From Methanobrevibacter sp. (GTDB lineage: Archaea; Methanobacteriota; Methanobacteria; Methanobacteriales; Methanobacteriaceae), in contig NZ_JAFQQZ010000041.1 of the NCBI RefSeq assembly GCF_017410345.1, positions 1-59,135 on the forward strand: a stretch of 59,135 bases of DNA. Direction: 5' to 3'. The first letter of the stretch is position 1. Each line of letters opens with the position of its first letter. Position numbers and translations under genes: made by a program. The notes beneath the pieces are model-generated. The model did not search any database. It saw only the letters and a list, made by a program, of their open reading frames with translations, and had not been told where the DNA came from. Of this stretch, positions 1 to 59,135 are shown piece by piece.

Positions 1-29
1 AAAAAATAAAAAAAGAGAAATAAGAAGAT

Positions 30-461
30 TTATAATTCAGCTAAATCTTCTTTGGATAGGATGTTTGCGTTTCCATTTTGGAGTGCTTTCAATCCATCCT
101 CATAGTTTTCTATCTTGACAACAACAATGGCCTCATCGGTCTTGGAGCTGACGAATGCATAAAGGTATTCCACATTGATGCTTTCCTTCTCTAAGATTTC
201 AAGCATTGTGTTGAGTCCATTTGGTTCGTCCTTTACCCCTACAACGATTACATCGGTTTCCTTGACTGTGAACTTCTCTTCCCTCAATGCATTTATTGCT
301 GTTTCATTGTCGGAAACTATCAATCTTAAGATTCCATATTTTGAACTGTCTGCAATGGAAAGGGCTCTGATGTTAACCCCTGCCTGTGACATTGCATTAA
401 CAGCCTTTTTCAGTTTTCCCTCTTTGTTTTCAAGAAATACGGAAAGTTGTTTTACACTCAT
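30..461 (-). CDS. Tandem ACT-domain protein
   Basis: This is a small protein of about 143 residues made of two ACT-like amino-acid-binding domains. The first half opens with the typical ACT strand (VKQLSVFLENKEGKL) and the second repeats the pattern around residues 70-130. I start it at the ATG whose reverse-strand leader carries GAGATGAT; an in-frame ATG 24 bases upstream lacks such a site. It lies 67 bases downstream of the phenylacetate-CoA ligase gene on the same strand, and this pairing is common in methanogens. ACT domains usually sense amino acids, so it probably regulates or senses in aromatic amino acid or arylacetate metabolism. The ligand cannot be read from the sequence. Confidence 0.85.
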   Translation of the reverse strand: MSVKQLSVFLENKEGKLKKAVNAMSQAGVNIRALSIADSSKYGILRLIVSDNETAINALREEKFTVKETDVIVVGVKDEPNGLNTMLEILEKESINVEYLYAFVSSKTDEAIVVVKIENYEDGLKALQNGNANILSKEDLAEL

Positions 462-528
462 AATATCATCTCGTAATATCATCAATCAATATTTAATCAA
501 CTTTAAATCAATATTAATCATTGTTCAT

Positions 529-1830
529 CTAATCAAAGTTCCTCTCATCAATTACCCTAATGGCCTTTCCCTCACTTCTTGGCAAGGATTCAGGTTCCAC
601 TAATGTTACATCCACACTGATTCCTATTGCACTTTGGATTTTTCTGGCAATCATTCTTTCAAATTCCTCAATCTTCTTCATTTCGTCAGAGAAGACTTCA
701 GGTGAAGTTTCCACTTTCACTTCGATTTCATCAAGAGTGTGAGGTCTTGAAACATGAATTTGATAGTTTGCTGTCAATCCTTCAATTTGCAAGATGGCTG
801 CTTCAATTTGAGATGGGTAAACCATAACTCCTTTGATCTTAAGCATGTCATCGCTTCTTCCAGTGATTCTATCCATTCTTACGGTAGTTCTGCCGCAAGG
901 ACATTCATCTCTTCTAAGTGTGGTTATGTCCTTGGTTCTGAATCTTATGACAGGCATTCCCTCTCTTGTGAGGTTGGTCAAGACCAATTCTCCTTTCTGT
1001 CCGTCTTCAAGGATTTCTCCGGTTTCAGAGTTGATGATTTCCGGATAGAAATGGTCTTCCTGAATATGCAAACCGGTTTGATATTTGCATTCTGCAGACA
1101 CTCCCGGTCCCATGAGTTCAGTCAATCCATAAATGTTATGTGCGGTGATTCCGAGCTTTTCCTCAAGTGAGTTTCTCATTTCTTCAGTCCACATTTCAGC
1201 TCCGAAGATTCCTCCCCTTAGGCTGATGTCATCTGCTTTGTATCCTTCCTTTTCAAGGGATTCCGCCAAGTACATTGCATATGATGGTGTGCATGTCAAT
1301 ATGTCGCTTTGGAAATCTTCCATGATCTTCAATTGCCTTGCTGTATTTCCTGCTGACATTGGTATGACAGTCGCTCCCATGGTCTTTGCGCCGTGGTCTA
1401 TACCGAATCCTCCAGTGAATAATCCGTATCCGTAAGAGTTTTGGATCTTGGAGTTCTTATCTCCTCCAGCCATTGCAATGGCTCTTGCAGTACATTCTCC
1501 CCAAATGTCAATGTCCTTCTGTGTGTATCCGGACACTACGGGGGTTCCAGTGGTACCGGAGGTACTGTGGATTTCAATTATTTCATCTTCAGGCACTGCA
1601 AATAATCCAAATGGATAGGCTTCTCTCAAATCCGCTTTGGTTGTAAATGGGATTTTGCTAATGTCATCAAGGGTTTTCAAATCATCTGGATGGAATCCAG
1701 CATCATCGAATTTCTTCTTGTAGAATGGCACGTTTTCATAAACTCTCTTCACTTGCTTTTGGAGTAAGGCAAGTTGCATCTCTTCCTTCTCTTGCCTTCC
1801 CATACATTCTGCATTTTCATTCCAAATCAT
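529..1830 (-). CDS. paaK: Phenylacetate-CoA ligase family enzyme
   Basis: This adenylate-forming enzyme of 433 residues probably activates an aryl acid to its CoA thioester in the cytoplasm. The AMP-binding loop STSGTTGTP lies at residues 89-97, and [12 protein letters not shown] and the arginine-rich hinge ([22 protein letters not shown], here shown only by its start) fit the PaaK family, as does the length. In methanogens such ligases work with indolepyruvate oxidoreductase to take up arylacetates for aromatic amino acid synthesis; that is established for relatives and inferred here. The start has GGAGAAATT upstream. It heads a two-gene unit with the downstream ACT gene. Its exact substrate is not determinable. 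Confidence 0.88.
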
Positions 1831-2296
1831 ATAATTTCTCCATGATTTTCAATATGTCTTTTGAGTAATTGTAATCATAATCTTATAATTGTTTCATAAA
1901 GTTATAATTTTATAACATTATTTAATTTATTTCTAATCATTAATAAACATAATAGTTTAAAAGTTCTTTTTAATGTCTAAAATGCATATTTTTTATTCAT
2001 TTCTGCATAATTTAGTTTTTATTTTTTAAATAATTCCATTTGATTAATTATTTAACCTTATTAAGACTTAATTAAGTTTTTTAAGATATTTTTAAGAATT
2101 CCAAAAAAATTTATATATAATATTAATTAAAAATTAATGTGTAAAATTGTTTTTATTTATATTTTACTATATTTTATAATATTTTTAATTAAATTTTACC
2201 AATTTTATTTAAAAAATTTTTAAAATTAATTAATATTGTAATATTTATTCATTACTTGATTTTTTTAAATTTAAACTTTTATTTAGAGGTCTTTAA
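1831..2296. other. AT-rich divergent intergenic region
   Basis: This 466-base gap separates the divergent paaK and symporter genes. It is almost entirely A and T, with T-runs and small dyads such as CTTAATTAAG near 2070. It must hold both promoters. The symporter side has AGAGGT as a ribosome binding site just before its ATG. I see no reading frame or stable RNA fold in it. Confidence 0.6.
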
Positions 2297-3949
2297 ATGG
2301 ATTATTTTTTATTAGGAATTGTTTTTATTGTTTACTTCCTTATGGTAGGGTATGTCGGATACCTTGCTTGGAAAAGAACCAATTCTTCCGAAGACTTTAT
2401 GGTTGCAGGTAGGCAGACTCACCCATACATCATGGCATTGAGTTATGGGGCTACCTTTATCTCTACAGCAGCTATTGTAGGTTTTGGAGGAGTGGCAGGT
2501 AAATATGGTATGGGTATACTATGGCTTGCATTCCTGAATATTCTCATAGGTATATTCATTGCATTCGTATTCTTCGGTAAAAGAACTCGTAGAATGGGTA
2601 AGAACCTTGGTTCTCTCACATTCCCAGAGTTTTTAGGCCGTAGATTCAATAGTAAATTCATACAGTACTTCAGTGGAATTTTAATCTTCTGTGCCATGCC
2701 TATTTACGCAGCGGTAGTGCTCATCGGTGCAGCAAGATTTATGGAATCTTCCTTAATGCTTGATTTCAATGTGGCTCTTTTGGTTCTAGCAATCGTAATC
2801 TGCGGATACGTATTGTTCGGTGGATTGAAAGGGGTTATGTATACCGATGCATTGCAGGGAAGTATCATGTTTATCGGAATGTTGATCTTGCTCGTATTCA
2901 TTTACTGGGTATTAGGTGGAGTTACTGAAGCAAACACTGCACTTACCAATATGGCTCACCTTTATCCTGCAGATGCCATTGCAGAGGGAGGTACCGGTTG
3001 GACAAGCTTCCCAAGATTTGGAAGCCCATTCTGGTGGTCTCTTGTAACCACAACCATCATGGGAGTAGGTATCGGTGCTTTGGCTCAACCGCAATTGGCT
3101 GTAAGATTCATGACTGTAAAATCTGACAAGGAATTGCACAGATCCCTTTTAATCGGTGCGGTATTCATCTTTGTCATGACCGGTAGTGCTTATGTTGTAG
3201 GTTCCTTATGTAACGTTTACTTCTATCAGAACTTCGGACAGATAGCCATTGACTATGTTGGAGGAAACATGGACTCAATCATTCCAACATTCATCTCAAC
3301 TGCACTTCCTGAATGGTTTGTATATATCTTCCTGCTTTCATTGCTTGCAGCGGCCATGTCTACCTTGTCTTCCCAGTACCATACTCAGGGTACTGCTCTT
3401 GGACACGATATTGTGGACGCACTTAAGAACAAGGGAGACAGTGACGGATACAGTGATTTGGAAATCAAGACCAAATCAATCAAGGAGACTAAAATCGGAT
3501 TCATTTCAGTTAGCCAATTAGGTATTCTGATTGCAGTTGTATTATCATTGGTAATCGGATTGTCCTTGCCTGGAAGCATTGTTGCATTAGGTACTTCATT
3601 GTTTATGGGATTATGTGCGGCAGCATTCCTTCCTGTTTACTGTGCAGCATTATTCTGGAAACGCGCTACAAAAGAGGGAGCCATTGCAGGACTTTTATCA
3701 GGTACTTTCACAAGCCTGTTCCTCCTTGTATTCGTATTCAAGAAGACTGCAACAGGTCTTGGTATCTGCAAGTTCATATTTGGAGTAGATATGCTTATCA
3801 ATACAATGCCATGGTACACCATTGATGTGATGATATTTGCCATTCCGGTTTCTGTAATATTCACTGTTGTTGTAAGCTTGCTTACACAGCCAATGGAAAA
3901 GGAGATTCTTGACAGATCCTTCAAAGGTCTTGACAGCGGAGCCAAATAG
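2297..3949 (+). CDS. Sodium:solute symporter family protein
   Basis: This is a 550-residue integral membrane protein of the SSS family with about 13 hydrophobic segments and an N-terminal outside/first helix typical of the family. FMVAGRQTHPYIMALSYGATFISTAAIVG near the N-terminus (only the core GRQ..P motif is needed) and the conserved STLSSQYHTQ stretch around residue 355 are family marks. It should couple sodium influx to uptake of a small solute. The solute is unknown. A 37-residue membrane protein follows eight bases downstream, which is a recurring partner of these carriers in archaea. The ATG is preceded by AGAGGT. Confidence 0.9.
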   Translation: MDYFLLGIVFIVYFLMVGYVGYLAWKRTNSSEDFMVAGRQTHPYIMALSYGATFISTAAIVGFGGVAGKYGMGILWLAFLNILIGIFIAFVFFGKRTRRMGKNLGSLTFPEFLGRRFNSKFIQYFSGILIFCAMPIYAAVVLIGAARFMESSLMLDFNVALLVLAIVICGYVLFGGLKGVMYTDALQGSIMFIGMLILLVFIYWVLGGVTEANTALTNMAHLYPADAIAEGGTGWTSFPRFGSPFWWSLVTTTIMGVGIGALAQPQLAVRFMTVKSDKELHRSLLIGAVFIFVMTGSAYVVGSLCNVYFYQNFGQIAIDYVGGNMDSIIPTFISTALPEWFVYIFLLSLLAAAMSTLSSQYHTQGTALGHDIVDALKNKGDSDGYSDLEIKTKSIKETKIGFISVSQLGILIAVVLSLVIGLSLPGSIVALGTSLFMGLCAAAFLPVYCAALFWKRATKEGAIAGLLSGTFTSLFLLVFVFKKTATGLGICKFIFGVDMLINTMPWYTIDVMIFAIPVSVIFTVVVSLLTQPMEKEILDRSFKGLDSGAK

Positions 3950-3957
3950 GTGATATC

Positions 3958-4071
3958 ATGATGGTTTTAGGAATAGAGGATCCATGGATTTGGAGTGTTT
4001 ACATTCTTATGGTTGCAATCACTCTTGTTTGCGTCATTTATGGTGCAGTCAATTGGAATAAGGGAGATTAA
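3958..4071 (+). CDS. Symporter small accessory protein (37 aa)
   Basis: This is a 37-residue protein starting MMVLGIEDPWIWSVY and ending NWNKGD, with one transmembrane helix in the middle. TAGGTGAT covers the symporter stop and gives a good ribosome binding site, so translation is likely coupled. Small single-helix partners with a GIEDP.IW opening are found next to SSS symporters in archaea and some bacteria; that family knowledge supports the call. The role (assembly or stability of the carrier) is inferred. It is too short for most gene callers. Confidence 0.85.
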   Translation: MMVLGIEDPWIWSVYILMVAITLVCVIYGAVNWNKGD

Positions 4072-4277
4072 TTCTCTTTTATTTTATTTTTTCTTTTTTT
4101 TATCTATTTTTTATATTTTTCATATCTTTTTTTAAATTCATTATTTCATTATTTTCAGTATTTTTCTATTTTTTACAAAAATTTTATTAATCGTTTAAAA
4201 TAAAAAGAATATTAATTAAAAAATAAAAAACTTTTATTAATTTAATTTACTTATCAAACTTATTTGGAGAACTATTT

Positions 4278-4562
4278 ATGAGAATTGTAAAAGAATTGGT
4301 CGGTAAAGAAGTATTGGGCAATGATGTAATGAGTATGGGAAAAGTTGTTGATGTGGATATTGACTTGGAAGACAATAACATTGAATCAATCATAGTCTCT
4401 AAGGGAGGAATTCAGGAAACCTTGAACATCAGCAACAGTGAATTGGTCATTCCTTTTGACATGATTAGCAAGATTGGAGATAAGATCATTCTAAAGGATG
4501 TTTTTGATGAGGACTTTGCTCAAATGGAAGAGGAAATCGAAGACTTGAAGAGTCAATTATAA
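4278..4562 (+). CDS. PRC-barrel domain protein
   Basis: This is a 94-residue cytosolic protein with the small beta-barrel pattern of PRC-barrel proteins: [20 protein letters not shown] is followed by strands and a conserved hydrophobic [16 protein letters not shown]. The last 20 residues are acidic and helical. Archaeal stand-alone PRC-barrels are of uncertain role, although related domains work in rRNA processing (RimM) and in cell division (CdpB). It is placed 26 bases upstream of pyrE and probably shares its transcript. Confidence 0.82.
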
Positions 4563-4588
4563 TTCTGTTTTTACATAGTGTGAGTTCA

Positions 4589-5113
4589 ATGGTTACTAAA
4601 GAGTATTTGATTGAAATATTAAAGGAAAACAAGGTTTTTGAAGAAGGTGAGTTCACCCTTGCTTCAGGAAAGAAAAGCAATTATTATGTCAATATGAAGA
4701 GGGCAATCACCGAACCTGAAATATTGTCCACCATAGCTAAACTGATCAATGAGAAAATCGATGATGACATTGATAAGATTGCAGGTCCGGCTTTAGGTGC
4801 CGTTCCTATAGCGACCGCCGTTTCACTTGAATCCAAAAAACCTCTTTTAATGATTAGAAAAGAGAAAAAGGGGTACGGAACTTCAAAATTGATTGAAGGG
4901 GATTTGAATGAAGGTGACAATGTAATTCTTGTTGAGGATGTTACCACCACTGGAGGTTCACTCTTAAAGGCAATAAATGCAATAGTTGATAATCATGGAA
5001 TAGTTAAAAAAGCATTTGTTGTTGTGGACAGGGAAGAAGGTGCAATGGAGACCTTTGCAAATGAAGGAATTGTGCTTGAACCATTAATTTCCGTAAGCGA
5101 ATTTTTTGAATAA
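4589..5113 (+). CDS. pyrE: Orotate phosphoribosyltransferase
   Basis: PyrE joins orotate to PRPP to make OMP in pyrimidine synthesis. The 174-residue protein has the PRPP loop [13 protein letters not shown] near residue 115 and the flexible loop with [10 protein letters not shown] near residue 90. I choose the ATG at 4589, behind GTGAG, over a GTG nine bases upstream. The length is normal for the archaeal enzyme. A second PRTase gene of the regulator type lies at 51.2-51.8 kb; that one carries an N-terminal helix-turn-helix, which this one lacks, so this is the likely biosynthetic enzyme. Confidence 0.93.
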
Positions 5114-5305
5114 TTGATTTTATTTTTTAATTCATTTTTTATTCTATTTTTCACCCTATTTTTCCCATATTTTTTATTTATTTTTAATTATTTTCTATTT
5201 TTTTATTTTAATTTTTTAAAGTCTTCATTGGAATTAATTCAATTAAGTTTATATTTTAAAATTTACAGATATATTGATAGAAACTTATTCTATTTAGGTG
5301 TCAAT

Positions 5306-5794
5306 ATGAAAAAAATTAATTGTGCATTTATTATTGCATCATTGATTATTCTTTTGATTGCCATTGGAAGTGTTTATGCAGTATCTGAAAATGCTGTGAT
5401 TTCTGATGGTGATGATTTGGATAATGAGGATGGAGATGAAATAGAAGTTGATGATGAAGGCGATTCCGAGGATGATGGGGAAGATGATAATCTAGATGAA
5501 GATGATGATGAGGATCTAGACGATGAAGATGACTCTGATGACTCTGATGACTCTGAGGATGATGAGGAAATGGATGAAGATGAAAGTTATGATGGTGAAT
5601 TTGATGGAGAAGCATCCCCATTATCTGCAGGCGCTAGCTTAGATAGTGCAAAAGGTATGAGCATGAATGTGGAATCCGGTTTGGATAATGGTTCTCAAGA
5701 TGATGTAAATTCAAATCATCAAGCTGGAAATCCTATCGCTATCTTATTATTGTCTTTATTGTCTTTAATTGTAATTCCATTAAGAAATAGATAA
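5306..5794 (+). CDS. Secreted, strongly acidic membrane-anchored protein
   Basis: This 162-residue protein starts with a signal peptide (MKKINCAFIIASLIILLIAI, then SVYAVS). A run of Asp/Glu-rich sequence follows at about residues 30-95 with few other residues. A spacer and a C-terminal hydrophobic segment (NPIAILLLSLLSLIVIPLRNR) come last. That is the plan of a small surface protein held by a C-terminal helix. I take the ATG at 5306, with TTAGGTGTC before it; the in-frame extension upstream is Phe-rich junk. I know no function. Binding of cations at the cell surface is a guess based on charge alone. Confidence 0.75.
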   Translation: MKKINCAFIIASLIILLIAIGSVYAVSENAVISDGDDLDNEDGDEIEVDDEGDSEDDGEDDNLDEDDDEDLDDEDDSDDSDDSEDDEEMDEDESYDGEFDGEASPLSAGASLDSAKGMSMNVESGLDNGSQDDVNSNHQAGNPIAILLLSLLSLIVIPLRNR

Positions 5795-5891
5795 TCTATT
5801 TCTTAATTTTTATTTTTCTTTTTTTACTTATTTTTAAAATTTATCAAATAATCTTATTTTTATTTGAGTACTAAAAAATTAATTGAAAAAC

Positions 5892-6409
5892 TTATTTTCT
5901 TGCATGCTTTTTCAAGTGTCCCAATTCATCGATTATTATTCCGAGACCTGTTTTCACTGCATTTGGAGATCCGGGCATTGCAAATATCATGGTTTTTCTA
6001 TAGATTCCAGCAGTAGCTCTTGACAAGAGGGATCCTGCTCCCAATTCCTCATATGAGATTGCTCTGAATATTTCTCCAAATCCTTTGATTTCCTTTTCAA
6101 AGAGAGGTTCGATTGTTTCAATGGTGATGTCTCTTGATTCAAGGCCTGTTCCCCCGGTTGTAATGATCACTTCCACTCCATTGTCAATCATTTCTTCAAT
6201 TGTTTTTTTAAGGGTGTCAATTTCATCAGGGATAATTGCGTAGGCGTCCACATCATATTTTTAGCTAATTCCTCTTTCAGATATTGTCCTGACAAGTCCT
6301 TTTCCTGTCCTTCTGCATCATTGGAAAATCTGTCGCTAAGGGTGATGACTCCACAGGATACTTTTATCGGTGCTTTCTTTTTATGCAATTCCATAGTTTC
6401 GCTTTTCAT
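5892..6409 (-). pseudogene. moaB: moaB-like molybdenum cofactor gene with a frameshift
   Basis: Two reverse frames make one MoaB protein. The N-terminal frame (from MKSETMELHKKK) gives VSCGVITLSDRF and GQYLKEELAKN. The other frame continues with DVDAYAIIPDE, TTGGTGL and MPGSPNAVKTG. The switch falls at the T-run 6258-6262 (five A in the coding sense); one extra base there restores a continuous reading of about 172 residues. MoaB/MogA proteins adenylate molybdopterin during cofactor synthesis, which a methanogen needs for its tungsten or molybdenum formylmethanofuran dehydrogenase. The break may be a genuine mutation or a homopolymer error. Everything else in the gene is intact, so I favour an error or a very recent mutation. 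Confidence 0.82.
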
Positions 6410-6591
6410 AGGATTACCTTCATCTTTTATTTTAATTTTTTTATTTATCCATTTTTTTTAAAATATGGTTTATAAGCTTTTTAATATTTTTATTGTTTAT
6501 ATTAAATAAATTTTTTAGATTTTCTTCATTTTTTTTTTATTCGTTTTCATATTCATTTTTTCGATTATTACTAAGATTAATATCATTAAGT

Positions 6592-6622
6592 TTATTTATA
6601 TAAAGTATAAATATATTTATCA
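6592..6622 (+). promoter_or_regulatory. TATA box of a probably leaderless nob1 transcript
   Basis: A TATA-like TTTATATAAA lies at about 6593-6602, some 25-30 bases before the ATG at 6622. No ribosome binding site lies between them, so transcription probably starts at or next to the start codon. Confidence 0.5.
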
Positions 6623-7128
6623 TGAATGATTTATATTATGTCTTAGATGCTTCAGCATTTATTAATGGCTTTGAACCTAAAAGCCAATATAACTTTACAG
6701 TGTCTGAAATAACCGCTGAAGTGAAGGACTTGAAGTCTAAGATATTATTGGATCAGGCTATTGAAGAAGGAAAGATTATAATAAAGGAGCCAAGTGATGA
6801 ATCCATAAAGGAATTGAATGAAACAATCTCAAAATCCGGAGATGATTTGCGATTGTCCGAAGCGGATAAGAAACTCTTGGCTTTGGCTTTAGACTTAAGA
6901 AGTGAAAATGAGAACATTAAGGTCTTGACCGATGACTATTCAATGCAGAATGTCTTGAAGATCATTGAAATTCCCTATGACAGCATAATAACTGAAGGAA
7001 TAAAGGGAGTCTATAATTGGGTTAAGACATGTGAAGGATGCAAGAAGGAGTTCGATGCTGACTATCCTTTTGACGATTGTGAAATATGCGGGTCTAAAGT
7101 GTTTAAAAGAAGAATAAAAACATATTAA
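6622..7128 (+). CDS. nob1: NOB1-type rRNA endonuclease (PIN domain plus zinc ribbon)
   Basis: This 168-residue protein has an N-terminal PIN nuclease domain: YVLDASAFINGF supplies the first acidic residue, and SEADKKLLALAL and VLTDDYSMQN supply the others. A zinc ribbon follows (CEGC at about residue 138 and CEIC at about 157). This is the archaeal NOB1 arrangement, the enzyme that cuts the 3' end of 16S rRNA in pre-30S particles. The assignment rests on family knowledge and on the residues visible here. The gene is divergent from moaB and lacks a visible ribosome binding site. Confidence 0.88.
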   Translation: MNDLYYVLDASAFINGFEPKSQYNFTVSEITAEVKDLKSKILLDQAIEEGKIIIKEPSDESIKELNETISKSGDDLRLSEADKKLLALALDLRSENENIKVLTDDYSMQNVLKIIEIPYDSIITEGIKGVYNWVKTCEGCKKEFDADYPFDDCEICGSKVFKRRIKTY

Positions 7129-7204
7129 TAAATCTTTAAAAGAAAAATAAAAGTATAAACTATTATTCTTATTCTATAACTATAAAACTCTATTTGGTGT
7201 GAAT

Positions 7205-9244
7205 ATGGAAATTGGTGTAGTTGTACATGGTCCGGGAATTGTTGATTCCGGTTGGGCTAAGAAGATCATTGACATTTTATCTAATTTCGGTAATGTCCGT
7301 TGCCGTTTGGGAGGAACAATGGGCAGGACTGCGGTCATTGATGCCGGTTTGGAGGATGTTATTGACATATCATTGAAATTGTTGCCTAGCCAGTCATTGG
7401 AACTTTTCAATAGGGAACATGCTGATGTTATTTTCCTATTGAATTATGGAAAATCCCCTGAAACTGGACGTGTTTTTGGATATAAGGTGTTCACTCACTA
7501 CTTTAAGCAGATTTCCAATGAGGATTTCCTGGCTACAAATCATAAGCCATTGTATGAATCAAGCATTCCTGTAATTCAAATAGAAAGGCCTGGAGAAGAG
7601 GATGGCTCAATCATAAGCTGGAATGTGGTCTTGAATCAGCAATTGGCCAAAAGCAAGAAAAGCAAAAGGGCTATGTTAGGTTTAGGCAAAAAGAACATGC
7701 TCGAATCACTTTCATTTAATTTTGAGGAATTGTTCGATGGATTGAAGGAGGCTTTGGACCTGATTGAAGTCACACCTGAAGAGGTCGTTTCAGACTATCT
7801 TTCAAATCATCAGGAAGATGAGGATGAAAGGGAGATTGAGAGGATATTGGAAACCTATGAGGACTATGAAACCAGCCATTACACCTACCGTAAGATCCAT
7901 GGGGTAAGCCCTGATGAAAATATCTTTGTAAATGGCATAGTCATCGGATATTCCAATTCGGATTCCATAGTATTGGTTGCCCGTGATGGGCTGATTGTGG
8001 ACATTCTCAATGGAACCGTAAAATATCATGGATTGGAAAAACTAGGTCCTGTCGACTTGGAAAGGGTGATTGTAAAGACAGGTTTGCTTAGAAAATCAGA
8101 GGATGTGAACCCTCGTGTATTGTCCCATAATGAGATTTCTGTAGCGGACACTGAAAGAAATCTCTATTCTGGTGAGATTTCAGATGACGAGTATTCATTT
8201 AAGGTGGCTTATGTTGATCATGCGGCCTATGACATCTTCAAGTTCAAGGACTTTGACTTGGTTGTCACAATCGGTGATGACACTTCCTTGGTTGCTTCCG
8301 ACATATTGTATAGATTCAATATTCCAATCATCGGTATCACTGATGGAGACTTGGATAAGGTTGTTGAAAGCGGATTTGTAAATGAAAGGTCAACATTCAT
8401 TGAAGTCTCTTCAGGATTTGATGACATTGTCGGCCAATACATCCATGAAGAGATATTCTCATTAAAGGACATTTTAGAGATTCCATACGATGAGGATGCC
8501 AACTCTGTGGAAGAATTCAAGAACGCCATCTTCAAGGTATTCCAAGTTCATGTGATTGAAAAGGTGAAAGAGATCGTTCCAAGCTTTACCCAAAAGGATT
8601 GCAATTATGATGTTATTGCTTCCTATCACGAGGTTGTTGATGATAATCCTGAATTGGTTGAGAATTTGGATGAGTTCATTGATGGATTCGAATATGATGA
8701 TTATGAAGAGGAAGAGGAAGTCTATTTGGATGATGTTTACGATGCCCCTCTTGAAGAGGTCTATGTGGAAGATGATGTAGAAGAGATTTCTGATGCTCAG
8801 CTTGAAGAGATTATAGTGGAGCATGGATCCAGCGAATATGATGAAGTTTATTTTGACGATGAGATTTATTCTGATGAAGAGGTCTATCCTGATGAAGAGG
8901 ATGCCATTTATTACGATGAAGTTCCATATGAAGAGGCGATTGATGAGCCTCTAGTTGAGGAGATTTATGTAGAGCATGATTCAGATGATTCTCCAGTTGA
9001 AGAGATTTTTGTAGAACATAGTCCGGAAGAGGAAGTCATCTATGATGATGTTCCTGTTGAAGAGGTCTATCTCGATGAGGATTTGAATGATGTGGCTTCT
9101 GAGGAGCTTGTTGCCGATGATGATGTCGCTTCTGAAGAGTCTGCTGAAGAGATATCAGATGAAGATGACGGATGGGCTGAATATATTGAAGAGGAATTTG
9201 GAGAATCAGCAGGGGATTCAGAGGATTCAGAAGAACAGGATTAA
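7205..9244 (+). CDS. DUF2117 family protein with a long acidic tail
   Basis: The first part, up to about residue 470, matches the archaeal DUF2117 family as I know it. It begins [16 protein letters not shown] and has [17 protein letters not shown] and later [16 protein letters not shown], which resembles a nucleotide- or phosphate-binding fold. From about residue 480 to the end (679) the sequence turns almost wholly acidic. It contains imperfect repeats built on EEI[YFI]VEH, EEVY and DDEIYSDEE. Family members usually lack such a tail, so it is an extension of this lineage. I start at the ATG at 7205 behind TTGGTGTG. The function is unknown. Confidence 0.8.
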
Positions 9245-9344
9245 TTTTATCATATTATTTTTTAATCAAAAAGTTTCACAATTATATTTATTTCTAGGAG
9301 AAATATTGTTTAAATTATTTTTTTTATTTATACAAGGTGTAATA

Positions 9345-10322
9345 ATGGATTTTAATGAACTTGTAAAATCACTTCAGGAATTTGTAGGAGTCAGCAGAAA
9401 GAATTCCATTGAAAAGGTTACAAAGACTTTAGGTGAGGTCTATAATATATCTGGCGAGGTCCTTCTTGATTTTGGAGATGACGCTTCAGCCATTGACATT
9501 GGAAACAATCAGGTTATATTGCTTGCTGCCGATGGGATTTGGGGTCAATTGATGAGTGTGAATCCTTATTGGGCAGGCTATTGTTCAGTGCTTGTGAATG
9601 TTAACGATATAGCTGCAATGGGAGGAAAGCCAATAGCCATGGTAAATACAATGTCCATTTTTGATGATGAAATCTATGATGATCTCCTTCAGGGAATTGT
9701 CGACGGCTGTAAGAAGTTCAATGTTCCTATGGTTGGGGGACACCTTCACCCTGATTCCGAGTTCAATTCATTGGATGTGGCCATTGCAGGTATTGCCAAA
9801 AAGGATTCATTGATTACATCTGCAGGTGCAAATGTTGGAGACAAGGTTCTTGTAGCTATTGATACCGATGGCAGGCAACATCCTCAATTTGCTTTAAATT
9901 GGGATACAACCTATGAAAAGGACGATAAATTGGTCCAGGATCAGATAAAGGTCATGCAGGAAATTGCAGAGGCGCATCTTCCAACAGCTGGAAAGGATAT
10001 CAGCAATCCTGGAACTCTTGGTACTTTAGAGATGCTCCTTGAGGCATCTGGTGTTGGGGCTTGTGTTAATCTTGAATCAATTCCAAGAAATCCTGATGTT
10101 GAATGGGAGGATTGGCTTAGGGCTTATCCTGGTGCTGCCTTTGTCTTGACAGCAAAGGAAGAGAACTGTCAGGAAATCATAGACACCTTAAGCCCATATT
10201 CATTTGAAGTTGCTGTTGTCGGTGATGTAATCGAAGAAAAAGTGCTTTATTTGGAATATGGTGAAGAGAAAGCGGTTTTATTTAGCCAAGAAAAAAATCC
10301 TGTTTTAAAGAGGAATGATTAG
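9345..10322 (+). CDS. Methanogenesis marker protein 2 (AIR synthase-related)
   Basis: This 325-residue protein belongs to the PurM/ThiL/SelD kinase superfamily. [15 protein letters not shown] near residue 43 is the metal/ATP-binding Asp-rich motif, and [17 protein letters not shown] and [11 protein letters not shown] are the other conserved blocks. The overall sequence matches the marker-2 family, which is found in essentially all methanogens but has no proven reaction. I start at the ATG at 9345 behind AAGGTGTAA. The upstream in-frame extension overlaps the DUF2117 tail and is not credible. Confidence 0.86.
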
Positions 10323-10818
10323 ATTTTTTATTTTTTTAATCATTTTTCCATTATTTTCTACAAATTTTTCAATTTCATTCATTTCACTTTTTCTTAACTA
10401 AATTAATATTCTAATTAAAAACTCTTTATTTACTTTTTAGATTACTATTTGCTCTCTATTTTTGTTTTATCCGATTCAAAGTTCTTTAAAATTTTTAATT
10501 TTTCAATTTTTTTACTTTGTTCTATTCATATAAAACAATTTATTACTATATTTTCTATTTTTATTGAAAAATTTTATCATATTGTCTTATATTTTTTATT
10601 AAAAATTATTCATTTTCCAATTTATTAAAACTTAAACATTATTTATTATTTTTTAGTTTTATTTGCTATAACTTGGTTAATTGATGTAATTTCGTACATT
10701 TTTTTGAATAAATAACACTATTTTATATAATATGATTTTCTTAAATAATTATGTAGATTAGATTTTTTTATTTATCTAATTTATAATATATTATAAATTA
10801 AAAATATTTGGTGTAAAT
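10323..10818. other. AT-rich intergenic region before the amino acid transporter
   Basis: This 496-base gap has very low GC and no reading frame. Its last part holds the promoter of the substrate-binding protein gene, including a 24-base A/T palindrome at 10777-10800 that overlaps the likely TATA box, and an ATTAGAT/ATCTAAT dyad at about 10757-10780. Confidence 0.6.
10777..10800. promoter_or_regulatory. Perfect 24-base palindrome at the transporter promoter
   Basis: TAATTTATAATA is followed directly by its reverse complement TATTATAAATTA. The palindrome lies 18 bases before the ATG of the substrate-binding gene and covers the only good TATA candidate, so a dimeric repressor bound here would block initiation. 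It is all A/T, so chance is possible. Confidence 0.4.
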
Positions 10819-11643
10819 ATGAATAAAAAAATAGGAATTATATTAGGAGTTGTATTCTTAACCTTCTTATTAATCGGAGCATCCAGCGCAGGATGGTTTG
10901 ATTTCTTAGGTGATGAAGCATCTGCTGATAACGATGACAGCACTTTAGTTGTTGGTTTCGATGCAGAATTCCCTCCATATGGTTACAAAGACGATAACGG
11001 GGAATATGTTGGATTTGACTTAGACTTAGCACAAGAGGTTTGTGACAGAAACAACTGGACTTTAGTGAAACAGCCAATAGACTGGGACGCTAAGGACAGT
11101 GAATTAGACTCTGGTTCTATCGACTGTATTTGGAACGGATTTACCATCAACGGTAGAGAAGACGACTACACCTGGTCTGAACCTTACATTGACAACAAAC
11201 AAGTAATTGTTGTAAAAACTGATTCCGGTATCGACGATTTAGATGACTTAGAAGGTAAAATCGTAGAAACCCAAAAAGACTCCTCAGCTTTAGCAGCTCT
11301 TGAAGGAGATCAAAAACCATTAGCAGACACCTTTGATTCATTAACTCAAATTGCTGACTATAACACCGCATTCATGGACTTAGAATCCGGTGCATGTGAC
11401 GCAGTTGCAATCGATATTGGTGTAGCTCAATACCAAATCAGCCAAAAAGGCAGTGACCAATACAAAATATTAGATGAGGAAATTTCCTCTGAACAATATG
11501 GTGTAGGTTTCAAAAAAGGTAATGATGAGTTAAAAGACCAAATCCAAGCTACTTTAGACGAAATGTTTGAAGACGGAACCGTTGAAGAAATCGCTAAAAA
11601 ATACGATGAATTTGGTGTTCCAGGTTCTCTTATTCAAAAATAA
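10819..11643 (+). CDS. Amino acid ABC transporter substrate-binding protein
   Basis: This 274-residue extracellular binding protein belongs to the family 3 solute-binding type (polar amino acids). It has an N-terminal signal/anchor helix without a lipobox cysteine, then the first lobe (VVGFDAEFPPYGY, GFDLDLAQEVC) and the second (ETQKDSSALAAL). The ligand is probably a polar amino acid, but I cannot say which. It has GGTGTAAAT as a ribosome binding site. Codon choice is of the highly expressed type (many AAC, GGT, TTA). A strong terminator follows, so it is likely made in excess over the permease and ATPase encoded downstream. Confidence 0.9.
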   Translation: MNKKIGIILGVVFLTFLLIGASSAGWFDFLGDEASADNDDSTLVVGFDAEFPPYGYKDDNGEYVGFDLDLAQEVCDRNNWTLVKQPIDWDAKDSELDSGSIDCIWNGFTINGREDDYTWSEPYIDNKQVIVVKTDSGIDDLDDLEGKIVETQKDSSALAALEGDQKPLADTFDSLTQIADYNTAFMDLESGACDAVAIDIGVAQYQISQKGSDQYKILDEEISSEQYGVGFKKGNDELKDQIQATLDEMFEDGTVEEIAKKYDEFGVPGSLIQK

Positions 11644-11656
11644 GTGATATATTCTT

Positions 11657-11694
11657 AGTTTATGCATAATTTATTATGTATAAACTTTTTTTTT
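11657..11694 (+). terminator. Strong hairpin terminator after the binding-protein gene
   Basis: A 14-base stem (arms 11657-11670 and 11673-11686, one G.U pair) with a two-base loop is followed directly by a run of T. It sits between the binding-protein gene and the permease gene. Confidence 0.75.
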
Positions 11695-11884
11695 ATTCTT
11701 TAACTAATTTTTAAATTTAAATAAATTATTTGAATCATTTAATTTTAAAAAACATTATTTAAATAATTTATTTAAATTTATTTAATTAAAATATTCCATA
11801 TTTAGAGTTATCTAATTAAAAATATGCAATATTTAGATTTATTTAATTAAATTAAGTTTTTATTTTCATTTTGGAGAATTTTAA

Positions 11885-12538
11885 ATGTTATTAAGTAAAG
11901 TTATTGAAGAATTGATGTGGGGTATGGGCACTTCAATTGAAATCTTCTTGCTTACATTGCTCTTTTCCATTCCTTTAGGGCTTGCAGTGGCCGCAGGAAG
12001 AATGAGCAGCTTCAAGCCATTGCAATGGTTCATGAAGGCTTATATTTCAATCATGAGAGGTACTCCATTGATGCTGCAATTGATTGTGGTGTTCTTTGGA
12101 CCATACTATATTTTCGGGATGACCCTTTCAAGGGATTTCAGGATGATTGCAGTTATCATCGCATTCACCATCAACTATGCCGCTTACTTTGCAGAGATTT
12201 TCCGTGGAGGAATCGAATCCATTCCAAACGGCCAGTATGAGGCTGCACAGGTCTTAGGCTATAATAGAATAGAGACATTCTTCATAATTATCTTGCCTCA
12301 AGTGGTAAAGATAGTGCTTCCTTCCATTACCAATGAGGTAATCACTCTTGTTAAGGACACTTCACTTTCATTTGTGCTCGCAATTCCGGAAATGTTTACT
12401 GTTGCAAAGCAGATTGCAGCAGCTGAAGCATCCATTTCAGCATTGCTGATTGCAGGTGCCTTCTATTATGTATTCAATGCGCTGGTTGCAATTCTTATGG
12501 AACGCTTTGAAAAGAGGTTGGATTATTACGATACATAG
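11885..12538 (+). CDS. Amino acid ABC transporter permease
   Basis: This 217-residue membrane protein of the HisM/GlnP type has about five transmembrane segments. The EAA loop, which contacts the ATPase, reads YEAAQVLGYNRIETFF near residues 118-133. The N-terminal FKPLQWFMKAYISIMRGTPLMLQL block is also characteristic of polar amino acid permeases. GGAGAATTTTAA precedes the ATG. It forms the membrane core of the transporter with its neighbours on either side. Confidence 0.92.
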   Translation: MLLSKVIEELMWGMGTSIEIFLLTLLFSIPLGLAVAAGRMSSFKPLQWFMKAYISIMRGTPLMLQLIVVFFGPYYIFGMTLSRDFRMIAVIIAFTINYAAYFAEIFRGGIESIPNGQYEAAQVLGYNRIETFFIIILPQVVKIVLPSITNEVITLVKDTSLSFVLAIPEMFTVAKQIAAAEASISALLIAGAFYYVFNALVAILMERFEKRLDYYDT

Positions 12539-12575
12539 GAGAGATATCGAAAAATTTTAATCAAGAGATGATACT

Positions 12576-13259
12576 ATGAGTTTATTGGAAGTTAAGAATC
12601 TTAAGAAAAGTTTTGGCGACAATGTTGTCTTGAAGGATATCTCTTTTAATGTTGAAAAGGGTGAAGTCTTGTCCATCATCGGCCCATCAGGATCCGGTAA
12701 ATCCACATTGCTTAGATGCATCACTGATTTGGAGACTGAAGACAGCGGAATAATCAATTTTGATGGAACATTCGGTTTGGTGTTCCAGAACTTCAATCTC
12801 TTCCCTCACCATTCTGTAATGAAGAACATTGCAAATGCCCCTATAAGAGTTCAAAAGAGGGATAAGGAAGAGGTTTACGCTCATGCAAGGGACTTGCTCA
12901 AGAAGATGGGATTGGAGGATAAGGAAGATGCCTATCCTTCCGAATTGTCTGGTGGACAGCAGCAAAGGGTATCCATTGCAAGGGCATTATGCATGAACCC
13001 TGACATTCTGTTCTTTGACGAACCTACCTCTGCACTTGACCCTGAGCTTACCGGTGAAATCCTGCAGGTAATCAAGGATTTGGCTGCAGAGCATATGACA
13101 ATGGTGATTGTAACCCACGAGATGAATTTCGCTAGAAATGTGTCTGATACCATTATCTTTATGGATGGTGGAGTCATTGTAGAGCAAGGATCCCCTGAAG
13201 AGGTGTTCTCATCAGACAACCAAAGAATGAAAGAGTTCTTAGGTAAATTCTATGAATGA
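12576..13259 (+). CDS. Amino acid ABC transporter ATP-binding protein
   Basis: This is a 227-residue ABC ATPase. Walker A is GPSGSGKST near residue 38, the Q-loop is [10 protein letters not shown], the signature is LSGGQQQR near residue 127 and Walker B is [13 protein letters not shown]. The family is GlnQ/HisP. The segment between Walker A and the Q-loop is a little shorter than usual for GlnQ. The gene follows the permease after 37 bases, with GAGATGAT before the ATG. It energises uptake by the same transporter. Confidence 0.93.
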
Positions 13260-13571
13260 ATAGAATTTACTATTTTTCTATTTTTTTTTATTGATTAATC
13301 TATTTTTTTTAAACTATTTTTAAAAATATTTTTTATACTTTTTTTATTTAATTAATCTATTTTTTTAAACTATTTTTAAAAATTTATTTTTATTATTCTT
13401 AAGTCTTTTTTTATTATTCAAAATTAATTTAAAAACTATTTTATATTATTAATAATATAAATATACTTAATTTATAAAATAGGGTAATTTTTTAATTTTA
13501 TATCATTCAATTACTCTTGTTTTATAATTGTATTGATAATTATTGTTTTATTAGAAAAAAGAGGCAAGCCT
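13260..13571. other. AT-rich intergenic region with a direct repeat
   Basis: This gap of about 310 bases between the transporter and marker 3 genes is nearly all A and T. It contains a direct repeat of about 33 bases (see next entry) and the marker 3 promoter near 13440-13480. I see no gene. Confidence 0.6.
13294..13384. repeat. 33-base AT-rich direct repeat, two copies
   Basis: The sequence beginning ATTAATCTATTTTTTT and ending TTTTTAAAAAT occurs at 13294-13327 and again at 13351-13383. The two differ by one T in a T-run. The offset is 57 bases. It may reflect local duplication of a transcript-end signal. Confidence 0.6.
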
Positions 13572-15125
13572 ATGCTAATTAAAATTAATGGAGAAGATGT
13601 GGATATTCCTGAAGGTTCTACCATAAGGGATGCTATAGAGCTTTCAAACGCTCCTTATAAGAAAGGTAGTATCGTTTGTCTTATCAAGGGAGAAAGCGAG
13701 ATACAAAGCAACATTCTCAAGTATAAGATAAAGACACCTAAGGGAAGTATTCTCATTGAATTGGAAGTTTCTGAAAAATCACAGCCTTTAACTGATTTCT
13801 TCAAGGAAAACTACTCTCAGTTTGTTTCCAATAATGTTCGTTGGGAAACCTCCAATGAAGTGGCTATCGGCCCTGTCAGTTCCAATTTCGAACCGTCACA
13901 TGATGAGTTTGCATACTTTGACAATGAGGTTCTTATTAGCCTCTCAGGATTTTCAAATGATGCCACTCACATAATCTTTGTGAAGGATGACCACACAAAT
14001 GTCTATGGTGTTCCGAAATACAGTGACCGTGGAGTCTTTGCAAGGGTTATAGGTGGAAGGAAAACATTGTTTTCACTCACTGATGATGATGAGATCCTGG
14101 CTATCGAACCTATAATAGAGCGCAGTACAGTTAGGGAAAGTACCGGCGGTTCAAACTTGGATGAGGTTTTGGAGGAAGGAAATCAATTGTTCACCTATGT
14201 TCTTTTTGAACCAAACTTCAATTCCCCTAAGTCTGTTGAACATCTGTTCTCACTCATTAGAAACGACAGGATTGAAGTCAGCTTTGAATCAAATTCCTTT
14301 GTTGGTTTCTATGAACTGACAGGTTTGACCAAGGAGAAAGAGGAGATTGCTGAACGTAAGAGAGGAACAGTCACCTTGAGAAACGATGGATTCGGTAAAG
14401 GTAGAGTTTATATTTATAGAGAAGACAGGGTTAGAGCTGAAACCCACACCAGCCTAGCTACAGTGAAGCAGGGAATGGAATTGTTTGACATTGCCAAAAA
14501 GGGAGATTTCATCACTGTAAGAAGCAGTCCTGACAGGATTATGCTGCAGATGATGACTCAAAAGGATGCAGAGGAAAAACTGCAGGCCTTAGGTGTCAAG
14601 CATATCCGGACTGGAAATGATGATGATGATGCAATCATTGTAACCCAAGAGCCTGAAAGCACTGTTGGAATCCTGGAAGCCGGTGAAGTCACTACCTTTG
14701 GTTTGGCTAGCGATGAATTGCTCAAGGTCAAATTGACCGATAAGGCTCCAAGGACCAGATGGTATCTGGAAAAGATCACTGGCCTTGCAGAAAAGCCGGT
14801 TGGAACATTGAAGGTTTACTTTGCGGTTCCGGACATGAACATGTTCATGTTCCACGGGGATACCGACGAATCCAAGGGACTTATTCCGGAAAACATTCCA
14901 ACTGACAAGATGGAAGCGGGAGAGATTGGAGTGACAAACATGTCCCGTAAGAACTTAGGTCTAATTGGTATTAGAACCATTGATACCGATGAGTTCGGAC
15001 CTACCGGTGAGGCATTCTCCGCTACAAACGTTGTCGGTAAGGTTGTTGAAAACATTGAAGGCTTGAACAAGCTTAAAGATGGGGACACTCTTTATATTTA
15101 TGAAGTTTACGAGGAGGACGAATAG
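13572..15125 (+). CDS. mmp3: Methanogenesis marker protein 3 (MCR activation)
   Basis: This is a 517-residue protein of the UPF0288/marker 3 family. It opens MLIKINGEDVDIPEGSTIRD, a ubiquitin/ThiS-like start, and has the late block MNMFMFHGDTDESKGLIPEN. Marker 3 is known as a component of the ATP-driven complex that reductively activates methyl-coenzyme M reductase. I choose the ATG at 13572, behind GAGGCAAG; upstream in-frame codons give an unlikely leader. It is the first gene of a compact 3-6-5-15-17 series. Confidence 0.9.
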   Translation: MLIKINGEDVDIPEGSTIRDAIELSNAPYKKGSIVCLIKGESEIQSNILKYKIKTPKGSILIELEVSEKSQPLTDFFKENYSQFVSNNVRWETSNEVAIGPVSSNFEPSHDEFAYFDNEVLISLSGFSNDATHIIFVKDDHTNVYGVPKYSDRGVFARVIGGRKTLFSLTDDDEILAIEPIIERSTVRESTGGSNLDEVLEEGNQLFTYVLFEPNFNSPKSVEHLFSLIRNDRIEVSFESNSFVGFYELTGLTKEKEEIAERKRGTVTLRNDGFGKGRVYIYREDRVRAETHTSLATVKQGMELFDIAKKGDFITVRSSPDRIMLQMMTQKDAEEKLQALGVKHIRTGNDDDDAIIVTQEPESTVGILEAGEVTTFGLASDELLKVKLTDKAPRTRWYLEKITGLAEKPVGTLKVYFAVPDMNMFMFHGDTDESKGLIPENIPTDKMEAGEIGVTNMSRKNLGLIGIRTIDTDEFGPTGEAFSATNVVGKVVENIEGLNKLKDGDTLYIYEVYEEDE

Positions 15126-15158
15126 ACTATTTCAAATAGTTGTTTAGGAGGAATTATT

Positions 15159-15638
15159 ATGCCTGCAAATTTATGTATAACTCCAGATTTAGGTAAAGAG
15201 GACATGGATCCTGAAGTTTCAACAAGGATGATCATTTTAAGTTCAAAGGCAAATGTTAGTGAAAGCGAGGTTGTAAACTTCCTGCACATGCTTAACTTGC
15301 CTATCACAATCAAATGGACTTGTTATGGAGCCATGATTAGTGGTAAGGATGAATATGTGAAACAAGCTATTCGTGAACTCCGTAAATTGGACCCTTATGG
15401 AATTTTCACCAAGGAAAGAGGTTTCGCTCCAGGAGACCCAAGAAGATGCAGAGGTCACAGATATGGACCAAGGGAAGGTTTCCACCAGATGGAGAAGGAA
15501 TTCAGAATTCTTGATTATGTCGGAGAGGCTTTGAAGAATCCGAAGGAAGTTGTAATCGAGAAGAAGGAACCTGTTTCCGTTGATTACTTTAAGGAAATAT
15601 TGGAAGAAGAAGAAAACAAAAAAGAGGATGATAAATAA
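15159..15638 (+). CDS. mmp6: Methanogenesis marker protein 6
   Basis: This 159-residue protein matches the marker 6 family from start (MPANLCITPDLGKEDMDPE) through RKLDPYGIFTKERGFAPGDPRRCRGHRYGPREGFHQME (key part: the basic RCRGHRYGPREG). The C-terminal 25 residues are acidic and probably disordered. It has no proven reaction. Its constant linkage to markers 3, 5, 15 and 17 points to MCR activation or maturation. AGGAGGAATT is a strong ribosome binding site 33 bases after the marker 3 stop. Confidence 0.88.
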   Translation: MPANLCITPDLGKEDMDPEVSTRMIILSSKANVSESEVVNFLHMLNLPITIKWTCYGAMISGKDEYVKQAIRELRKLDPYGIFTKERGFAPGDPRRCRGHRYGPREGFHQMEKEFRILDYVGEALKNPKEVVIEKKEPVSVDYFKEILEEEENKKEDDK

Positions 15639-15731
15639 TAGGAAGTTTATGGGAAAATATTTAAATTGATTAGTTTATTTATTTTATTACTAATAAAAAA
15701 ACTTTCTATTTATAATTACGAGGATGATATT

Positions 15732-16238
15732 ATGGTAAAAGTAGCTATTTATCCACCAAATTCATTGGTTTTAGCTGACTTGATTGAGAGGAAAGGTCAC
15801 ACTCCTTTGGCTCTTCAAAAACAGATAAGACAAAAGATCAAGGACCCGGAGATTGATTCTCCTCCAATGAACATTACAGAAGAAGACCCGATCAATGGAT
15901 TGAAGTATGCGGCTATTGAAGTTCCTTCAGGGGTTCGTGGAAGAATGTCTATTATCGGACCTCTTATAGATGCTGCAGAGGCAGCAATCATAGTTGATGG
16001 CGCTCCATTCGGTTTTGGTTGCGTAGGTTGTGCAAGAACAAATGAATTATCAATTTTCTGTTTACGTAAAAAGGACATTCCTGTCTTGGAAGTCGTTTAT
16101 CCTGATGATGAGGATGGAACAAGACTTATGGTAAATCAAATCATGGAATTCCTGGATTCCCTGCCTGGAGGTGGAGGAGACCTGGAAGGAGACAGTGATG
16201 TTTTAGGTGAACCAATAGCAAATAAGGGAGGAGAATAA
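15732..16238 (+). CDS. mmp5: Methanogenesis marker protein 5
   Basis: This is a 168-residue protein. It opens [20 protein letters not shown] and carries a cysteine cluster [17 protein letters not shown] near residues 100-116 that could bind metal. The match is to the marker 5 family. I place the start at the ATG at 15732 behind GAGGATGAT; the longer in-frame version begins with an implausible hydrophobic leader. The function is unproven, but the gene is fixed in this cluster. Confidence 0.87.
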
Positions 16239-16239
16239 G

Positions 16240-17475
16240 ATGGTACAGATAGCATTGGTTTCCTGCGGTACCGAATACAGTGGTATCCAAAAGGAAATCG
16301 AAAAGGCAGCTCTTAAGTTCGGAGCGGAAATCATTCTTCCTGAAATTGATTTGGATTACATCAATGAGGCTTATGAGAAATTCGGTTTCTCCGCTCAAAG
16401 CTCAAGCTTGAAGCTTATGATAGCAAGGGCAATGTCCATTGTCGAAGGAAAGTGCAAGCCTGATGCGGTATTCATTGCAACCTGTTTCAGATGTGCGGAA
16501 GGAGCATTGGTAAGAAACGAAGTAAGACGTTTCATTCAAAACAATACCCGTATTCCAGTAGTTACCTATTCATTTACTGAAAGAACCAAAGCGGATGAGC
16601 TCTTTATCCGTATGGAAGCATTGGCAACTACCGTTACAAGAAGAAGCATTCTTGCCCGTGAAAAGCAAGAGGGTCTTACCCTTGGACTTGACTCAGGTTC
16701 AACAACAACAAAAGCGGTGCTTATGGAAAACAACAAGGTTATTGGAACCGGTTGGACCGCTACAAAGGACATCATTGCATCTGCCCAGACTGCAGCTGCA
16801 GAGGCATTTGAAGGCACCGGCTACAAATGGGAAGATGTTGACGGAATAGGAACCACCGGTTACGGCAGATTCACAATGGGTCAGGAATTCGGAGCAGAGC
16901 TTATCCAAGAGGAATTGTCTGTAAACGCAAAAGGTGCAGTATACTTGGCGGATTGCCAGAAAGGTGAAGCTACCGTATTGGATATCGGTGGTATGGACAA
17001 CAAGGTAATTACCGTAAACAATGGTATTCCAGATAACTTCACTATGGGAGGTATCTGTGCAGGTGCATCCGGAAGATTCCTGGACATGACTTCCAGAAGG
17101 TTGGATGTTGACATTACAGAGCTTGGCCCACTTGCGGTGCAAGGTGACTGGAGAAAGGCTATGCTGAACTCCTACTGTATTGTATTCGGTATTCAAGACT
17201 TGGTTACCACTCTTGCTGCTGGAGGTTCAAAGGCAGATGTTGCAGCTGCTGCATGTCACTCCGTATCCGAACAGGTATACGAACAGCAATTGCAGGAAAT
17301 CGACATTCGTGAACCTTTAATCCAAGTAGGTGGAACAAGTTTGATTTCTGGGCTTGTTGAAGCTGTAAGTGAAACCTTAGGTGGAATTGAAGTCATCGTA
17401 CCGGAATACTCACAACATATCGGTGCTGTAGGTGCGGCATTGCTTGTATCCGGTATGGGAAATAGACATGAATAA
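16240..17475 (+). CDS. mmp15: Methanogenesis marker protein 15 (BadF/HgdC-type ATPase)
   Basis: This 411-residue protein has an N-terminal domain of about 140 residues followed by an ASKHA ATPase domain of the BadF/BcrA/HgdC kind. The phosphate-binding loop is [13 protein letters not shown] near residue 147. The cysteine of [13 protein letters not shown] and a second in [12 protein letters not shown] correspond to the [4Fe-4S] ligands at the dimer interface of HgdC-type activators. Those activators use ATP to push low-potential electrons into a partner, which would suit Ni(II) to Ni(I) reduction of F430. The gene starts one base after the marker 5 stop, with GGAGGAG inside it, so translation is coupled. 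Confidence 0.9.
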
Positions 17476-17582
17476 TTAATTATTGAAATTAGTTCTAATA
17501 TTTATTATGAAATATTTTTTCTAATTTTCAATTTTTTTATAAATATTTTTTATAATTAATATTATTTTAATAGAGTGATTAT

Positions 17583-18149
17583 ATGTATATAGAATCAAAT
17601 GACCCGGAAGGAGCAAAAGTCTACGATATGATCATCAGACAAATCCTGCAGGATTTGGTCTTGCCACCTTCCATTGATGACATGAGGGCTTATGTCAATC
17701 CAGATGAGGTTTGCTTCATCATAGCCATTAAGATGAGAAAGACTTCCAAGCACATTACCTTAAAGGAAGTGGCTAAAGTTAACTATGAAGCTGAAGATGA
17801 CACCACAGTTGTCCTGATTGACAATGAGAATTATCTCCCTCATATTCTTAGAAAGCTTTGGGAAACCAATGGCCGGGAAAACGTTCATCAGCCAAGCAGA
17901 TATGTCATTCACTTGCCTGGACAGCATAATGTTTCAGACTTGGTGGTGGATGATCCTCAACAGAATCTTAAAAGAAGAATCTATGATGCGATATTCAGGA
18001 TAGTTCCTGAAGGATTTAAGATAATGAAGGACATTTCCCGTGATGATATAGTTTCCGTCATTGCAACTGATGAGCTCATCAAGGACGAATGGGTTGAAAA
18101 GGCTGAAGAGTATATTGTAGAATTGAATACTCCAAAGACTTGGGATTAA
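17583..18149 (+). CDS. mmp17: Methanogenesis marker protein 17 (MCR activation)
   Basis: This 188-residue protein matches the marker 17 family, with LPPSIDDMRAYVNPDE near residue 25 and QPSRYVIHLPGQHNVSDLVV near residue 105. Marker 17 is known in the MCR activation complex together with markers 3 and 7, McrC and AtwA. It is 107 bases from marker 15, with GAGTGATTAT before the ATG. Marker 7, its usual partner, is not in this window. Confidence 0.88.
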   Translation: MYIESNDPEGAKVYDMIIRQILQDLVLPPSIDDMRAYVNPDEVCFIIAIKMRKTSKHITLKEVAKVNYEAEDDTTVVLIDNENYLPHILRKLWETNGRENVHQPSRYVIHLPGQHNVSDLVVDDPQQNLKRRIYDAIFRIVPEGFKIMKDISRDDIVSVIATDELIKDEWVEKAEEYIVELNTPKTWD

Positions 18150-18249
18150 ATCTTTTTTGATTTAATCTTATTTATTTTTTTTCAATCATTAGATTTTCAT
18201 TTTTTTGGGGTTGTTTTAATTTTTTGTCCAATTTTTAATGGTTTTTTAA

Positions 18250-18313
18250 GAACAGTTCGGATATTTCAAAAATTTGTTCGTATGTATTAGGAACAAATAG
18301 AAAGCTTTAAATA
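18250..18313 (+). promoter_or_regulatory. nifB promoter with GAAC dyads
   Basis: GAACAGTTC at 18250-18258 is a short palindrome. ATTTGTTC (18272-18279) and GAACAAAT (18291-18298) form an 8-base inverted repeat with an 11-base spacer. TTTAAATA at 18306-18313 is a good archaeal TATA box, so both dyads lie where a repressor or activator would act. They do not fit the NrpR pattern GGAA-N6-TTCC. Confidence 0.55.
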
Positions 18314-18424
18314 CTATACAGTTTATAACGATAGTTATAAGTTTAAGTCTAAACGAATAAAATTTGTAAATTGTAGTGGGATAATAAAATTGGAGAAAAA
18401 ATTAAGTTAATTAAAATGATGAAT

Positions 18425-18473
18425 AATTAAAATTATTTAAAATTATTTAAAATTAATTAAAATTAATTAAAAT
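18425..18473. repeat. Ten-base tandem A/T repeat in the nifB leader
   Basis: The unit AATTATTTAA/AATTAATTAA repeats about four and a half times with exact 10-base period, ending just before the ribosome binding site TGAGG of nifB. Confidence 0.7.
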
Positions 18474-18492
18474 ATTGTGTTGAGGTATTGCT

Positions 18493-19383
18493 ATGACTAA
18501 AAAAGATATAACTTGTGGAGGAAGTCATAAGGGTGCAAAATTTGCACACATTACAAAAGTGCATCCATGTTATAATGAAAAGTTGCATGATAAGGTAGGT
18601 AGAGTCCATGTGCCGATTGCTCCTAAATGTAACATTGGATGTAATTTCTGTATAAGATCAATTAATACTGATGAGGACAGGCCTGGTGTTGCAGGTTCAA
18701 TCATGGATGCGGACGCCGCAGTGGAACATGTATTGAAGGTAACCGAAGACAGTGCAATCACTGTAGTGGGGGTTGCAGGTCCTGGAGATTCCTTGGCTAA
18801 TGAGGCTACCTTTGAATTCTTTGAAAAGATCAATGAGGTGAAGCCAGACCTAATCAAATGTATGAGTACAAACGGTCTCTTGCTTCCAAAGTATGCGAAA
18901 AGGCTTGCAGAGCTTGGTGTAAATACTGTCACTGTCACAGTCAATGCAGTGGACCCGGAGATATTAAAGGAGATCAACGGATTCATAGTCTATGAAGGCA
19001 AAGCTTATAAGGGACTTGAAGCAGCTGAAATCCTTTCCAGAAATCAATTGGAAGGAATCAGAAAGGTTTCAGAACTTGGTATTGTAGTGAAAGTCAATAT
19101 TGTTCTTATCCCTGGATTGAACGATGAGCATATTGTGGAAATCGCTAAAACCGTAAAGGAATGCGGAGCAGATCTGGTGAATGTCTTGCCACTCATTCCA
19201 TTGAATAAGATGGCTGACTATCCAAGACCTGGATGTGGAGAGATTGAAAAGGCACGTAGTGATGTGGAGGAATACCTTCCTGTATTCAGGGCATGCACTC
19301 AATGCAGAGCGGATGCTTATGGAATTCCTGGAAAGAAACATGAGGACCATCACTTAGGAAACGCTCCTCAGTCTCACTATTAA
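18493..19383 (+). CDS. nifB: NifB-type radical SAM cluster maturase
   Basis: This 296-residue protein has the radical-SAM motif CNIGCNFC (Cys46, 50, 53). It also has the NifB hallmarks HPCYNEKLHDKVGR (Cys26) and C-terminal ACTQC (Cys268, 271), which hold the precursor clusters. NifB fuses two [4Fe-4S] units and inserts carbide and sulfide to give the [8Fe-9S-C] L-cluster. There is no NifX domain, as usual for stand-alone archaeal NifB. No nitrogenase gene is in the window. Its neighbours are the MCR activation genes, and that activation complex has been reported to contain L-type clusters, so I infer that it supplies MCR activation. TGAGGTATT precedes the ATG. Confidence 0.9.
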   Translation: MTKKDITCGGSHKGAKFAHITKVHPCYNEKLHDKVGRVHVPIAPKCNIGCNFCIRSINTDEDRPGVAGSIMDADAAVEHVLKVTEDSAITVVGVAGPGDSLANEATFEFFEKINEVKPDLIKCMSTNGLLLPKYAKRLAELGVNTVTVTVNAVDPEILKEINGFIVYEGKAYKGLEAAEILSRNQLEGIRKVSELGIVVKVNIVLIPGLNDEHIVEIAKTVKECGADLVNVLPLIPLNKMADYPRPGCGEIEKARSDVEEYLPVFRACTQCRADAYGIPGKKHEDHHLGNAPQSHY

Positions 19384-19444
19384 GTGATTATAATTTTTAC
19401 TTCAAATAGGATCTTTTTCCTATTTTTCTTTTTTTAATTTATTC

Positions 19445-19533
19445 TTTTTGAATAGTTAAGTCTATAGTTCTTTTCTATTTTTTAATGTATTTTTTTGAAT
19501 AGTTAATTTTATAGTTTTTTTCTATTTTTTTAT
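19445..19533. repeat. Imperfect 41-base direct repeat
   Basis: TTTTTGAATAGTTAA plus about 26 more bases occurs at 19445-19486 and 19492-19533, with a few substitutions. The shared part includes two TATAGTT/TTCTATTTTTT segments. It looks like a duplicated transcript-end region. Confidence 0.55.
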
Positions 19534-19825
19534 TCTTTTATATTATTTTTCATAGTTTTTATCAATGTTTGTTTACTATTTTTCGCTATTTTTATTATTT
19601 TATTTTGTTCAGTTTTTAATTTTCATATAATTTTTTTTATAATACTAATAAACTTCTAATTTTAGTATTGCTTATTTGTTTAATAAGTTTAATAAAATAA
19701 TAAACAAAATAATAAAACATTCTTAAATAATTAAATGTAGTTTAGTCTTTTGTAAAATTATTTGAAAATATTTAAATATTTCAAAATATAAATAATCAAT
19801 TAAGTTTAATCTGTGCATTAAACGA

Positions 19826-19841
19826 AAGTTTTTCGAAACTT
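19826..19841 (+). promoter_or_regulatory. Six-base hairpin with TTCG loop in the dehydrogenase leader
   Basis: AAGTTT-TTCG-AAACTT lies 50 bases before the start codon, downstream of TATA-like AAATATAAATAA. It may act as an operator or an RNA hairpin. An overlapping dyad CGAAA-GTT-TTTCG is also present. Confidence 0.4.
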
Positions 19842-19890
19842 GATTCATTGAATTGCAATTTGATGAATAAAATTAAAAGGAGATTTAAAA

Positions 19891-20934
19891 ATGGCTGGAA
19901 CAATGAAAGCTTGGAGAATCAATGAATTAGGAAAACCTCCTGTAATGGAGGAAGTACCTATACCTGAACCTACTTTTGGAGAAATCTTAATTAAAATGAA
20001 AGGTGCAGGAATGTGCAGAACTGACCTTGAAGTTATTGATGAAGGTTTCATCACAGTCCCATTTGAAGGACCATTCACATTCGGTCACGAAAATGCAGGG
20101 GAAGTTGTAAAACTTGGACCTGGAGTGGACACTGTTGAGGTTGGACAAAACGTTATTGTAGACACATTGCATGCATGCGGTAAATGTCAATACTGTCTTT
20201 CCGGTCGTGACAACTTCTGTGAAGTTGCAAGTGCACGTGGTCTTAAGGAAGACGGAGGTATGGCAGAATATATGATTGCCGATGCAAGGGAAGTCGCACC
20301 TTTAGGTGACCTTGACCCTACAGAATATGTGGCATTGGCTGATGCAGGTCTATCCCCATATGGTGCTGTTCAAACCGCAAAGCCATTCATCCCAAACAAT
20401 GGTACTGCAGTTGTTATCGGTGTAGGTGGACTCGGATTCTACTGCTGCCAATACTTGGCATTGACAACTTCCGCTCGTGTAATTGTAGTTAACAGATCAG
20501 CTGAAAAAATGGCTAAGATGGTCAACTACGGTGCTGACGAATTGGTTGTATTAGATGACAATGCGTATGACAAGATCATGGAACTCACTGACGGTAAAGG
20601 TGTAGACGCTGTATTCGACTTTGTAGGTAGAGACAACACCTTAGAGCTTGCAGCACAAATCACCAAAGGATTAGGTCTCATTTCCATTTTAGGTCTTGGT
20701 GGAGGAACACTCCCTGTAAGCTGGACCACCATTAAGCCTGGTGTAATGGTAAGATTGACTCAAGGTGGAACAATCACTGACCTTTACGAAATCATGGACT
20801 TGGCAAAGGCCGGCAAGATCAAGGTCGAAGCCCAACAATATCCATTCAGTAAGGTTCTTGACGCTCTTGACGACTTGAGAAACGGAAGAGTTGAAGGAAG
20901 AGCTGTTATCACCTTTGAAGAATTCGATGAATAA
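19891..20934 (+). CDS. Zinc-dependent alcohol dehydrogenase (MDR family)
   Basis: This 347-residue medium-chain dehydrogenase has catalytic zinc ligands in GMCRTD and FGHENAG near residues 42-69. The structural zinc lobe with four cysteines is at HACGKCQYCLSG plus DNFC. The nucleotide-binding loop GVGGLGFYC is near residue 172, and VVVNRS after the second strand suggests NADP or NAD. It would interconvert an alcohol and an aldehyde or ketone. Methanogens can use such enzymes to draw reductant from alcohols. The strong ribosome binding site AAAAGGAG and the codon use suggest high expression. It stands alone with its own terminator. Confidence 0.88.
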   Translation: MAGTMKAWRINELGKPPVMEEVPIPEPTFGEILIKMKGAGMCRTDLEVIDEGFITVPFEGPFTFGHENAGEVVKLGPGVDTVEVGQNVIVDTLHACGKCQYCLSGRDNFCEVASARGLKEDGGMAEYMIADAREVAPLGDLDPTEYVALADAGLSPYGAVQTAKPFIPNNGTAVVIGVGGLGFYCCQYLALTTSARVIVVNRSAEKMAKMVNYGADELVVLDDNAYDKIMELTDGKGVDAVFDFVGRDNTLELAAQITKGLGLISILGLGGGTLPVSWTTIKPGVMVRLTQGGTITDLYEIMDLAKAGKIKVEAQQYPFSKVLDALDDLRNGRVEGRAVITFEEFDE

Positions 20935-20940
20935 ATTATA

Positions 20941-20962
20941 AAGGACATATTGTCCTTTTTTT
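20941..20962 (+). terminator. Intrinsic-type terminator of the dehydrogenase gene
   Basis: AAGGACA-TAT-TGTCCTT forms a perfect 7-base stem with a three-base loop and runs directly into a T tract. It starts six bases after the stop codon. Confidence 0.75.
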
Positions 20963-21112
20963 ACTTTTTTTTATTTTTAGTTTCTTTTTTTATTATTTTC
21001 TCATTTTTTTCAAATATTTTATAATAAGTTATTTATTTAAAAAAGACCAATATTTTATTGTATTTTAACAATTTTTATTAATAAATTCAATTATTCTTAT
21101 CATGTGATTATT

Positions 21113-22072
21113 ATGAGAACTTTAGAATGGGAAGACAATAAATTAAAGCTTATAGATCAAACCAAATTGCCGGATGAACTGACTTATGTCTATTGTAGCA
21201 CTTATGAGGAAGTCATAGATGCAATCAAGACCATGGTTGTTCGTGGAGCTCCAGCTATTGGAGTTTCAGCAGCTTTCGGTATGGCGCTTGCCCAATTGGC
21301 TGGAGAGGATATGGAAAAAGTTGCAGTTGAGATGAAGAATGCAAGGCCAACTGCTGTCAATCTTATGTGGGCAGTGGATAGGGTCATGAAAGCCGACAAC
21401 ATGTTGAATGAGGCAATGGCAATGGCTGGTGAAGACATCAATACAAACCTTGCCATTGGCGAATATGGTGCAGAGCTTATCGATGATGGAGATACCGTTC
21501 TCACTCACTGCAATGCTGGAGCCCTTGCATGTGTGGACTATGGTACTGCATTAGGTGTTTTCCGTTCTGCCTTCAATCAGGGAAAGGATATTCAAGTGAT
21601 CTGTGATGAAACCCGTCCAAGGGGACAGGGTGCAAGCTTAAGCGTATGGGAGATGCAGCAGGAAGGAATTCCTGTAAAGTTGATTCCAGATGTGGCAAGC
21701 GGGTACCTTATGTCAATCGGCAAGATTGATAAGGTTGTAATCGGTGCAGACAGGGTTGCTTATGATGGAATTGCAAATAAGATAGGTTCATTTATGGTTG
21801 CTCTTGCAGCTAAAAGATTTGACATTCCGTTCTATATAGCAGCTCCATTCAGTACCTTTGATAAGGAGATTTCCATCTATGATACAGTCATTGAAGAAAG
21901 GGACCCAAATGAAGTGATCTATTATGGCGGTGCAAGGATCTGTCCCGAAGGAACTGAAGTTATCAACCCTGCTTTTGATATTGTTCCTAAAGACTTGATT
22001 ACCGGAATCATTACAGAAAAAGGAGTAATTGACTTAAACAATTTAGAAAAGGACTTTAAGGAACTTTTCTAA
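21113..22072 (+). CDS. mtnA: MtnA/aIF2B-family sugar-phosphate isomerase
   Basis: This is a 319-residue protein of the S-methyl-5-thioribose-1-phosphate isomerase family, related to eIF2B subunits. MVVRGAPAIGVSAAFG, THCNAGALA, ETRPRGQGA and IGADRVAYDGIANKIG are the family blocks, and the last holds the catalytic Asp. It converts an aldose-1-phosphate to the ketose in methionine salvage. Some archaeal relatives act instead on ribose-1,5-bisphosphate, and MTR-1-P is the better guess for this subfamily. The ATG at 21113 follows ATGTGATT; a GTG nine bases upstream is less likely. A cupin gene follows after 24 bases. Confidence 0.88.
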   Translation: MRTLEWEDNKLKLIDQTKLPDELTYVYCSTYEEVIDAIKTMVVRGAPAIGVSAAFGMALAQLAGEDMEKVAVEMKNARPTAVNLMWAVDRVMKADNMLNEAMAMAGEDINTNLAIGEYGAELIDDGDTVLTHCNAGALACVDYGTALGVFRSAFNQGKDIQVICDETRPRGQGASLSVWEMQQEGIPVKLIPDVASGYLMSIGKIDKVVIGADRVAYDGIANKIGSFMVALAAKRFDIPFYIAAPFSTFDKEISIYDTVIEERDPNEVIYYGGARICPEGTEVINPAFDIVPKDLITGIITEKGVIDLNNLEKDFKELF

Positions 22073-22096
22073 TATTCTTTCGATAGGGTGAAGAAA

Positions 22097-22426
22097 ATGT
22101 TAATTGATTTTAATGAACTTTCAGAAATCACAATTCCAAATATGAATGGTGGGGAAGGAAAGGTAATTGCAAAAATGGATGTGAATGATTGTGGAAGATT
22201 TATTAAAACTGTTATTCCACCTAAATCATCAATTGGACCTCATCTTCAGGAAACAAATGATGATATAAATTTCATTGTTTATGGTGAAGGGATTGCAATA
22301 TGTGATGATTCTGAAGAGATTTTAAAAGCTGGAACTTGTCATGTTTGTCCAAAGGGATCCACTCATTCCATAATAAATGCTGGTGAGGAGGATTTGGTGT
22401 TTTATACTGTAGTTCCTCAAAAATAA
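22097..22426 (+). CDS. Single-domain cupin protein
   Basis: This 109-residue cupin has PPKSSIGPHLQETNDDINFIVYGEG as motif 1 (metal ligands His and Glu) and CHVCPKGSTHSIINAGEEDL as motif 2 (second His). Small cupins of this type bind a metal and act as isomerases, dioxygenases or sensors. GGGTGAAG decides the ATG at 22097. It is close behind the MtnA-family gene and may share its pathway, perhaps as an acireductone-related or sugar-related enzyme, but I cannot tell. Confidence 0.83.
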   Translation: MLIDFNELSEITIPNMNGGEGKVIAKMDVNDCGRFIKTVIPPKSSIGPHLQETNDDINFIVYGEGIAICDDSEEILKAGTCHVCPKGSTHSIINAGEEDLVFYTVVPQK

Positions 22427-22512
22427 TATTTTATTTTTATTTTTCTTTTTATTATTTTTAATTTCTATTTTTAAAATTTTTTTTAATTAGATAAAATTTC
22501 TAATTGCATTAT

Positions 22513-23610
22513 CTATTTTTCATCAGTTACTTTACAATCAATAGCTACATGCCACATTCCGGGACTTGAGGATTTAACTTTACGGGTATTGAGTATTTCA
22601 ACTTTCTTATTTTGCCTCTCACAAGCTATTTGCGCTCTTTCTATACCTTGTGAAAATCCATCGGAAAATTCGTAGTAGTGGATTACTCCCCCTTCCTTGC
22701 ATAATGATACTGCCAAATCTAAGAATTCCGGTGCTAATCCTGGAAGATTCATTATGAGCCTATCAAATTTTTTATCCTTCAATTCATTTAATGCAACTTC
22801 GTTGGTATTTCCACATATTGCAGTTATGTGGGCATTAGGTGCCAACTTATTTAACTTGATATTCTCATTTAAGTATTTGATCGCATACTCATTAATGTCC
22901 ACTGCAGTGATGTTGACATTCTTTTCATGAGCTATTACAATTGGAAACGGACCGATTCCTGCAAACATGTCAAGTATTTCCTCTCCATCTTCACAAGCTT
23001 CCTGAACCCTTTTCCTTTCAGTTGCAAGTCTTGGAGAGAAGTAAACGTTTTTAACATCCAATTTCAATCTTGTGCCATGCTCCTTATGGATTGTGATAGG
23101 ATTATCCTCTCCAGCAATAAGCTCAAGTTCTCTAACCCTTGTAACGCCTTTGACTGCACTTTTTTTCATATACACAGTTTTTCGTTTAGTGAATTGGAGA
23201 GTGGCTTGGCCTATTTCATTCTTATGAACTTCAAGATCTTCTGGAATCTCTACAATGACAATGTCTCCAATAATGTCAAAGGATTTTTTAAGCTCTTCAA
23301 TTTCCTCTTCACTTAACTTGTCTTTGAGAAGTTCTGTTATGCTTCTTGGAAATCTCTTTACAGTTTCAAGGTCTTCATTGGCGTTTAAATCCATAATTTC
23401 GATTGTATAATTCTCATTTTGCTTAATGATTTCTTCCTTGCACTCTTCCATCACTTTTGAAAGCACTTCCTCATCTGTCCCTTCTTTGATGGGAATATGT
23501 CCGAAACCATTTTCGACTTTTATCTTATAGTCATAGTCAATAATCTTATGTTTTAGCACAATTTGTCTTGTTGCCTCTATATTTTGCACTGGAATTTTTA
23601 TGGTTAACAT
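22513..23610 (-). CDS. trm5: tRNA (guanine37-N1)-methyltransferase Trm5
   Basis: This is a 365-residue class I methyltransferase of the archaeal Trm5 type. It transfers methyl from SAM to N1 of G37 in tRNA and prevents frameshifting. The SAM site is ILDMFAGIGPFPI; the family motif is NLPGLAPEFLD, the NLP replacing the usual NPP. Upstream lie the N-terminal recognition and THUMP-like domains. The best start is MLTIKIPV at 23610, where the family usually begins; an in-frame 24-residue extension has nothing to support it. No ribosome binding site is visible, so the transcript may be leaderless. Confidence 0.9.
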   Translation of the reverse strand: MLTIKIPVQNIEATRQIVLKHKIIDYDYKIKVENGFGHIPIKEGTDEEVLSKVMEECKEEIIKQNENYTIEIMDLNANEDLETVKRFPRSITELLKDKLSEEEIEELKKSFDIIGDIVIVEIPEDLEVHKNEIGQATLQFTKRKTVYMKKSAVKGVTRVRELELIAGEDNPITIHKEHGTRLKLDVKNVYFSPRLATERKRVQEACEDGEEILDMFAGIGPFPIVIAHEKNVNITAVDINEYAIKYLNENIKLNKLAPNAHITAICGNTNEVALNELKDKKFDRLIMNLPGLAPEFLDLAVSLCKEGGVIHYYEFSDGFSQGIERAQIACERQNKKVEILNTRKVKSSSPGMWHVAIDCKVTDEK

Positions 23611-23940
23611 AGTATCTTTAATTAAATTAGTTTTATGATTAATAATTTTATTATTTACAGTATATGATTTTAATTTAATCAACCGTTATTTTATTTAAAC
23701 TGATAGTTTTTTCCAAGCTGATTTTTACTATTAATTCTTTGTCTTAATTGATTTTTTCTCTTTTAATAAATATTTAATTTTTATTATTTTTAATATTATC
23801 TTAATTTTTTTATTTTTTATTATTTCTTACCATCCATCATTATTTCACCCTCACTTTTTAATTATTTTTCATGATTTAATTTTTATTAGTTCAATTAAGT
23901 TCATGATCTTTTTTGTTCATTTTTTGTTTTTTTTCCAAAA

Positions 23941-23990
23941 TATTTATATATGAAAAATTATAAACTATAGTAGGAAGGAAGGTTCCTTCC
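23941..23990 (+). promoter_or_regulatory. glnA promoter with two overlapping NrpR-type operators
   Basis: TATTTATATA at 23941-23950 is the TATA box, so transcription should start near 23972. Just there, GGAA (23973-23976)-N6-TTCC (23983-23986) and GGAA (23977-23980)-N6-TTCC (23987-23990) both match the NrpR operator known from Methanococcus, GGAA-N6-TTCC. They are offset by four bases. NrpR represses nitrogen genes when nitrogen is plentiful and is released by 2-oxoglutarate. Confidence 0.82.
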
Positions 23991-23993
23991 GAC

Positions 23994-24015
23994 TATGAAT
24001 TGAATCAAATTCATA
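23994..24015 (+). promoter_or_regulatory. Eight-base dyad in the glnA leader
   Basis: TATGAATT (23994-24001) and AATTCATA (24008-24015) are perfect inverted repeats with a six-base spacer. They lie directly behind the NrpR operators in the untranslated leader. They could form an RNA hairpin or a second protein site. Confidence 0.5.
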
Positions 24016-24087
24016 TGGCCAAAAAAGGGTTTCCACATTCCATTTGTCAAATAAATGGATAATATACTCAAAAAAGGATGTGACAAA

Positions 24088-25425
24088 ATGTCAGAAAAAG
24101 ACAATAAATTAGACCAAATTATTAAAACAGTCGAAGAAAACGATGTAAAATTTTTGAAATTGCAACTATCAGATATTCATGGATTGCCAAAAAGCATGGC
24201 AGTTCCTCTTAAGAAAGCTGATGACATTGAAGATATAGTGAATGACGGATTGTTATTTGACGGTTCATCAATAGCAGGATTAGCTTCAATCAATGACAGT
24301 GATTTGCTTGCGAAACCAGATATTAACACTTTCTCAACAATTCCATGGAGACCTGAATCAAAAGGTACTGGTAGATTCATATGTGACGTTTTCACTACAG
24401 ATGGAAAACCATACGATGGAGACCCAAGAGGAGTGCTTAAAAAAGCATTGGAAAAAGCAGAAAAAAGAGGATACCAATTTAATTTAGGGCCTGAACCAGA
24501 ATTCTTCATCATAAAAGAGGATGGGGAAGGAAATTACATACCTGCAGACGAAGCTGAATACTTCGATGTTGAACCATTAGACCAAGGTACTGACATAAGA
24601 AGGGAAATCGTATTCGGTTTGGAACAATTAGGTTTCGATGTGGAAGTAAGCCACCACGAAGTGGCAGCAGGTCAACACGAAGTCGACTTCAAATATGCAG
24701 ACGCTTTAAAAACAGCTGATGCTGTTATAACATTCAAGGAAGCTGTAAAAGCAGTGGTTCATAACTTAGGATTCAAGGCAACATTCATGCCAAAACCATT
24801 CTTGGGAATCAATGGTAGTGGAATGCATTGTAACCAAAGCCTATTTAAGGATGGGGAAAACATCTTTTATGATCCAAACACTGAAAACCAAATTTCACAG
24901 GAAGCATTGTACTTCATTGGAGGATTATTGAAACATGCACAAGCATTATCTGCAATCCTATCCCCAACAGTCAACTCCTATAAACGTTTGGTTCCAGGTT
25001 ACGAAGCACCATGTTATGTAGCTTACGGTTTTAAAAACAGATCAACATTATTAAGAATTCCTGCATCCCGTGGATTAGGTACAAGAATCGAATGCAGATC
25101 ACCTGACCCATCATGTAACCCATACTTGGCATTTGCAGTATTGCTTGAAGCAGGTCTTGACGGTTTGGACAATAAGATGGACCCTGGCGAACCAACAGAA
25201 GACAACTTGTTCGCATACTCCGAAGATGAGATTGTCCAAAAGGGAATTCAAACCTTGCCTACAAGCTTATGGGAAGCATACCATGCATTGGAGAAGGATG
25301 ATGTAGTCAAGAACGCTCTTGGTGAAAAAGTCTTCAATCAATTCTATACCATCAAAAGAGCTGAATGGGATGCTTACAGAATCCAAGTGTTCGATTATGA
25401 AAGAGATCAGTATTTAGATGTTTAG
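24088..25425 (+). CDS. glnA: Glutamine synthetase, type I
   Basis: This 445-residue enzyme makes glutamine from glutamate, ammonia and [39 protein letters not shown] and [19 protein letters not shown] are the conserved active-site blocks of GSI. The length and the lack of the C-terminal adenylylation region mark the GSI-alpha type, which is regulated by effectors and transcription. The ATG at 24088 follows GGATGTGAC; an in-frame ATG at 24055 has no such site. The paired NrpR operators upstream and the glutamate synthase genes downstream mark it as the main nitrogen-responsive synthetase. Confidence 0.96.
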
Positions 25426-25502
25426 AATTCTTATCAGACATGAAAGAGAAGAGTTTTGAACGTTTAGACTTTTCCCTTTAGACTATTCCTTTTTTGAATA
25501 TA

Positions 25503-25544
25503 TTGGTAGTCAAGATTAAGGTTCCTCTTTAACTTGACTGCCAA
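25503..25544 (+). terminator. Long hairpin after glnA
   Basis: TTGGTAGTCAAG (25503-25514) pairs with CTTGACTGCCAA (25533-25544), a 12-base stem with one U.G pair. After a single-base bulge an inner TTAA/TTAA follows, closing a loop with GGTTCCTC. It is the most stable fold in the gap. It is not directly followed by a T-run, so it could be a 3'-end stabiliser, a terminator or a small RNA. Confidence 0.6.
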
Positions 25545-25568
25545 TCAATTTTAAAATTATTATTTTTA

Positions 25569-25685
25569 GGCATATGTAATTTTAGAATTATTTTTTAAGG
25601 GCATATTGTAAAATTATTTTTTATTTTTTTTTTTTAAAAGGCATATTGTAATTTTAGAAGAATTAGTATATATTAGGCATATGTA
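25569..25685 (+). promoter_or_regulatory. Four GGCATAT(T)GTA repeats upstream of glutamate synthase
   Basis: GGCATATGTA or GGCATATTGTA occurs at 25569, 25600, 25640 and 25676. Copies 1 and 3 are also followed by the same ATTTTAGAA. A TATA-like TAGTATATATTA lies at 25663-25674, between copies 3 and 4, so copy 4 falls close to the predicted initiation site. This looks like an array of binding sites for an unidentified regulator of the operon. Confidence 0.6.
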
Positions 25686-25720
25686 CGTGTATTCACCGAT
25701 CATTTTATGGAGGTAAGAAA

Positions 25721-26638
25721 ATGTGCGGAATAGCAGGTGTAATATACAAAGATAAAAAAACTCACCCTGTCGGGGAAGCATTGACATCAATGCTTGAATC
25801 CTTACAGCATAGAGGTCCGGATTCAGCAGGATATGCTATCTACGGCAGTCTGGATTTTCCTGAAAACTATTATCAGTTAAACATTGAAGTCAAAAGAAAA
25901 AGAGGAGCATTAGACAATTTAAAATCACTATTGAATCAAATAAGTCCAATATTCGAAGAGCAATTGATCGAGTCTGTCGGAGACTCAGATGTATATAAAT
26001 GCAAAATTGCATTGGATGAGTATTCTCTTTTAAAACCTTGCATTGAGGAAATAGATGAATTGAAGAATGTAAGGGTAATCAACGGTTCACACTCATTTGA
26101 AATGATTAAGGACACTGGAAAGGTTAAGGACATTGCGGAACGGTTTGATGTCCCAAGCAGAATGGGAACACATGGAATAGGCCATACCCGTTTTGCAACA
26201 GAAAGTGGCGTTGACCGTTATCATGCACACCCATATCAAAGCTACATCATACCGGATATCACTGTAGTGCACAATGGCCAGATCACCAATTACTGGAAAA
26301 TCAGAGACCCATTGGAAAGAAAAGGACACACTTTCGAATCATTCAATGACACAGAGTGCATTGTCCATTACATGGCTGACAAGCTTGACCAAGGATATAA
26401 GTTGGAAGAGGCTTTGGAACAGGCAGTAATCGATTTGGACGGTCCATTTTCAATATTGGTCGGAACACCTAACGGCATTGGAATTGCAAAGGACAAGCTT
26501 GGTCTCAGACCAGGGGTAATGGTTGAAACCGATGAGATCTTTGCAGTGGCTTCAGAGGAAATGGCATTGCATGACGTTACCGATTCAGACGAAATAGAAC
26601 AGATAGCTCCTGGGGAAACAAGAGCTTACACCATCTGA
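25721..26638 (+). CDS. Glutamate synthase, glutaminase subunit
   Basis: This is a 305-residue class II glutamine amidotransferase. It begins MCGIAGVIY, so Cys2 becomes the N-terminal nucleophile. MGTHGIGHTRFAT, HNGQITNYW and NDTECIVHY are the family blocks. It releases ammonia from glutamine for the synthase subunit. In archaea the bacterial GltB domains are split into separate genes, and this is the first. GGAGGTAAGAAA is a strong ribosome binding site. It heads an operon of five close genes. Confidence 0.92.
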   Translation: MCGIAGVIYKDKKTHPVGEALTSMLESLQHRGPDSAGYAIYGSLDFPENYYQLNIEVKRKRGALDNLKSLLNQISPIFEEQLIESVGDSDVYKCKIALDEYSLLKPCIEEIDELKNVRVINGSHSFEMIKDTGKVKDIAERFDVPSRMGTHGIGHTRFATESGVDRYHAHPYQSYIIPDITVVHNGQITNYWKIRDPLERKGHTFESFNDTECIVHYMADKLDQGYKLEEALEQAVIDLDGPFSILVGTPNGIGIAKDKLGLRPGVMVETDEIFAVASEEMALHDVTDSDEIEQIAPGETRAYTI

Positions 26639-26653
26639 TAAGGGGGCTTTTCT

Positions 26654-27307
26654 TTGAATGAATATGTTATAGATGCAAATGATATGGATGAGAAGGAATT
26701 TAATCGTACCATAAAGGAACAAGCTCTCAATAATGATAAACTAATCATCAACAATCCGGATTCCAGACACAATATCTGTGCAGGACTGACTGAGGATGTG
26801 GAGATAGAGATCAACGGCTCTGCAGGATATTTTGTCGGAACAATGGTTCACGGGCCAAGGATACACATCAACGGAAATGCAGGCTGGTTTGCCGGCGACA
26901 ACATGACCGATGGAGAGTTGGTCATTGAAGGTACAGCAGGTGACGGTGCAGGACAGGGAATCTATGGAGGCACAGTCATAGTGAAAGGAAACGTTGGCTC
27001 AAGAACCGGAGAGATCATGAAAGGTGGAACCGTCATAATCGGTGGAAACAGCGGATTCATGACAGGACTTCTTATGATGGGGGGCAGGCTCATAATACTT
27101 GGCGATGTAACCGAGGATGTCGGCGAATCTATCATGAGAGGAACAATATATGTTCTTGGTAATGTGAAAAGCTTGGGGAAAAATGCCATAATGAAGGAAA
27201 TCACAGCTGAAGATAAGGATGAGCTTAAGGAAATCCTAGAGGAATATGGCTTCGAACTAAGCGACGAGGATTATGGAAATTTCAAAAAAATAGTTAACAT
27301 GCAATAG
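26654..27307 (+). CDS. Glutamate synthase, GXGXG domain subunit
   Basis: This 217-residue protein forms the right-handed beta-helix of GltB domain 3. Its repeating glycines read GTAGDGAGQGIYGGTVIVKG, then NVGSRTGE and NSGFMTG. It holds the synthase assembly together. The only start that keeps the N-terminal family residues (NEYVIDANDMDEKEF) is TTG at 26654, with GGGGG eight bases upstream; the nearby ATG is out of frame. It is 15 bases behind the glutaminase gene. Confidence 0.9.
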   Translation: MNEYVIDANDMDEKEFNRTIKEQALNNDKLIINNPDSRHNICAGLTEDVEIEINGSAGYFVGTMVHGPRIHINGNAGWFAGDNMTDGELVIEGTAGDGAGQGIYGGTVIVKGNVGSRTGEIMKGGTVIIGGNSGFMTGLLMMGGRLIILGDVTEDVGESIMRGTIYVLGNVKSLGKNAIMKEITAEDKDELKEILEEYGFELSDEDYGNFKKIVNMQ

Positions 27308-27318
27308 GAGCTGAAAGA

Positions 27319-28392
27319 ATGAGTGAAAATAGGATAGCTTTTGTTGGAACACCATGCCAGATCATGGCTGCATCCAAACTACAAGACTATGCAGATAGCC
27401 CTATTGATGTTAAACTGGGCTTATTCTGTATGGAGAATTTTTCATATAAGTACTTTGTCAATCTCTTGAAAGAGTATGACTTGAAAATGGAGGACATTGA
27501 AAAATTCCAAATTGAGAAAGGGTTCGTATTCTTGCTGTTGAAAACCAAGCAAACAGTGAAGATACCTCTCTCTGTAGCTAAAAGGATAATTAGAAAAAAC
27601 TGTAACATATGTGTTGAACTGACATCTGAGACCTCTGACATTTCAATAGGTTCCATAGGATCTGAAGATGGATGGTCAACATTGATAATCAGAACTGAAA
27701 AAGGTGAGGAAATAGTCAATGGAGCAATAGAACAGAAATTCATTGAAGCCAAAGAGTTCAATGAAGCACAATTTGATTTGCTGAACAAGATTGCTGAAAG
27801 CAAAATAAGCAAAAATCTTGAGAGAATTGAAGAAAGGGAATTCCTGGCTAGGCCTGTATTATACCAAAGGGAAAAGGCAGACGATGCAATCGACAAGGAC
27901 ATTTCACAGTCCAATTTCTCAGATTTGAAGTCAAATGTCATTGATGTCGGATCATGTGTGCTCTGTGGGGCATGTGAATATGTCTGTCCTGACAATCTGA
28001 TAACAATTGACGATACAAAACCAAGAATGAAAGGGGAATGCCCAGAAGACTGCCATGCATGCTTTGCAGTCTGTCCAAGAACCTTCATACATGAGGACTT
28101 GAGAAATGACAATTCAAAACCTATCGGCGATTTCATTAAAGTCCTGACAGTCAGATCCCTTAAGCACACCCAAGGTCAGGACGGTTCAATTGTAACAACA
28201 ATGCTTGACTATCTCTTGACCAATGATATAGTGACAGATGTGCTTGTTGTAGATAAGAAGGATGAGTTGGCTTGGAAACCTTATGCAAAGCTAACAAAAG
28301 CAATTGATGAGGTTGTAAGGTCCGGAGGAACAAAATATTCTGTCTGTCCGGTATTTAAGCCATTAATCAATTTGAAAGAGGGGGCAGAATAA
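27319..28392 (+). CDS. F420-dependent FrhB-like subunit with permuted domains
   Basis: This 357-residue protein is made of FrhB (coenzyme F420 reductase) parts in a rotated order. Residues about 5-190 are the FrhB C-terminal domain (IAFVGTPCQIMAASK, LGLFCMENF, DISIGSIGSEDGWS). Residues 210-255 are a two-cluster ferredoxin (Cys213/216/219/223 and 241/245/248/252). Residues 278-352 are the FrhB N-terminal domain (GQDGSIVTTMLDYLL, AWKPYAKLTKAIDEVVRSGGTKYS). The normal order is ferredoxin, N-domain, C-domain. Its place between synthase genes indicates that it feeds electrons from reduced F420 to glutamate synthase. AGGAGCTGAAAG precedes the ATG. Confidence 0.85.
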   Translation: MSENRIAFVGTPCQIMAASKLQDYADSPIDVKLGLFCMENFSYKYFVNLLKEYDLKMEDIEKFQIEKGFVFLLLKTKQTVKIPLSVAKRIIRKNCNICVELTSETSDISIGSIGSEDGWSTLIIRTEKGEEIVNGAIEQKFIEAKEFNEAQFDLLNKIAESKISKNLERIEEREFLARPVLYQREKADDAIDKDISQSNFSDLKSNVIDVGSCVLCGACEYVCPDNLITIDDTKPRMKGECPEDCHACFAVCPRTFIHEDLRNDNSKPIGDFIKVLTVRSLKHTQGQDGSIVTTMLDYLLTNDIVTDVLVVDKKDELAWKPYAKLTKAIDEVVRSGGTKYSVCPVFKPLINLKEGAE

Positions 28393-29874
28393 ATGTCATT
28401 CACTGTTGAAAGAAAATTGGAGATATGCAAGCAGAGCAATGATAGGCCTGGCTGCTGCTGGTACTTATGTGACAATCCACACAAATCCTCATGTAAGAAC
28501 TGTTACAGCTGCTATTCAAACTGTCCTCATGGCGTATATGAAGTGATCAATGACGAACCATTGCCTATACATCAGGAAAACTGTGTAGGGTGCAAGATCT
28601 GTGAAGAGATGTGTCCGACACATGCGATATATGTAAGGCCTCTCGTTGATGAGGGAAGAGGAGTCTGGTCAAATTCAACAATGGTTGAAATCAAACGTAA
28701 AAGCCAAACCGGAGCATATAAGGTCAGAGGTTGCGGACTCACCAGAAGAATCCCAACATTCGATGACTTAAGCATATTGCCTGCACAGGTATCAAGGCCT
28801 CCAATAGACTCATATAGGGAAACATGCAAGACTTCCGTAGTCCTTGGAGACAGGTTTGCGGAAAATCCGATTGAAATTGACACTCCAATCATGATTGGTG
28901 CAATGTCCTTCGGTGCTTTAAGCAAGGAAGCAAAGATAGCATTGGCTATTGGAAGCAGCAAGGTAGGCACAATCACCAATACCGGTGAAGGGGGAATGCT
29001 TCCTGAGGAAAGGCATTATGCCGACAAATTGATTGCCCAGTATGCATCAGGCCGTTTCGGTGTTTCAGCAAGCTATTTGAACAATGCGGAAGCTGTAGAG
29101 ATAAAGATAGGTCAAGGTGCGAAATCCGGTATGGGAGGACATTTGCTTTCCCATAAGGTTACTGCAGAAGTTGCCAGGGTTAGAAACATTCCGGAAGGAA
29201 CCTCCGCATTAAGCCCTGCAAGACATATGGATATTGTCGGGCCTGAGGATTTAGGAATGAAGATCAATCAGTTAAGGGAAATCACCGACTGGAAAATACC
29301 AATCATCGTTAAATTCGCATCAGGTAGGGTTGAGCAGGATGTCAAGATCGCTGCAAAGGCTGGTGCGGACATTATTGTAGTCGATGGTATGCAAGGTGGA
29401 ACAGGTGCAGGGCCTGAGGTAGTCACAGAACATGCAGGTATTCCTACAATCGAGGCAATCGTAAAGGCTGATGATGCCCTTAAGGACATTAACTTAAGAA
29501 GTGAAGTGAGCCTTGTGGCTGCTGGAGGAATAAGGTCTGGAGCTGATGTGGCTAAGGCAATAGCTTTAGGTGCAGATGCTGTATATATCGCTACCTCTGC
29601 ATTGATTTCAATAGGATGCAAGGTCTGCCAATCCTGTTCTGAAGGAATCTGCCCTAAAGGAATTGCTACACAGGATAGGGCACTTAGAAGAAGATTGGAC
29701 CCTATAAGAAAAGGTCAGCAAGTTGCAAACTATATAGAGGCAATGACTCAGGAAGTGACATCACTGACCCAACAGGCCGGTAACACTGACATTGAAAATC
29801 TTGAACGTCAAGACTTGGTTGCATTGACTATGGAAGCTTCACAATTGACAGGAGTTCCAATGGTTAGAGGATAA
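28393..29874 (+). CDS. gltB: Glutamate synthase, FMN-binding synthase subunit
   Basis: This 493-residue protein carries two N-terminal 4Fe-4S motifs (CKNCYSCYSNCP and CVGCKICEEMCP). The central GltB barrel follows: TNTGEGGMLPEERHY, GRFGVSASYL, KIGQGAKSGMGGHL and VVDGMQGGTGAGP. A cluster site (CKVCQSCSEGICPKG) lies near residue 413. It condenses ammonia with 2-oxoglutarate and reduces the product to glutamate on FMN. The ATG follows the previous stop with no gap, so translation is coupled. The missing GltD-type NADPH subunit is presumably replaced by the F420 subunit upstream. Confidence 0.94.
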   Translation: MSFTVERKLEICKQSNDRPGCCWYLCDNPHKSSCKNCYSCYSNCPHGVYEVINDEPLPIHQENCVGCKICEEMCPTHAIYVRPLVDEGRGVWSNSTMVEIKRKSQTGAYKVRGCGLTRRIPTFDDLSILPAQVSRPPIDSYRETCKTSVVLGDRFAENPIEIDTPIMIGAMSFGALSKEAKIALAIGSSKVGTITNTGEGGMLPEERHYADKLIAQYASGRFGVSASYLNNAEAVEIKIGQGAKSGMGGHLLSHKVTAEVARVRNIPEGTSALSPARHMDIVGPEDLGMKINQLREITDWKIPIIVKFASGRVEQDVKIAAKAGADIIVVDGMQGGTGAGPEVVTEHAGIPTIEAIVKADDALKDINLRSEVSLVAAGGIRSGADVAKAIALGADAVYIATSALISIGCKVCQSCSEGICPKGIATQDRALRRRLDPIRKGQQVANYIEAMTQEVTSLTQQAGNTDIENLERQDLVALTMEASQLTGVPMVRG

Positions 29875-29905
29875 TTTAATTTTAAAAAGATTAGGAGATA
29901 TTATT

Positions 29906-32548
29906 ATGGCTGCATTCGAAAGAATCAAATCAGGGATTCCTGGGCTTGATGAAGCTTTGGACAATATTCGTTTAGGGGATAATGTAGTATGGAATGTAAC
30001 AAATCTAAATGAATTTTCTTACTTTGTGGATCCTTATGTAAAGCAGGCAAAAGAGGATGGCCGGAACTTGATATACATTCGCTTCTCTTATCATCCGCCA
30101 TTGGTGGAAATGACAGATGAGGATTTCAGGCTGCTTGAGATTGAAGAGAACAATCCCGACAGCGAATTCGCTATGATAGAGCGTGATGGGATTAAGATAT
30201 ATAAGGTAAATCCATACAATCAATTTGAAACATTCACTTTGGAAGTTCGCAGAATCATCGAAAAGGAAGGCTTTGATGCTTTCTATGTCTTTGACTGCTT
30301 AAGCGACCTTCAGGCCGTTTGGTCAACAGACTTGATGATGGGTAATTTCTTTAGGGTGACATGTCCGTTTCTATTCAAGCTTGACACCGTCGCTTATTTC
30401 CCTATTATCCGCGGAAGGCATTCCTATGATGCAATCGCTAAGATTCGTGAAACAACACAGCTCTTCCTGAATGTATACTCAAACAGTCCTGAGGAAGTTT
30501 ATGTTTCTCCTCTTAAGGTATGGAACAGGTATTCCCAAACCATGTTCCTAGGACATAAGTTCAATCCTAATACCGGTTTTGTCAAGGTCTTGCAGGATGG
30601 ACAGGAGGTCAGCAAATACTATAAGACCATCAATGATTCAAACAAACATCATAACGAGCAGATCCTGGACAGCTGGGAAAGATATATGCTTCAGGTAAGA
30701 ATGAAGTATGCCGATGGGGAGAATATCGATGATGAATGCGATAAGATCTGTGAGCTGATGATGACAAAAGATGAGAGGATGCTTTCCAAAATCAAGGAAT
30801 ACTTCACTTTTGAGGACTACATCACAATCTATGACCGCCGTGTTGGAAGTGGATTGGTAGGAGGTAAGACCTGTGGTATGCTTCTATCAAGAAAGATAAT
30901 CGAAAAGGATCGTCCGGATATATATAATAACTTTGAACCTGACGATTCGTTTTACATAGGTTCAGACCTCTTCTACACTTATATTGTTTCAAATGACCTA
31001 TGGGATCTTCGTGTAAAGCAAAGAACTCCTGAAGGCTATTATAAATACGGCAAGGAATTGGAGGAAGCTCTCAAGAATGGTACCTTTTCAGATGAGATTA
31101 GAAAGGCCTTCATCAACATATTGGACTATTTCGGACAGAATCCTATTATCGTCAGGTCAAGCAGTTTCCTTGAGGACGGATACGGCAATGCGTTTGCAGG
31201 AAAGTATGAATCAGTCTTTTGCGTAAACAGAGGCAGTCTTGAAGAGCGATTGGCTGCTTTTGAAGAGGCGGTAAAGATAGTATATTCCAGTACCATGAAC
31301 ATTTCAGCTTTGGAATATAGGAAAATAAACGGCTTGGACGATACCGATGAGCAGATGGCCCTTTTGGTTCAAAGGGTTTCAGGTTCCTATTACGGAGACT
31401 ATTTCTTCCCGACCGCTGCAGGAGTAGGTTTTTCATACAGCCCATATTCTCCACTCCCTGATATGGACAACAGCAAGGGAATGCTAAGGCTTGTAATGGG
31501 TCTTGGTACAAAGGCTGTTGACAGGACAAAAAAGGATTATCCAAGAATCATCAACCTTGACAAGCCTGAAGTGACAATGGCGAAGGACATTAAGGAAAAG
31601 CATAGGTATTCCCAGCATTACCTCGATGTGATTGACTTGAAGAACATAAGTTTGCATGATGTTCCAGTTGATGAAGGTTTGGGCATAATCCCAAGGTATG
31701 CTAAAAAGGTCCTTGTTGAACATGACCGTGAGGCAGAGAGAATGTTCCGTGACCGGGGACAACGTCGTGAGATAGTCTTTGTCAATTGTGAGGGGCTTGT
31801 GAAGAATCAGGAATTCATTGACGAGATGAAGGAAATCCTGAAAACATTGGAGAATGCATATGATTATCCTGTAGACATTGAATATACAGTCAATGTTGGA
31901 GAGGACAATTCATTCAATGTGAACCTATTGCAATGCAGACCACTTCAAGTTTCAGTAAACAATGAAGCAATTGAGATGCCTGAGGATAAGGATGTCTTCT
32001 TCCATATCAAGGAATCTTCCATGGGAATGTCACGTAAGAGCAAGATAGACACAATCTGTTATGTCGATCCTCATAAGTATTATGAATATCCTTATGCCCA
32101 AAAAAGTTCAATACCTAGGGTGATTAGCGATATAAATGCCTATTGCAAGGATAATGGCAAGACTGCAATTCTTATAGTTCCTGGAAGAATCGGAACTTCT
32201 TCCCCTGAGTTAGGGATTCCTGTAGTCTTTGCAGACATCAGCCATTTCTCTGCAATTATTGAGGAATCATACAGTGAAGTTGGCTATATGCCTGAACTGT
32301 CCTTTGGAAGCCATATGTTCCAGGACTTGGTGGAAGCTGACATTTACTATGGTGCATTGTTTGAAAACGAGAAAAAGCTGGAATTCAATAGGGATAGGGT
32401 CTATGATTATCCTAATATCCTGAAGGACATAAATCCTAACTTAAGCGATGAGATTTATGGCATGATACAGGTCATCGACTTTGATGAGGATAAGGCAGAA
32501 TTCTATCATGACATGAACAAGGACGAGACATTGTGCATTTTCAAATAA
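29906..32548 (+). CDS. Degenerate RecA/KaiC domain fused to PEP/pyruvate-binding ATP-grasp domain
   Basis: This protein has 880 residues. The first 200 look like a KaiC/RecA ATPase: RIKSGIPGLDEALDNI is the typical opening and FYVFDCLSD a Walker B-like strand. The Walker A loop is missing, however, replaced by NVTNLNEFS. From about residue 310 it is the nucleotide-binding domain of PEP synthase/PPDK: VGGKTCGMLLSRKI, PIIVRSSSFLEDGYGNAFAGKYES and LLQCRPLQ. The phosphohistidine swivel and the PEP barrel are absent. It therefore cannot be a full PEP synthase. It follows glutamate synthase by 31 bases with TAGGAGATATT, which suggests the same transcript. A regulatory or phosphotransfer role is possible but unproven. 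Confidence 0.82.
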   Translation: MAAFERIKSGIPGLDEALDNIRLGDNVVWNVTNLNEFSYFVDPYVKQAKEDGRNLIYIRFSYHPPLVEMTDEDFRLLEIEENNPDSEFAMIERDGIKIYKVNPYNQFETFTLEVRRIIEKEGFDAFYVFDCLSDLQAVWSTDLMMGNFFRVTCPFLFKLDTVAYFPIIRGRHSYDAIAKIRETTQLFLNVYSNSPEEVYVSPLKVWNRYSQTMFLGHKFNPNTGFVKVLQDGQEVSKYYKTINDSNKHHNEQILDSWERYMLQVRMKYADGENIDDECDKICELMMTKDERMLSKIKEYFTFEDYITIYDRRVGSGLVGGKTCGMLLSRKIIEKDRPDIYNNFEPDDSFYIGSDLFYTYIVSNDLWDLRVKQRTPEGYYKYGKELEEALKNGTFSDEIRKAFINILDYFGQNPIIVRSSSFLEDGYGNAFAGKYESVFCVNRGSLEERLAAFEEAVKIVYSSTMNISALEYRKINGLDDTDEQMALLVQRVSGSYYGDYFFPTAAGVGFSYSPYSPLPDMDNSKGMLRLVMGLGTKAVDRTKKDYPRIINLDKPEVTMAKDIKEKHRYSQHYLDVIDLKNISLHDVPVDEGLGIIPRYAKKVLVEHDREAERMFRDRGQRREIVFVNCEGLVKNQEFIDEMKEILKTLENAYDYPVDIEYTVNVGEDNSFNVNLLQCRPLQVSVNNEAIEMPEDKDVFFHIKESSMGMSRKSKIDTICYVDPHKYYEYPYAQKSSIPRVISDINAYCKDNGKTAILIVPGRIGTSSPELGIPVVFADISHFSAIIEESYSEVGYMPELSFGSHMFQDLVEADIYYGALFENEKKLEFNRDRVYDYPNILKDINPNLSDEIYGMIQVIDFDEDKAEFYHDMNKDETLCIFK

Positions 32549-32856
32549 TCAAATCAAATTCATATGGAAAACATTAATTGTTTTCGGGCAGGCGGGCGGG
32601 ACATATGCCTTTTTATTTGCAATAGTTCTTTTTCACGAAAAAAGATTTTTCAAATAAAACAAAACATAGGACAATGTGATCAATGACCCTGTTTGAGTTT
32701 TTGAGTTTATCTTGAATGGGGTTGTTTTTCACATTTCTTTTAATTCTTCTTTGCTTTCTTTTTTTAACATTAATTTTATATTCATTGAATTTTAGACTAA
32801 TTAATATATATCTTTTAATCTTTTTATTTTATAAATTCTTAAGATGATTGAATAAT
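32549..32856. other. Intergenic region with a G-rich tract
   Basis: This 308-base gap begins with the transcript end of the glutamate synthase operon. It includes the G-rich element at 32586-32614 listed next, and then ordinary A/T sequence with the MATE gene promoter. No gene is seen. Confidence 0.6.
32586..32614 (+). terminator. G-rich terminator-like element
   Basis: GGGCAGGCGGGCGGG (32586-32600) is followed by ACATATGCC and five T. GGCA can pair with TGCC to give a hairpin before the T-run. The four G-runs could instead form a two-tier G-quadruplex. Such GC density is exceptional in this sequence. It lies 37 bases after the stop codon of the operon. Confidence 0.55.
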
Positions 32857-34260
32857 ATGAACATTTTTGGAAGTTTTTTTGACATTCTAAGTGATAAGAC
32901 AGCAAATGAAAGAGGATACTTCTTTACAAATAGGCTTTTATGGGCTTTGTTCATCCCCCTTTTCATCGAACAGTCACTGGAATTCTGTGTAGGTCTTGCC
33001 GACTCTATGATGGTTGCATCCCTTGGTGAGGTTGCAATTTCTGGTGTTTCATTGGTTGATTTTCTGGTTCAGCTGCTCATATTCAGCTTTTCGGCTTTGG
33101 CTACAGGGGGAGCTGTCATTTCCGGACAGTATTTGGGAAACAAGGAGCCAAATAAGGCCTGTGACGCTTCCGATCAATTGGTTTGGTTTACAACAATATT
33201 GGCAATTCTAATGACAGTCTTTGTCTTGTTTGCAAAATCCTTTTTAATCAATATCCTATTCGGCCAGATAGATCAGGATGTTTTCGACACTGCAAACATT
33301 TATTTGAGCTATATGGCAATCTCCATTCCATTCATCGCATTGTTCAACTGCGGGGCAGCAATATTCAGGACAATGGGCAACGCCAAGGTTCCGATGCTGA
33401 TAATGTTTGTTTGTGATGTCTTGAACATTATCGGAAATGCAATCCTTCTTTTTGTCTTTGGATTTGGAGTTGAAGGTGTGGCCATTCCAACCGTCATTGC
33501 GAGGGCATTGGCTGCAATTGTTATGACAGGCTTTGTGCTTCAGGAAAAGTATGAGATACATATCCATAGGACATTAAGGCATAAGTTTGACTGGTCCTTG
33601 CTTAGGAAGGTCTTGGATGTGGGGATTCCATATGGAATTGAAAATGGGCTTTTCCAATTGGGCAGAGTATTGATCTTAAGTTTGGTTTCCACATTCGGAA
33701 CAATGGCAATCGCTGCAAACTCCGTCGGATATGCGATTGGAGTGTTTTCAGTCCTTCCGGGATTTGCAATAAACCTGGGATTGACTGCAGTCATTTCACG
33801 CTGTGTTGGAAGCAATGACTATGAACAGGCCAAATTCTATAATAAGAAAATACTGCTAAATGTCTTCCTGGCCCATTTGGGAATCAATCTGATCATATTC
33901 GCATTATTGCCATTCATATTGCAGATATATGATCTGTCCCCAACAACTGCTTCCATGGCTTCTGAAATGATAATTTGGCATGGAATCTTTGCAGTTCTGA
34001 TTTGGCCGATTGCATTTACACTGCCAACCACATTCAGAGGGGCAGGTGATGCCAAATGGCCTATGGTCGTTAGCTTGTCTGTTATGTTCATCTGCAGGAT
34101 CGGATTGTCTTATGTCATTGCTGACTTCCTGGGAGTTGGAGTCTTCGGCACATGGATTGCAATGTTCATAGACTGGTATGTAAGGGCAGGATTCTATATT
34201 TACAGGTACTTCAGCGGCAAGTGGATGGAATATAGGGCTGTCGGCAATGGGGCTTACTAA
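32857..34260 (+). CDS. MATE family efflux transporter
   Basis: This 467-residue membrane protein has about 12 transmembrane segments in two homologous halves. The first opens RLLWALFIPLFIEQSLEF with ADSMMVASLGE, and the second has GIPYGIENGLFQLGR. MATE carriers expel cationic compounds using sodium or protons. The ATG at 32857 is the natural start; an in-frame TTG nine bases upstream is possible. A second MATE gene, only distantly similar, is at 45.7 kb. The substrate is unknown. Confidence 0.9.
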   Translation: MNIFGSFFDILSDKTANERGYFFTNRLLWALFIPLFIEQSLEFCVGLADSMMVASLGEVAISGVSLVDFLVQLLIFSFSALATGGAVISGQYLGNKEPNKACDASDQLVWFTTILAILMTVFVLFAKSFLINILFGQIDQDVFDTANIYLSYMAISIPFIALFNCGAAIFRTMGNAKVPMLIMFVCDVLNIIGNAILLFVFGFGVEGVAIPTVIARALAAIVMTGFVLQEKYEIHIHRTLRHKFDWSLLRKVLDVGIPYGIENGLFQLGRVLILSLVSTFGTMAIAANSVGYAIGVFSVLPGFAINLGLTAVISRCVGSNDYEQAKFYNKKILLNVFLAHLGINLIIFALLPFILQIYDLSPTTASMASEMIIWHGIFAVLIWPIAFTLPTTFRGAGDAKWPMVVSLSVMFICRIGLSYVIADFLGVGVFGTWIAMFIDWYVRAGFYIYRYFSGKWMEYRAVGNGAY

Positions 34261-34322
34261 TAGTTTCATCGTATACGAATTTTCGCTAACCTTTAAATAT
34301 AACTTATGTATAAAATATTATT

Positions 34323-34355
34323 AGCTGTTTATAAAACAGCTACGCTTTTTTTTTT
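34323..34355 (+). terminator. Hairpin with T-run after the MATE gene
   Basis: AGCTGTTT-ATA-AAACAGCT is a perfect 8-base stem followed by ACGC and ten T. It is most simply the MATE terminator. A TATA-like TTTAAATA lies upstream at about 34291, so it could also be the first hairpin of the RNA that follows. Confidence 0.65.
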
Positions 34356-34365
34356 AAAATAAAGT

Positions 34366-34450
34366 GGTGATGTATGGTGTAAAAAGGGTTGCTTTTTAAC
34401 GTGATGAGCAGGTTTATGGTGGGCCTGTGTTATTAAGCGCCCTTTTTTTT
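34366..34450 (+). ncRNA. Candidate structured RNA upstream of dphB
   Basis: About 78 bases here are near 46% G+C by hand count, in flanks that are almost all A/T. They contain a 7-base hairpin TAAAAAG-GGTTG-CTTTTTA (34380-34398) and a GCAGG/CCTGT stem (34408-34412 with 34424-34428). A GGGC/GCCC stem (34421-34424 with 34439-34442) runs into eight T. The last two stems share base 34424, so they are alternatives, as in a switch before a terminator. No long reading frame exists. I do not recognise the family: it is not a tRNA, SRP, RNase P or C/D box RNA (D boxes absent). Confidence 0.5.
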
Positions 34451-34513
34451 ATTAATCTATTTTTATTTCTTATTTGAAAATTACAATTCATTATGGTTTA
34501 TTTAAGTGATTTT

Positions 34514-35311
34514 ATGTTTTATTTGGTTGGATTAGGATTATTTGATGAGAAGGACATATCCCTAAAAGGAGTGGAAGCATTAAGGAAAGTTGATAAGGTC
34601 TATGCCGAGTTTTTCACTTCACGCCTGTTTGGTTCCAATTTTGAAGCTATTGAGGATACCATTGGAAAGGAAATCATTGTTCTTGACAGGACTCAAGTTG
34701 AAGAGGAATCTGTTTTTCTAGAGGAAGCGAAGGATATGGATGTTGCACTGATCACCGGGGGAGACCCTTTGATTGCAACCACCCATTCTGATTTCCTTGT
34801 TGAATGTGCAAGAAAGGGAATTGATTTTGAAGTGATTCACGGATCATCAATATTGTCTTCAGCACCAGCCATTTCAGGCCTTCAGGCATATAAGTTCGGT
34901 AAGGTAACAACCATTCCATTTCCGGATTTGGAGTATAATTATTTCCCTAAATCTCCTTACATGGCGATTGAAGAGAACCTGAAGATGGATATGCATACAT
35001 TGGTCCTTTTGGATATTCAAGCCCATAAGGACAAATACATGACCATAAATGAGGGATTGGAAAATCTGATGACCATTAAGGAAAATCTTGATTATGAGGG
35101 GCTCATTGATGAGGATAGCTTGGCCATTGGAATCGCAAGGGTAGGATCAAAGGACAATCTTGTAAAGGCGGGATATATCAGGGATCTCATTGATTTCGAT
35201 TTTGGTGGACCTCTCCATTGCATTGTAATTCCTTCCAAATTGCATATTGTTGAAGCTGAATATTTGGTGGAAGTTGCTGGAGCCCCTAAAGAGATATTGG
35301 ATGATGTCTGA
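34514..35311 (+). CDS. dphB: Diphthine synthase
   Basis: This 265-residue SAM-dependent methyltransferase makes diphthine on elongation factor 2 during diphthamide synthesis. MFYLVGLGLFDEKDISLKG is the family start, and ITGGDPLIATTHSD and HGSSILSSAPAISGLQ are the SAM-binding blocks. It has a tetrapyrrole-methylase fold. I choose the ATG at 34514 behind AAGTGATTTT; the upstream ATG at 34493 would add seven residues not seen in the family. Confidence 0.93.
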   Translation: MFYLVGLGLFDEKDISLKGVEALRKVDKVYAEFFTSRLFGSNFEAIEDTIGKEIIVLDRTQVEEESVFLEEAKDMDVALITGGDPLIATTHSDFLVECARKGIDFEVIHGSSILSSAPAISGLQAYKFGKVTTIPFPDLEYNYFPKSPYMAIEENLKMDMHTLVLLDIQAHKDKYMTINEGLENLMTIKENLDYEGLIDEDSLAIGIARVGSKDNLVKAGYIRDLIDFDFGGPLHCIVIPSKLHIVEAEYLVEVAGAPKEILDDV

Positions 35312-36254
35312 TCTTATTAAATTTTTTTTATTGATTTATTTTTTTAATTAATATTATCTTTTTTTTTTAAAAAAATAGTAAATTTGCTGTTTTATTAAGT
35401 TTGTATAAATTTTTTAAAAATAGTAAAAAATAGGTTTTAATCGTTGTAAAAATTTTTAAAAAAATGGAAAAAGAGAAAAAAATAGGAAAGAACATAGTAG
35501 TTAGTTGTTAGCTTCTAATCTTTTAAAAAATTTTTAAAATTTATTTTTACAATATAAATCATAAAAATTCCGTTTTACTATGTTCTTCTAATGAATTATA
35601 TTATAAAAAAATTTTATAATACTCTTCATTTCCCAATGGATGTTAATCCTATACATATTTTTATTTTTTTAATTAATAAATATTTCCATATTTTACGAAT
35701 GAAAATGAGTTATTTTTTAGAACTCTCTAATTTTTAAAAAATATTCATTCTTTTATAAAAATATTATATTATTGTTTAAGAAATTAAAAAAATAATTATT
35801 AATTGTATTATAGAGATAATTTCTTAACTTATTTATGTTTAAAAAAATAGTTCTAAAATAAGAGGATATTTTTCATTGCCTTTTTTAAAAATTAATAAGT
35901 ATTTATAGTATTTAGGTAATTTGTAATAAGGTATTTATACAGGAGTATAAATATCAAGTTTTAAGGTAATTTATATAGGACTTTTTTATAAAAGACAATA
36001 ATTCAAATATCCTCTTATGTTAATATTATTGATTAATAAATTATTTTTATTGGAGATTATAAATTTATTAAATCATTGATATGTAATTATATACACATCG
36101 TATTATATTATGTTGTGAGAGTTTATAAATGTTTCGTTTTATTTTTTAGAGAAATGCTTTTTTGATATGAATATTAGTTTAGTTCAATAATGGTTTGATG
36201 AAAAAATAAAAATTATTAAAAAAGATTTTCTCAAAGCTTTAAAGTAAAAAAAGA
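35312..36254. other. Long non-coding stretch with nested inverted repeats
   Basis: There are 943 bases without a credible gene. They contain several perfect inverted repeats: AAGAACATAGTA (about 35487-35498) with its complement at about 35577-35588; AAGAAATTA/TAATTTCTT across about 35777-35826; a 14-base pair at 35858-35871 and 36005-36018; and a 10-of-11 dyad around 35930-35955. Direct repeats of AGGTAATTT lie in the last. It could be the remains of a small mobile element, a structured RNA, or a chromosomal site bound by proteins. Confidence 0.6.
35858..36018. repeat. 161-base segment bounded by 14-base inverted repeats
   Basis: ATAAGAGGATATTT (35858-35871) is repeated exactly inverted as AAATATCCTCTTAT (36005-36018). 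Inside is a second hairpin, GGTATTTATAC/GTATAAATATC, with a four-base loop. The size and plan would fit a miniature inverted-repeat element. I see no clear target duplication at the ends. Confidence 0.55.
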
Positions 36255-36485
36255 TTATTTTCTTCTCTTATTGGCATTCAATTCATATCTTTTCGGACTG
36301 CCAACATCCTCATGAGCCTGATTTAGAATGTAAAGGAAAACCCTCTTGTTGAGATTGTATTTTTTGGAAAACTTCTTATAAAGAGCGTATTTGCTTCTTC
36401 TATTTCCAAAATAGTCTATCTTTTCCAAGTACTCCTTTTTGATTTCCTCAATTGGACTTAGATCTTCTGGATTGTTTTGGCTCAT
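36255..36485 (-). CDS. Small basic hypothetical protein
   Basis: This 76-residue protein is rich in Lys, Arg, Tyr and Asn, with two probable helices (IEEIKKEYLEKIDYF and YALYKKFSKKYNL) and a basic tail ending NANKRRK. I recognise no family. The start has AAGGAATT upstream on its strand. The helices and charge would suit a small nucleic acid-binding protein, but that is a guess. It borders the long non-coding stretch. Confidence 0.6.
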   Translation of the reverse strand: MSQNNPEDLSPIEEIKKEYLEKIDYFGNRRSKYALYKKFSKKYNLNKRVFLYILNQAHEDVGSPKRYELNANKRRK

Positions 36486-36761
36486 AATTTAATTCCTTGT
36501 TTTATTTTAAAAATTAGATAAATTGATTTCTACTATTTAATATGTTTATAAATTATTTAAAATTTTCTTAAATTGTAATAATTCTTCCGATTTAATGAAT
36601 AAGTGTATAATTTATACTAAATGTTTATATTGGATTAAATTAAATATTTAATATGTTGTATGAAATATCTTATTTTTTAAAAATCTCTTTTTAAATTTAA
36701 TATTTCATTAACTTATAAAATATTTTAATCTGTTATATTTTTATGATTAAGGATTGATTAA

Positions 36762-37403
36762 ATGGATTTAAATTTTGACTTTACAGAAAAAAGGGTAATA
36801 CTCACAGTATTCTTCTGTATGGCCTTCACCATTGCAAACTTAATTACAGTTAAGATTATCAACATCAATTTCTTAGGTATGGAAACTCCTGCTGGAGTAT
36901 TGATCTATCCTTTGGTATATATCTTAACCAACGTAATTGCTGATGTATACGGTGAAAGGGTTGCACAAAGAACCCTTATATTAGGTATTGCTGCTGACGT
37001 ATTATTCGTATTTATGACTACTTTAATATTATTCTTGCCATCCCCAGACTTCTTTACTGGTGATGCAGCATTATCCTTTGTATTTACCCAAACCCCAAGA
37101 ATTCTTGTAGCTTCATACATCAGTTACTTGATCGGTAACTTGGTAAATGCAAGATTGACTACAATTGTAAACGCAGGCAAGGCTTACTCCTCTGGAATAA
37201 ACCTCTTGGTTCTTGCTTTCAGTGAATTCATTGATAACTTCGTATTCATTGGACTCGCATTTATTGGTGTTTATTCTGTTGTAGATATCTTAATAATGAT
37301 TATCACTCACTGGATATTAAGTTTGATTTGGACTGCAATCGCTCAGCCATTCACTACCATGACTGTAAGATGGGCTGAAAAAGGCAAACCAGTTGAAGCT
37401 TAA
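36762..37403 (+). CDS. Queuosine-precursor transporter (VUT/YhhQ family)
   Basis: This 213-residue membrane protein has about six transmembrane segments. PAGVLIYPLVYILTNVIADVYGE near residue 45 and LVASYISYLIGNLVNARL near residue 115 are the YhhQ family marks. Bacterial YhhQ takes up preQ0/preQ1. In an archaeon the imported base would feed archaeosine synthesis in tRNA, which is inference. AAGGATTGAT precedes the ATG. A strong hairpin terminator follows. Confidence 0.9.
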   Translation: MDLNFDFTEKRVILTVFFCMAFTIANLITVKIININFLGMETPAGVLIYPLVYILTNVIADVYGERVAQRTLILGIAADVLFVFMTTLILFLPSPDFFTGDAALSFVFTQTPRILVASYISYLIGNLVNARLTTIVNAGKAYSSGINLLVLAFSEFIDNFVFIGLAFIGVYSVVDILIMIITHWILSLIWTAIAQPFTTMTVRWAEKGKPVEA

Positions 37404-37478
37404 TTGTAAGTTCCTTTTATGTAGTGATGTATAATATTAATTAGTTTTTAAAAATTAAAAATCAAAATAAGTTTTAAG

Positions 37479-37531
37479 ATCAAATGTGAATTCAAAATTG
37501 GATTTCACATTTTGATATTTCTTTTTTTTTT
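37479..37531 (+). terminator. Hairpin terminator of the transporter gene
   Basis: ATCAAATGTGAA pairs with TTCACATTTTGAT (one bulged T), with a loop AATTGG-type region, and is followed by ATTTC and a run of ten T. Confidence 0.7.
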
Positions 37532-37617
37532 AAGTGTCTTTTTTGTGATGCCCTATTCTATTTTTGACTATTTTTAACCGGATTATTTTTTTTATGAAAT
37601 TTAATTTACTATTTTTT

Positions 37618-38166
37618 TTAAATAATTGCCATCTTTCCGGCATTTGTAAGATAATATTTTTCGTACTGTTTTGTCTGTCCCACCAAGCCGTCTTCCATCA
37701 GGCTGTTTATGTGCTTATATACCATAGCTCTTGAGATTCCAACATTCTTTCCAATCAGAATTGCGGTCTGTTCTGACTCTGCAAGGGTTTTGAGGATTTC
37801 CAATTTGGTTTTGGATAGGTTTATGCTCAATCTTGGCATTTGTATGGCCTGGTCATTGAAGCAGTAGTAGATGTAATCTACCCCTTCCTTGTTTGCAACA
37901 AAATTCAGAATTGATCCTATGAAGTTTCCATCACTTGCCACATAGATTTCGTTTCCATCTTTGGACCTTCTTATGATGTCAGTCAATTGCTTTGCTGCCT
38001 CAATCGCATTTGTAGTGCTTATCTTGATGTTTTCCTTGGTCATATACTGGTCAAGCAGGCTGGTTTCATTATAGTTCATATATACGGAGATCAATTTGTC
38101 TATCCTGTTTTTCATGGCAATGTCCAGAAGTTCCTTTCCCTTTAGATTAGATATTAGTATTTTCAT
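37618..38166 (-). CDS. Winged-helix regulator with a possible CARF-like sensor domain
   Basis: This is a 182-residue protein. The C-terminal third (LSKTKLEILKTLAESEQTA, then VGISRAMVYKHINSLMEDGLV) is a clear winged helix of the ArsR/MarR kind. The first 110 residues look like an alpha/beta sensor. The stretch IYVASDGNFIGSILNFVANKEGVDYIYYC recalls the nucleotide-binding strand-loop of CARF/HFX_2341-type regulators, but the match is only by eye. GAGGAAATC is the ribosome binding site. No CRISPR array is present in the window. Its target might be the divergent non-coding region or genes elsewhere. Confidence 0.65.
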   Translation of the reverse strand: MKILISNLKGKELLDIAMKNRIDKLISVYMNYNETSLLDQYMTKENIKISTTNAIEAAKQLTDIIRRSKDGNEIYVASDGNFIGSILNFVANKEGVDYIYYCFNDQAIQMPRLSINLSKTKLEILKTLAESEQTAILIGKNVGISRAMVYKHINSLMEDGLVGQTKQYEKYYLTNAGKMAII

Positions 38167-38320
38167 ATGATTTCCTCATTTTTTAAAAATTTTAAGTTTT
38201 ACTAGCGTTCAAGATTTAAGAATTATGTTTGTATTATTGTTTAGGATATTTTAATTTTTATTATAATTTTGTTCAATTTTAGTTGGCACTTTCTTTTCCG
38301 ACCGATGCCCTTTCATTAAA

Positions 38321-38347
38321 TTTCAATGATCTATTCTATCATTGAAA
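38321..38347. terminator. Ten-base hairpin of uncertain direction
   Basis: TTTCAATGAT-CTATTCT-ATCATTGAAA forms a perfect 10-base stem with a seven-base loop, followed on the plus strand by AAGTTTTT. No gene obviously ends here, so it may close a small transcript. Confidence 0.45.
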
Positions 38348-38361
38348 AAGTTTTTATAAAT

Positions 38362-38442
38362 ATTTTAAACAATGTCTATTATTATCTATAATTTTTAAAT
38401 ATTTTTTAAAAATATTTATCTGAACTTCACATTGTTTAAAAT
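38362..38442. repeat. 14-base perfect inverted repeat, 53-base spacer
   Basis: ATTTTAAACAATGT (38362-38375) recurs inverted as ACATTGTTTAAAAT (38429-38442). Both arms are A/T-rich but include the less common ACAATGT core. Confidence 0.5.
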
Positions 38443-38592
38443 CTATAAACTAATATTTGGATTAGATCATGAATAGTTTTAGAATTTTTTCATTTCTCAA
38501 AATATCTTTGGCACTGAAAATATTAGCTTTTTTCTTAATAATTTGCCTATATTTTTTATTATTATGGCTGATTATTATTAAACTTTTTGTTT

Positions 38593-38733
38593 TTGTCTAC
38601 CTTTAACATTGACTTGTCTATATTTGAATTATTGCTTATTTTCTTTTTTTAAGCATTTTTTGACAATTTTTATTTTTTTCTTAAAGATTTTCCTAGGTTA
38701 ACTCTTATTTGTCTACCTTTAATATTGAATTGT
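38593..38733. repeat. 25-base direct repeat, two copies
   Basis: TTGTCTACCTTTAA followed by CATTGACTTGT (38593-38617) or TATTGAATTGT (38709-38733). Copies match at 23 of 25 positions, 116 bases apart. A partial third, GGTACCTTTATATTGAAT, lies at about 38757. Confidence 0.6.
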
Positions 38734-38788
38734 AAATAAAAAATTTCTAAAAATAGGTACCTTTATATTGAATATTATTCAATTTATA

Positions 38789-38905
38789 TTTAGACATCAA
38801 AAATCGGAAAAGGTTTGCCACTATCATTGTGACTTAGGTTTTTTGATAGCTTGCTATTGGATCTAAATTATGATGGTAGTGAAATCTTATCTGAAAATGT
38901 CTTAA
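38789..38905 (+). ncRNA. Candidate structured RNA upstream of gdhA
   Basis: TTTATATT at about 38762 would place a start near 38788. From there TTTAGACAT (38789-38797) pairs with ATGTCTTAA (38897-38905) at eight of nine positions and closes a 117-base element. Inside, ATCAAAAA (38796-38803) pairs with TTTTTGAT (38840-38847), and ATAGC/GCTAT (38846-38857) forms a tight dyad. CACTA (38819-38823) can pair with TAGTG (38877-38881). The inner sequence is less A/T-rich than the flanks. It ends 253 bases before gdhA. I recognise no family. Confidence 0.45.
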
Positions 38906-39155
38906 GATATTATTTAAATTTTTTAAATAATGTTCTTTTTGCTAATAATTAATTTAACTAATATTTACTTATCTTGGTTGGAAATAGCTGAAAATAGTTA
39001 AATGTCTTTTGTAGTTAAGTATAGTTAGTTGAAATATAGTTGAATTTTGTATTGGCTATTTTTAATCAATAATAATTAATTATTAGTTTAATTAATTATT
39101 TTTCAAATTTAAAAATATCTTAATTTATTTTTTTTAATTAATTTATGGAGAATAA

Positions 39156-40493
<1,338 letters not shown>

Positions 40494-40600
40494 ATTCCTT
40501 AATTTTTTCTTTTTTTTTAAACTTTTCTATTTTTTCTATTTTTTTCTTATAATTATTTTTTCTATTTTTCTAGTTTTCCAATTTAAGATTAATTTAATAT

Positions 40601-41203
40601 ATGTCTTTAAATAAACTTTTATTCATGTTAGAACTCAATGAATTATTGGATATATTCAATGCTGGCGATACATTGGTAATGGATGAAGAGGCATTAGAAG
40701 CATGTAACCATTACAGCATTGAAGCTCAAAAGATAACGACTGAATTAAATTACACTTATCATGATTTCGATGAAAGAAGGGAATTGTTCTCTAAACTAAT
40801 CGGTCAGGAACTTGATGAGGAATTCAGGGTTTTCACTCCATTTTTCACTGATTTCGGAAAGAACATTCATCTTGGAAAAAATGTTTTCATAAATGCAGGA
40901 TGCAAGTTCCAGGATCAGGGAGGAATCCATATTGGAGATGATGTATTGATTGGCCACAATGTTGTAATGGCTACATTGAATCATGATGAGAATCCGGAAA
41001 AAAGGGCCAATCTGATTGCAGCTCCAATAAATATTGGGGATAAGGTTTGGATTGGTTCCAATGCAACAATCTTGCCTGGAGTCACAATAGGTGATGGTGC
41101 AATCATTGCTGCTGGGGCAGTTGTTACAAAAGATGTTGGGGAAAAATCAATCGTTGCTGGCGTCCCGGCCAGATTTATTAGAAAAGTTAATACCGAGGAA
41201 TAA
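40601..41203 (+). CDS. Sugar O-acetyltransferase (left-handed beta-helix)
   Basis: This 200-residue hexapeptide-repeat enzyme is of the maltose/galactoside acetyltransferase group. The helix repeats run from [15 protein letters not shown] through [23 protein letters not shown]. The catalytic His is in ATLNHDE near residue 128. It transfers acetyl from CoA to a sugar or similar acceptor, not determinable here. No ribosome binding site is seen before the first ATG; a second ATG at 40625 is possible. The thioesterase gene follows after 15 bases. Confidence 0.88.
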
Positions 41204-41218
41204 TTAGAAGGTGATAAT

Positions 41219-41620
41219 TTGGTAACTTTCCAATCAATAGAAGAGGCAAGAGAGTTTTTTGATGGAGATAGATTTGCAGCAAAATTGGGGATTCAATTGG
41301 ATGAGCTTGGAGAGGATTATTGCATTTGCAGTGTGGAGATCAAGGATGATTTCAGAAACGGTTTCGGCGCTGTGATGGGTGGAGCAATATTCACTCTAGG
41401 TGATTTTGCCTTTGCAGTCATGTCCAACCAACTCCACAAGCTGACAGTAGGTCTTCAAGTGAGCATAAACTATTTGAGTGGAGCAAAAGGGGAAAAGCTC
41501 ATAGCAAAGGCCACAGTCCGCAAAGACGGAAGGACAACCTCTGTAATAAATGTTGACATTACAGACGATACAGGCAGGGATGTCGCACAGTTTGTCGGTA
41601 CAGGATATAAGATGCAATGA
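41219..41620 (+). CDS. PaaI-type hotdog thioesterase
   Basis: This 133-residue hotdog-fold protein has RNGFGAVMGGAIFTLGDFAFA near residues 43-63, the active-site helix of PaaI/YbgC-type thioesterases. It should hydrolyse an acyl-CoA. The start is TTG at 41219: AAGGTGAT lies four bases upstream at the usual distance, and no ATG fits. It probably shares a transcript with the acetyltransferase. Confidence 0.86.
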   Translation: MVTFQSIEEAREFFDGDRFAAKLGIQLDELGEDYCICSVEIKDDFRNGFGAVMGGAIFTLGDFAFAVMSNQLHKLTVGLQVSINYLSGAKGEKLIAKATVRKDGRTTSVINVDITDDTGRDVAQFVGTGYKMQ

Positions 41621-41776
41621 TTTTTCTAATCATTTTTCAAATAATCTAAAAATTTTTTAATTATTTTATAATAAATTAAAAAATTATATAATCAATTAAG
41701 TTAAAACTATAATTAACTATTATTAATTTTTTTAAAAAATTTAATATTTTTTATTAAAACTTATGCTGGTGATTGA

Positions 41777-42718
41777 ATGGCAAAAGATCAAAGAAGTAGT
41801 TTAAATCCATTTACAGGTAAAAGTCATTTTGATATTGTAAACGATGATAAGTTCTTACAGGATTCCTATAATCAATATTATGCCATGGTCCAAAAGGCCC
41901 AGGTATTGGATAATGCTCCTGAAGGACAAGTGGTTAGGGCTGTTGCTGTAAGATTGATCAAGGCAGTTGAAGCCTATCTGACAAAAATTGACAGAATGGA
42001 TTACATTAAGGATTATTATGACTGGGATGTGCATTTATTGGCTGATAAGACTGTAAATGCATTTTGTATGCCTGGTGGAAAGATAGTTATGTTTTCAGGT
42101 ATTCTCTCAATAGCTAACACTGAAGAGAGAATAGCTTTCATCTTAGGACACGAAATGGCTCATGCATTGCTTGACCATTCAAGAACCCGTGCGAGCATTG
42201 AAAGCGCAAAGAACACTGTTGCAACCGCCACTTATTTCGGAAGTTTCCTTCTCGATATCTTTGGTATGGGAGCAGTGGGAGACATTACAAGAGCATCCAT
42301 CAATGCTGCAAACATCGGATCTGATTTCCTGTTCGTTAAGCCATTCGGCAGAAATCAGGAATTGGAAGCAGACAGATTAGGTATGCTTATCATTCATTGG
42401 GCAGGCTATGACATCAATCAGATTCCCGCATTCTGGGAAAGCATGAGTCAGAAAGGAGGAAACAATTTTGAATTCTTCTCAACTCACCCATCCGATGAAA
42501 AAAGGATTGCAAACATGAAGGCATTGATTGCTGAAATCAACAGCGATAAGGATTTCACTAGCGGTCCTGTAATTGGCGATCCTACAGTCACTGACAAGAC
42601 AAACAATTGGTCAAAACAAGCTCCACAAGCCCCTAAAGCCAATGCTTGCCCTAAATGTGGTGCTGCAATCGCTCCAGAGGATAATTTCTGTACTGGCTGT
42701 GGATACAAGCTTAAATGA
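41777..42718 (+). CDS. M48-type metalloprotease with C-terminal zinc ribbon
   Basis: This 313-residue protein carries the M48 zinc site HEMAHALLDHS (HExxH) near residue 130 and the third ligand in QELEADRLGM near residue 195. STHPSDEKRI is the family's late motif. The C-terminus ends in a zinc ribbon, CPKCGAAIAPEDNFCTGCG. No signal peptide or transmembrane segment is obvious apart from a mildly hydrophobic stretch near residue 150, so it looks cytosolic, unlike HtpX. It probably takes part in protein quality control. GCTGGTGATTGA precedes the ATG. Confidence 0.9.
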   Translation: MAKDQRSSLNPFTGKSHFDIVNDDKFLQDSYNQYYAMVQKAQVLDNAPEGQVVRAVAVRLIKAVEAYLTKIDRMDYIKDYYDWDVHLLADKTVNAFCMPGGKIVMFSGILSIANTEERIAFILGHEMAHALLDHSRTRASIESAKNTVATATYFGSFLLDIFGMGAVGDITRASINAANIGSDFLFVKPFGRNQELEADRLGMLIIHWAGYDINQIPAFWESMSQKGGNNFEFFSTHPSDEKRIANMKALIAEINSDKDFTSGPVIGDPTVTDKTNNWSKQAPQAPKANACPKCGAAIAPEDNFCTGCGYKLK

Positions 42719-42821
42719 TCTTAATTATTAATTTACTTTTTTTCTTTTTTTTAAAATGATTAAGTTTGGATTTCAATCCAAATCCTTAATCAAAATCTTC
42801 TTTTATTCTTATTCAAAATTC

Positions 42822-43775
42822 TTAATCAAACAATTCCTTTATCAAATACTTGCTTTTCTCTTCACAGTTCATGTTCTGTATCTTATAATAATTCAGGAAT
42901 CCCTCTTGGATATCATATACAAAGAACATCTTCCCATTCAATATTCCAATATCCATTCCCTTGAAGAAGACGTATTTCAAATAGAAATCAATCAGTTCCT
43001 TTGCTTCAAATTCCCCTTCCAGATTTGCAAAGAGATCTGATACGAACATGTCATGTGCAGTGAATGTATCGAATCTATAGTAATTCTGACATGCTCGCTC
43101 CGCATTGTTAAGATTGACTTCCAGAATATTAAACAGCTTTTCAAACAGGTCATCATTTATGGTGGAGTATTTTTTCTTCAATTCTCCATTGATTTTTTCC
43201 TCTTCCAAAAATTCGATTATTCCCTCATTTTCAATCCTTTCCTTATACTCCATTATCTCTTCATTGATTGTGTAGTAGGAATCCCTGATCTGTTCACAGC
43301 TTACATTGATTCCATCAACCTTTCTCTTTTCCTCATACTTCTTGTTTCTGTAGTTCAACTGTCTTGGGCTGCTTTCCCTGGTTGATTTTCTTATCTTTAT
43401 CGGTGGAATTGTCTTTTTGAAGAAATCCATCTTAAAGCTGTATTCAGTGTAATAGTCATAATGCCTTTCCATATATTCGTCATAATATTTCTTATCCTTT
43501 AAGCAGTTGTTCAGTTTGATGATTTTTCCGACTATGATTCCAAACAGTATTCCTTCCTTGAATATCTCATCGTAGGCTTCCTTTATCTTTTCTTGAAGCT
43601 CGTCATGCTCATATCTGATTATGTCATTGGATTCCAATAGTATCTCAAGGTCAATGTTCACGTCAATAAGATAATTGTGTATGTTGTCTTCAACTCCCAT
43701 GCCCTTCAATACAGGTTCTGTTATTTCCAAATGCTTTTCATAAAGCTCATAGATTTCATTGATCAAATAGCTCAT
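42822..43775 (-). CDS. Unknown protein, paralogue of its upstream neighbour
   Basis: This 317-residue protein has no family I recognise. It is largely helical and charged. The N-terminal part (INEIYELYEKHLEI ... IFKEGILFGIIVGKIIKL) and the C-terminal part (ELIDFYLKYVFFKGMDIGILNGKMF) each match the neighbour at 43794-44651 by eye, so the two arose by tandem duplication. The centre is divergent and rich in Lys and Glu. I start at the ATG behind GAGGTGAAAGG; an upstream in-frame ATG lies before that site. It has no signal peptide or membrane helix. The gene is 18 bases behind its paralogue on the same strand. Confidence 0.75.
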   Translation of the reverse strand: MSYLINEIYELYEKHLEITEPVLKGMGVEDNIHNYLIDVNIDLEILLESNDIIRYEHDELQEKIKEAYDEIFKEGILFGIIVGKIIKLNNCLKDKKYYDEYMERHYDYYTEYSFKMDFFKKTIPPIKIRKSTRESSPRQLNYRNKKYEEKRKVDGINVSCEQIRDSYYTINEEIMEYKERIENEGIIEFLEEEKINGELKKKYSTINDDLFEKLFNILEVNLNNAERACQNYYRFDTFTAHDMFVSDLFANLEGEFEAKELIDFYLKYVFFKGMDIGILNGKMFFVYDIQEGFLNYYKIQNMNCEEKSKYLIKELFD

Positions 43776-43793
43776 CCTTTCACCTCTCATTTT

Positions 43794-44651
43794 TTAAGCA
43801 ATAACTGCAGTTTTGTATTTCTTGAAGATGTACTCGCTGTGTTCCTTTTGGATGTACATCATTGTTTCGGTTTCAGATAGATTTCCTAATAGCTCATAAG
43901 GCAAGGCATCATTTTGAATGTCTTCAATGACCAGTCTCAAGCCTGTTCTGATTCCTATCTCCAATCCCATGTCTATCATGAATTCAAAATAGTCTTCGAT
44001 TATCCTTTTGACCTTATATTTTCCGGTCTTTTCCTTGAAGAATCTGGATTTGATCAAAGGCTTCAGATTTTCCCCGTCTATTTTGATTCTCTTGTTGCAG
44101 GCGAATCTTGCCTTCTTCCTGTCTATTTGAAATTCATCCAAAAACTGTTCAAATAGAAGCTTCTTCAATTCCTTGTGGTTGTTGTCAATCACTTTTGATA
44201 TGTAGGATACTGCAGAAATCTCAACCTCAAGTTGGCTTGGCTCATCATTTCTTGACACTATTAGCCTTTCTGTTCCATCTTCATCAATCTTTTCACAGTC
44301 AGATTTTGACTCGTCAAATGGGGGGAAGAATTCATTGTATTCCTTCAGATCAATATCAAGCATTTCCCTTTTGCTTATTGGAAATTCCAAGATCTTCTTT
44401 ATCATATGGGTCTTTCCAAAACCGATTCCCAATAGGATTCCTTCCTTGATGATTTTTTCATAGAACTGATCTAATTGCTTAAATGAGTCCATCTCTTCAT
44501 TCAAGAGATTCACGCTGTCCAAGATCACTATCAAATCGTTATTTATATTGGGATACAGGAGACATTTGACATCAATGCCGTAGTGTTTTGTCATAAGAAG
44601 AATATTTTCCTTTTCCTGTTTTTTATACTCTTCGAAAATCTCATCAATCAT
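43794..44651 (-). CDS. Unknown protein, first of a tandem paralogous pair
   Basis: This is a 285-residue cytosolic protein of unknown family. IDEIFEEYKKQEKEN at the start, IIKEGILLGIGFGKTHMIKKIL near residue 85 and RIIEDYFEFMIDMGLEIGIRTGLRL near residue 230 are the stretches shared with the gene downstream. The repeated pattern of an amphipathic helix followed by GxxxGxxxGK appears twice in each protein, which hints at an internal duplication. AAGGTGA decides the ATG at 44651 over a GTG nine bases upstream. I can assign no function. Confidence 0.75.
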   Translation of the reverse strand: MIDEIFEEYKKQEKENILLMTKHYGIDVKCLLYPNINNDLIVILDSVNLLNEEMDSFKQLDQFYEKIIKEGILLGIGFGKTHMIKKILEFPISKREMLDIDLKEYNEFFPPFDESKSDCEKIDEDGTERLIVSRNDEPSQLEVEISAVSYISKVIDNNHKELKKLLFEQFLDEFQIDRKKARFACNKRIKIDGENLKPLIKSRFFKEKTGKYKVKRIIEDYFEFMIDMGLEIGIRTGLRLVIEDIQNDALPYELLGNLSETETMMYIQKEHSEYIFKKYKTAVIA

Positions 44652-44660
44652 ATATTTCAC

Positions 44661-45157
44661 CTTAATTCTGTTTAATATTCTTTATTTTTCTATTTATCTT
44701 CATTATATAAATTATTATCGATTATAAAAAGTTTTTAGAATATTATAACGAAATTAAAGCAATTTTACAACTTTATTTTAATATTGATGTCATTTCGTAA
44801 TTTTTCAAGAAAAATGAAAACTGATAAAGTCTTTTTTATAATGCTTTATTTTGAAAAATAGGGTTTGAAAATGGTTTTAGGAGAAAATTTTTTAAAAAAA
44901 GAGAATTTGAAAAAATTGAATTTTTTTATAATTTTAATGAAAATTAGAAAATAATATGATGTGATGTTGATGAGGAAGATTCTATTTTCAAATAAAACAA
45001 TTTAATTTAAAATAATGGGTTTTATTATCAATTAAATCATTACTTTGACAAATAACTATTAAAAATATTAAACGGATTTTTAATTAAATTAATGAATTTT
45101 TTCTATGATTTTCACTTTTGTGATATTATGTTTTTATCATAGATTTTTTGAAAACAT
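44661..45157. other. AT-rich intergenic region
   Basis: This gap of about 500 bases has no reading frame. It contains the promoter of the paralogous pair near its left end and a small dyad ATTTTTC-AA-GAAAAAT near 44802-44817. I see nothing else of note. Confidence 0.55.
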
Positions 45158-45571
45158 TCATTCCCTATGCAATCCACAGCCAATGCATTTCTGAATAGGA
45201 TTTCCATACTCATCAACCTGATTGCAGTCAGCTTCCACTTGAAGCTGGTCTGGCCTCGGATTCTTTTCCTGAACTATGATTGAAAATGAGGAATAGCTTT
45301 GCTTGTCAATCACTGGTGAGATTCCTCTGAAGATGCATTCAAAATCTCCAGTTCCTGCAATGTTGAATTGGATGTCCTCTCCCAAGTTGAATTCCTCAAA
45401 GTACTGTACTGTTTTGCTTGACTCTTCAACAGGGACAATGATATTGATTATCATGGACTGGTCCTTTTCGTATATCTTCACTCCATTTAAGTTAATGGAT
45501 AGCTCTTTTACTCTTGGTCGCTTAATGTTTCCGTATTGCTTTTTGAATATTACATAGTTGCTTTCTTCCAT
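45158..45571 (-). CDS. Hypothetical protein with C-terminal Cys cluster
   Basis: This 137-residue protein has alternating beta-strand character (INLNGVKIYEKDQSMIINIIVPV, here only its start matters; then IQFNIAGTGDFECIFRGI). Its tail holds C-x16-C-x2-C (CNQVDEYGNP...KCIGCG). The tail could bind a metal. I do not recognise the family. GATGTGATAAT is the ribosome binding site. It is divergent from the second MATE gene. Confidence 0.7.
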   Translation of the reverse strand: MEESNYVIFKKQYGNIKRPRVKELSINLNGVKIYEKDQSMIINIIVPVEESSKTVQYFEEFNLGEDIQFNIAGTGDFECIFRGISPVIDKQSYSSFSIIVQEKNPRPDQLQVEADCNQVDEYGNPIQKCIGCGLHRE

Positions 45572-45739
45572 ATTATCACATCTTGATAGTTATTTATATA
45601 AATTTTAATCAATATATAGTTATAAGGAATTAAACTAAAAAAGAATTAAAAACAGTTAATTAATTCAAGTTTTAAAGTATTTTAAGCTATTTTAAGAATT
45701 AATTTCAGATATTCAAAGCATTAAAGAATTTGTGATAAA

Positions 45740-47125
45740 ATGAGTGAAAATAATTTAAGCTATGATGGAGTGGATGCAATATTGGGAGATCCGAAGAAGG
45801 CATTATGGAAAATGTCCATTCCACTTATCATTTCATTGTTCATCACAAGTCTTTATAGTGTAATCGATGCCATTTGGGTCTCTGGTTTAGGTGCAGATGC
45901 TCTTGCAGGTGTCGGTTTTGTAAGCCCTATTTTCATTGCCCTTATGGGAATCGGAAATGGATTGGGAGCAGGTTCCGCTTCTGCATTGTCAAAGTATATT
46001 GGTGAGAACAATAAGGAAAAGGCGGATAACGGTGCAATACACACTATTTTTATCACAGTCATTGTTTCCATAATAACCACAATCCTATTGCTGATATTCC
46101 TAAAGGACATTCTCCTTGGAATGGGTGCGGGAAGCACAATCGATTATGCAATGGATTATGGGGTGATTATGGTCATCGGTTCCATTCTTGTTATACTGTC
46201 AAATGCATTATACGGAGTCCTTAGAGGTGAAGGTGATGCAAACAGGACAATGTATGCAATGCTATTCTCTTCAATATTCAACATGATATTGGATCCTATC
46301 TTAATCTATGGCCTAGATTTGGGAGTTAGGGGAGCAGCCATTGCAACATTGATATCATTGCTGCTTGTGAATGCCATTCTGTTTCATTGGTTCTATCTGA
46401 AGAAGGATACTTATCTAAAGCCATTTTTATCCAATTATAAGTTTGATAAGGGCATCACTATAGACATTATAAAGGTAGGTTTTCCTGCAAGTCTGGAACT
46501 CGTTAACAATGCATTGTTTGCAGCATTGTTCTCCCTTCTTCTTGTTGTTGTGGCAAATACCGATGCCGTTGCGGTCTATTCAACCGGATGGAGAGTTGTG
46601 ACAATAGCGACAACCCCAATACTTGCAATCGCTACAGCATTGATTTCTGTTGTAGGGGCAAATTATGGTGCAAGGAAGTATGAAGAGATTCTGGTGGCTC
46701 ATAGGTATTCCATGAAGATAGCTATTATTTTTGGATTCATAGCTGCCATAGTGGTCTATGCATTTGCTCCACAGATAGTTTCAGTATTTGCATATACTGG
46801 TACAAGCACAAGATTAAGCCCGCAATTGATTGCATTCCTATCTGTAATTGTCATATATTTCCCAACAATGGGCTATGGATGCACATCCACCTTTGTTTTC
46901 CAGGGAACAGGAAATGGAATCACCGCAATGTTCCAGACAATCTTGAGGGAAACAATATTCACTTTAGGATTTGCCATTCTTCTAGCAATTGTCTTAGGCT
47001 ATGAAGAATATGGTGCTTGGTGGGGAATAATCCTTGGTGAGATAGTGGTGAATACAATAACAATGGTATGGGCAGATTGGCATATTAAAAAGTTGATTAA
47101 ATTAGATAAAATGATTAAAAAATAA
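45740..47125 (+). CDS. MATE family efflux transporter (second)
   Basis: This 461-residue membrane carrier has about 12 helices. KALWKMSIPLIISLFITSLYSVIDAIWVSGLGADAL is the typical first helix region, and KVGFPASLELVNNALF opens the second half. It belongs to the archaeal/Firmicutes MATE branch rather than the branch of the gene at 32.9 kb. The substrate is unknown. TTGTGATAAA precedes the ATG. Confidence 0.91.
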   Translation: MSENNLSYDGVDAILGDPKKALWKMSIPLIISLFITSLYSVIDAIWVSGLGADALAGVGFVSPIFIALMGIGNGLGAGSASALSKYIGENNKEKADNGAIHTIFITVIVSIITTILLLIFLKDILLGMGAGSTIDYAMDYGVIMVIGSILVILSNALYGVLRGEGDANRTMYAMLFSSIFNMILDPILIYGLDLGVRGAAIATLISLLLVNAILFHWFYLKKDTYLKPFLSNYKFDKGITIDIIKVGFPASLELVNNALFAALFSLLLVVVANTDAVAVYSTGWRVVTIATTPILAIATALISVVGANYGARKYEEILVAHRYSMKIAIIFGFIAAIVVYAFAPQIVSVFAYTGTSTRLSPQLIAFLSVIVIYFPTMGYGCTSTFVFQGTGNGITAMFQTILRETIFTLGFAILLAIVLGYEEYGAWWGIILGEIVVNTITMVWADWHIKKLIKLDKMIKK

Positions 47126-47157
47126 AAAAAGTAAGGTGCTTAATACTCATTTTAGAA

Positions 47158-48078
47158 TTATTTTAATAATTTATATATTGTCTTTTCAAGATTTTCATTA
47201 AATGGAATATATCTCTCTTCAATTTCTGGGGATAGATATTCACTTAATTCATTTTCTGGAACCAGATAATAATTTCCGTTCTGTTCTATAGTCATTTCCA
47301 AATGGCTTCTATTGAATCTTGCAAGATTTACATTTTCGTGAGATTCCACTAAATTGTCAAATGGGAAACGTATTATTATTGGGGTGTTGAATCCTATTCC
47401 AAATTCTAATAGTAGCAATTTTCCATTAACAGCCTTTTCTTTAAAATTTAGGTAATTATTCTTTTGCTTGTGCCATTCATCATCTTCTACAAAGAAGCTG
47501 TCTTTTCTAAGATTCAGATCCATCTCCTCTCCACAAACTGGACAAATAGGCACAAGTTCACTAGGCACTTTCAAATCTTTATCTGTTTTTTCAATCATTT
47601 CCAAGATCAATTCCTCATCATCATATAATTTGTTATGGCAGGCTTTGGAGCATTGCATTTTAGAATAGGATCCTTGTGTCCTAAAGAATCTTCCTTCATC
47701 AAATCCTGATTTCAAGAACTGATCATCGACATTTGTTGTAATTACAAAATAATCTTTATCCTTAACAAGATTGAATAATTTTTTATAAAGTTCTGTTCCT
47801 TCCATTCCCACGTTGTTTGTAAAAACATGCTTTGCATAATATGCCCATTTTTCTTCAGAGTTTCCATATGGATAGAACATTGGGGAATACATGTCTTGGA
47901 ATCCATATTTTTCTATGAATTCCGGAAAGTTCTTTCTAAATCTTTCCCCTCCATATTCAAGTCCTGCAGATGCGGATAATCCTGCCCCTGCTCCGATTAT
48001 TATGTAATCTGCATCATTTATGAGTTCCTTTAACTTTTCAACCCTTTCATCATAATCATTTTTTTCAATTTTTCCCAT
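47158..48078 (-). CDS. Class M sirtuin (SirTM), macrodomain-linked
   Basis: This 306-residue sirtuin-fold protein has the NAD loop IIIGAGAGLSASAGLEY near residue 27 and TTNVDDQFLKSG near residue 115 where deacetylating sirtuins have TQNID. A zinc ribbon (CSKAC and CPVCG) is present. The usual catalytic His is replaced: RTQGSYSK carries Gln. These are marks of SirTM enzymes, which ADP-ribosylate proteins rather than deacylate. The macrodomain gene lies 21 bases upstream in the same operon, as in the bacterial systems. AAAGGAGTAAAAGA is a strong ribosome binding site. Confidence 0.87.
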   Translation of the reverse strand: MGKIEKNDYDERVEKLKELINDADYIIIGAGAGLSASAGLEYGGERFRKNFPEFIEKYGFQDMYSPMFYPYGNSEEKWAYYAKHVFTNNVGMEGTELYKKLFNLVKDKDYFVITTNVDDQFLKSGFDEGRFFRTQGSYSKMQCSKACHNKLYDDEELILEMIEKTDKDLKVPSELVPICPVCGEEMDLNLRKDSFFVEDDEWHKQKNNYLNFKEKAVNGKLLLLEFGIGFNTPIIIRFPFDNLVESHENVNLARFNRSHLEMTIEQNGNYYLVPENELSEYLSPEIEERYIPFNENLEKTIYKLLK

Positions 48079-48099
48079 TCTTTTACTCCTTTTTAAAAA

Positions 48100-48924
48100 C
48101 TAATGTGATTCTAATAAATTTTTCCTATATATTTCTGTAGCATTATTTGAAAATGTATTGAAAATAACCTTTTCAATGCTTGTATCCTTATTGTTTTTCA
48201 AATAATCTCTCACAGTTTTTATTGCTAATCTTGAAGCCAAATCCTTTGGGAAATTAAACACTCCTGTTGATATGGAACAAAATGCTATGGATTTCAACCC
48301 TTCTTTATCTGCCAGTTCCAAACAGGATCTATAGCAGTTTTCAAGTTCTTCAATTTCCTCTTCATTTGGCTCTTGGCCATATGGTATGGCAGGGCCTACG
48401 GTATGTATGACATATTTGGAAGGAAGATTATAGGCTGATGTAATTTTTGCATTTCCATTTGGCTCTTCATGGCCTTGCTTTGTCATGATTTCATAGCAAT
48501 CCATTCTTAATTGGAATCCTGCAGCGGAATGAATCTGATTGTCAATGCAATTGTGCAGAGGAATGAAGCATCCTAACATCTGGCTGTTTGCTGCATTTAC
48601 AATCGCATCTACTTGAAGGCAGGTAATGTCCCCTTGCCAATATGCAATTTTAGAATCTATTCCATTAGCTTTATTCATTGTTTCGATATCTTCTGCTGAA
48701 ACCAAATTTTTGCTTTCAGTCTCTTCAGTGAGGATTCTATCTTGAATTTCATAATATTTATCACTTAATCGGACAGGGATTTGCACATTCATTAAGGCTC
48801 TTAGCAATCTTCTCTTATCTTCATACTTATCAGGAATTTCATAATCTTCCTCATAACTGCCATTCACAGACATCAATTCTTTTATTATAATGTCAATTTT
48901 CTTGTTCTTATCAAATTCATCCAT
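48100..48924 (-). CDS. Zinc-macrodomain ADP-ribosyl hydrolase
   Basis: This is a 274-residue protein. After an N-terminal helical region of about 90 residues, it has the macrodomain: YWQGDITCLQVDAIVNAANSQMLG near residue 95, HSAAGFQLRMDC, and SISTGVFNFPKDLAS near residue 215. The insert LHNCIDNQIH supplies likely zinc ligands, as in the macrodomains paired with SirTM. It should remove the ADP-ribose added by the sirtuin. GGAGGTAAAAT precedes the ATG. No lipoate-system gene (GcvH-L, LplA2), the usual bacterial partner, is nearby. Confidence 0.9.
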   Translation of the reverse strand: MDEFDKNKKIDIIIKELMSVNGSYEEDYEIPDKYEDKRRLLRALMNVQIPVRLSDKYYEIQDRILTEETESKNLVSAEDIETMNKANGIDSKIAYWQGDITCLQVDAIVNAANSQMLGCFIPLHNCIDNQIHSAAGFQLRMDCYEIMTKQGHEEPNGNAKITSAYNLPSKYVIHTVGPAIPYGQEPNEEEIEELENCYRSCLELADKEGLKSIAFCSISTGVFNFPKDLASRLAIKTVRDYLKNNKDTSIEKVIFNTFSNNATEIYRKNLLESH

Positions 48925-49188
48925 ATTTTACCTCCTTTTTAATTTTTTCTTACAATTTAATATTGTTCGCCATATATAAATCTTTTTTGTAACTTTTATG
49001 TAACCTCAAGCATATTTTTAATGCATGAACGGTTCTTCCAATTATCTTCATCTTTTTTCTATTTAAAATACTTAATTTAATTAATTATTGCTTATTTCTT
49101 CTTTAATAGAAAAACCTTTATAATTTTACTAATAAATCATAAAATAAAGAGTTCACATCTTATTTAATAATTTTATGGGGTTGTTTTA

Positions 49189-49994
49189 ATGGAATTCAAT
49201 ATTGTAAAGGAACTGAATGGGCAATTTGATCCTATTGTACTGATTAAAACAGATGAAAAGCCGGAGAATGCATTGATGCCTAAAGCAGGAAGAGGAGGCT
49301 GTGTAATGTCTTTGGTTGGACAGGCCATTGCAAAGAGGAAATAACCGCATTTGGCCGTGAAAACATCACTTGCGGAGGAGTGTCTGCAGGATTCGGTTGG
49401 GGAACCGGCTTTAAGACAGATAAGGATAGGGAGTTTCAGGCAACATTTTTATCTTTAGGTATTGAGTCTGCTAAGGATGAGGAATATTTCCTAGAGCGAT
49501 TGAGCTATTTGCCGGAACCTACTCAAAAGATGTTTATGAAAGGTGAAAGGATCTTTTCAGATTTTGATACAGCATATGAAAACATTAAGAACAGGCCATT
49601 ATATGATGAAGGGCACTATGTTGTCTTCAAGCCAATTGAGTTTCTTGAAGAGGATGAAGTTCCTGACTCAGTTGTTTTCACACTGAACACCATGGAATTG
49701 TCTGCAGTTCTTCAATTGAACGGTTCATTCAGGGCTGAAAGTGCCCATATCATGACCCCTCAAGCTTCCGCATGTCAAGCTATTGGTGCATTCACCTTTG
49801 AGCAAAAGGATAGTGAAAATCCTGTTCCTGTCTTAAGCCCACTTGACTTTGCAGCAAGGGCTCATATGAGGAGGCTGATTCCAGATGAATACATGAACCT
49901 GTCCATGCCTTGGAATCTGTTCTTAAGATTAGATGAATTAAGTAAAAATAGCGTTTTTCAAACCCATTTTTGGGAAGATTTCGGAAATAAATAA
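49189..49994 (+). pseudogene. DUF169-type gene with a frameshift
   Basis: The first frame, from ATG at 49189, reads MEFNIVKELNGQFDPIV up to GCVMSLVGQAIAKRK and then stops at 49344. The other frame goes on with EEITAFGRENITCGGVSAGF and runs to 49994. Together they give a normal DUF169 protein of about 268 residues. One missing base in the A-run at 49332-49334 explains the break. DUF169 proteins occur widely in anaerobes and methanogens, and their function is unknown. Because the second part is intact and well conserved, the break is recent or a sequencing error. Confidence 0.8.
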
Positions 49995-50052
49995 TTAAAA
50001 AGTGAAAAATAATCAGTGAAAAAAATAATGAAAATAAATAAGTTTAACTTAT

Positions 50053-50457
50053 TTATATTTCATATACTTTTGGAGGTTCTCCTGAAAAGTCGGCAATGGT
50101 TGCTTTGCCTTCTGAAATGGTAAATACTTCAAAGATTGGATTGTCTCCGCTTTCATATAATGCTTTCACTAAATCATTTGCATCAATGACTTTTTGCTTG
50201 ATTTCCAAATCATCGACAAATTCAACTTTTCCTGCAATTCTAATCCATTGGAATTCAGGAGTTGCTGCAGTCATTTCAAAGTTAGGGTTTGCTTCCAATT
50301 CCTTGTACATTGGTTTTTGATTGCTTGTACAGAAATAAGGTTTGTTGTCTTCAGCAAAGTAGAAAAGGATAGGCCTTACTTTTGCATTTCCGTCAAGTCC
50401 GAGAGTTGCCAAGTATTGTTGTGGGTTTTCAGTCAAGAATTTGATTACTTCTTCCAT
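50053..50457 (-). CDS. Pyridoxamine 5'-phosphate oxidase-like flavoprotein
   Basis: This 134-residue split-barrel protein starts MEEVIKFLTENPQQYLATLG and has RPILFYFAEDNKPYFCTSNQK and IRIAGKVEFVDD, the usual FMN-binding family blocks. It probably binds FMN or F420 and reduces a small substrate; it is unlikely to be a true PdxH. It is divergent from an HxlR regulator, and the shared promoter region carries mirrored operators, so its expression is probably controlled by that regulator. Confidence 0.87.
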   Translation of the reverse strand: MEEVIKFLTENPQQYLATLGLDGNAKVRPILFYFAEDNKPYFCTSNQKPMYKELEANPNFEMTAATPEFQWIRIAGKVEFVDDLEIKQKVIDANDLVKALYESGDNPIFEVFTISEGKATIADFSGEPPKVYEI

Positions 50458-50562
50458 TTTTTCATCTCCATAAATTATTTTAAATCTATATTTTTTCTTT
50501 ATTTCAAACGTTTTGTGTTTAACGTTAATTATAGATTATTTTAGGATTAATATAAAGGTTTT

Positions 50563-50578
50563 GTAACCAAAAAGTAAC
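50563..50578. promoter_or_regulatory. Operator copy for the flavoprotein gene
   Basis: GTAAC-CAAAAA-GTAAC on the plus strand reads GTTACTTTTTGGTTAC on the minus strand. It lies directly upstream of TTTATATTA, the likely TATA box of the leftward flavoprotein gene. Confidence 0.65.
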
Positions 50579-50620
50579 AAAATTAGCTTTAATCACCTTT
50601 TAGTAACTTATATGTGCTTA

Positions 50621-50636
50621 GTTACTTTTTGGTAAC
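50621..50636. promoter_or_regulatory. Operator copy for the HxlR gene
   Basis: GTTAC-TTTTTG-GTAAC differs at one of 16 bases from the mirrored copy at 50563-50578. It sits directly upstream of TTTTATAAATATT, the likely TATA box of the regulator gene. A half site TAGTAACT lies between the two, at 50601. Confidence 0.65.
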
Positions 50637-50690
50637 TAAAATTTTATAAATATTATTAAATAAAATACTTTTATTAGAAGAGGTGATTTG

Positions 50691-51071
50691 ATGGTTATAT
50701 TGGATGGCAGCATTTGTCCAGTGGATCAGTCCTTGAAATTATTTAGCAAAAAATGGCACATTCAGATTATTAGGGATTTATTCTTTGGAAAAAAGAGATT
50801 TAAAGAGTTTAAAGAGGATAAGCCTGATTTAAGCAATAAAGTTTTAACAGACTGCTTAAAGGATTTGGAATCCAATGGCCTAATAGGAAAAAAGACTTTT
50901 GAAGACAATTCTAAAGTAACTGAATACTATTTGACAGATGAAGGAAAAAGAATGAATAGAATTATTTATGAATTAGCTATGTTCACTTTAGAAAAAGATG
51001 ATTCCCCATCAGACAATAAACGTGATGAGATTATAAATTTATTCAAGACCACTTTAAATATTGATAATTAA
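50691..51071 (+). CDS. HxlR-family winged-helix regulator
   Basis: This 126-residue regulator has the HxlR pattern: ICPVDQSLKLFSKKWHIQIIRDLFFGKKRF near residues 7-36 and LTDCLKDLESNGLI plus EYYLTDEGKRM. The early cysteine is at the position used for redox or electrophile sensing in YodB-like members. GAGGTGAT decides the ATG at 50691. It probably represses itself and the divergent flavoprotein through the GTTAC-N6-GTAAC sites. Confidence 0.9.
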   Translation: MVILDGSICPVDQSLKLFSKKWHIQIIRDLFFGKKRFKEFKEDKPDLSNKVLTDCLKDLESNGLIGKKTFEDNSKVTEYYLTDEGKRMNRIIYELAMFTLEKDDSPSDNKRDEIINLFKTTLNIDN

Positions 51072-51171
51072 AAATATTTATAGATAAGAATAAGTATTAG
51101 ATTAAGTTTTAAAATAAGTTTTAAAAAAATTAATAGTTTTATAAAAAAAGAAAAAAAGAAAGTAAGTTAAT

Positions 51172-51780
51172 TTAGCTTAATTGACTTACTTTAATCAATG
51201 ATTCGATTGGGACTCCATCCACTTCTTCGAGTCCTGACTTATCGATCAATACAGTCACTACAACCGGATTTCCACCATGGTCCTTGACTACCTTGATTAC
51301 ATCCTTGATTGTGTCACCGCTGGTAGTTACGTCATCTACAATGACTATTTTTTTGCCTTCCACAGTACCGAAGTTGCTGCTTATAGCTCCTTCATCGCTG
51401 TTAGCTGCATTGGTTCTGTGTTTCTTAGGGTGGAAAATGGATATGCAAGTGGTTGTTCCAGTCAATTCCTCAATCACATCAGCCATCATGGTTGCAAATG
51501 GAATTCCGCTGGTTGCGATTCCCACTACAAGGTCGATGTCCCCATGCTTCAATGCAATGTCACTTAAGGCTGCTGAAACATATCTAAGTCTGGTTGCGCT
51601 TCCCCCTAAGCTGTTCCAGTTGATTGCAATGTCAACAGGAGCTTCTGCTGCAGGTGATTCCCTTTGTAAGGTCAACCATTGTGCTGTATCCATTGATACA
51701 TTAAGCTCATCAGCTATTTCCCCAGTGGTAAATCCATGGTTTCTAAGTTCTTGAGCTCTGTTAATAAGTTCTTGGTTCAT
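51172..51780 (-). CDS. HTH-PRTase regulator, GfcR-like (orotate PRTase-like)
   Basis: This is a 202-residue protein. The first 45 residues form a helix-turn-helix ([25 protein letters not shown]), and the rest is a type I phosphoribosyltransferase with [16 protein letters not shown] near residue 150. This is the architecture of the archaeal orotate PRTase-like family, whose haloarchaeal member GfcR is a transcription regulator of sugar metabolism. A phosphoribosyl compound is probably the ligand. GTGAGGAAAAATT precedes the ATG. Confidence 0.87.
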
Positions 51781-51866
51781 AATTTTTCCTCACTTATGAT
51801 TATAAATTAATTTTATTTTTTTCTTTAATGATTGGATATCTTTGATTTAAATGCGGATTGATATTT

Positions 51867-52814
51867 TTATCTAAAGTTGATTGGACTGTGTTCCTTAGAT
51901 GATTTGTTTGCTGCAAGAACCATCTTTAGGGCCTTAAGTCCGTCTTCACCGGTGATTTCCGGTTCCTCATCAGCTTCAATCTTGCATAGGAATGAGTTCA
52001 ATTCTTCACTTAATGGCTCTACAGGTTTGATTTGAATGTCTTGTGCAAACTTACCATAGACTTCAATGCTTTGGTCGATGTAGTCGATGGTGATTATTCC
52101 ATCGGTACCTGTAATTTCAATTTGTCTACGTTTGTAAGGAGTCAACCAGTTTACTTCCAAGATACCTGTAATGTCTTCATCAAAGCTTACCATGATTTCC
52201 GCATGGTCTTCAAAGTCTGATTGATCCAATATGCTGCTCATGGTAGCGTAGACCTGTTTGACCGGTGCTTCAATAAGGAAGTTCATTACATCCAAATCGT
52301 GAATTGCAAGGTCAATGGCCACTCCCACATCCTTAATTCTTGGGGGGAAAGGACCTACCCTTTTAGCTGAAATGGTTACCAAGTCACCGATCACTTCGTT
52401 TTCAATAAGCTCTTTAGCCTTTTGCACTGCAGGATTGAACCTTTCCACATGTCCGGTTGCAAGCTTTACGCCTGCTTCCTTTGCAGCATTGATCATCTCT
52501 TCCGCTTCTTCAGCAGTGAATGCGATTGGCTTTTCAACTAAAACATGCTTTCCATGTTTTATTGCTTCCATAACGACTTCGTGGTGGAAGGTTGTTGGCA
52601 CACATACGCTTACAGCTTCAATTTCAGGGTCTTTCAATAAGTCTTCAATTTCAGAGTAGCCTTTTGTCTTGTATTTCTTTACAACTTTGTCTAAGGTTGG
52701 TTTTACTACATCCGCCACCGCTACGAGGTTGGCGTTTTCCAATTTCGAATATACACGTGCATGGTTATATCCCATTGCACCTACACCTATAACTCCAACA
52801 TTTATAGTTCTCAA
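51867..52814 (-). CDS. Gfo/Idh/MocA dehydrogenase, probably UDP-GlcNAc 3-dehydrogenase
   Basis: This 315-residue NAD(P)-dependent oxidoreductase has the dinucleotide fold VGVIGVGAMGYNHARVY at the start, then the EKP motif in HVLVEKPIAFTAEE near residue 95 and HDLDVMNFL near residue 185. Methanobacteriales homologues are assigned as UDP-N-acetylglucosamine 3-dehydrogenase, a step to 2,3-diamino sugars of cell-wall or glycan polymers. The start is TTG at 52814, because GGAGGA lies six bases before it and no ATG fits. Confidence 0.85.
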   Translation of the reverse strand: MRTINVGVIGVGAMGYNHARVYSKLENANLVAVADVVKPTLDKVVKKYKTKGYSEIEDLLKDPEIEAVSVCVPTTFHHEVVMEAIKHGKHVLVEKPIAFTAEEAEEMINAAKEAGVKLATGHVERFNPAVQKAKELIENEVIGDLVTISAKRVGPFPPRIKDVGVAIDLAIHDLDVMNFLIEAPVKQVYATMSSILDQSDFEDHAEIMVSFDEDITGILEVNWLTPYKRRQIEITGTDGIITIDYIDQSIEVYGKFAQDIQIKPVEPLSEELNSFLCKIEADEEPEITGEDGLKALKMVLAANKSSKEHSPINFR

Positions 52815-53153
52815 AGATATTCCTCCAATTAATCAGATATATTTTTGTGGTTTATGACTTATAAATATTATTAAAATTTTATATTTTTTTATATAATTTT
52901 TTCTTAATAATTATATTATTAGCTCTTAAATTGGATTAAATTTAAAATAAGGGATAATTAGTGACTAATGTTCTTAAAATACTGTAAAAAATAGGATAAA
53001 TTAATTTTTAAGAATTTTTAAACTGTTTTTAAATTTTGATAAATTTTTGATTTCATGAAAATTCAAGTTTTTTCATGAAATGCATTTATCAGTTAAAAAA
53101 AATTTTAAAAAAGCAAATATTTTCAAAGAAGAAATCAGCTATTTTAGCTATTC
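52815..53153. other. Intergenic region with paired TTTCATGAAA palindromes
   Basis: This 339-base gap carries the promoter of the dehydrogenase gene and the 3' end of hemC. TTTCATGAAA occurs at 53051-53060 and 53071-53080, exactly 20 bases apart. The remainder is plain A/T sequence. Confidence 0.6.
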
Positions 53154-54023
53154 TTAAAGGAATTCAAGCATGTTATGGCCGATTTTCCTTCCCATATCTT
53201 CAGCTTCCCTAATGCTTCCGCTGATTTTATCCTTATATAGGATCTCCCCATTCTTATCAAGCAATATGGAATTAAGCTCCAGCTGATTGTTCTTTATTCC
53301 AGCTATTGCTCCAATAGGCCATTGGCAGCCAACTCCTATCTCTTCAAGTATGGTCTTTTCAGCCAAGACCTCCTGGAATGAGAAATAGTGGTTCAATTTG
53401 GCGATTGTTTCCTTGAATTCACTGTCTTTTCTTGTAATTACTGCCAAAGCCCCTTGGCCTGCCGCAGGCATTATGTAATCTGTTGGAAATTTGGTTTTTA
53501 TGTATTTCTGCAGGCCTAATCTGTTCAAGCCGGCCTCTGCCATGATTGTCGCATCCACTTCTCCATCCATGACCTTCTTGATTCTTGTTTCCACATTTCC
53601 TCTGATTGGCTTCAGTTCGAAGTCCTTGTCATGGAGCTTGCAGAATGCTTCCCTTCTTAAGCTGCTTGTTCCAAGTGTTGAGCCTTCCTCAAGCTCGCTC
53701 CAGCTGTAGTTTGAAATGAGCACTTCATTTGGACTTTCCCTTGGAGGAACTGCAACAATCTCAAGATCTTCGTTCAATTCGGTTGGCACATCCTTTAGGC
53801 TGTGCACTGCAAAGTCCACTTCCTCTTCAAGAAGTGCATTGTCAAGTTCCCTTGTAAAAAGTCCTTTGGAATCCATATTATATAACTGGGAGTTTGTTAT
53901 CTTGTCTCCCTTGGTCTTTATAATATTCTTTTCCACTTCTTCTCCAGTGATATTGTATAGACAGCTTCTGATGTAGTCTGTCTGTACAAGTGCAAGTTTG
54001 CTTCCTCTAGTTCCAACAATCAT
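53154..54023 (-). CDS. hemC: Hydroxymethylbilane synthase (porphobilinogen deaminase)
   Basis: This 289-residue enzyme joins four porphobilinogens into hydroxymethylbilane for all tetrapyrroles. GTRGSKLALVQTDY opens it; HSLKDVPTEL, GTSSLRREAF and RGNVETRIKK are substrate and cofactor-contact blocks, and the dipyrromethane cofactor cysteine is in GVGCQWPIGA near residue 230. The next gene upstream on the strand is cfbE, so early and last steps of F430 synthesis lie together. Confidence 0.95.
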   Translation of the reverse strand: MIVGTRGSKLALVQTDYIRSCLYNITGEEVEKNIIKTKGDKITNSQLYNMDSKGLFTRELDNALLEEEVDFAVHSLKDVPTELNEDLEIVAVPPRESPNEVLISNYSWSELEEGSTLGTSSLRREAFCKLHDKDFELKPIRGNVETRIKKVMDGEVDATIMAEAGLNRLGLQKYIKTKFPTDYIMPAAGQGALAVITRKDSEFKETIAKLNHYFSFQEVLAEKTILEEIGVGCQWPIGAIAGIKNNQLELNSILLDKNGEILYKDKISGSIREAEDMGRKIGHNMLEFL

Positions 54024-54190
54024 TTAATTCGCCTTGGCTTTTTATTGAAAAATTTGTGAATTTATAAAAATGAATTTAATGGATTAAATCATTTCCTTTA
54101 ATCTTTAACATATTAATTTTGTTAATTATTCTTAATAAAATTATTTAAATTTTTAATATTTTTATTCTTTCTCTTATTTTAATTATTATT

Positions 54191-55843
54191 TTAACGTTTT
54201 GACACTTGTGAATAATTTGATCTGTAAATGAATAGAATGTTCTTTTTATCTTTTTTTGCAATTTTTTGAGCTTCTTCATAATCTTCAAAAAACTCTATTT
54301 CATACTTATTCTCATTATTCTCTTCATTCAATGAATTTATCTTATCATACAGGCTCTTTCCCACTTCATCAGTTAAGATCAGATTAGTGTTTGGATTTTC
54401 AATCAGATATTCATCTAAGAATTGGGACAGTTTATCTTCATCTATCTCTTCACATGTGATTCCATACTTTCCACCAATGATGATATAATAATCGTCAATG
54501 TCCTTGATCATGTTTATTGAGCTTTCAATGGCTTTTGTATTGATGCCAGGATTGATTTCCTCAATGATTATCAAGTCATTTTCAGAATCGATTTGTTTCA
54601 CATTTGTTCGCCCATCGATTCCTTTAAAGTTTGATAAAGCATTCTGAATTGTTTCTCCATCGATGCCTAATGCTAGAGCAGTTGTGAGAGATACTAAAAC
54701 GTTTAGCACATGATGAGGTCCAGGAGCAAAGCAATGCACTATCAATTTACCATTTATTAATTTTTTATCAATTTTCTTCAAGTCATGATAAACAATTTTG
54801 ATAGTGGTCTTGTCAATGTCATAATCAATTGATTCACAGTAGACATTTGCATCATGGTCATTTAGTGAAAAGCTATTGATTTTATCTTCATATCCTACCT
54901 TTTCCTCTTCATAAAATTCATTCAATGTTTCATGTTCAATGACTACCAATGGGGATTTAAATACTTGCCTTTTGGCTTCTCTTGCATCTGACTGTCCTTT
55001 TGCAATGGAATAGTTTTCAACCAGATTGGTCAGAATTCCAATGTCTCCCAAGTCACAGATTCCCAATGAATTTTCAAATATGGCAACATCGTAATTCAAG
55101 TCCTTATATGGATTATCATTAAACTCTTCTTGAATGTCACTCTCTTCAATTCTTTCCTCCAAATCCAAATTCTTATCGCAAATCGGAAATGTGCTGCATT
55201 TTGGATGTGCTATCTTCTTAGCTAGTTGAATGGTGCTTATGATATTTGCAGGAGTTATGCTGATGTTCTTCTGCAAGATAAGCTTCTGCTCGTTATCATC
55301 GCTTTTTCTAAATAGATAGGCACCTAGACTTGATAATAGCAATGTGTTCCTATTGTTTTGTGAGAATATTTCTTTCAAGAGGAATGCTGTGCTTGTCTTT
55401 CCTTTTACACCAGTTATTTCAATGGTTTTTATGTTCTGCTTTTCTGTTTCCTCTTTCCAGTCTGATAAAACGAGTTCTGTAGCTTCATGATGGTTGATAA
55501 TGTCATATTGATTTAGAATAACTTGATTATTTGAATCAATAGAATCGGCTATTTCAATCAATAATTCATTCATATTTAATGAAGAGTGAATAGGATTGAT
55601 AATCAAGTCTTTTTCATCATCTTTCTTTTCAATCTTATCTATTGAATTTAATCTGAGCTGATTTCTAAATGAATCCAAGTCTTTTATTACATTAACGTTA
55701 TAAGTGTCTAAAAGACTTTCATCCTCTTCCTTCAATGTATTGTACAAGTCATATGCAAATACATTTTCATAGTTTTCTGATTTGGCAAGTTCAGAGGATA
55801 TCTTGACTCCCCCATGTGTCAAATCAACTAAAAAGACATTCAT
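54191..55843 (-). CDS. cfbE: Coenzyme F430 synthase (MurF-like)
   Basis: This is a 550-residue ATP-dependent ligase of the Mur family. It opens MNVFLVDLTHGGVKISSELAK and has the P-loop ITGVKGKTSTAFLLKE near residue 145 and PGPHHVLNVLVSLTTALALG near residue 395. CfbE closes the carbocyclic ring to give F430, the nickel cofactor of MCR. It is longer than the family members I know, partly through an acidic insert around residues 220-245. AGAGTGA decides the ATG at 55843 over a GTG nine bases upstream. Confidence 0.88.
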   Translation of the reverse strand: MNVFLVDLTHGGVKISSELAKSENYENVFAYDLYNTLKEEDESLLDTYNVNVIKDLDSFRNQLRLNSIDKIEKKDDEKDLIINPIHSSLNMNELLIEIADSIDSNNQVILNQYDIINHHEATELVLSDWKEETEKQNIKTIEITGVKGKTSTAFLLKEIFSQNNRNTLLLSSLGAYLFRKSDDNEQKLILQKNISITPANIISTIQLAKKIAHPKCSTFPICDKNLDLEERIEESDIQEEFNDNPYKDLNYDVAIFENSLGICDLGDIGILTNLVENYSIAKGQSDAREAKRQVFKSPLVVIEHETLNEFYEEEKVGYEDKINSFSLNDHDANVYCESIDYDIDKTTIKIVYHDLKKIDKKLINGKLIVHCFAPGPHHVLNVLVSLTTALALGIDGETIQNALSNFKGIDGRTNVKQIDSENDLIIIEEINPGINTKAIESSINMIKDIDDYYIIIGGKYGITCEEIDEDKLSQFLDEYLIENPNTNLILTDEVGKSLYDKINSLNEENNENKYEIEFFEDYEEAQKIAKKDKKNILFIYRSNYSQVSKR

Positions 55844-55932
55844 TGCTTTCACTCTTGATAATAATTGAATTGTTAAAAAATAGAATTGCTGTTTATAAAT
55901 AAAAATGATAATTAGAAAACATTTAAGAGTAA

Positions 55933-57804
55933 TTATAATACTCTGTTAATGCTGTCTAATCCTCCTTCGTTAAGCTTATCCTTAACTTTCTTATAGAAGT
56001 ATTTCTTATTGATTCTCATGAAGTAAACATCTTTCTCTGATTTCTTGATTACGAGCTCTTCCATATAGTTCACTTCTTTCTGGATTTGCCCATCCATTAC
56101 GAAAATTGCCTTCTTACCTCTTTTAAGGAGTTTGATTCGGATTTCACTTCCATCAGATACTACAAATGGCCTGACTCCCAATTTGTATGGACAGATAGGA
56201 ACTATGATGAATGCCCCTACTTTAGGGTCTACAATAGGCCCTCCTGCAGACATTGAATAGGCGGTTGAACCACTTGGTGTGGAAATGATCAATCCGTCCG
56301 CCCTCAATTCCTCTACAACCTCTCCATCAACTGAGATTTCGTAATGGAGCATCTTAGCAGGCCTTGCAGTCATGATTACAACTTCATTCAATGCACGGAA
56401 GGTTTGGTTCTCATGGGAGATGATGATTTGTGTTCTTTTCTCTTTGGACCATTCTCCTTCCAGGATTGCATCAAGGGCTTCAAAGGTGTTTTCCACTTCG
56501 ATTTCTGTAAGGAATCCTACAGTACCCATATTGATTCCGAAGATTGGAATCTCTTTGGTCAATTGGTTTTGAGTCCTGAGAAGGGTTCCGTCTCCTCCAA
56601 GAATGATTGCCATGTCTGTTCTAAGTTCGTTAAGCTCCTTTGCATAGTCCCGGAAGTTGTAATTGAAGTTCAGGCTTTCGATATGCTTTGCAATCTCTGG
56701 AGTTTCGTTAACTGTCTTTGCAATGATTTTGTGAAGTTCAGGGTCTTCTTTTATTTCCTCTAGCTTTTCTGCAAGAGAAGATTCTATGACTGTTTCCATA
56801 TTCCTCTGAAGCAATGTTTCAAAGATCTTAAGTGAGAACAATACTGACTTATATTCGTCAACTCTACTTACTATTGCAACGCTTTGAATCTTTTCCAGTT
56901 CGTCATTGTTTATGATCTTGATGATTTGATTGTGCAAGTCTGGATTTCCTGCACTTACAACAACTGCCTTTTCATAGATGCTTAGTCTGCTGTTTAGCTT
57001 TTCACCGTATTTGTCGGTTACGATTGCTCCGGCTTCCTCTACGATAAGCTTTGAAGCGGCTATGTCGATGATTCTACTTCCTCTCAAATCAAGGAATGCA
57101 TCATATTTTCCGCTTGCGACATAGGCAAGCTCCAATACTACAGAACCTAATACTCTCATCCTTCTTGCAGTATCCACCAATTTGGAAACTGAAAGGGTCT
57201 TGCTTTTGGTGAATCCTCCAAGGCTTATTTTTGTCAGATCTGTTTCACTGCTTGGAGTCATTGGCTCTCCATTTCTTTTAGCGCCGTTTCCTTTGATTGC
57301 TTCGTAGAAGTTTCCGTTTGCATAATTCTTTACAAAACCAAGCTGAACGTCATCCAATGTTGCTTCCCTTCCTTCAGGCACATTGGCAACAGCAATTGAC
57401 ATTCCGTATGCAGGAATGTTCTTTATTGCATTGCTTGTTCCATCAAGGGGATCAATCAGGAATATGAATCTAGGCTTTTCCTGCTCCTCTCTTTCCTTTT
57501 TGCTTTTTGGCTCGTTGTTAAGGAGCTCTTCACTTAGGCTGATTGATTCCTGCTTTCCTTTTCCAAGCTTAAGCTCTCCTATTTCTTCGCTGATTAGATA
57601 AGACTCAAATTCAGCATCCTTAAGGAGCTTGATTACTTCCTCTTCTGCAATGATGTCGATATAGGATGTAGGAGTTCCATCTGCACCTATCTTAACGAAT
57701 TCTCCTGCCTTAGGGTTTCCGACTTGCCCTTCAAGGAGCTTCTCCACATTTTCAAAAACAGTGGTGGCTATGTTCTTACAAATATCTATGTCCTCTTGAT
57801 TCAT
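55933..57804 (-). CDS. Bifunctional NADP phosphatase / NAD kinase
   Basis: This 623-residue fusion has an N-terminal inositol-monophosphatase domain (residues about 1-270; FLIDPLDGTSNAIKN is motif A). The second motif, RIIDIAASKLIVEEAG, is changed from the usual WDxAAG. The NAD kinase domain (about 300-610) has ILGGDGTLLRTQNQL and ADGLIISTPSGSTAYSMSAGGP. Methanocaldococcus has the same fusion, and both activities are known for it. It sets the NADP/NAD balance. AAGGAGTGG precedes the ATG. It lies 89 bases upstream of cfbE on the same strand. Confidence 0.93.
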   Translation of the reverse strand: MNQEDIDICKNIATTVFENVEKLLEGQVGNPKAGEFVKIGADGTPTSYIDIIAEEEVIKLLKDAEFESYLISEEIGELKLGKGKQESISLSEELLNNEPKSKKEREEQEKPRFIFLIDPLDGTSNAIKNIPAYGMSIAVANVPEGREATLDDVQLGFVKNYANGNFYEAIKGNGAKRNGEPMTPSSETDLTKISLGGFTKSKTLSVSKLVDTARRMRVLGSVVLELAYVASGKYDAFLDLRGSRIIDIAASKLIVEEAGAIVTDKYGEKLNSRLSIYEKAVVVSAGNPDLHNQIIKIINNDELEKIQSVAIVSRVDEYKSVLFSLKIFETLLQRNMETVIESSLAEKLEEIKEDPELHKIIAKTVNETPEIAKHIESLNFNYNFRDYAKELNELRTDMAIILGGDGTLLRTQNQLTKEIPIFGINMGTVGFLTEIEVENTFEALDAILEGEWSKEKRTQIIISHENQTFRALNEVVIMTARPAKMLHYEISVDGEVVEELRADGLIISTPSGSTAYSMSAGGPIVDPKVGAFIIVPICPYKLGVRPFVVSDGSEIRIKLLKRGKKAIFVMDGQIQKEVNYMEELVIKKSEKDVYFMRINKKYFYKKVKDKLNEGGLDSINRVL

Positions 57805-57863
57805 CTTCCCACTCCTTAATCATCATTTTTTATTTTTTCCATTTTTCAAAATTTAAATTAGCA

Positions 57864-58322
57864 TTATTCTAAAATGTCATCAGTAATGTAAATGACTGCA
57901 GCTATTGCAGATCCGATTTCCTTTACGGTATGATGTGCCTCTTCCACAATCAATTCCCTTATTTTCACATTACGCTTGTTCATCATGTATTTTACCATTT
58001 CAATTGCTTCGTTCTTTACATCTTCTGGATTCTGATTGATTCCGTTTGTCTCAACAACACATCCCAGTTCCTCGCCGATAGCCACTGCAATGCAGGCAGT
58101 CAACTCATCACCCTTCTTATTTGAAGTTAAGCTTGACAATACACAGTTTACCATTGATCCCGCTTTCAATTTAGGCAATTTTTCAACTTTGGTGTTGGCT
58201 TCCAGCATGCTTGAAACCTTTATCAAGTTCACATCACCGATTTCCGCTTCATATAAGGCGTTGTCAAAAGCATTCAATTCTGTCGGACCTTCACTGTTTC
58301 CTGATACAATAGCTATTCTCAT
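57864..58322 (-). CDS. pdaD: Pyruvoyl-dependent arginine decarboxylase
   Basis: This 152-residue proenzyme converts arginine to agmatine. KVSSMLEAN near residue 35 is the self-cleavage site: the second Ser becomes the pyruvoyl group of the alpha chain. AGSMVNCVLSSLTSN and ACIAVAIGEE are the other family blocks. Agmatine leads to putrescine and spermidine. In archaea agmatine can also serve in aIF5A modification. It is divergent from the aIF5A gene. Confidence 0.92.
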   Translation of the reverse strand: MRIAIVSGNSEGPTELNAFDNALYEAEIGDVNLIKVSSMLEANTKVEKLPKLKAGSMVNCVLSSLTSNKKGDELTACIAVAIGEELGCVVETNGINQNPEDVKNEAIEMVKYMMNKRNVKIRELIVEEAHHTVKEIGSAIAAVIYITDDILE

Positions 58323-58633
58323 TTTACCACTTTGATTTTAAAGATTTTATTTAATAAATTTATACTGATTTAATATTTGTTTTTTATAATATATTAATAT
58401 TTTAAATATCCATAATGAAATTATTTTTCAGTATTTTTTTAATACGAAAGTTTATATATAATTTTAAATTAATATATTATTAATCTATATTTTATTAGGT
58501 TAATCATATTTAATTTCAATTAAATATAAAAAATTATTAGTTTTTAACTAAATTTTTAATTTATAGATATTGTTAATTTAAGAAATAAATTGCAATTAAA
58601 TTTATTTTTAATTATTATTGAGAGGTTATTTTA
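58323..58633. other. Divergent pdaD/aIF5A promoter region
   Basis: These 311 bases of A/T-rich sequence lie between two divergent genes of one biochemical theme. TATA-like TTTATATATAA lies near 58451. No reading frame or notable dyad is seen. Confidence 0.55.
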
Positions 58634-59041
58634 ATGTCAACCAAAGTTGTAGAACTTAAAACCGTAAAAGTCGGAAAATATATTGTATTAGATGGAGAAG
58701 CTTCTAAAGTTACTAGCTTAACCACTTCATCTCCAGGTAAACATGGAGCTGCAAAAGCAAGATTAGAAGCTGTTGGTATTTTTGATGGTCAAAAAAGAAG
58801 TTTAGTAAAACCTGTAGACACTAAAGTTGAAGTACCTATTCTTGACAAAAGGATCGGTCAAATCTTAGCTGTTATGGGTGACCAAGTTCAAATCATGGAC
58901 TTAGAAACTTTCGAAACCTTTGAATTACCTATACCTGCTGAATTCGATGATGAAATCAGAGGTGCTGTAGGTACTGACTTAGGTGTAGAATATATCATTG
59001 CTTTAGGCAATATGAAAATCATGAGAACTAAAAAAGTATAA
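58634..59041 (+). CDS. Translation factor aIF5A
   Basis: This 135-residue archaeal IF5A rescues ribosomes stalled on proline stretches. The modified lysine is in [12 protein letters not shown] near residue 36, the site of hypusine or deoxyhypusine. An N-terminal SH3-like barrel is followed by an OB fold. The length is normal. GAGAGGTTATTTTA precedes the ATG. Codon use is of the highly expressed type. Confidence 0.95.
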
Positions 59042-59135
59042 TTCTTTAGTTCTTTTACACTTTTCGAGGATTTTTTTAAAATCCTACTTCAATCTTTTTT
59101 CAAATCAAATCAAATCTAAAATCAAATCAACTTTT

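Follow-up and report, generated by a model that had tools for sequence, protein, structure and literature searches.

Relation to described systems

The MCR activation complex of M. maripaludis (8S7V, 8S7X, 9H1L) has three L-cluster-like [8Fe-9S-C] clusters, whose carbide awaits spectroscopic proof (Ramirez-Amador et al. 2025, PMC12176620). A preliminary description of the locus analysed here had spoken of nitrogenase-type L-clusters in this complex. According to a report cited in the same paper, NifB is essential in methanogens, even in those without nitrogenase. Why the latter keep such a gene was long unexplained, and the 2025 structure offered an answer: NifB 'probably' supplies the clusters of the activation complex (PMC12176620).

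Two other systems are closely related. The Mo-nitrogenase cofactor pathway (NifB to NifEN to NifDK) has the same first enzyme and the same intermediate, the L-cluster, but it uses NifH, D, K, E and N, all of which are missing from the Methanobrevibacter sp. genome studied here. The NifB of Methanothermobacter thermautotrophicus (7BI7, 7JMA, 7JMB) is, like ours, a single-domain archaeal protein with all K-cluster and SAM-cluster ligands conserved, and its gene also lies behind mmp17, at a distance of 4 bp. M. thermautotrophicus has a nitrogenase, however, whereas our genome has none.

The proposal that NifB supplies the activation complex is already in print (Ramirez-Amador et al. 2025) and is not new. 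We add the class-wide adjacency of mmp17 and nifB, the position of nifB outside nif clusters, seven acceptor residues, and a nifB promoter of its own as against operonic outgroups. We consider it likely that NifB feeds L-clusters to McrC and Mmp7 of the activation complex, and that the mmp17-nifB order is a relic of an ancestral, class-wide operon.

Organization of the locus

The window, i.e. the whole 59,135-nucleotide stretch of Methanobrevibacter sp. DNA that was analysed, carries the genes mmp3-mmp6-mmp5-mmp15-mmp17-nifB head to tail at 13572-19383. All six are present, intact and co-directional, so that nifB does lie directly behind markers 3, 6, 5, 15 and 17, as first described. The conserved neighbourhood begins upstream of mmp3, with a DUF2117 gene and mmp2 as parts of the same string:

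7199-9244, + strand: DUF2117 gene, first in the conserved string (PF09890, 403 bits; position shared with other genomes)
9345-10322, + strand: mmp2 (AIR-synthase/SelD-like), second in the conserved string (TIGR03267, 437 bits, cut-off 365)
13572-15125, + strand: mmp3, MCR activation complex subunit (TIGR03268, 599 bits, cut-off 234; homologous to 8s7v chain J, E 2e-96)
15159-15638, + strand: mmp6 (DUF2102), no assigned role (TIGR03272, 150 bits, cut-off 126; PF09875)
15729-16238, + strand: mmp5 (DUF2112), no assigned role (TIGR03271, 237 bits, cut-off 140; PF09885)
16240-17475, + strand: mmp15, activase-type ATPase of the BcrA/BadF family (TIGR03286, 719 bits, cut-off 456; PF01869)
17583-18149, + strand: mmp17 (TIGR03291, 183 bits, cut-off 67; homologous to 8s7v chain G, E 3e-19)
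18493-19383, + strand: nifB, predicted stand-alone archaeal-type radical-SAM L-cluster synthase, 296 aa (TIGR01290, 279 bits; 7bi7, E 1.5e-131; ligand residues)

In this genome, amino-acid ABC transporter genes (10819-13259) separate mmp2 from mmp3. Mmp3 and Mmp17, with scores above their curated cut-offs (599 and 183 bits), are homologues of subunits of the M. maripaludis activation complex, while Mmp5, Mmp6 and Mmp15 are not among its named subunits. Mmp17 borders FeSIII, the outermost L-cluster of the complex (PMC12176620). The main text of that paper does not discuss the neighbourhood of nifB; in the window, the gene directly adjoins mmp17.

The NifB protein

The best model for the window NifB was TIGR01290, which matched across the radical-SAM part; a NifX domain was not found in the protein by profile search. 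Its score of 278.8 bits lies below the curated cut-off of 343.65, which might be taken to mean that the protein is not a NifB. We rejected this reading, since the 441-position model spans a second domain, with matches ending near 283-312, and the cut-off was reached by none of 150 Methanobacteriales, including the structurally solved NifB of M. thermautotrophicus. The latter (7bi7/7jma/7jmb) is the nearest solved structure, and the two proteins are 67% identical. The radical SAM motif CX3CX2C is present (C46-C50-C53), as are the loop residue E61 and the K-cluster ligands C26, H39, C123, C268 and C271, which correspond to C18, H31, C115, C260 and C263 of M. thermautotrophicus NifB.

One residue deviates. 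In the window NifB, Asp60 takes the place of the loop cysteine that caps the SAM cluster by binding its unique iron (Methanothrix C62; M. thermautotrophicus C52). The initial claim that all cluster-binding cysteines are present thus holds for the SAM-cluster and K-cluster ligands, but not for this position. The cysteine has been termed strictly conserved in a review. It was missing from all 15 aligned Methanobacteriaceae NifBs but present in 48 of the 49 NifBs that came from beyond the class Methanobacteria. In the loaded NifB structure this cysteine does not bind the K-cluster, and we therefore did not count it as defining NifB; the other ligand residues and the close similarity to 7bi7 identify the protein. 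Judged by its residues, nifB is predicted to encode an ordinary archaeal NifB capable of L-cluster synthesis.

A further-reaching reading, which we regard as unlikely, would commit the NifB of Methanobacteria to MCR activation. The enzyme would hand its L-clusters straight on, via Mmp17, to Mmp7 and McrC without a carrier of the NifX/NafY type, and Methanobacteriaceae would have lost the loop cysteine because their NifB loads and discharges continuously, whereas that of nitrogen fixers is held in check.

Conservation of the mmp17-nifB order

The gene order noted in the preliminary description is conserved: nifB lies directly downstream of mmp17 on the same strand in 130 of the 140 Methanobacteriales genomes that have both genes. 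Phylum-level sampling yielded just one extra genome outside the order (G150, a member of the class), and it shows the same adjacency, although its mmp3 sits 92 kb off. This conservation over the class Methanobacteria excludes a chance arrangement. The gap between the two genes is 4 bp in M. thermautotrophicus (G017, NifB identical to 7bi7), -4 bp in G003 and 2 bp in G150. Overlaps and gaps as short as these (2-4 bp) imply that the two genes are co-transcribed, and nifB looks operonic with mmp17 in the outgroups of the window's clade.

It could be argued that the order was kept only through slow rearrangement of this region in the class. Two other conserved neighbours of nifB, mtnA and Trm5, have no evident link to MCR, and the order was not seen in the Halobacteriota and Thermoplasmatota loci surveyed outside the class. 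Yet the positions and orientations of mtnA and Trm5 vary, as does the location of the ABC transporter, while mmp17-nifB stays together, in some genomes with the spacing of an operon. We therefore consider mere hitch-hiking improbable. The tight spacing over deep divergence and the survival of the pair in G150 rather suggest selection on the pairing.

The order is not general. With NifB as the query, Mmp17 being too variable, no mmp17 neighbour was found in the Halobacteriota or Thermoplasmatota loci, which included Methanotrichales, Methanomicrobiales, ANME, Methanosarcinaceae and Methanomassiliicoccales. In genus g13, which is within the order and has fragmented assemblies, each of the five informative genomes has mmp17 and nifB on different contigs. 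The complete genome of the methanogen G020 seemed to lack mmp15, mmp17 and nifB, but the region consists of 11,001 N, up to the very position at which the match starts, and we discarded this masked sequence as an exception.

Nitrogenase and the users of NifB

A profile search of the whole Methanobrevibacter sp. assembly, which is 95.75% complete, gave no nifH, nifD, nifK, nifE or NifN. The sole component-1 (PF00148) match is CfbD (TIGR03282, 530 bits) and the sole full-length NifH match is CfbC (NF033200, 436 bits). The absence of nitrogenase, at first reported for the window, thus extends to the genome searched, and we see no further plausible user of L-clusters there.

Among the Methanobacteriales, 23 genomes are nitrogenase-bearing, defined as having at least five component-1 genes. 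In none of them does nifB lie inside the nif cluster; it either sits on another contig or keeps a distance of about 178 kb or more, and it adjoins mmp17 in 16 of the 23. This one nifB must therefore serve nitrogenase too. A second nifB occurs next to nitrogenase-like genes in G021, in G067 and, judged by coordinates, in G102, and the first remains with mmp17. The idea of a dedicated L-cluster supply consequently needs to be divided: supply to the activation complex is supported, whereas 'dedicated' is wrong for the clade and fits nitrogenase-free species only.

It is possible, although we lean against it, that NifB is a general supplier of L-clusters to MCR activation, nitrogenase and nitrogenase-like reductases, and that its site behind mmp17 is a historical legacy, uninformative as to which user matters. 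That nitrogenase-bearing genomes rely on one nifB, located behind mmp17, fits this explanation, as do the separation of the two genes in g13 and three genomes of the window's own genus (G022, G093, G137) that carry nitrogenase-like genes and one nifB. It accounts less well for the window's genome, which offers no competing user, and for the signs of selection on the pairing. We thus retain the activation complex as the main destination in nitrogenase-free methanogens.

Acceptor sites and proposed role

Mmp7 and McrC are encoded elsewhere in the Methanobrevibacter sp. genome. In an alignment, the seven cluster-site residues named for the M. maripaludis complex are identical in both proteins: McrC C12, H49, C55 and H118, and Mmp7 H84, C90 and C143. 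In M. maripaludis, FeSI is assigned to H49 and H118, FeSII to C12, C55 and possibly Mmp7 C90, and FeSIII to H84 and C143, so that six of the seven are assigned ligands and C90 is a possible one.

The cluster might instead be destined for another protein of the neighbourhood, such as the Mmp15 activase, Mmp5 or Mmp2. Six Methanosarcinaceae loci have nifB followed by mmp2, and Mmp5, Mmp6 and Mmp15 lack both an assigned role and a place among the named subunits. To our knowledge, however, McrC and Mmp7 are the only proteins in methanogens that carry L-like clusters, and their sites are conserved here; we regard a different acceptor as very improbable.

The idea of a supply from NifB to the activation complex draws support from the conserved gene order, from the lack of nitrogenase and from the preserved acceptor residues. 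NifB would fuse two [4Fe-4S] units and insert a carbide from SAM to form the [8Fe-9S-C] L-cluster. Its main acceptors in a nitrogenase-free methanogen would be McrC and Mmp7, whose three clusters would carry electrons to F430, and Mmp17 may help in loading. We propose that cluster synthesis and the activation machinery were once coupled by an operon common to the whole class, which would explain the position of nifB behind mmp17, and that in the window's genus the spacer later lengthened and nifB acquired a promoter of its own. Gene content, order and its conservation, the absence of nitrogenase, the acceptor ligands and the conservation of the promoter were observed here; the L-like clusters of the M. 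maripaludis complex and the chemistry of NifB are known from elsewhere. As points against, we counted the lack of mmp17 adjacency outside the class, the separation in g13, the mtnA and Trm5 neighbours, the missing loop cysteine and the pending proof of the carbide.

Class-wide order, operon-tight spacing and conserved acceptor residues in a nitrogenase-free genome provide genetic support for this role of NifB. With Mmp17 named as the first candidate loading partner, the question becomes testable in laboratory methanogens. The results are also in line with the idea that the cofactor of the nitrogenase type first evolved for methane metabolism, with nitrogen fixation coming later.

The nifB promoter region

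Upstream of nifB we found no NrpR nitrogen operator (GGAA-N6-TTCC), whose three matches elsewhere in the window are near chance. A scan for sigma-70 promoters and terminators also came out near chance, these models being unsuited to archaea. Comparison by footprinting across 12 congeneric genomes pointed to the following elements:

18273-18297, + strand: inverted repeat TTTGTTC-N11-GAACAAA, possible operator just upstream of the TATA-like box (sole match in the window, zero mismatches)
18299-18318, + strand: probable nifB promoter, purine-rich BRE and TATA-like box, AGAAAGCTTTAAATACTATA (strongly conserved in the 12 genomes, in an otherwise variable spacer)
18325-18338, + strand: inverted repeat ATAAC-N4-GTTAT, possible operator near the expected start site (one match in the window against 0.04 expected; conserved in the genus)

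The left arm of the first repeat is conserved in the 12-genome alignment, the right arm partly. The footprint supports a nifB promoter of its own in the window's genus, as the preliminary description had suggested; its conclusion that nifB shares no transcript with the marker genes does not extend to the outgroups, where gaps of 4, 2 and -4 bp are operon-like.

Gene content and demand for L-clusters

In the window, the methanogenesis marker genes mmp3, mmp6, mmp5, mmp15 and mmp17 are followed by nifB (18493-19383), all six on the + strand in the order given in the preliminary description, with successive gaps of 33, 90, 1, 107 and 343 bp. The encoded NifB is a single-domain protein of the archaeal type (296 residues), and the nearest solved structure is that of M. 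thermautotrophicus NifB. The genome (1.84 Mb, 63 contigs, 95.75% complete) bears out the reported lack of nitrogenase: its sole PF00148 protein is CfbD (TIGR03282, 529.8 bits) and its sole full-length NifH-family protein is CfbC (NF033200, 436 bits), both belonging to F430 synthesis. It is possible but unlikely that a nitrogenase operon is concealed in the missing 4%.

The MCR activation complex of M. maripaludis holds three L-cluster-like clusters, namely FeSI (ligands McrC H49 and H118), FeSII (McrC C12 and C55, possibly Mmp7 C90) and FeSIII (Mmp7 C143 and H84, where Mmp7 meets Mmp17; PMC12176620). In the genome studied here, McrC is encoded on contig C30 and Mmp7 on contig C34, the latter followed by an ORF resembling mmp10. 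All seven cluster-site residues are kept in our alignments (positions counted by hand), so that this organism, though free of nitrogenase, has a demand for L-clusters.

A NifB homologue has been listed among the methanogen-specific genes (Kaster et al. 2011, PMC3087415). According to Ramirez-Amador et al. 2025 (PMC12176620), NifB is essential for methanogens, including those that lack nitrogenase, and probably takes part in forming the MCR-activation clusters. The suggestion that NifB supplies the activation complex is sound and already published as a proposal; partly on the strength of that literature, we regard it as very probable. The main text of PMC12176620 does not discuss the nifB gene neighbourhood, and we found no open-access paper that does. 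The present analysis usefully adds a survey of gene order, the residues on the acceptor side and the absence of the loop cysteine.

Some neighbouring genes deserve mention. A three-gene amino-acid ABC transporter (10819-13259; best models cystine transporters, scores below cut-off) separates mmp2 from mmp3. In genome G008 the same transporter lies directly 3' of nifB (L014 3871-6054), its position shifting within the cluster. At 681 residues, the DUF2117 protein (7199-9244) is much longer than its counterparts in other families (about 340-410), and its C-terminus is a long, acidic, repeat-like tail. CfbE, coenzyme F430 synthase (NF033197, 342 bits), is encoded about 35 kb from nifB (54191-55852, minus strand).

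Conservation of the mmp17-nifB order

When mmp17 and nifB were each searched in one set of 150 Methanobacteriales genomes, both were detected in 140. Their order is conserved in 130 of these, where nifB immediately follows mmp17 on the same strand (match-to-match gap 43-622 bp). Nine of the ten exceptions have the genes on separate contigs; five of these belong to genus g13, where the split is a real separation, judging by the fetched neighbourhoods. In the tenth (G135), three ORFs and 3.3 kb intervene.

The fetched neighbourhoods show the ancestral string, DUF2117-mmp2-mmp3-mmp6-(DUF2111)-mmp5-mmp15-mmp17-nifB-mtnA, in which successive genes overlap or are separated by small gaps. The mmp17-nifB spacing is 4 bp in G017 (M. 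thermautotrophicus, whose NifB matches structure 7bi7 identically over 288 residues), -4 bp in G003 and 2 bp in G150, a member of another order of the class. In G150 the string is disrupted, with mmp3 about 92 kb off; the mmp17-nifB pair is nevertheless intact. N-masking at or beside the cluster mimics gene loss in several genomes of genus g4 (G020:C1:1165000-1176000, L009 9692-13001, L010 1-2500). This genus also carries a diverged second mmp5 copy (L009 5269-5877, L010 8127-8768, L012 5238-5846) at the position of DUF2111 in Methanothermobacter.

Outside the class, we inspected 61 named archaeal nifB loci from Methanotrichales, ANME, Methanomicrobiales, Methanosarcinaceae, Methanomassiliicoccales and one Nitrososphaeria. 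In none of them did the flanking sequence fetched, often only a short stretch, contain mmp17, so within this sampling the link is a trait of Methanobacteria. In six Methanosarcinaceae loci (L089, L091, L093-L096) nifB is followed by mmp2, in most of them with a 7-deazaguanine (QueC/QueD-like) gene set in between.

Transcription of nifB

The 5' spacer of nifB carries a block conserved in the window's genus:

18299-18318, putative BRE/TATA-like element, purine-rich, conserved in the genus
18325-18338, perfect inverted repeat ATAAC-N4-GTTAT (one in the window, 0.04 expected)
upstream of the BRE/TATA-like box, second inverted repeat

Together with T-rich stretches 3' of mmp17, this promoter-like block supports a predicted separate nifB transcript in this genus, as had been assumed. 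The assumption does not extend to the outgroups, however, where the mmp17-nifB spacing points to one predicted shared transcript.

nifB in nitrogenase-bearing relatives

Five or more component-1 genes mark 23 genomes as nitrogenase-bearing. In none of them is nifB inside the nif cluster; judging by coordinates, the two are about 178 kb or more apart where they share a contig, and 16 of these genomes have nifB next to mmp17. In G021, G067 and G102 (the last by coordinates) a second nifB adjoins nitrogenase-like genes, while the first remains with mmp17; for G021 the identities of the neighbouring genes were established. The mmp17-linked nifB is therefore the basic copy and nitrogenase an additional user. 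A "dedicated" L-cluster supply accordingly applies to nitrogenase-free genomes such as this one, but not elsewhere. Among Methanococci, nifB of strain FS406-22 is reported to lie outside the nif cluster, and a further function has been suggested (Lie et al. 2022, PMC8809328).

Ligands of NifB and the missing loop cysteine

Ligands were assigned after PMC9692996, PMC6053413 and PMC7145814. The window's NifB keeps C46, C50 and C53 as SAM cysteines and C26, H39, C123, C268 and C271 as K-cluster ligands; E61, the glutamate of the loop, is also present. The claim that all cluster-binding cysteines are kept nevertheless fails at one position: Asp60 (within codons 59-61, 18667-18675) replaces the loop cysteine (C62 in Methanothrix), which binds the unique SAM-cluster iron in resting NifB (PMC9692996). 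This cysteine is missing in all 15 aligned Methanobacteriaceae NifBs, the second copies beside nitrogenase-like genes among them; it is retained in Methanothermobacter-type NifBs and in 48 of 49 from outside the class. Its loss is therefore a family-level change and does not point to a special role for the window's nifB. The literature calls the residue "strictly conserved", from which Methanobacteriaceae NifBs depart even in nitrogenase-bearing G033.

The nifB of a Nitrososphaeria MAG (L124 3575-7443), with a DUF2117 gene close by, also lacks the loop cysteine. In G148, nifB copies stand in tandem (L021 373-1206, 1330-2196); the C-terminus of the first is degenerate, ending in RKRKSNYS and lacking the CRADAYG motif, and its RPG motif is altered.
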